Shown in pieces: positions 1 through 21,815 of a DNA stretch of 21,815 bases. This DNA comes from a virus, in IMG/VR virus record IMGVR_UViG_3300010373_000142, positions 1 to 21,815 of that record; one strand, written 5' to 3'. The notes beneath the pieces are model-generated. The model made no database searches. It saw nothing but the letters and a program-made list of their open reading frames with translations, and had not been told where the DNA came from. Within the stretch, counting starts at the first letter, position 1, and each line of letters opens with the position of its first letter. The position numbers and the translations under genes were made by a program.

Positions 1-1
1 C

Positions 2-622
2 GATGCGAGTTTGACGAAACGGTTGGAAGTGTTTGCTAGGACTCGCGATAACCGCGGCGTCATGATGACAAACAAGGAGACCGAAGAGTTGAGTTTGCAG
101 AATGTGCCGTTGTCATCGTTGGACAAGCTGCAAGCGCAAGCTCAAGAACACATGGCGACGCCTGGCCGTATGCCGTTGATCAAGTTTTTCGGCATTACCC
201 CATCCGGTTTAAACACTTCGTCTGACGGCGAGTTTCAGGCGTGGTACGACTATGTGCATGCCTTACAGATGCTGGGATTCGCGGCGCATTTCCGACGTGT
301 GCACGAGTTGGTGCAAATGGATCTATACGGCTCTATAGATACGGATATCACCGAAGAGTGGCAAGCGTTGTATGAGCCCACCCCGAAGGAAAAGGGTGAG
401 ATGCGCAAGGCTGACGCGGATCGTGATGCGGTATACATGGAAAAGAGCGTCGTGTCTGCGGATGAAGTGCGCGACAAGCTAAAGAACGATCCGGAGAGTG
501 GTTACAACAACCTACAAGGCGATGCGCCGGAACCCCCGGAGCTTACGGAGTTTGACTTGAGCGAAAAGAGCGCGGAGAACGCGCACGCTCGCCAGATGGA
601 AGTGCAGACGGAGAATGAATAA
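2..622 (+). CDS. Phage portal protein, DUF1073-type, C-terminal part (5' end outside window)
   Basis: The reading frame is open from the left edge, so only the last ~206 residues are present. The portal forms the dodecameric ring at the capsid vertex through which DNA passes and to which the neck attaches. Recognisable DUF1073 signatures are an S-L-D-K-L-Q-A-Q-A-Q-E-H stretch, then IPL-type 'MPLIKFFGITPSGLN', then a 'DGEFQAWYDYVHALQ' helix. The C-terminal tail is acidic and contains 'SADEVRDKLKNDPESGY', typical of the end of this family. A TTG at 11 could mimic a start, but the similarity is continuous through it and I treat it as internal. The stop (TAA 620-622) overlaps the next ATG by one base. 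Being first, ahead of protease, scaffold and capsid genes, fits a portal. Confidence 0.82.
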   Translation, partial: DASLTKRLEVFARTRDNRGVMMTNKETEELSLQNVPLSSLDKLQAQAQEHMATPGRMPLIKFFGITPSGLNTSSDGEFQAWYDYVHALQMLGFAAHFRRVHELVQMDLYGSIDTDITEEWQALYEPTPKEKGEMRKADADRDAVYMEKSVVSADEVRDKLKNDPESGYNNLQGDAPEPPELTEFDLSEKSAENAHARQMEVQTENE

Positions 623-1866
623 TGCCGCTAAAATCCGGAAAATCGCAGGAAGCTTTCAAACACAACGTGGAAGTTGAGATTGAGGCGGGCAAGCCACAGA
701 AGCAAGCCGTAGCAATCGCGTACTCTCGGCAACGCGCTGCGGACGCTGAGGTAGAGATAGCCGACCGGGTAACGCGTGATGCGTTCCTGTTCATGCGTTC
801 GCGCAAGCCTCAAAAGGATTTCGCGCAGTGCGCTAGTTGTTCACACTTTATTCGTGGCAAGAAACAGTGCGAGTGGTTTTCGGAGTCCGACGAAGTAAAG
901 GCAGACGATAGCTGCGGGCTTTACGTACCCGGAGAGAATTCCACGGGTAAGCCCCTGGCGTTGGTTTCACCCAAAGAGGCGGGTTTTGTTGATCGCAAGG
1001 TGCAGTGTCGCAATTGCCGTTTCTTTGATCCGAATGACGAGCCACAAACGCATTGTGATCTGTTCTCGCAGTTGAATCTGCTACTTCCTAACGTGTTCGA
1101 TCTGGACCGCTACGTAGACGAACATGACTGCTGCAACGCGCAGACGCCTGGCGAACGTGATCCGGCAGTGTTCGGTCCGCTAGGCCCCATAGAGCATGAT
1201 GATCTAGGGGCGGCCGACGAATTGGAAGTTGATTGTGCCATGGATGAGGCGGCCCCAGCTTCAGAGACAGTATTGCGCGATTCCGTGGGCTCGAGCCCGC
1301 GTCTTGCGTTTGATCGCGCCCCTACGATGCGCAGCAAGGACGTAGACGGCAGGTTGCACGTAAGAGATTGCCGGATTTCCAAGGCAAACATATGTCCTTA
1401 CCTCGGGCACGAGATACCCGATTACCAACAGCTGGGGCTCGAGGCAGATAGGGTGTATTACTTGTACCGTGACGCCGCAGCACTCGCCGCTGCAGCCCCC
1501 ACGGCTAACAATGTACCGCTAATGATGCGCCACGTAGCGAGCACGGCGGCCAATCCGCAAAAGGAAACTATCATCGGTTGCGTGTCCAACGTACGCTGGC
1601 AACCGCCGTATCTCGTGGCCGATCTCACCGTGTGGGATCAAGCTGGTATAGATGCGATTGAATCGGAGCGCCAACAAGAGCTATCGCCCGGCTATCGCTA
1701 CACACCCATCATGCAATCCGGTGCAATAGAGGGAGAGCGCTACGATGGCCGCATGGTCGCGCCAATTATCTTCAATCACGTGGCGATTGTGGATACCGGG
1801 CGTACGGGGCCGGATGTTGTTGTAAACGATCGCTTACCACGAACTGACCAAGCCGTCAATAACTAA
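622..1866 (+). CDS. DUF2213 prohead protease-like protein with N-terminal Cys clusters
   Basis: This 414-residue protein has three parts. Residues 1-40 resemble the small phage domain starting MPLKSGKS, with AGKPQKQAVAIAY. Residues 70-171 hold two cysteine clusters: C70, C73, C83, C98 and C129, C132, C145, C170-C171, likely metal or iron-sulfur ligands. Residues ~225-405 are DUF2213, with 'YLGHEIPDYQQLGLEADRVY', 'ELSPGY' and 'NHVAIVDTGRTGPD'. DUF2213 is related to phage head maturation proteases. By analogy with that fold, H304 and S355 are candidate catalytic residues (my inference; the ~50-residue spacing is reasonable). Its place between portal and scaffold fits maturation protease. The start is the ATG of a TAATG junction, with GGAG at 610-613 eight bases upstream. 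The Cys clusters are not part of the usual core. Confidence 0.8.
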   Translation: MPLKSGKSQEAFKHNVEVEIEAGKPQKQAVAIAYSRQRAADAEVEIADRVTRDAFLFMRSRKPQKDFAQCASCSHFIRGKKQCEWFSESDEVKADDSCGLYVPGENSTGKPLALVSPKEAGFVDRKVQCRNCRFFDPNDEPQTHCDLFSQLNLLLPNVFDLDRYVDEHDCCNAQTPGERDPAVFGPLGPIEHDDLGAADELEVDCAMDEAAPASETVLRDSVGSSPRLAFDRAPTMRSKDVDGRLHVRDCRISKANICPYLGHEIPDYQQLGLEADRVYYLYRDAAALAAAAPTANNVPLMMRHVASTAANPQKETIIGCVSNVRWQPPYLVADLTVWDQAGIDAIESERQQELSPGYRYTPIMQSGAIEGERYDGRMVAPIIFNHVAIVDTGRTGPDVVVNDRLPRTDQAVNN

Positions 1867-1869
1867 TAT

Positions 1870-1898
1870 TTGACGCCGTATTATGTCTAGTAGATACT
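1870..1898 (+). promoter_or_regulatory. Candidate sigma70-like promoter before the scaffold gene
   Basis: TTGACG at 1870-1875 (5 of 6 bases of the -35 consensus) is followed, after a 17-base spacer, by GATACT at 1893-1898 (4 of 6 of the -10 consensus). It lies in the only sizeable gap (72 bases) of the early head genes. It would start transcription near 1905, ahead of an AAGGG ribosome site and the GTG at 1939. A separate promoter would allow extra expression of scaffold, cement and capsid proteins. Based on sequence match only. Confidence 0.35.
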
Positions 1899-1938
1899 CA
1901 GGACTCATGGTCTATCCAAATCCCCAAGGGTGCTTCCT

Positions 1939-2691
1939 GTGAAACTTGCTGACTTGCTCAAGGTTGCCACGCCGTTCCTTGCGACGGACAAGAAACCCGA
2001 GGAATTGCAGGCTGCGATTCTGGCGGCCGACAAGAAAGCAAAGGATGCGGCTGGTTCGGGCCTGGGGGCACGGGAGCTGGAAGAGAAGGACAAGCCCGGC
2101 GCCCAGGATGCCGACATGGACAAGCGTGAGGCGGCCATGGACGAGCGCGAAGAGGCGATGGATGCGGCCGAGGAAAAGGCCGACAAGGACAAAGATGACC
2201 AGGCGGCCAAAGACCGCAAAGTCGCGCGCGACGCTCGTAAGGGTGCGCGTGATTCACGTAAGGGTGCTCGTGACTCGCGCGCCAAGGATCGCAATGACGA
2301 TCCGGAGCGCACCAACGATGAGGATATTATGTCCGGATCGGATCCCAGCACTCCTGGCGGCAATCGCGCGGGCGGCAAAACCGCTATCGATTCGGCCGAG
2401 GTAGACCGGCGTATCGCTGCGGCTGTGGCGTCGCGTGATGCGCTCCACACTGCGCGCACTGAGGTTGAACCGATCCTCGGGCGTACCACGTTCGACAGTG
2501 CTGGTGACACGTATCGTGCCGCGCTCAAGCAGCTTGATGTGACCACGGACGGCATTCCTGACAGTGCATTGCCGGCCATGCTGAAGTTGGCAAAGGACCG
2601 CGCAGCGGCTCAACCCGCCTCACCGGCCATGGACAGCGCCGCGGTTTCGGAACTGTCAAAACTCATTCCTGGCTACGGCCGGTTGCGTTAA
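1939..2691 (+). CDS. Probable head scaffolding protein (charged, coiled-coil)
   Basis: This is a 250-residue highly charged protein. Residues ~1-40 (KLADLLKVATPFLATDKKPE) are followed by a long Asp/Glu/Lys/Arg/Ala-rich segment predicted to be helical or disordered. Three Ala-Arg-Asp-[Ala/Ser]-Arg-Lys-Gly heptads follow, then a more globular C-terminus with VDRRIAAAVASRDALHTARTE and an ending like IPGYGRLR. This composition and position, directly before cement and capsid genes and after the protease, are typical of scaffold proteins. In relatives I remember, a similar segment forms the C-terminal part of the DUF2213 protein; here it is a separate gene in the same frame with several intervening stops. 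I chose GTG 1939 over GTG 1930 because AAGGG (1926-1930) sits eight bases before it. No assignment to a named family. Confidence 0.6.
   Translation: MKLADLLKVATPFLATDKKPEELQAAILAADKKAKDAAGSGLGARELEEKDKPGAQDADMDKREAAMDEREEAMDAAEEKADKDKDDQAAKDRKVARDARKGARDSRKGARDSRAKDRNDDPERTNDEDIMSGSDPSTPGGNRAGGKTAIDSAEVDRRIAAAVASRDALHTARTEVEPILGRTTFDSAGDTYRAALKQLDVTTDGIPDSALPAMLKLAKDRAAAQPASPAMDSAAVSELSKLIPGYGRLR
2224..2286 (+). repeat. Three tandem 21-bp units encoding A-R-D-x-R-K-G heptads
   Basis: Units at 2224-2244, 2245-2265 and 2266-2286 encode ARDARKG, ARDSRKG and ARDSRAK. The first two are nearly identical at the DNA level apart from the Ala/Ser codon and silent changes; the third has diverged. They sit in the charged region of the scaffold-like protein. 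Such repeats can expand or contract by slippage. Confidence 0.7.
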
Positions 2692-2706
2692 TCGGAGCCC
2701 TCGCAC

Positions 2707-3861
2707 ATGACTTTTCAGCGTGTCGTACAGAATACCCAGGCTCCTGCAGTCGCGGGTGATTTCGCTTCTACAAACCCCTTCGCGAGCGTGCTCGCCGGGC
2801 CTGGCGCGCTAGTAGCGCCCGCCTCGGGGCTGATCGTGGGTAATTTCGCGTGGGTTGGTCCCGCGGGCCAGGTCTCGCAATCATTCGTGGCTGGCTGGCA
2901 AATCGGCTTCCTGGGCCGCAATGAGCAAGCGCTCATCACACAGTTCCTGGGTGAGTCCACGCTTGTTGTCCCGCCAGGCTTCCCCGTCACGCTGTTCAAC
3001 GGCGGTGATTTTTGGGCCAAGTTCGCCGCGGGCGCTACAGTCGGCCAGAACGTATACGCGGACCCGAATGACGGAGCGCCGCTGGCGGGCGCAACAGCCC
3101 CCTCGCTGGGCGCCGGCACTGCGACCGCGGGTTTCAGTGGAACTGCAACGCTCAACGGTACCACAACCCTGAACGTGACCGTCGTCACACACGGCGTCAT
3201 CTCTCCAGGGGATGTGGTCGCGGATTCGACCACGCCGGGCAATATTCCGGCCGGCACAACGATCGTTTCCCAGCTGACCGGCATTGCGGGCGGCGTGGGC
3301 ACTTACCAAATGTCTGCGGTAGGCGTGGCGGCGGTTGGTGACACGGTCACGACCACCTCGAGCGTCATGCTTGTCACGGCGGTTGCGAGCGGATCGTTCA
3401 ACCTTGGCGACGTGTTCAGCGGCACCAACGTATCGGCGGGTACGTCGATTATCGGCCAGGCTACTCCGTTCTCGGGCGTTGGCACGATCACGGGTACGAC
3501 TACCCTTACGGTCACGTCGGTTACTCCGGGTACGGATCTGTTGCGCAAGGGTGCGACGATTACCGGCGCGGGTATCCCGGCCGGCACAACGATCAGCACT
3601 CAGACCAGCGGAACTCCGGGCGGCGTGGGTGTGTACACCCTCAGCGCGGCGTCCACGAATGCTGTAGGCGTCGCAGTGACGACCGCCGATAGCGCGGGCG
3701 GGACTGGTCTCTACACGATCAGCCCGGTACCGCAGACCTTTGGCGCGGCTGCAGCCCCGATCACGATTACTGTTGCCGGGACGGCTCAGGCTACTGGCTT
3801 CATGGTTCGCGGGAATTACAGCCCGCTGGCCAACGAGCTGGGCAAGATCAGCACTCTCTAA
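2707..3861 (+). CDS. Capsid structural cement/decoration protein with inserted beta-repeats
   Basis: This is a 384-residue protein. Residues 1-130 resemble phage structural cement proteins: VAGDFAS, 'VLAGPGALVAPASGLIVGNF', FLGRNEQALIT, and 'GDFWAKFAAGATVGQNVYAD'. The last ~35 residues (ITITVAGTAQATGFMVRGN to the end) look like the closing strands of the same domain. Between them, residues ~149-315 hold three related Gly/Thr/Val-rich units with G-T-T-T-L-x-V-T, [I/V]-x-x-G-D/A, PAGTTI and GGVGxY motifs. Cement proteins bind the outside of the capsid and stabilise it. The protein shares the GxFWxxF..G block with the gene at 4941, on the other side of the capsid gene. GGAG at 2694-2697 supports the start at 2707. 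Length is well above that of a plain cement protein because of the insertion. Confidence 0.72.
   Translation: MTFQRVVQNTQAPAVAGDFASTNPFASVLAGPGALVAPASGLIVGNFAWVGPAGQVSQSFVAGWQIGFLGRNEQALITQFLGESTLVVPPGFPVTLFNGGDFWAKFAAGATVGQNVYADPNDGAPLAGATAPSLGAGTATAGFSGTATLNGTTTLNVTVVTHGVISPGDVVADSTTPGNIPAGTTIVSQLTGIAGGVGTYQMSAVGVAAVGDTVTTTSSVMLVTAVASGSFNLGDVFSGTNVSAGTSIIGQATPFSGVGTITGTTTLTVTSVTPGTDLLRKGATITGAGIPAGTTISTQTSGTPGGVGVYTLSAASTNAVGVAVTTADSAGGTGLYTISPVPQTFGAAAAPITITVAGTAQATGFMVRGNYSPLANELGKISTL
3151..3651 (+). repeat. Degenerate tandem beta-repeat region inside the cement gene
   Basis: Encodes residues ~149-315 of the cement protein, three divergent units of ~50-57 residues. Units 1 and 3 share the exact 18-base word CCGGCCGGCACAACGATC at 3247-3264 and 3577-3594 (330 bases apart), and the GGCGGCGTGGG word before a Tyr codon. 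The middle unit (~218-260) is more diverged. Similar repeats occur in many phage decoration and fibre proteins. Confidence 0.65.
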
Positions 3862-3887
3862 GTATCAACGAGCACCGAGAAACCACG

Positions 3888-4925
3888 ATGTTGCGACGCA
3901 TTGCACTTGATTCTGCGGATCTTGGCCGCCGTTACGGTATCCATTTTATGCAGTCCTTCGGGCGCGAGCTTCAAGGGCTAACGCTGATGGATCCAGGCAG
4001 TGCCTACGATGCGCAGCCCGCGCTGGTAACTCAGGCAAATGCCGGCATTCCGTCGCTGTTCACCACCTACGTTGATCCCAAGATTATCGAAGTGCTCGTG
4101 CGCCCGACCAAGGCCGCTGAGCTGTATGGTGAAACCAAGAAAGGCACATGGGTGTCGGACACCGCGATGTTTCTCGTTGCGGAGCGCACCGGCGAAGTCG
4201 CGAGTTATGGCGACTTCTCGCAAGACGGGATGAGCAACGCGAACGTCAATTTCCCGCAGCGCCAGAGCTACCACTACCAGACCAATACTCGTTGGGGTGA
4301 GCGTGAACTTGCGCGTGCGGCCGAAGCCAAAATCGATTGGGCCAACCAAGTCAATCTTGGTTCGGTCCTCGCGCTGAACAAGTTTCAGAATCAGGCGTAT
4401 CTGTCGGGTATCGCGGGGTTGCAGAATTACGGCGGCACCAACGACCCGTCACTGCCGGCGCCGATCGCCCCGACCGTGAGTTGGTTCGGTGCGGACGGTG
4501 CGGTTATCTTCGCGGATGTCCAGCGCATCGTTCTGCAGATGGTGCAGCAAGGCAACGGCCTTGTGGATGCTGAGTCGGATTTCACCATGGGAATCAGCCC
4601 TGGTAACGTGTTAAATTTCAACAACACGAACCAGTTCAACGTCAACGTGTTCGATCAGATCAAGAAAAACTACCCGAATCTGAAAATCGTTACGATTCCG
4701 GAATTCGCTCTGAACGGCGGCGGCAGCGCGGGCGGCACAGAGCTGGTTCAGTTGATCGCGAACAACGTCGAAGGACAGCGCACTTGCGAGGCGGCGTTCA
4801 CCGAGAAGATGCGAGCGCACGCAATGGTGACGAAAACCTCTTCGTGGGAACAGAAGAAAAGCCAAGGCACTTGGGGTGTGATTTTCTATCGCCCTGTGTT
4901 CGTGGCTCAGATGTACGGCGCGTAA
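3888..4925 (+). CDS. Major capsid protein, DUF2184 type
   Basis: This is a 345-residue protein that forms the icosahedral shell; expected HK97 fold by family. Recognised features are GRRYGIHFMQSFGREL at the N-terminus, 'NAGIPSLFTTYVDPKIIEVL' with 'PTKAAELYGETKKGTW', 'NVNFPQRQSYHYQTNTRWGE', and SGIAGLQNYGGTNDPSLPAP. The end, SQGTWGVIFYRPVFVAQM, is typical of the family. Length is usual for DUF2184. The gene follows the cement gene by 26 bases, and a strong hairpin lies just past its stop, which may limit readthrough. The Shine-Dalgarno sequence before ATG 3888 is weak (GAG-type), which is surprising for the most abundant virion protein and may suggest translational coupling. Confidence 0.88.
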   Translation: MLRRIALDSADLGRRYGIHFMQSFGRELQGLTLMDPGSAYDAQPALVTQANAGIPSLFTTYVDPKIIEVLVRPTKAAELYGETKKGTWVSDTAMFLVAERTGEVASYGDFSQDGMSNANVNFPQRQSYHYQTNTRWGERELARAAEAKIDWANQVNLGSVLALNKFQNQAYLSGIAGLQNYGGTNDPSLPAPIAPTVSWFGADGAVIFADVQRIVLQMVQQGNGLVDAESDFTMGISPGNVLNFNNTNQFNVNVFDQIKKNYPNLKIVTIPEFALNGGGSAGGTELVQLIANNVEGQRTCEAAFTEKMRAHAMVTKTSSWEQKKSQGTWGVIFYRPVFVAQMYGA

Positions 4926-4940
4926 AGCGTCCGCACGTGT

Positions 4941-5510
4941 GTGATTGGTAACTCAGGCCCCTTCGGCGTGTACGAGGGGGCCTTTGCATCTCGAGTAATC
5001 GGTCGAAATCTCGAAGCGCTCGCCCCTTTCGCTTCCGGCCTGTCCGGCCCTGGCACGTGGCGCGCGGGAGACGGTGGATTACTACAAGGTCGGTTTGGTT
5101 GGGGCAACCCCGACACCGGCCTAGTTCTCAACATTCCCTCCACGCCGGCCGATGCACTTGGCGTAGTAATTCCCCTTCAATCAGTCAATGGCGCTAACGG
5201 CGGCGTAGTGGGTGGTCCCGCGGCATTTGGCGGCCCTCAAGCGCGCTGGACATGGCAGACATGGGATAAGGCGGCTCGCGCGTGGCGGCTACGCGCCGGG
5301 CTCGTCGTTACGCTGATGTCTAGCGGAAATTTTTGGTTGCGCTTTCCCAGCGGCGCAAGCTATGGTAGCCGCGTTTACGCTTCACCCACAGATGGATCAG
5401 CGTTATCCGGTCCCGTAGGCGGCGCTGTGCAAACCCCTTGGTTTGTGTGTAGTGAGGCGGGGCCGGGCAATTTAGCAATGGTAAGCTCGAGTGCATTATT
5501 TGGAGGTTGA
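4941..5510 (+). CDS. Second cement/decoration-like head protein
   Basis: This 189-residue protein is related to the cement protein at 2707. The block GNFWLRFPSGASYGSRVYAS... (residues 129-157) matches residues 99-127 of that protein at 15 of 29 positions. The N-terminal part (RVIGRN, LSGPGTWRAGDGGLLQGRFG) and the C-terminal part (PWFVCSEAGPGNLAMVSSSA) also follow the same plan. It lacks the inserted repeats. It probably binds the capsid surface or a vertex; direct role unknown. Starts are uncertain: GTG 4941 gives no good ribosome site, and GTG 4968 is an alternative; the conserved part starts near residue 16. A strong hairpin covers this start region, so translation may be controlled by RNA structure. 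Confidence 0.65.
   Translation: MIGNSGPFGVYEGAFASRVIGRNLEALAPFASGLSGPGTWRAGDGGLLQGRFGWGNPDTGLVLNIPSTPADALGVVIPLQSVNGANGGVVGGPAAFGGPQARWTWQTWDKAARAWRLRAGLVVTLMSSGNFWLRFPSGASYGSRVYASPTDGSALSGPVGGAVQTPWFVCSEAGPGNLAMVSSSALFGG
4955..4985 (+). terminator. Strong hairpin after the capsid gene, possible attenuator/terminator
   Basis: Left arm AGGCCCCTTCG (4955-4965) pairs with CGAGGGGGCCT (4973-4983) to give an 11-bp stem with one G-U pair and a 7-base loop, then only a short T run (TTTG). It starts 30 bases after the capsid stop. It lies within the first codons of the following gene if that gene starts at 4941. Stem strength suits a partial terminator; the short U tract argues against full termination. 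Confidence 0.45.
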
Positions 5511-5511
5511 A

Positions 5512-5967
5512 ATGGCAAACGAAGTTGTAGCAGTTGGGTGTCGGCTCCCGTTGGGGCTCGTATTGGAAGTCGGTCTGCAGACCACCGTAAATGGCGGTCC
5601 GCACAATCGCCCGATCGAGCAGGTACGCAAGCTGGGCAGCTACCAGCGTTTCGTGCTTCGCGGTACGCGCGCGCATACGGCGGATATGCGACGTCAGGGT
5701 ATCGCCACGCCGGCTATGTTGAATGTCCAGCCGTTCATCAATCCGAACGTGCCTCGGGCACTGTGGGATCAATGGGTGAAGGAACACAAGGACTCGCCGG
5801 TGCTGAAAAACAACGAAATTTTCGAAGTCAAGGGCGGAGGCGAGGCGAATAGCAAAGCTGCGTCGTTGGATGCCATGGCAGCGTCGCCCGCGCCGTTCAG
5901 TCCCGTAGATCCATCCAAACCAGTCAAATTTGGGCAGGATGAAGTTACTAAGGCCGTGTTTGACTGA
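5512..5967 (+). CDS. Conserved phage head-region protein of unknown function
   Basis: This is a 151-residue protein. The start at ATG 5512 is well supported by GGAGG at 5502-5506, five bases upstream; the earlier in-frame GTG at 5491 would overlap the preceding gene without a ribosome site. The N-terminus, CRLPLGLVLEVG, resembles small phage proteins beginning with a short beta-sheet domain encoded near capsid genes. The middle has VPRALWDQWVKEHKDSPVLK, and the C-terminal third is Ala/Ser/Pro-rich and probably disordered. There is no TM segment or signal peptide. Position between the cement and DUF4054 genes suggests a minor head or decoration protein. Function not recognised. Confidence 0.6.
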   Translation: MANEVVAVGCRLPLGLVLEVGLQTTVNGGPHNRPIEQVRKLGSYQRFVLRGTRAHTADMRRQGIATPAMLNVQPFINPNVPRALWDQWVKEHKDSPVLKNNEIFEVKGGGEANSKAASLDAMAASPAPFSPVDPSKPVKFGQDEVTKAVFD

Positions 5968-5976
5968 GATTCTGCG

Positions 5977-6483
5977 ATGCCTGTTGTTCCATGCCCAGCG
6001 CCATGTCCACCTATCGTTACCGGGGTAGTTCAATTCTCTAGTAGCGAATTCGTGGCGTTGTGGCCGGAATTCACGGGCATCGCACTTGGAGCACAGCAGA
6101 ACGCGTTTGCTATCGCGACGCTGTTGCTCAACAACTCCTGCGGATCTTTAGTGCAAGATGCGAATTTACGCATGACGCTCTTGTATCTGTTGACCGCCCA
6201 TATCTGCTTCTTGAACTCTGGCACGAACGACGGAGCGGGCAAGATAACACCCGCGCCGGGAATTGTGGGCCGAATAGATTCCGCTAGCGAAGGATCGGTG
6301 AGCGTCTCTGCGACATACGCTTCGACGGTCGGGCAGAGCATGGCGTTTTTCATCCAAACGAAGTACGGCGCACAGTTCTGGCAGATGACTGCGCAGTATC
6401 GGACCGCACGTTACATTGGGCCACCTTCATTTGGTCCGAATGGCCCCGGATATCCTTGGCCCGGCTCAGATTGGCTGGAATGA
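5977..6483 (+). CDS. DUF4054 head-tail connector (neck) protein
   Basis: This is a 168-residue protein. DUF4054 proteins are head-completion/connector components that sit under the portal. Seen: 'FVALWPEFTGIALGAQQ', a hydrophobic helix LRMTLLYLLTAHICFL, then GIVGRIDSASEGSVSVSATY and 'TKYGAQFWQMTAQYRTARYI' followed by PPSFGPNGPG, which match the order of family features. The N-terminus is Pro/Cys-rich (PVVPCPAPCPP), an odd extension. It is placed as expected between head and tail genes; the stop overlaps the next ATG (ATGA at 6480). Confidence 0.75.
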   Translation: MPVVPCPAPCPPIVTGVVQFSSSEFVALWPEFTGIALGAQQNAFAIATLLLNNSCGSLVQDANLRMTLLYLLTAHICFLNSGTNDGAGKITPAPGIVGRIDSASEGSVSVSATYASTVGQSMAFFIQTKYGAQFWQMTAQYRTARYIGPPSFGPNGPGYPWPGSDWLE

Positions 6484-7061
6484 AACCCACGAAGTTGAAT
6501 AAACGTCTCGCAGAGATCGGTCGAAAGATCGGCAATGGCGGCACTGTGCGCGTGGGATTTCTGGAAGACGCAACATACCCCGCCTCGGAAGTAGGTGCGG
6601 ATCGGTTGATGAAGGGGCTTGATAAGCTTAACCGAGTTGGCCCGTTTCAAAAGGGTGAGCGGCCCTCCAGTTTGCGCGACTATCGCAAGGCCCGCAAAGA
6701 AAGGCAACAGTCGTTCGTTGGACCGCCGAAGCCGCCAGTAACGTTATATGTTGCTACCGTGGCGTGGTGGAACAACAACGGTAACGCTCGAATTCCGGCG
6801 CGGCCATTCTTCAGCAATATGATTGCCGAGAAATCCCCTTCGTGGGGATCTGAATTGGCTGTGATGTTCCGAGACTCCGGGTATAACTCGAAGGTTGCAT
6901 TAAATTTGCTTGGCACGCGCATTAACGATCAGTTGGTACACGCCATCGTTTCGTGGCCCGCGGATAACTCGCCGCTCACTGTAGCGATAAAGGGATTCAA
7001 CAAGGGGCTCATCGATTCTGGCGTTATGCAGCGTTCTACGTCGTTCGAGGTTAGATCGTGA
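6480..7061 (+). CDS. HK97 gp10-like tail-completion/neck protein
   Basis: This is a 193-residue protein. It shows the plan of HK97 gp10-like and related tail-completion proteins: a basic N-terminal helix KLNKRLAEIGRKI, TVRVGFLEDATYP, then IPARPFFSNMIAEKSPSWG, a long helix ending GTRINDQLVHAI, and the closing PLTVAIKGFNKGLIDSG. Such proteins join the completed tail to the connector. The start is set at ATG 6480 because it forms an ATGA junction with the preceding stop; a longer frame from 6456 would overlap the preceding gene more and lacks a ribosome site. Specific role inferred from family and position. Confidence 0.7.
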   Translation: MKPTKLNKRLAEIGRKIGNGGTVRVGFLEDATYPASEVGADRLMKGLDKLNRVGPFQKGERPSSLRDYRKARKERQQSFVGPPKPPVTLYVATVAWWNNNGNARIPARPFFSNMIAEKSPSWGSELAVMFRDSGYNSKVALNLLGTRINDQLVHAIVSWPADNSPLTVAIKGFNKGLIDSGVMQRSTSFEVRS

Positions 7062-7456
7062 ATCTCCATGGACTCGTGCGCGGCGCTATTACTTCGGTGA
7101 ATCCCGATATCCCGATCGTGTGGAAAGCATCAACGGGTAACACCGTAGCGGTAGGGGGAAAACAAACTCCCGCGTATGCTGCTCCAGCGACGGTGCAGGG
7201 ACAAGTGCAAGCCACGCCCGCAGAAATGCTCAAAAAGTACAATTACTTGCAGGGGCAAGGAATATACAGAACTGTGTATTTCTACGGCCAAGTGCAAGCC
7301 ATCAACCGCGTGGGGGCCAAGGGCGGCGACATTTTGCAGTTTCCCGAAGTTCCCGCGGGAACTACTCGGTCGTGGCTTGTTGTGCAAGTGCCTGAGCAAT
7401 GGCCGGATTGGTGTTGCGTGTTGTGTTGTCTACAGCTTGATCCGGCCAATCCATGA
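7058..7456 (+). CDS. Conserved neck-region phage protein
   Basis: This is a 132-residue protein starting at GTG 7058 in a GTGA junction with the previous stop. N-terminus NLHGLVRGAITSVNPDIP, then a predicted small beta-barrel, 'AKGGDILQFPEVPAG', and SWLVVQVPEQWPDW near the end. I remember closely similar proteins at this position in phages with this head-tail module, annotated only as hypothetical. By size and place it could be head-closure or tail-completion protein. It ends with a Cys pair (CCVLCC), which is unusual. Function is inference from context only. Confidence 0.6.
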   Translation: MNLHGLVRGAITSVNPDIPIVWKASTGNTVAVGGKQTPAYAAPATVQGQVQATPAEMLKKYNYLQGQGIYRTVYFYGQVQAINRVGAKGGDILQFPEVPAGTTRSWLVVQVPEQWPDWCCVLCCLQLDPANP

Positions 7457-7992
7457 GCGGATATTCAATCGAGCCTGTACAGCAGGACGTGTATGCGGTG
7501 CTCCAGCCGTTCATTATGTCGGTGACGGGACTTGCCCAAGAGTTGGTTATCCAGGGATTGCCAAATCGTAGCGCCATGCCGCCCGCGTCGCCTGGATTTG
7601 TCATGATGCAGATTACGCGTACGCCCCGGTTGCGCACGAATATAGCTCGATGGGATATGGAATCCAACGATCCCACGACGGAGACTATCGAGCAGGGTAC
7701 GGAGCTTATCTTACAGATCGATTGCTACGGCGCGAGCGCGGGCGATTGGTCCGTGATGCTCTCTACGCTTCTGCGCGACGACGCGGGGGTTGTGGCCCTG
7801 ACTCCTACGTGCGCACCGCTATACACAGATGACCCTATTCTCGCCCCTTTGGACGATAGCGAGCTGCAGTACGAGCAACGGTGGATGACTATATCTCATC
7901 TACAGTACAACCCAGTGACTACTGCCCCTTTGCAAACGGCCAGTTCAGCGACAGTGGATCTCATCAACGTAGACGCTACCTATCCCGTTTAA
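7453..7992 (+). CDS. Neck/tail terminator protein, gp12-like
   Basis: This is a 179-residue protein. It resembles the phage neck terminator gp12-like family (LIC_12616-type): 'QQDVYAVLQPFIMSVTGL' at the start, then a Pro-rich loop and FVMMQITRTPRLRTNI, 'TEQGTELILQIDCYG'-like strand (seen as EQGTELILQIDCYG), DWSVMLSTLLRDD, and a C-terminal LQYEQRWMTISHLQYNP. Tail terminators cap the tube and bind the neck. Starts in an ATGA junction with the previous gene; it is the last gene before the sheath and ends the head-neck run. Confidence 0.68.
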   Translation: MSGYSIEPVQQDVYAVLQPFIMSVTGLAQELVIQGLPNRSAMPPASPGFVMMQITRTPRLRTNIARWDMESNDPTTETIEQGTELILQIDCYGASAGDWSVMLSTLLRDDAGVVALTPTCAPLYTDDPILAPLDDSELQYEQRWMTISHLQYNPVTTAPLQTASSATVDLINVDATYPV

Positions 7993-8001
7993 CATATATC
8001 G

Positions 8002-8010
8002 TGCTATAGT
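8002..8010 (+). promoter_or_regulatory. Candidate extended -10 promoter before the sheath gene
   Basis: TGCTATAGT contains an extended -10 element (TGn) followed directly by TATAGT (5 of 6 of the -10 consensus). No clear -35 box is seen upstream. It lies in the 45-base gap between neck terminator and sheath genes, one of few gaps in the operon. GGAG at 8026-8029 before ATG 8038 would be in the short leader. Sequence match only. Confidence 0.3.
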
Positions 8011-8037
8011 GGCGGAAGCCATTTCGGAGCTTGTTCC

Positions 8038-9543
8038 ATGAACTCGATTCCCGCATCAACATTCGTCAACGCGATTCCAGGCGTCTTGGGTGCTGGCGGA
8101 AATCCGCTCTCGCTCAATGCCGTGTTCGTGGACAATAGCGGTGACACGTCCATTCCAATTGGGACAGTGCAAGCTTTTCCAAGTCTCACCGCGGTCCAGA
8201 ATTGGTATGGCGCGAACTCTGTTCAGGCTGCAATGGCCGCCCCCTACTTCGGCGGATTCATCGGGGCATCTTCGCTTCCCAGCTTGCTCTATTTCGTGCA
8301 AGAGAATACCGGCGCGGTTGCCGGATATCTGCGGGGTGGATCACTGGCGGCCTTGACGCTTACGCAGCTTCAGGCACTCAGCGGTGTTCTCACTCTCGTC
8401 ATTGACGGCGTTTCGACCACCTCTGCGGCGATCGATTTGGCCGCTGCGGCGAGCTTCACGGCTGCGGCTGCGCTAATTCAGACGGGTATCCAGGCCGGAA
8501 CTCCTGCGAGCACAGCCACGTGTACTTACGACTCGCTGCGTGCGGCGTTCGTGGTCCATAGCCCCACTACTGGCGGCACAAGCTCCGTATCGTTTGCGAC
8601 CGGCACATTGTCGGCTGGACTGAAGCTTACCGCGGCCCTCGGAGCGGTAAAGTCGGCGGGAGCTGCAGCGACGACCCCAGCCGCCGTGATGGATTCAGTG
8701 GTGAATGCCACGCAGAATTGGGCCACGTTTACCACGATATCCGAACCCGATCTGAACACTAAGCTTGCGTATGCCGCGTGGGTGCAGACCACGCAGCAAC
8801 GCTACGCGTACTTTGCCTGGGATTCGGACGTAACTCCTACGACGAGCCCCACCGCTTCGGGTTCGTTCGGCGCATTAGTTAATGCTTCGGCTGACTTCGG
8901 CGTGGCGCCAATTTGGGATCCCACAGGTTTGCATGCGGCGTTTGCTTGTGGCATCGCGGCGTCGCTCAACTTCAATCAGCGTAATGGTAGCACCACGTGG
9001 GCATATCGTAGCCAAGCCGGGCTCATCCCAGCGGTTACGGATCTGACCACGTACACCAACCTCAAAGCCAATGGGTACAACTGTTACGCTGCAGTGGCGA
9101 CAGCGAACCAAAATTTCCAATGGTTTCAACCGGGGCAGATTTCTGGCGTGTGGCTGTGGATTCAGCCATACATCAACCAAATATTCTTCAACTCTCAGCT
9201 GCAGCTCGCGTTGGCAGAGTTGGAATCGAATGTTGGCGCGATTCCGTACAACCGCCAGGGGTACACCTTGATCCGCCAGGCGTGTATGGATCCCATCAAT
9301 CAGATGCTGAATTTCGGCGGGATCCAAGCGGGCGTCGCATTGAGCGCTGCGCAGCGCCAGGAAGTCAACACTGCCGCGGGCGCCAATATTGCCGACACGC
9401 TGACCAATACCGGTTGGTATCTGCAGATCACGCCGGCGACCGCACAAGTGCGTGTTGCGCGCACATCGCCGCCCATCACTCTGTGGTACACAGACGGTGG
9501 TTCGATCCAACAGATTTCGCTCAATTCTATTGACGTGGAGTAA
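8038..9543 (+). CDS. Contractile tail sheath protein, DUF3383
   Basis: This is a 501-residue protein that forms the outer contractile tube. DUF3383 features: IPASTFVNAIPGVLGAGGNP at the start, PYFGGFIGASSLPSLLYFVQ, a central variable domain, then 'TTQQRYAYFAWDSDVTP', the NGYNCYAAVATANQNFQWF strand, and a C-terminal domain with LNFGGIQAGVALSAAQRQE and 'GWYLQITPATAQVRVART' ending PPITLWYTDGGSIQQI. Length is normal for the family. GGAG at 8026-8029, eight bases upstream, supports the start. It is followed by the tube gene as in other myoviruses, and identifies the phage as contractile-tailed. Confidence 0.9.
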   Translation: MNSIPASTFVNAIPGVLGAGGNPLSLNAVFVDNSGDTSIPIGTVQAFPSLTAVQNWYGANSVQAAMAAPYFGGFIGASSLPSLLYFVQENTGAVAGYLRGGSLAALTLTQLQALSGVLTLVIDGVSTTSAAIDLAAAASFTAAAALIQTGIQAGTPASTATCTYDSLRAAFVVHSPTTGGTSSVSFATGTLSAGLKLTAALGAVKSAGAAATTPAAVMDSVVNATQNWATFTTISEPDLNTKLAYAAWVQTTQQRYAYFAWDSDVTPTTSPTASGSFGALVNASADFGVAPIWDPTGLHAAFACGIAASLNFNQRNGSTTWAYRSQAGLIPAVTDLTTYTNLKANGYNCYAAVATANQNFQWFQPGQISGVWLWIQPYINQIFFNSQLQLALAELESNVGAIPYNRQGYTLIRQACMDPINQMLNFGGIQAGVALSAAQRQEVNTAAGANIADTLTNTGWYLQITPATAQVRVARTSPPITLWYTDGGSIQQISLNSIDVE

Positions 9544-9549
9544 CCCACA

Positions 9550-9981
9550 GTGGATATAACCTCGGCCAATGCCGTATTTACGCTCAGCATTCCTGGCGTG
9601 CTGGGTGCTGACGTCATCATTCAGGGGTTCGCTGTTGATGACATGTTTGCTTCCGAAGTAGCGGAGTCATCCGAGGCGCGCATGGGTGCGGATGGTCGTC
9701 TATCCGCGGGTTTCACTCCGTACCCGGTAAAAATGCCGGTGCGGCTGCAGCCCGACAGCGACAGCGTAGACGTGTTCGAGCAGTGGGATTCCGTGAACAA
9801 ACAGCTGAAAACATCGAACGTTGCCCAGGGTAACATCGACTACTTCTCTGTGGGCAAGGTATACACCTTGACCAATGGCTATCTAACGCGCGTCACTCCG
9901 TTCGCGAGCGCCAAGAAAGTTCTTGAACCCACCGAGTGGGAAATCACGTGGGAACTTACCACGGTCTCCCCCACAGTGTGA
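9550..9981 (+). CDS. Tail tube protein
   Basis: This is a 143-residue protein with GTG start at 9550. The N-terminus 'DITSANAVFTLSIPGVLG' and body 'IIQGFAVDDMFASEVAESSE', with ARMGADGRLSAGFTPYPV, DSDSVDVFEQWDSVNKQ and KVLEPTEWEITWELT at the end, match the tube proteins coded after DUF3383 sheaths, often labelled DUF3277-like or loosely as tail fibre proteins. Hexameric rings of this protein stack inside the sheath. Size and place agree. No strong ribosome site is seen, so coupling to the sheath gene is likely. Confidence 0.8.
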   Translation: MDITSANAVFTLSIPGVLGADVIIQGFAVDDMFASEVAESSEARMGADGRLSAGFTPYPVKMPVRLQPDSDSVDVFEQWDSVNKQLKTSNVAQGNIDYFSVGKVYTLTNGYLTRVTPFASAKKVLEPTEWEITWELTTVSPTV

Positions 9982-9987
9982 TGAGCC

Positions 9988-10413
9988 ATGCGTCGCGCAC
10001 AGAAGCTCACCATTACGGCGGAGGGCCGTGATAAGGGAAAGACGTTTGTCATAACGGAAATGGATGCCGTTTCCGGCGATGATTGGGCTATGCGCTGTAT
10101 CTTTGCGCTAGCCAATGCTGGCGTACCCGTCATTGAAGCGATACGTCAAGCGGGTATGGCTGGGCTCGCTCAGCTAGGTCCGGATATCTTTGCGTACGCC
10201 AAGTACGATGAGATGAAACCCCTGCTTGATCGCCTGTGGGATTGTGTGGCATTTCTCAAGGAGGAGGGCCATCCGCCCATGGTGGGCAAGTTACGTGACT
10301 CTCAGGTTGAAGAGTCGGGTACGATCTTGTGGCTCAAGCTCGCGGCATTCCAGCTTCACACGGGTTTTTCTTGGGCCGGCTCGCCCCTGACTTCGGCAGA
10401 GTTAAGCGTGTAG
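9988..10413 (+). CDS. Tail assembly chaperone, upstream frame
   Basis: This is a 141-residue protein. The N-terminus is 'RAQKLTITAEGRDKGKTFVI' with TEMDAVSGDDWAMRCIFALA, typical of tail assembly chaperones coded between tube and tape measure. Such proteins hold the tape measure protein during tube assembly and are not in the virion. The frame ends at TAG 10411-10413, but a GGGTTTT slippery site at 10362-10368 would redirect some ribosomes to the -1 frame and produce a longer form. The product is mostly helical, with no TM segment. Context and the frameshift make the assignment strong. Confidence 0.8.
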   Translation: MRRAQKLTITAEGRDKGKTFVITEMDAVSGDDWAMRCIFALANAGVPVIEAIRQAGMAGLAQLGPDIFAYAKYDEMKPLLDRLWDCVAFLKEEGHPPMVGKLRDSQVEESGTILWLKLAAFQLHTGFSWAGSPLTSAELSV

Positions 10414-10420
10414 CCGGCCT
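10362..10420 (+). promoter_or_regulatory. Programmed -1 ribosomal frameshift site
   Basis: G GGT TTT at 10362-10368 fits the X XXY YYZ slippery rule in the chaperone frame (codons GGT 10363-10365, TTT 10366-10368). Five bases later GGCCGGC (10374-10380) can pair with GCCGGCC (10413-10419), a perfect 7-bp stem with one more G-U pair (10373/10420) and a 32-base loop. The zero-frame stop TAG 10411-10413 touches the 3' arm. The spacing and the stem are as expected for a stimulator. The -1 frame is open for 76 more codons. Confidence 0.75.
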
Positions 10421-10598
10421 GATAGATTACGTCAACGTATCCAAGTTTATAGGAATGTTGGTTTCGAGTGGTAAGGCAACGCTGATCGAGCTGCAGACTG
10501 TGTACGGTGTCAAGGACGCGTATGATTTGTTCGAGATCGTTGCGGTTGATTTAACAAACCATCGGAAGCTAACAGAACATGTCCGGAACCGTACTTGA
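10368..10598 (+). CDS. Tail assembly chaperone, -1 frame extension
   Basis: This is the downstream half of the chaperone pair, translated after a -1 shift at 10362-10368. The combined product spans 9988-10598 and would be 203 residues: 127 from the first frame and 76 from the second. The extension carries SKFIGMLVSSGKATLIELQT and VYGVKDAYDLFEIVAVD, close to the usual second-ORF signature (a helix, then E-L-x-x-x-Y-x-x-x-D-x-Y-D-L-x-E). An independent start at GTG 10329 is possible, but no ribosome site is evident, so frameshifting is the better explanation. It overlaps the tape measure start (10579) by 20 bases. Confidence 0.75.
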   Translation, partial: FLGRLAPDFGRVKRVAGLIDYVNVSKFIGMLVSSGKATLIELQTVYGVKDAYDLFEIVAVDLTNHRKLTEHVRNRT

Positions 10599-12135
10599 CT
10601 CGTTTGTTGTTACGGTAGGGTTGGATCCGGCCGCATACAAACAAGGACAAAAAGAAGCCGACAAGCTCCAAGAGCAAACCGTCGAGGGGCTCAAGCGTAC
10701 TGGCACGCAAGCCACCAACGCGCAGCGCAAAGCAGAACAGGACGCAGCCCGAGATCGCCGCAAGGCTGCGCGCGACAAAGAGCGCGAGGAGCGGCTAGCT
10801 CAGATCCGCGCACAAAAGGCCCGCAAGCAGCAAGAGAAGGAAACTCTGGAAAGCGCGGAGCAGTTGCAATCCAAGCTCGTGGGGATTGCCAAGACTGCCG
10901 CGGGTATGGCGCTAGGTTTCGAGGGACTTACCGGTCTCATAAACTTCGTAGGCAACCTGAACCAAGCCAACGCGGACCTTGGCCGTACCGCATCGAATCT
11001 GGATCTCAGTTCCCACGCGTTGAACCGCGCGGGTAACGCCGTTGAGCTTGCAGGAGGTAAAGCCGAGGACGCACAAGCAGCGTTCGCACAGCTCTCGCAG
11101 TCTGTAACCAACCGTAACCTCGGGTTGGGGCTTTCGCCGCTATTGATACGCCTGCAGCGCGAGCAAGTAGCGTACATCGATCAGTCCACGGGTAAAATGC
11201 GTGATCAAGTGCAAGTGTTTGAAGACCTTGCCAACGCCATGAGCCAGTATGATCGTGCCACAGCCCACAACTATCTCGTCAACGCTGGTCTGTCTGAGGG
11301 GTTCATAAATTACCTGCTGACGGAGAAGTCTGCCCGCGAAGCTTTGAATGCTGAGGCGGAGAAATCCAACAGACTGACGGACACATCCACGAAGCGGGCT
11401 GCGGCAGCTCAGAAGAATTTCCGTGCATTCAAGCAGGACGTGACGGGCGGCGTTGGTGCCGTGTGGGATAAGATCCTGTCAGGCGATTGGTCCATAGCCC
11501 CCGCTACTCAGTTACCCGAACTAATGGATACGTGGGAAGGACCGCCAGGTAGCGCCAACCGGAAGCCTCGCAATAATCCGGGCAATCTTAAAGAGGTTGG
11601 AGGCAAGCGATTTCGCGATTTTAGCACGGAAGCGGAGGGTATTGCCGCGGCTAGTCATCAGCTCGATTTGTACGCTCGTCGTGGAATCAACACTATCGCC
11701 GGCATCATTAAGACCTACGAGGGACGCGACGCACCCGGCAATCGTAACAACGTCCCGGCGTATATCTCCGATGTGGCGAGGCGTACGGGTATTCCGGCCG
11801 ATCGCCCGCTGACTCCCGAGGACCGCGTTGCAGTGTTGCGTGCAATGTTTTGGCACGAGGGATCTGGAGATTTCGACCCGGCGAAGATAGCCGCGGCCAT
11901 TGGGGCGGGCGGTGCAGCTGCTACCGTGTCGCAAGGATTGACCCCATCGCCGGGCGTTGTGTCGTCCGCTACTAACACTTCGTCATCTCAGAGTGTTAGG
12001 TACGATACGCAGATCGGATCCATAAGCGTCCACACGCAAGCGACAGACGCGGATGGTATCGCCAACGGGATTGGGGGCGCTATTCAACGCAAGAATATCG
12101 GCATGGCGTCACAGGCTGACAACGGGCAATCGTAA
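10579..12135 (+). CDS. Tape measure protein with C-terminal lytic-type domain
   Basis: This is a 518-residue protein. The N-terminus 'VLDSFVVTVGLDPAAYKQGQ' is typical of tape measure proteins; residues ~24-105 are a Lys/Glu/Gln-rich coiled coil, and ~105-125 is a hydrophobic Gly/Ala segment. Residues ~331-440 (RNNPGNLKEVGGKRF, GIAAASHQLDLYARRGINT, IIKTYEGRDAPGN, 'PAYISDVARRTGI', VLRAMFWHEGSG) match the NNPGNL-type domain found in virion-associated muralytic proteins such as structural protein P5-like enzymes. The protein sets tail length and probably helps to breach peptidoglycan during infection. It is short for a tape measure, suggesting a short tail. Position after the chaperones fits. The stop overlaps the next ATG (TAATG). 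Confidence 0.78.
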   Translation: MSGTVLDSFVVTVGLDPAAYKQGQKEADKLQEQTVEGLKRTGTQATNAQRKAEQDAARDRRKAARDKEREERLAQIRAQKARKQQEKETLESAEQLQSKLVGIAKTAAGMALGFEGLTGLINFVGNLNQANADLGRTASNLDLSSHALNRAGNAVELAGGKAEDAQAAFAQLSQSVTNRNLGLGLSPLLIRLQREQVAYIDQSTGKMRDQVQVFEDLANAMSQYDRATAHNYLVNAGLSEGFINYLLTEKSAREALNAEAEKSNRLTDTSTKRAAAAQKNFRAFKQDVTGGVGAVWDKILSGDWSIAPATQLPELMDTWEGPPGSANRKPRNNPGNLKEVGGKRFRDFSTEAEGIAAASHQLDLYARRGINTIAGIIKTYEGRDAPGNRNNVPAYISDVARRTGIPADRPLTPEDRVAVLRAMFWHEGSGDFDPAKIAAAIGAGGAAATVSQGLTPSPGVVSSATNTSSSQSVRYDTQIGSISVHTQATDADGIANGIGGAIQRKNIGMASQADNGQS

Positions 12136-12836
12136 TGCCACTCCCAACCATACCTGTATCGCCGTTCCCGAATGTGCCGAATGCGCCCGGAGTGCCGCAG
12201 ATAGCGCGATCTCCAACTGCGCCCGTCACCCCTACGCCATCGCTTGGCACCGGAGCACCGCAGGGCACACTGTGGCAATCGTCGCAGGTAAAGCCCAAAT
12301 GGGGCATATTGGACAGTACCGGCAAGCCTGTCATCACGCCTGATTCGTTCATCAATTTCGACAATCGCAACGAGTGGGTAATAACTAACGCTCCAGTGCA
12401 AGCGGGGGCGTTTGCGTCTTATAACAAAACAATCGTTCCCTACGACGTTGCGTTGCGTTTGCGCAAGGGCGGAACGTTGCAGACACGTACGGAATTCCTG
12501 AAGCAAATTGAGCGAATAGCCGGGGATACAAATCTCTACACTGTTTTGACTCCGGAAAAGTCGTATCCTGACGTTAATGTTGTGCGCTTCGAAGTCACAC
12601 GCCGCGGGGTTCATGGTGCTTATTTGTTGGCGGAAGTTGATATTTTCTTTAAGCATGTGCAGCAAGTCACGGCTCAATACTCCACGGCTGCAGCGGCCAC
12701 GCAGAACGCCCAAACACCGGCTGCGCAACCTCCCGTAAACCAAGGACGTGTGCAGCCTGCACCAGTAAATTTCATTGCGTCTCAGCAAGCCTCGCAAGCC
12801 ATAACGCAAGCGCTGAATCCTAACGCGGGGCTATGA
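12135..12836 (+). CDS. Baseplate/tail-tip protein after the tape measure
   Basis: This is a 233-residue protein. The first ~45 residues are Pro-rich and probably flexible. The core starts at WGILDSTGKPVITPDSFINF and continues with 'NEWVITNAPVQAGAFASYNK', a strand IVPYDVALRLRKGGTL, 'FLKQIERIAGDTNLYTVLTP' and VTRRGVHGAYLLAEVDIFF. I recognise this plan from proteins coded between tape measure and baseplate plug in phages of this type, where they link the tube to the hub. The C-terminal ~50 residues are Gln/Ala-rich, low complexity. Junction TAATG with the previous gene. Family name not certain. Confidence 0.62.
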   Translation: MPLPTIPVSPFPNVPNAPGVPQIARSPTAPVTPTPSLGTGAPQGTLWQSSQVKPKWGILDSTGKPVITPDSFINFDNRNEWVITNAPVQAGAFASYNKTIVPYDVALRLRKGGTLQTRTEFLKQIERIAGDTNLYTVLTPEKSYPDVNVVRFEVTRRGVHGAYLLAEVDIFFKHVQQVTAQYSTAAAATQNAQTPAAQPPVNQGRVQPAPVNFIASQQASQAITQALNPNAGL

Positions 12837-12837
12837 T

Positions 12838-13158
12838 ATGCAACAGATTCCGTTAGCTGCCGAGCCTTCCCAACAACTAAGTATTACGCTAGATAATCAG
12901 GCTTGCGCCATAAACGTATATACGTTGGGCGCCAAGCTATACATGGACCTTGCATTTAACGGCACCAACGTTATAAACACGCGTCCATGCTTATACGGAA
13001 ATCTCATGTTACAAGACGCCGGTTATTACGGTTTCGCGGGAGATTTCACGTGGGTGGATACGAATGCTGGCCCAACGGTACCCCCTACTGATCCCGTGTT
13101 TTCGGGACTTGGTACGCGATATCAACTCATATATCTTGAAACGTCTGACTTGTCATGA
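12838..13158 (+). CDS. Baseplate plug protein (Pam3 gp18-like)
   Basis: This is a 106-residue protein. 'QQIPLAAEPSQQLSITLDNQ' is followed by CAINVYTLGAKLYMDLAFN, 'YGFAGDFTWVDT', and GLGTRYQLIYLETSDL at the end. This matches the small beta-sheet plug family first described for cyanophage Pam3 (baseplate plug gp18). The plug closes the tail tube at the hub. Starts one base after the previous stop; its stop overlaps the next start (ATGA). Size and place, between tail-tip and hub genes, agree. Confidence 0.75.
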   Translation: MQQIPLAAEPSQQLSITLDNQACAINVYTLGAKLYMDLAFNGTNVINTRPCLYGNLMLQDAGYYGFAGDFTWVDTNAGPTVPPTDPVFSGLGTRYQLIYLETSDLS

Positions 13159-14096
13159 CGGTCAAGAGCTTCACACAGAAACAGCTGCGCGTAACGTTCA
13201 CGCTATCTAACGGTGCGACGTTCTCTAACAGCGGGTCCAATGTTCTAGCGGTTACTGGTCTGCGCACTCTAGTGCATGTGCAAGCGTCTCAGTTTCCGGC
13301 GTTTCCCGAGGCTGAGCTTCAAATATTTGGAATGCTACAGTCAGACATGAATGCGCTGACTGCCATCACAGGTAACTACTCGCTACAGTTTTTACCTAAT
13401 TCGGTGCTGATAGAGGCGAACTCTGGTAGTGGGTGGAGCGCCGTATTCGCCGGCCAAATAATGACCGCTGGCCCGGACTACAGCGGAGCACCCGACGTGA
13501 GCCTACGCGTGACAGCACAAGCGCTAGGTTTCCAACTATTGAGCCCAGCAACCCCCACGTCGTACACCGGTCCAACAGACATAGTTACGATTGTATCCAC
13601 ATTATGTGCCAAGATAGGATGCGCGTTCGAGAATGATGGCGCACAAGCAACACTTACTGATCCATATTTTTCGGGTACCCTGGCGGATCAGCTGAAGACT
13701 GCCGTGGAACACGCTGGCGTTGGGTTGTACATGGAGTTCGGCGCATCCAAGACTGCGGTGCCCGTCCTCGTGGTAATACTGCCCAAGGGCCAAGCCCGCA
13801 AAGTGCCAGTGTGGACACTCTCGCCGCAAACTGGCTTGATCGGCTATCCGTCTCGAGATGGTCGCGGATTCGTCGCGGCCCGAACATTGTATAACCCTGC
13901 GTATCGGTTCGGCGGTCTCGTGAATCTATCCAATGCCGGTATACCAACGGGCGTTCCAGGTCAAGCGTATTTGAACATTCCCGGCAATTGGGTGATATAC
14001 CAGCTGTCCCATTCGCTCGAGGCAAACAAATTGGACTCCGGTGCGGCGTGGTTTAGCGACATTATGGCGTACCCGCCTGGGAGCCTGCAGCCGTGA
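13155..14096 (+). CDS. Baseplate hub protein (gp27/Mu gp44-like)
   Basis: This is a 313-residue protein that likely forms the trimeric hub carrying the spike. Seen: an N-terminal beta-domain with 'GLRTLVHVQASQFPAFPEAE' and LQIFGMLQSDMNALT, then 'SGWSAVFAGQIMTAGPDYSG', RVTAQALGFQLL, the 'SYTGPTDIVTIVSTLCAKIG' helix, and C-terminal 'LIGYPSRDGRGFVAARTLYN' with 'GNWVIYQLSHSLEANKLDSG'. The last blocks are typical of hub proteins related to T4 gp27 and Mu gp44. It is placed directly before the spike gene and has an ATGA start junction. Confidence 0.78.
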   Translation: MTVKSFTQKQLRVTFTLSNGATFSNSGSNVLAVTGLRTLVHVQASQFPAFPEAELQIFGMLQSDMNALTAITGNYSLQFLPNSVLIEANSGSGWSAVFAGQIMTAGPDYSGAPDVSLRVTAQALGFQLLSPATPTSYTGPTDIVTIVSTLCAKIGCAFENDGAQATLTDPYFSGTLADQLKTAVEHAGVGLYMEFGASKTAVPVLVVILPKGQARKVPVWTLSPQTGLIGYPSRDGRGFVAARTLYNPAYRFGGLVNLSNAGIPTGVPGQAYLNIPGNWVIYQLSHSLEANKLDSGAAWFSDIMAYPPGSLQP

Positions 14097-14749
14097 CGAC
14101 TGGCGTTTTTGGAATGCAGGATCCGGCCACGACGGCCAATGAGTACAACGCGCTTGTATTCGTGATACGACAGCTCCTCGGGCGCGTACAGACGGTCTCG
14201 CTTGTCCGGGTGGAGAAGTGCTCGAACTCGGGCGGCGTCACCCCCGTGGGCACCGTAGACATGACTGTGCTGGCCAATCTGATGACCGGTAACCGGCAAC
14301 CGGTGCCGCATGGGATCTTGACCAATCGCCCCTATCTAAGAGTTCAGGGCGGCGCTAATGCGGTCATCATTGACCCGCAGCCAGGGGATTTGGGGCTCGC
14401 GGTTTTCTGCTCTCGAGATAGCTCTGCAGTCATTGCCGCGAAGGGGCCGGCGAATCCCGGTAGTTTCCGCCAATTTGATTGGGCTGACGGGTTATACTTG
14501 GGTGGAGTCCTAAATGGCACCCCCGAGCAATACGTCCAGATGTCTGCGGCGGGAATTTCGATCGTATCACCAACGCAGATAACGCTACAAGCTCCTACCG
14601 TGAACATTCAAGCCTCGTCTAGTGTGACGATCAATAGCCCAGCCAATACCATTGAGGGTGGGGGCACATCCATCGATGGTAAGCCGTTCTTGCCGCACCA
14701 TCATGGCGGCGTACAGACTGGCGGCAGCAATACGGGCGGCGTTACGTGA
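14093..14749 (+). CDS. Baseplate spike, Gp138-like membrane-piercing protein
   Basis: This is a 218-residue protein. The N-terminal part contains an OB-fold-type region (~35-125) with 'GVTPVGTVDMTVLANLMTGN', then VPHGILTNRPYLRVQGGANA and 'AVIIDPQPGDLGLAVFCSRD'. Residues ~150-195 form short beta-helix-type repeats (GISIVSPTQITLQAPTVNIQ, SSSVTINSPANT). The tip at 201-206 has H202-H203-H204 before Gly-Gly, an HxH arrangement that in related spikes binds iron at the apex. It pierces the outer membrane on sheath contraction. Starts at GTG 14093 in a GTGA junction. The order hub-spike-gp25-J supports this. Confidence 0.82.
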   Translation: MTTGVFGMQDPATTANEYNALVFVIRQLLGRVQTVSLVRVEKCSNSGGVTPVGTVDMTVLANLMTGNRQPVPHGILTNRPYLRVQGGANAVIIDPQPGDLGLAVFCSRDSSAVIAAKGPANPGSFRQFDWADGLYLGGVLNGTPEQYVQMSAAGISIVSPTQITLQAPTVNIQASSSVTINSPANTIEGGGTSIDGKPFLPHHHGGVQTGGSNTGGVT

Positions 14750-15102
14750 ACACGTTACTCCTCGCCGTAGACACGTGGGATCTTGTGCTAGATGCCTCGG
14801 GAAATATTGCCATGGCGTCAGATCCATACTCGATCGCGCAAGATGTCGCAAGCGCGTTGCGGTTGTTCCTTGGCGAGCTATGGTACGACACGACTAAGGG
14901 TATTCCGTATTTGCAACAAATTCTAGGTGAGACGCCGCCCCTCATCATGTTCCAACAGTACTTAGAGGATGCTGCGCTTACCGTGCCACAGGTTGCTACG
15001 GCCGTCTGCGTCGTGGAATCATTCAACACGCAAACACGCACCGTTGTGGGACAAGTGCAGTTCACAACGACTAACGGCCAAACGGGAACCGTATCGCTAT
15101 GA
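14746..15102 (+). CDS. Baseplate wedge protein, gp25/W-like
   Basis: This is a 118-residue protein. The signature block is 'IAMASDPYSIAQDVASALRL' followed by FLGELWYDTTKGIPYLQQIL, typical of the gp25/gpW (lysozyme-named) wedge family. It joins the inner baseplate to the sheath and starts sheath polymerisation. The C-terminus has a predicted beta hairpin, RTVVGQVQFTTTNGQTGTV. GTG start in a GTGA junction with the spike gene; the stop overlaps the next gene as ATGA. Confidence 0.87.
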   Translation: MNTLLLAVDTWDLVLDASGNIAMASDPYSIAQDVASALRLFLGELWYDTTKGIPYLQQILGETPPLIMFQQYLEDAALTVPQVATAVCVVESFNTQTRTVVGQVQFTTTNGQTGTVSL

Positions 15103-16316
15103 CCGACGTTACCAGCGTTCCTCCCATTGAGTTTACCCCCACGGGTTTGGTAGTCCCGCAGGAATCGGCCATATTGGCGGGCGTACAAACGGACTACAAT
15201 GCCGCGTTTGGTGGTAACCTTAACCCCGCGCTCGAGACTCCACAGGGGCAGCTTGCAACATCTACCTCTGCAGTCGTTGCAAACAACAACGCAGTGTTTG
15301 CCGAATTCGTCAATCAGGTAGATCCGGACAACGCGCAAGGGTTCATGCAAGACGCCATTGGGCGTATATATTTCCTGACTCGCTCGCCAGGAGCCCCCAC
15401 GGCTGTGCAATGTCTGTGTGTGGGTGCGAACGGCACTGTCATACCCGTGGGGGCGCTAGCTCAGGATACGAGCGGCAACATCTACATTTGCACACAACCC
15501 GGCACTATCCCAATTGGCGGCTCGATCACACTATCGTTTGCGAACATCGTGAACGGACCCGTTGCCTGTCCGGCAAACACTCTGACGAAGATTTACCAAG
15601 CTATATCTGGCTGGGATACCATCAATAACGTAGCCGATGGCATTATCGGACGAAATGTTGAATCGCGCGCGGAGTTCGAGTTTCGCCGTAAGCAGTCAGT
15701 CGCGCTCAATGCGCACGGCTCGCTAGATTCCATTTACGCCGCGGTGTTCAACGTTGCAAACGTTCTTGACGTGTACGTCACAGAAAACGTTACGGGCGGG
15801 ACTATCACCGTGGGAGCTACTAACTACCCGTTGGTTGCGCACTCGCTCTATGTTGGCGTGGCTGGCGGCGCTGCGGCTGATATAGCTCAAGCTATCTGGA
15901 GCAAAAAGGACGTAGGTTGCAATTATAACGGCAACACGACTGTGTCTGTAACGGATACCGTAGGTTACAATCCTCCATATCCCACGTACGCGGTTACATT
16001 CAACATACTGACCAACACGCCTATATTGTTTGCGGTACAGATCGCGAACACACCCAACTTGCCGGCCGATATTGTAACGTTGGTTAAGAACGCAATCATT
16101 GCGTCATTCAATGGTACGGATGGGAGCGCCAAGTGTCGCGCGGGTGCGGTCATCCTGGCCGCTAAATTTTACGCCGGCATTATCGCCATAGGCCCGCAAG
16201 TAGAAGTGCTCTCCATTTTGTTGGGAAGTTCATCTCCCACGTTGACTAGCCAGTTGATGGGAATTGATCAAGAGCCCACCATTACGGCCGGCAATATAGC
16301 GGTGTCACTGGTATGA
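15099..16316 (+). CDS. Baseplate J-like wedge protein (gp6/P2 gpJ family)
   Basis: This is a 405-residue protein. Seen: 'ALETPQGQLATSTSAVVANN' and FMQDAIGRIYFLTRSPGAPT near the N-terminus; 'QPGTIPIGGSITLSFANIVN' and 'ISGWDTINNVADGIIGRNVE'; SRAEFEFRRKQSVALNAHGS; then ANVLDVYVTENVTGG and C-terminal repeats around LVKNAIIASFNGTDG. These follow the Baseplate_J family. It forms the wedge dimer ring around the hub. ATGA junctions on both ends. Some strands are Val/Thr-rich but the length is normal. Confidence 0.86.
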   Translation: MTDVTSVPPIEFTPTGLVVPQESAILAGVQTDYNAAFGGNLNPALETPQGQLATSTSAVVANNNAVFAEFVNQVDPDNAQGFMQDAIGRIYFLTRSPGAPTAVQCLCVGANGTVIPVGALAQDTSGNIYICTQPGTIPIGGSITLSFANIVNGPVACPANTLTKIYQAISGWDTINNVADGIIGRNVESRAEFEFRRKQSVALNAHGSLDSIYAAVFNVANVLDVYVTENVTGGTITVGATNYPLVAHSLYVGVAGGAAADIAQAIWSKKDVGCNYNGNTTVSVTDTVGYNPPYPTYAVTFNILTNTPILFAVQIANTPNLPADIVTLVKNAIIASFNGTDGSAKCRAGAVILAAKFYAGIIAIGPQVEVLSILLGSSSPTLTSQLMGIDQEPTITAGNIAVSLV

Positions 16317-18169
16317 CTTGGAACCGCGTTGACGGAGGCGTTTTCCCTGGCTCGCAGGTTGTTGGCGATGTCGCCATTATTGACGCCAACCATATCGCTG
16401 TTGTTACGCAGAACGGCCACACTGGATATTCTTCGGATGGCGGCGCCACGTGGGTTAATTCTGGTGTTCCGCTAGCGGGAGTTACATCCTGCGATTCCTG
16501 TAGGTATGCCGTAGGCGTAATTCTTACGTTGTGCGAGGTTGTTGGGGGTCGAAAGCTCGCCCGTTCCGTGGATAACGGCCACACGTGGAGTGACGTGACG
16601 CCAGCCGCGTTTACCGGCTCTACTGATTTACTCAATCAGCCTCAATACTCTACGTCGCTCTCGCTTTGGCTCATGTTCTCCAGTTTGGTAGGGGCGCCTC
16701 CGTCCACGGTATATACGTCTCCTGACGGCATAACATGGACAGAAGTTGATTTTTCCAATGGTGACGACACCTTATATAATTTTCTCATACTCGGCGCAGA
16801 CATAGTTGATGTGGCGGGAGCGTGCGTAGTTGTAGGGACTGCAGGCGTAGGCGTTACGTCATTCGGCACTATATTACGCAGCACAGATGGCACAACGTGG
16901 GATGTCGTGCTATCCGAAGTTTCAGGGTTAGCAGTATTTCACTCTATTGTCAAAGTAGGTGGCGTGTTAAACGCCGTGGGTTCGGAGGGGCCGGACAATG
17001 CTACTCAATGGAATTACGCGTCTACAGACAATGGAGTTACGTGGACCGAAAAAACAAACCCAAGTAGTTCCTCACATCCGTGGGCTACTACCCAAGCCTT
17101 CGTTGGCTCAAAATTTATAACCGGATTTGATCCCGATACTTTCCAATCTGTATCCAACTCAACAGATGTTACGAATTGGACTATAGCCCCGATTAGTCAG
17201 GCGGCATTTACGCTATCGTCAGACGGGACTACGGCTTACGCCTACGGTGGCAATGACATATTGGCTAGCACAGATGCTGTTACGTGGGATGAAGAGTTAA
17301 CCTTCGAATCTTCCGGATTCATTCAACAGATTAGGATAGGATCGGGCATAACTATCGCCGTGGGCATAGGCGACGGTGACGGTGGTATTTGGCTACGCAA
17401 CGGCAGCGGACCCGTACTCATCGCAGTACCGGATGTTGTGGGAGACACCCTATCAACAGCCGGTACTGTCGTAACAGCTGCCACTCTCGTCGTGGGCACG
17501 CTGACTCCCGTGTACAATCCTTCGGTGCCATTTGGTTCCGTAGTTTCGCAGAGTCCTATAGCGGGCACCATGGTGTTAGCTGGAACGCCCGTATCGCTGA
17601 CGATCTCTGCTCCCGCGGAAGCTGGCTTCGATGTATTTGCCACAGTTATAAGTCAGTACGCTAATAGCCCCACGCTGTTGCAGCTTGTTCAGAATATTGA
17701 GACATACCTAGACCAGACGATCAATTTCGCGCAGTTTTACGCTTACATCTGGAATGTTGCTACAGCCGTGGGATTCGGTCTCGATATTTGGGGCAAGATT
17801 GTTGGTGTTGGCCGCACGCTATTGGTAGAGGGTACTGTCACTATCCTTGGCGACGACGATTACCGCACGCTCGTGTTGACTAAAGCGCTAGCTAACATCC
17901 TGGCCACTACGGCGCCGTCGTTTAACCAATTGCTGAGTAACTTGTTTCCAGGCCAGAGATGTTACGTTACTGACCTTGGCAATATGCAAATGGGTGTCGT
18001 ATTTGAATTTCTACTGACGCCCGTGCAATTGGCTATTGTGACGCAATCGGGAGTGTTTCCGCATCCTGCGGGGGTCAAAACGAACATCATTTCTATCGAC
18101 GCGGCGCACACGTTTGGTTTCAACGGTTCAGGATTGCAGCCCTTTAATCAGGGTACGTTCTACAATTAG
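16313..18169 (+). CDS. Baseplate DUF2612 protein fused to an Asp-box beta-propeller and PASTA domain
   Basis: This is a 618-residue protein of three parts. Residues 1-~365 have seven Asp-box motifs (S-x-D-x-G-x-T-W or degenerate): S41-W47, S85-W92, S136-W142, S190-W196, S237-W244, S283-W289 and S319-W325, which suggests a seven-bladed propeller. Residues ~369-434 read as a PASTA domain (VPDVVGDTLSTAG, VVSQSPIAGTMVLAGT, VSLTIS). Residues ~445-618 are DUF2612, with 'YANSPTLLQLVQNIETYLDQ', 'VGFGLDIWGKIVGVGR', DDDYRTLVLTKALANI and a FGFNGSGLQPF end. DUF2612 is the small wedge protein next to gpJ in related phages (gpI-like place), usually a third of this size. The additions may bind surface glycans or peptidoglycan (inference). 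The gene sits between gpJ and the tail fibre. Confidence 0.78.
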   Translation: MTWNRVDGGVFPGSQVVGDVAIIDANHIAVVTQNGHTGYSSDGGATWVNSGVPLAGVTSCDSCRYAVGVILTLCEVVGGRKLARSVDNGHTWSDVTPAAFTGSTDLLNQPQYSTSLSLWLMFSSLVGAPPSTVYTSPDGITWTEVDFSNGDDTLYNFLILGADIVDVAGACVVVGTAGVGVTSFGTILRSTDGTTWDVVLSEVSGLAVFHSIVKVGGVLNAVGSEGPDNATQWNYASTDNGVTWTEKTNPSSSSHPWATTQAFVGSKFITGFDPDTFQSVSNSTDVTNWTIAPISQAAFTLSSDGTTAYAYGGNDILASTDAVTWDEELTFESSGFIQQIRIGSGITIAVGIGDGDGGIWLRNGSGPVLIAVPDVVGDTLSTAGTVVTAATLVVGTLTPVYNPSVPFGSVVSQSPIAGTMVLAGTPVSLTISAPAEAGFDVFATVISQYANSPTLLQLVQNIETYLDQTINFAQFYAYIWNVATAVGFGLDIWGKIVGVGRTLLVEGTVTILGDDDYRTLVLTKALANILATTAPSFNQLLSNLFPGQRCYVTDLGNMQMGVVFEFLLTPVQLAIVTQSGVFPHPAGVKTNIISIDAAHTFGFNGSGLQPFNQGTFYN

Positions 18170-18180
18170 AGGTTTGTGAG

Positions 18181-19383
18181 ATGCCCATTCCTACGCCAGA
18201 TTTAATAACCGAAGCGTTTGGCGCGAGCGCTGTTGATATAACTTTACCTATTCCGGTAGCCGACCCAGGCGGCGGTGCGGCATCGTTTACGCTGGGGTTT
18301 CCGCATGTCACGAAGCTGCCAATTAGTAGCGGCGGTGTTCCGCCTGACGTGGAGGATGTAAACGGCATCCTTCACATGGTGTCGGCGTATGCCGCGTATC
18401 TTGGCGCGGGCCAGCTGTTCCCGTTCAACGCGACGCTCGCCGCAGCCATGGGTGGATACGCCAATGATGCGCTTATTTCGATGGCGGACGGTAAGGGATA
18501 CTGGCGTTGCGTGACGGCAAACACAACAGTTAATCCGGATACGCCCACGCCACCTTCGTTAGATTGGGTACCGCTGGGGTGCACGGAAGAAATCTCCATA
18601 CCAGTAACGACGGGTACGCGTGTATTGTCCGCAGCGGAAGCTCGTTGTTCCACTATCATCATAACGGGCACACAGTCCGGAGACGTAGTCATACAAGTCC
18701 CGTTGTGGGCTGGAGCACGTTGGAAGTTCATAAACAACGTTGCTTTGACCGGTCTTAGCGTTACCGTAAAAGGGCCATCCGGAACGGGATTTGTGCTTCA
18801 GCAATCAACTGCTTCCGTGGGGGATCTCAGCTCGCCTGTAGGCATATGGTGCGATGGCACCAATGTGTACGGCGAGTTCGCGTCTCTTCATTCGCCTCAG
18901 CTCCAGGGAAGTCCGACATGCCCTTTACAAACACCAGGCAATAACTCCACGCTAATTGCTAATTGCCACTACGTGGATAGTGCCGGATTTGCTCCAGAAG
19001 CTTCTCCAACGTTTACCGGAAACCCCACGGCTCCGACACAATCGGCTGGAGACTCTAGCACTAAATTGGCTACTACGGCGTTTGTAAACCCTCCAGGCTC
19101 GGTGGTTACTGGTGGCGGTCCGTGGAACGAAGTTCGCGCCAGCGGAGCCATCGAAAAATGGGGTAAAGCTACATACACAACTAACACCGGGGCGCAATCG
19201 GTTGTATTCTCTACCGCGTTTCCCACCGCATGCGAAGTCGTCATGTTTTCCGAGGAGGCTGCTTCTATCGGTTGGGATACGTGGATCGTCGCCGGTTCGA
19301 TCAGCACGACAGGTTTCCAGTTCAATGATGATGCAGCTTCGGGCAATACCGTAACCCTCCATTGGCGCGCGATAGGACATTGA
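18181..19383 (+). CDS. Tail fibre protein
   Basis: This is a 400-residue protein. Residues ~35-130 carry an N-terminal baseplate-attachment pattern (GGVPPDVEDVNGILHMVSAY, 'LGAGQLFPFNATLAAAMGGY', MADGKGYWRCVTANTTVNPD). Residues ~276-302 have the common fibre repeat TFTGNPTAPTQSAGDSSTKL followed by ATTAFV. Residues ~310-400, with 'ASGAIEKWGKATYTTNTG' and VTLHWRAIGH at the end, match the gp53-like C-terminal domain of tail fibres. The fibre tip probably binds the host surface. GAGG upstream, about eight bases away, supports ATG 18181. No chaperone gene follows. The middle (~140-235) has Thr/Val-rich beta structure and is of unknown type. Confidence 0.82.
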   Translation: MPIPTPDLITEAFGASAVDITLPIPVADPGGGAASFTLGFPHVTKLPISSGGVPPDVEDVNGILHMVSAYAAYLGAGQLFPFNATLAAAMGGYANDALISMADGKGYWRCVTANTTVNPDTPTPPSLDWVPLGCTEEISIPVTTGTRVLSAAEARCSTIIITGTQSGDVVIQVPLWAGARWKFINNVALTGLSVTVKGPSGTGFVLQQSTASVGDLSSPVGIWCDGTNVYGEFASLHSPQLQGSPTCPLQTPGNNSTLIANCHYVDSAGFAPEASPTFTGNPTAPTQSAGDSSTKLATTAFVNPPGSVVTGGGPWNEVRASGAIEKWGKATYTTNTGAQSVVFSTAFPTACEVVMFSEEAASIGWDTWIVAGSISTTGFQFNDDAASGNTVTLHWRAIGH

Positions 19384-19387
19384 TGCC

Positions 19388-19606
19388 GTGAGCGATATTG
19401 ACGAGAAATCTATAATGCTGGGGCAGCACGAGGCTAGATTGGACAACGTTGAGAAAACGCTAAACGAGGTTAGAGACGATGTAAAACATCTCGTGTCCAT
19501 GATGGAGCGCACCAAGGGGTCGTGGAAAACTCTCGTGGCGATCGGGGGTATTGCCACGTTTGTTGTAGAGGTTGTTCATCAAGTTGTTGATTGGTTGCAC
19601 AAATGA
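19388..19606 (+). CDS. Small membrane protein, XhlA-like holin candidate
   Basis: This is a 72-residue protein starting at GTG 19388. The first ~42 residues are charged with coiled-coil pattern (HEARLDNVEKTLNEVRDDVK, HLVSMMERTKGS). Residues ~45-65 form a TM helix (TLVAIGGIATFVVEVVHQVV). This layout, a coiled coil then one C-terminal TM, resembles XhlA-type holin/hemolysin accessory proteins. It overlaps the endolysin start (ATGA at 19603), so it probably supports release of the enzyme. It could also be another lysis regulator. ATG 19383 is out of frame and stops after two codons. Confidence 0.65.
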   Translation: MSDIDEKSIMLGQHEARLDNVEKTLNEVRDDVKHLVSMMERTKGSWKTLVAIGGIATFVVEVVHQVVDWLHK

Positions 19607-20127
19607 CGCGAGATGATGCGATTACGTTGATGCTACGGCTAGAGGGCGGATACGCCGACGTGAAGGGCGACCCCGGCGGCCGAACGAAGTACGGCATTAC
19701 GCAAGCAACCTTGACTGCTCAACGGGCCGCAAACCATAACCTTCCGCTAGATGTAACCGACTTGAGTATCGGACAAGCCGCATCAATATACCGCATTGTC
19801 GATTGGGAGGTTATGCGGTGCGACAACCTTCCGCCCGCGCTAGCGGCGCTCATGCTGAATTCGGCCGTGAACCAAGGCGAGCCCACAGCCGTAGCGCTAC
19901 TGCAGGAGTGCGTGAAAGTACCCGTGGATTTCGTGATGGGGCCGCGTACGCTCGAGGCTGTGCAGGCGTGGCGCTCGCCTTACATGCCTGAGCAGACGCT
20001 AGCAGAGGAGTACGCCGCCCATGTCGGGGTAAAGTACGCCTCACTGTACGCCCGCCAAGGACAGTTCGAGCTAGGTTGGATGCGGCGGCTATTGCGAGTT
20101 TATACGCTGGCTGTCACTGACGCTTAG
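19603..20127 (+). CDS. Endolysin, GH108 N-acetylmuramidase with C-terminal binding domain
   Basis: This is a 174-residue protein. The N-terminal GH108 motif is RLEGGYADVKGDPGGRTKYG, with E14 the likely catalytic acid, followed by the IT of the standard KYGIT. Residues ~55-150 match the partner PG_binding_3 domain: 'YRIVDWEVMRCDNLPPALAA', MLNSAVNQGEPTAVALLQEC and FVMGPRTLEAVQAW. It cleaves peptidoglycan glycan chains to lyse the cell. No signal peptide, so it needs a holin. Start is at ATG 19603 (ATGA with the holin-like gene); the upstream in-frame TTG is less likely. Length is normal. The last 39 bases are overlapped by a possible minus-strand gene. Confidence 0.88.
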   Translation: MTRDDAITLMLRLEGGYADVKGDPGGRTKYGITQATLTAQRAANHNLPLDVTDLSIGQAASIYRIVDWEVMRCDNLPPALAALMLNSAVNQGEPTAVALLQECVKVPVDFVMGPRTLEAVQAWRSPYMPEQTLAEEYAAHVGVKYASLYARQGQFELGWMRRLLRVYTLAVTDA

Positions 20128-20226
20128 TCTGAGTAGTATCTCTCTATCGGCGTGCGCCTGCTTGGCGCATTGACGGATCCATTCCGCCAACGTTCCGGGG
20201 TATCCTGGGGGCCGCGTATCTTTCAT
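20089..20226 (-). CDS. Possible small protein (45 aa), last gene of the minus-strand cassette
   Basis: Reading leftwards, ATG at 20226-20224 is preceded by GAGGAAA with about seven bases of spacing, one of the strongest ribosome sites in the window, and begins four bases after the lipoprotein stop. The frame codes for 45 residues: KDTRPPGYPGTLAEWIRQCA, then KQAHADREILLRLSVSDSQR, ending INSQ, stop TAG 20091-20089. It looks soluble and helical, with no family known to me. It overlaps the 3' end of the convergent endolysin gene by 39 bases. Being short, it could be chance, but the ribosome site and spacing favour a real gene. Confidence 0.45.
   Translation of the reverse strand: MKDTRPPGYPGTLAEWIRQCAKQAHADREILLRLSVSDSQRINSQ
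20152..20170. other. Hairpin between convergent endolysin and minus-strand cassette
   Basis: TGCGCC (20153-20158) and GGCGCA (20164-20169) form a perfect 6-bp stem with a 5-base loop, extended by a G-U pair. It is 26 bases past the endolysin stop. No T run follows on either strand, so it is at best a weak or Rho-assisted terminator. It also lies inside the possible 45-residue gene. Confidence 0.25.
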
Positions 20227-20229
20227 ATG

Positions 20230-20547
20230 TTATTTCCTCAGCGGGATAATCAGTCCGGCTCGCGCGGTGAACTGCTCGCGCGGCCCTTGGATCTCGCCGT
20301 AGCGCCGAAATCCCCCTTCCTGCCAACCGCCGTGATCCAAGGCAACCCCCTCGCCAATCTCCACGTAGGCGTGGGGTAAATCCCAGTGCAGTAGGATGCT
20401 CACGATCTCGACGCCGTAGTCGGGTTGGCCGTCGTGCGCGAAGTGTTGCGTCAGATGTGACTTGTGCTCGATCTCGGGGCGGACCGAGTTGGGCACGAGC
20501 GTACAGCCTGACAGTGCGAGAACGAAGATGGGGAGCAGAAGTTTCAT
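20230..20547 (-). CDS. Lipoprotein of unknown function
   Basis: This is a 105-residue protein. The N-terminus KLLLPIFVLALSGC is a signal peptide with lipobox L-S-G-C at residues 12-15, so it is expected to be lipid-modified at C15 and anchored in the envelope. The mature part, with VPNSVRPEIEHKSHLTQHFA, VEIVSILLHWDLPHAYVEIG and YGEIQGPREQFTARAGLII, has alternating hydrophobic residues and could form beta strands. I have a memory of similar lipoproteins in phages of proteobacteria, all without known role. It is not proline-rich as Rz1-type spanins are. Start at 20547 is supported by GAGGA about nine bases before it; an in-frame coupled start lies at 20628. Cassette position suggests lysogenic conversion or superinfection exclusion (inference). 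Confidence 0.68.
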   Translation of the reverse strand: MKLLLPIFVLALSGCTLVPNSVRPEIEHKSHLTQHFAHDGQPDYGVEIVSILLHWDLPHAYVEIGEGVALDHGGWQEGGFRRYGEIQGPREQFTARAGLIIPLRK

Positions 20548-20628
20548 CGCGTTTCGTCCTCGACACCGGCAACGGCACTCGCAGCGCATGCAATTTGCGC
20601 ACGCGTGGGTACAGTCACAAGTTTTCAT
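20548..20628 (-). other. In-frame Cys-rich N-terminal extension of the lipoprotein (alternative start)
   Basis: ATG 20628 overlaps the stop of the upstream gene in an ATGA junction, the usual coupling signal in this phage. From there 27 codons run in frame into the lipoprotein start and encode eight cysteines within 22 residues (C4, C6, C10, C13, C16, C18, C20, C22), with Arg between the last ones. A product from this start would put the signal peptide in the middle and probably not be exported. It may be a leader peptide, a regulatory upstream start, or chance. Confidence 0.4.
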
Positions 20629-20894
20629 AGATTACCTAAATTCCAATTGCCTTTGGTGGCATCAATAGCCTGGTTATATTCCGAGTTACTTTTCAGCTTG
20701 CCGTTATCATCGCGGGGCGCGTTTAGATCATACGCGGCGATACTACCAACATGACGAAACCCGCGAAAGCCGTTCTCATCTCTGACGTAGACGTGAAGCG
20801 CTTCAAACATTCGGCCTGGATCTCGCACGGTACAATGGTGGAGTTCGCCCGCCGCTATAATCACCTCAAGCTGGGCAAGAGTAGTAACATTCAT
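20625..20894 (-). CDS. Small hypothetical protein, first gene of the minus-strand cassette
   Basis: This is an 89-residue protein read leftwards from ATG 20894. Residues 1-20 form a helix (TTLAQLEVIIAAGELHHCTV); then RDPGRMFEALHVYVRDENGF and RGFRHVGSIAAYDL suggest a small alpha/beta domain; the C-terminus is polar (DDNGKLKSNSEYNQAIDATK). No TM segment, signal peptide or helix-turn-helix is apparent. Not recognised as a family. A GGGAG-type ribosome site stands about ten bases upstream, and a promoter ends ~30 bases before the start. Its stop overlaps the ATG at 20628, so it is coupled to the lipoprotein frame. Confidence 0.6.
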   Translation of the reverse strand: MNVTTLAQLEVIIAAGELHHCTVRDPGRMFEALHVYVRDENGFRGFRHVGSIAAYDLNAPRDDNGKLKSNSEYNQAIDATKGNWNLGNL

Positions 20895-20924
20895 CGCGTC
20901 TCACTCCCGTATCTGATGGGAGAC

Positions 20925-20953
20925 AGTATACTGACCGCTACGTCAGTTTGCAA
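20925..20953 (-). promoter_or_regulatory. Sigma70-like promoter of the minus-strand cassette
   Basis: On the minus strand, TTGCAA (20953-20948; 4 of 6) is followed by exactly 17 bases and then TATACT (20930-20925; 5 of 6). Transcription would start near 20918, about 24 bases before ATG 20894. This is the best promoter match in the window. Its spacer is nearly filled by a dyad (20931-20946). Confidence 0.55.
20931..20946. promoter_or_regulatory. Operator-like dyad in the minus-strand promoter spacer
   Basis: CTGAC (20931-20935) and GTCAG (20942-20946) form an inverted repeat with a 6-base centre. It fills the 17-base gap between -10 and -35 boxes, so a bound protein would block or remodel the promoter. 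The adjacent CAGTATACTG (20924-20933) is also a perfect palindrome covering the -10. Short arms mean chance is possible. Confidence 0.35.
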
Positions 20954-20958
20954 GCCTC

Positions 20959-20988
20959 TGGACCGTGATGCCGCTCACAGCTTATACT
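20959..20988 (+). promoter_or_regulatory. Candidate rightward promoter with GTGA-N6-TCAC dyad
   Basis: TGGACC (20959-20964; 4 of 6) and TATACT (20983-20988; 5 of 6) are 18 bases apart. They point towards the gene at 21019 and lie back to back with the leftward promoter, the -35 boxes being five bases apart. In the spacer GTGA (20965-20968) and TCAC (20975-20978) form an inverted repeat with a 6-base centre, which resembles a CRP-type half-site pair. Sequence match only. Confidence 0.4.
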
Positions 20989-21018
20989 CGACGGTGCCGT
21001 ACTTTAGGAGTGCCCACC

Positions 21019-21621
21019 GTGAAGCATCTCGAGACCTACCTTGCGCACTATGCGGCTGTCGTCGCTGGCACCGCTGCCACTGTGGCGTCGTTCAAACCTG
21101 CCTTTCTGGTCACGCTCCTGCCATTCCTCGGCCCCCACGCCTCCGCCGTTATCGGCGGCGCTGCGGCGATCGTAGCGCTCCTCCACGCTCTCGGTATCGA
21201 CCCGGCACCGGCCGCTAAAGCGCTCCTGTGCGCGGTCCTCGTGGGTGCTGCACTCCCAGGCTGCGCACTGACGCCTGCGCAGGCTCGAGCCGCGGCGCCG
21301 TTCATCGAAGCAGCCGTGGATGTGGCAGTCGCTACGGCCGAAGCACAGGGCCTACAAGCCTGGCAGATTAATGCCATTGCCAAACTTGCCTTGGTTGCGG
21401 ACCAAGGCGCCTCCGCCAGTCTCAACGCGATTGCCGCGGTCGTGAACGATCAGTTGGCCAAGCTGAACCTACCCGCAGGCGACATGGCTGCGGCGCGAGT
21501 CCTTCAGGATGCGCTCAAAATCGCCATTGAGACGAAACTACAGGCGGATCCTGCAGCCGCACAGTTTCAGGCAGCTGCGGCGCTTGTGATTCGAGACGTA
21601 ATCAACGCGACAGGTGGTTAG
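21019..21621 (+). CDS. Membrane protein with internal lipobox, possible holin-lipoprotein fusion
   Basis: This is a 200-residue protein. Start is GTG 21019, because AGGAG (21006-21010) lies eight bases upstream; an earlier GTG at 20965 lies within the promoter region. Residues ~9-37 and ~39-58 are hydrophobic (HYAAVVAGTAATVASF, PAFLVTLLPFLG, 'SAVIGGAAAIVALLHALG'), like a small holin. Residues ~66-82 (AKALLCAVLVGAALPGC) look like a signal peptide with lipobox L-P-G-C, C82. The remaining ~118 residues are Ala-rich helical and soluble (AAPFIEAAVDVAVATAEAQG, ASLNAIAAVVNDQLAKLN). No family assigned. It could be a holin, an inner-membrane lysis factor, or two ancestral genes joined. The next gene overlaps by one base. 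Confidence 0.6.
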   Translation: MKHLETYLAHYAAVVAGTAATVASFKPAFLVTLLPFLGPHASAVIGGAAAIVALLHALGIDPAPAAKALLCAVLVGAALPGCALTPAQARAAAPFIEAAVDVAVATAEAQGLQAWQINAIAKLALVADQGASASLNAIAAVVNDQLAKLNLPAGDMAAARVLQDALKIAIETKLQADPAAAQFQAAAALVIRDVINATGG

Positions 21622-21815
21622 TGTTTCTGACGCAGCTCGAGCTGATCGCGGACCCCAAGCCCGATCTATGGACGCTAAAAGCGCCTCTTTGGTGGGATGA
21701 TCCGGTCTACGGTGGTCTGACGGTCCCGGCCGGTTTCGTTACGGATCTAGCCAGTATCCCACGCGCGCTCCGGGGGCTCCCATTCCTTGATCCCAACGGA
21801 CTCAGCAGACGCCCC
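21621..21815 (+). CDS. DUF1353 phage protein, N-terminal part (3' end outside window)
   Basis: The first 65 residues are visible from GTG 21621, which overlaps the preceding stop TAG by one base. The frame stays open to the right edge. 'DPVYGGLTVPAGFVTDLASI' followed by PRALRGLPF is the clear DUF1353 signature (pre-strand, then F-x-T-D-L-A-S-[I/V]-P-R). Family members are common near phage lysis and tail genes; their function is not established to my knowledge. The visible N-terminus contains no signal peptide. It belongs to the same rightward transcript as the gene at 21019. Confidence 0.72.
   Translation, partial: MFLTQLELIADPKPDLWTLKAPLWWDDPVYGGLTVPAGFVTDLASIPRALRGLPFLDPNGLSRRP

Follow-up and report, generated by a model that had tools for sequence, protein, structure and literature searches.

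The 618-residue protein encoded at positions 16313–18169 (+) of the window, that is, the whole stretch of DNA analysed here (21,815 nucleotides of the IMG/VR virus record IMGVR_UViG_3300010373_000142), is a baseplate wedge protein of the DUF2612 type which carries an Asp-box β-propeller and a PASTA domain ahead of the wedge domain. It is probably a gp7-like wedge of a minimal contractile phage equipped with its own adhesin, six propellers on PASTA stalks taking the place of one fibre set. Fold, placement and recurrence of the protein are well supported. The single parts are known and their combination is apparently undescribed, no description of a PASTA domain or a propeller joined to a baseplate wedge having been found in the open-access literature; it belongs to a recurrent scheme of head, stalk and anchor. 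The features of the gene and of its neighbours are the following:

14746–15102 (+), gp25-like wedge protein/sheath initiator (phrog_120)
15099–16316 (+), baseplate J/gp47-like wedge protein, the expected dimer partner (Pfam Baseplate_J, 2e-8; phrog_6)
16313–18169 (+), propeller–PASTA–DUF2612 fusion protein, 618 residues (open frame; Pfam; ATG over the J stop)
16313–17410 (+), Asp-box β-propeller head, residues 1–366 (AlphaFold2; VIA; profile matches to GH74 enzymes and sialidases)
16430–16453 (+), Asp-box 1, SSDGGATW, residues 40–47
16565–16588 (+), Asp-box 2, SVDNGHTW, residues 85–92
16718–16738 (+), Asp-box 3, SPDGITW, residues 136–142
16880–16900 (+), Asp-box 4, STDGTTW, residues 190–196
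17021–17044 (+), Asp-box 5, STDNGVTW, residues 237–244
17159–17179 (+), degenerate Asp-box 6, STDVTNW, residues 283–289
17267–17287 (+), degenerate Asp-box 7, STDAVTW, residues 319–325
17423–17608 (+), PASTA domain, residues 371–432, proposed stalk (Pfam E=4e-12; pLDDT 93–98; VIA Z 12.5)
17627–18169 (+), DUF2612 wedge domain, residues about 439–618 and stop codon (Pfam E=2e-42; phrog_587; VIA)
17816–17863 (+), short turn TLLVEGTVTILGDDDY, residues 502–517, at the position of the fibre-attachment loop (alignments; papers on XM1, E217 and Pa193)
18113–18166 (+), C-terminal fibre site FGFNGSGLQPFNQGTFYN, residues 601–618, kept (alignment; the C-terminal region of XM1 gp17 binds spikes)
18181–19383 (+), tail fibre gene directly downstream of the fusion (phrog_12796 tail fibre, 3e-36; Gp53-like_C)

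The frame is free of internal stops and its ATG shares the atga at 16313–16316 with the stop codon of the baseplate J gene, a tight J/DUF2612 junction also seen in several cultured relatives. The gene occupies the usual DUF2612 slot, directly flanked by the genes for baseplate J and the tail fibre, an order also found in cultured phages. Head and tail genes of a contractile phage whose simple baseplate is of the Pam3/XM1/AP22 type are present in the window (capsid, sheath, tape measure, Pam3_gp18-like plug, hub, gp25-like protein, baseplate J, fusion, tail fibre and GH108 endolysin), and this 21.8-kb record is probably a fragment. An assembly or frame error joining two genes, which the preliminary description had named as a possible flaw, was rejected as the origin of the fusion because the start codon lies over the J stop and separate contigs show the same architecture. 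The fusion in a single frame proposed there is upheld by one 618-residue open frame and by structure prediction, which recovered all three folds, propeller, PASTA and DUF2612. Elsewhere in the window two ORFs in the same frame (622–1866 and 1930–2691, +), split by an in-frame stop, match the front and the back of one head maturation protease family (phrog_2229, 6–191 and 205–424); a minor head protein (2707–3861, +) has a long repetitive C-terminal tail past its 146-residue PHROG match, a second, shorter paralogue of its family being located at 4941–5510; and the short tape measure protein (10579–12135, +, 518 residues) contains an endolysin-like stretch at residues 332–477 (phrog_873).

The C-terminal domain matched DUF2612 (PF11041) with 145.5 bits against a cut-off of 23.5, and its model, a high-confidence fold, gave VIA Z values of 11.3 to XM1 gp17 and 10.6 to Pam3 gp23. 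The alignments showed two similar segments in DUF2612 proteins, an internal FGF...PF..PFYxG and a terminal FGF...PFNxGxFY. In XM1 gp17, residues 80–106 and 201–242 each sit inside a tail spike, there being twelve spikes in all (PMC10457771), and residues 76–123 in E217 and 80–113 in Pa193 constitute the fibre attachment loop (PMC10329688, PMC11042391). The window protein contains 16 residues between R501 and R518 compared to about 43–61 in its relatives, and therefore the internal loop FGF...PFYxG is, as judged from the aligned sequences, deleted. Of the complete DUF2612 domain described previously, the Pfam match, the fold, the gene slot and the C-terminal site were found, and the internal fibre loop was missing. 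The assignment to DUF2612 stands despite this loss, the loop being a variable trait which is common in the DUF2612 set, does not define it and is missing from five other members. The nearest relative (L138, sister at 97–99% support) exhibits the same loop loss, keeps the C-terminal motif and contains one PASTA domain, with a separate 562-residue ORF at the place expected for the fused head. This ORF (2303–3988) has no family match and lies between J and the PASTA–DUF2612 gene (4001–4846), the start of which contains repeats of an LLETG/LLEN motif.

The head includes five strict and two degenerate Asp-boxes with a regular spacing of 36–54 residues; the Asp-box pattern gave seven matches (overlaps counted), whereas 1000 shuffles averaged 0.8 matches and never gave more than 5. 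The Pfam BNR match of the fusion protein was weak when taken alone (E=0.003, below the cut-off), and a profile built from seven head sequences matched in the PDB the GH74 xyloglucanases (3e-12) and then sialidases, HCF136 and sortilin. A full-length model from a mixed alignment gave a low-confidence propeller, and the head was therefore folded alone, using an alignment of 23 diverse sequences; for residues 1–366 AlphaFold2 gave a pLDDT of 79.8 and a pTM of 0.83. Against propeller structures this model reached a VIA Z of about 25 over about 317 residues, the top matches including the designed eight-bladed Tako8, and Cake8, Rsa4, Sqt1, Fbw7/Cdc4 and BamB, the last five of which we take to be eight-bladed propellers as well. 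Since the best PDB matches of the model are eight-bladed folds, the predicted ring probably has eight blades despite the seven Asp-box positions, the last of them probably completed by the TWN strand at the N-terminus. A seven-bladed ring was rejected on the same ground, seven motifs not implying seven blades. The seven-Asp-box propeller reported earlier is correct as to the propeller fold and the seven motif positions, two motifs being degenerate and the model eight-bladed.

Recurrence was examined in 160 DUF2612 proteins, non-redundant at 90%, which form a biased sample as they were gathered by similarity: 25 contained one to four PASTA domains, 8 had other heads and 127 were unfused. The search for the same fusion elsewhere was successful, a propeller with one to three PASTA domains and DUF2612 being present in the same gene slot in six other non-redundant viral proteins on separate IMG/VR contigs (L140/L060, L144/L259, L145, L147, L156/L087 and L161), such as those of 703 (L060/L140) and 718 residues (L087/L156) with two or three PASTA domains; the architecture is shared with other viruses at 31–41% identity. 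The heads found on PASTA/DUF2612 were propellers (7), Laminin_G_3 lectins (7 by Pfam, others being similar; L206, L258, L270, L271, L285, L321 and L324, the last slightly below the Pfam cut-off) and folds bearing no Pfam name. In the DUF2612 tree the propeller protein L147 pairs with the LamG protein L258 (SH-aLRT 93), and headless proteins occur among headed ones; head changes are frequent, their number being uncertain with many forks lacking resolution. Related viruses keep the DUF2612 anchor and exchange the head. The window fusion is not unique, as DUF2612 proteins with swapped heads recur.

The same fusion was not detected in cultured phages, the query with propeller and PASTA giving six matches with E of 2 or worse in 50,697 phage records; the query also gave one weak plasmid match. 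Protein searches of these records returned many DUF2612 proteins, none with this head, and the dozen annotated ones that were inspected are about 195–242 residues long and located between J and the fibre. The phi1402 protein gp32, considered as a possible relative, is a separate 402-residue protein without DUF2612 and was discarded. Some further arrangements were observed. A more divergent wedge (L214, 3398–4930) has DUF2612 first (8e-11) and the propeller C-terminal, the reverse of the order in the window, and the joining is apparently independent of that described here; its next ORF (4934–6073) is a second protein with propeller-like repeats. In Achromobacter genomes and viral contigs (L154, L100, L046, L176 and L167) DUF2612 bears a different head of about 270 residues, which matches the tail-protein family phrog_5939, and no PASTA. 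Upstream of position 3833 of L148 the PASTA part is apparently in two frames, which suggests a frameshift or a sequencing error.

The codon usage of the propeller, considered AT-rich in the preliminary description and taken there as a hint of recent acquisition, is a weak point: GC3 is 0.49 in the propeller, 0.53 in the fibre gene and 0.56 in the DUF2612 part, and the total GC of the propeller (0.513) is above that of the DUF2612 part (0.488). Recent acquisition finds no clear signal in this composition and was rejected as unsupported, the architecture recurring in other viruses at the identity given above.

Receptor binding, which we infer for the head, is its likeliest role because unrelated heads, lectins included, change places on a conserved anchor and most relatives are headless. 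The earlier proposal that the baseplate carries a recognition head apart from the tail fibre is supported. The Asp-box propeller would most likely recognize a surface glycan. Alternatively, it could be an enzyme at the baseplate, a glycan hydrolase or lyase which removes capsule or O-antigen instead of binding passively. Many phage spikes break down glycans, and the GH74 xyloglucanases and sialidases are the closest PDB profile matches of the head; however, a sialidase appears unlikely from the sequence because the RIP motif is absent and the head contains only seven Arg. The GH74 catalytic Asp pair is situated between two tandem propellers and has no equivalent in the single 366-residue propeller, family searches gave no family-level enzyme match for the head, and the LamG lectin heads at the same position suggest binding. 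An enzymatic propeller is in our opinion unlikely.

The PASTA domain of the preliminary description was confirmed by Pfam (PF03793, 46.3 bits against a cut-off of 23.2) and by the fold of the model, with a VIA Z of 12.5 to the PASTA of PrkC. The function of cell-wall sensor that had been attached to it fits less well: one to four PASTA copies occur across the fusions, in nearly all of them between the variable heads and the anchor, and for this reason a spacer or stalk is more likely. A pure spacer does not account for the headless PASTA–DUF2612 proteins L141 and L142 (two of the 25 PASTA fusions), which keep a binding role conceivable. It could be argued from these two proteins, from the true PASTA fold and from the fact that the best-known PASTA domains attach to cell-wall fragments, that the domain binds peptidoglycan and, by sensing the cell wall, sets off contraction or steadies it, with the propeller in a secondary role. 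This seems quite unlikely to us, the number and position of the copies being spacer-like; moreover, the cultured relatives, which point to Gram-negative hosts, infect Gram-negative bacteria, where peptidoglycan is unexposed during adsorption. That the propeller is a structural decoration which strengthens the baseplate and does not bind the host is very improbable, since, although some phage baseplates have accessory structural domains, unrelated folds including lectins swap as heads on a conserved anchor, and 127 of the 160 DUF2612 proteins examined are headless, the head thus being unneeded for assembly.

The loss of a fibre site was compared with the presence of the fusion. Exactly one site was missing in 17 of the 25 PASTA fusions (15 without the C-terminal site and two without the loop, the remaining eight having both) and in 27 of the 127 unfused proteins (23 and four, respectively, with 100 having both), giving a Fisher p=1e-5 from which relatedness was not removed. 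None of these DUF2612 proteins lacked both sites. On the tree only two to three supported independent pairs of fusion and site loss occurred and a sign test was not significant; a trade-off between fusion and fibre site is put forward as a hypothesis, the independent events being few and site loss occurring also in unfused proteins. Such a trade-off predicts a symmetry of six heads and six fibres versus twelve fibres.

The adhesin-bearing wedge may be pictured as follows. As in XM1, each wedge would contain one copy of the protein and the baseplate six, the C-terminal DUF2612 domain docking with two copies of J, and the head would be displayed six times because the DUF2612 core forms, by homology, a (J)2-wedge module present in six copies per baseplate. 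The single PASTA domain would act as a stiff spacer which holds the propeller out. With the internal loop that grips one fibre in relatives deleted, as the alignment shows, the C-terminal fibre site is the one left, and the virion would show six propellers and one fibre set instead of two fibre sets. A pull on the propeller could be transmitted through the DUF2612 core to the wedge and the sheath initiator, similarly to what was proposed for the fibres of XM1 and E217.

These structures look like an overlooked route for phages to change their attachment target, tailed-phage host range being usually traced to fibre tips. If wedges bear exchangeable adhesins, automated host-range prediction based only on fibres misses them, and such adhesins may carry mere labels like 'DUF2612' or 'structural protein'. 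A wider proposal, which we regard as possible and somewhat doubtful, is that in widespread uncultured minimal myophages the wedge has been turned into a receptor-binding protein, with swappable heads on PASTA stalks and one docking site lost, host range changing by head swap and not through the fibre tips.

The comparison with known systems showed that the head shares the Asp-box repeat and the propeller fold with GH74 xyloglucanases, sialidases and HCF136/Ycf48, and differs from them in the lack of a detectable enzyme signature and in a model that fits eight blades. The PASTA domain has the same fold as those of PknB, PrkC and PBP2x (Z up to 12.5), and is placed here, in a phage structural protein, like a spacer that separates head from anchor. 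XM1 gp17 (PDB 7kh1), a gp7-like baseplate wedge, shares the DUF2612 fold and the C-terminal fibre site and is present in one copy per wedge, as is expected by homology of the window protein; it consists of 242 residues, is headless and contains both spike sites (80–106 and 201–242), whereas in the window protein 438 residues of head and stalk are added and the first site is missing. In the Pbunavirus proteins E217 gp45 and Pa193 gp46 (8env, 9b45) a DUF2612-type N-terminal domain occurs in a (J)2-wedge triplex and holds the fibre on the internal loop, which is missing here; their extra mass follows the wedge domain, while that of the window protein precedes it.

Variants of GP075 of Pseudomonas phage K8, likewise a DUF2612 protein, bind the LPS core and widen the host range, the commonest change being a duplication of APWYSVG (PMC9887876), an experimental precedent for a part of DUF2612 wedges in adsorption. 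The APWYSVG sequence occurs in the loop of a 243-residue homologue in PDB 9zd7, and the K8 change T239A is near the C-terminus of these 243 residues. In contrast to the window protein, GP075 has neither propeller nor PASTA and gains binding through point changes or the seven-residue duplication; by these it was experimentally shown to become a second receptor-binding protein.
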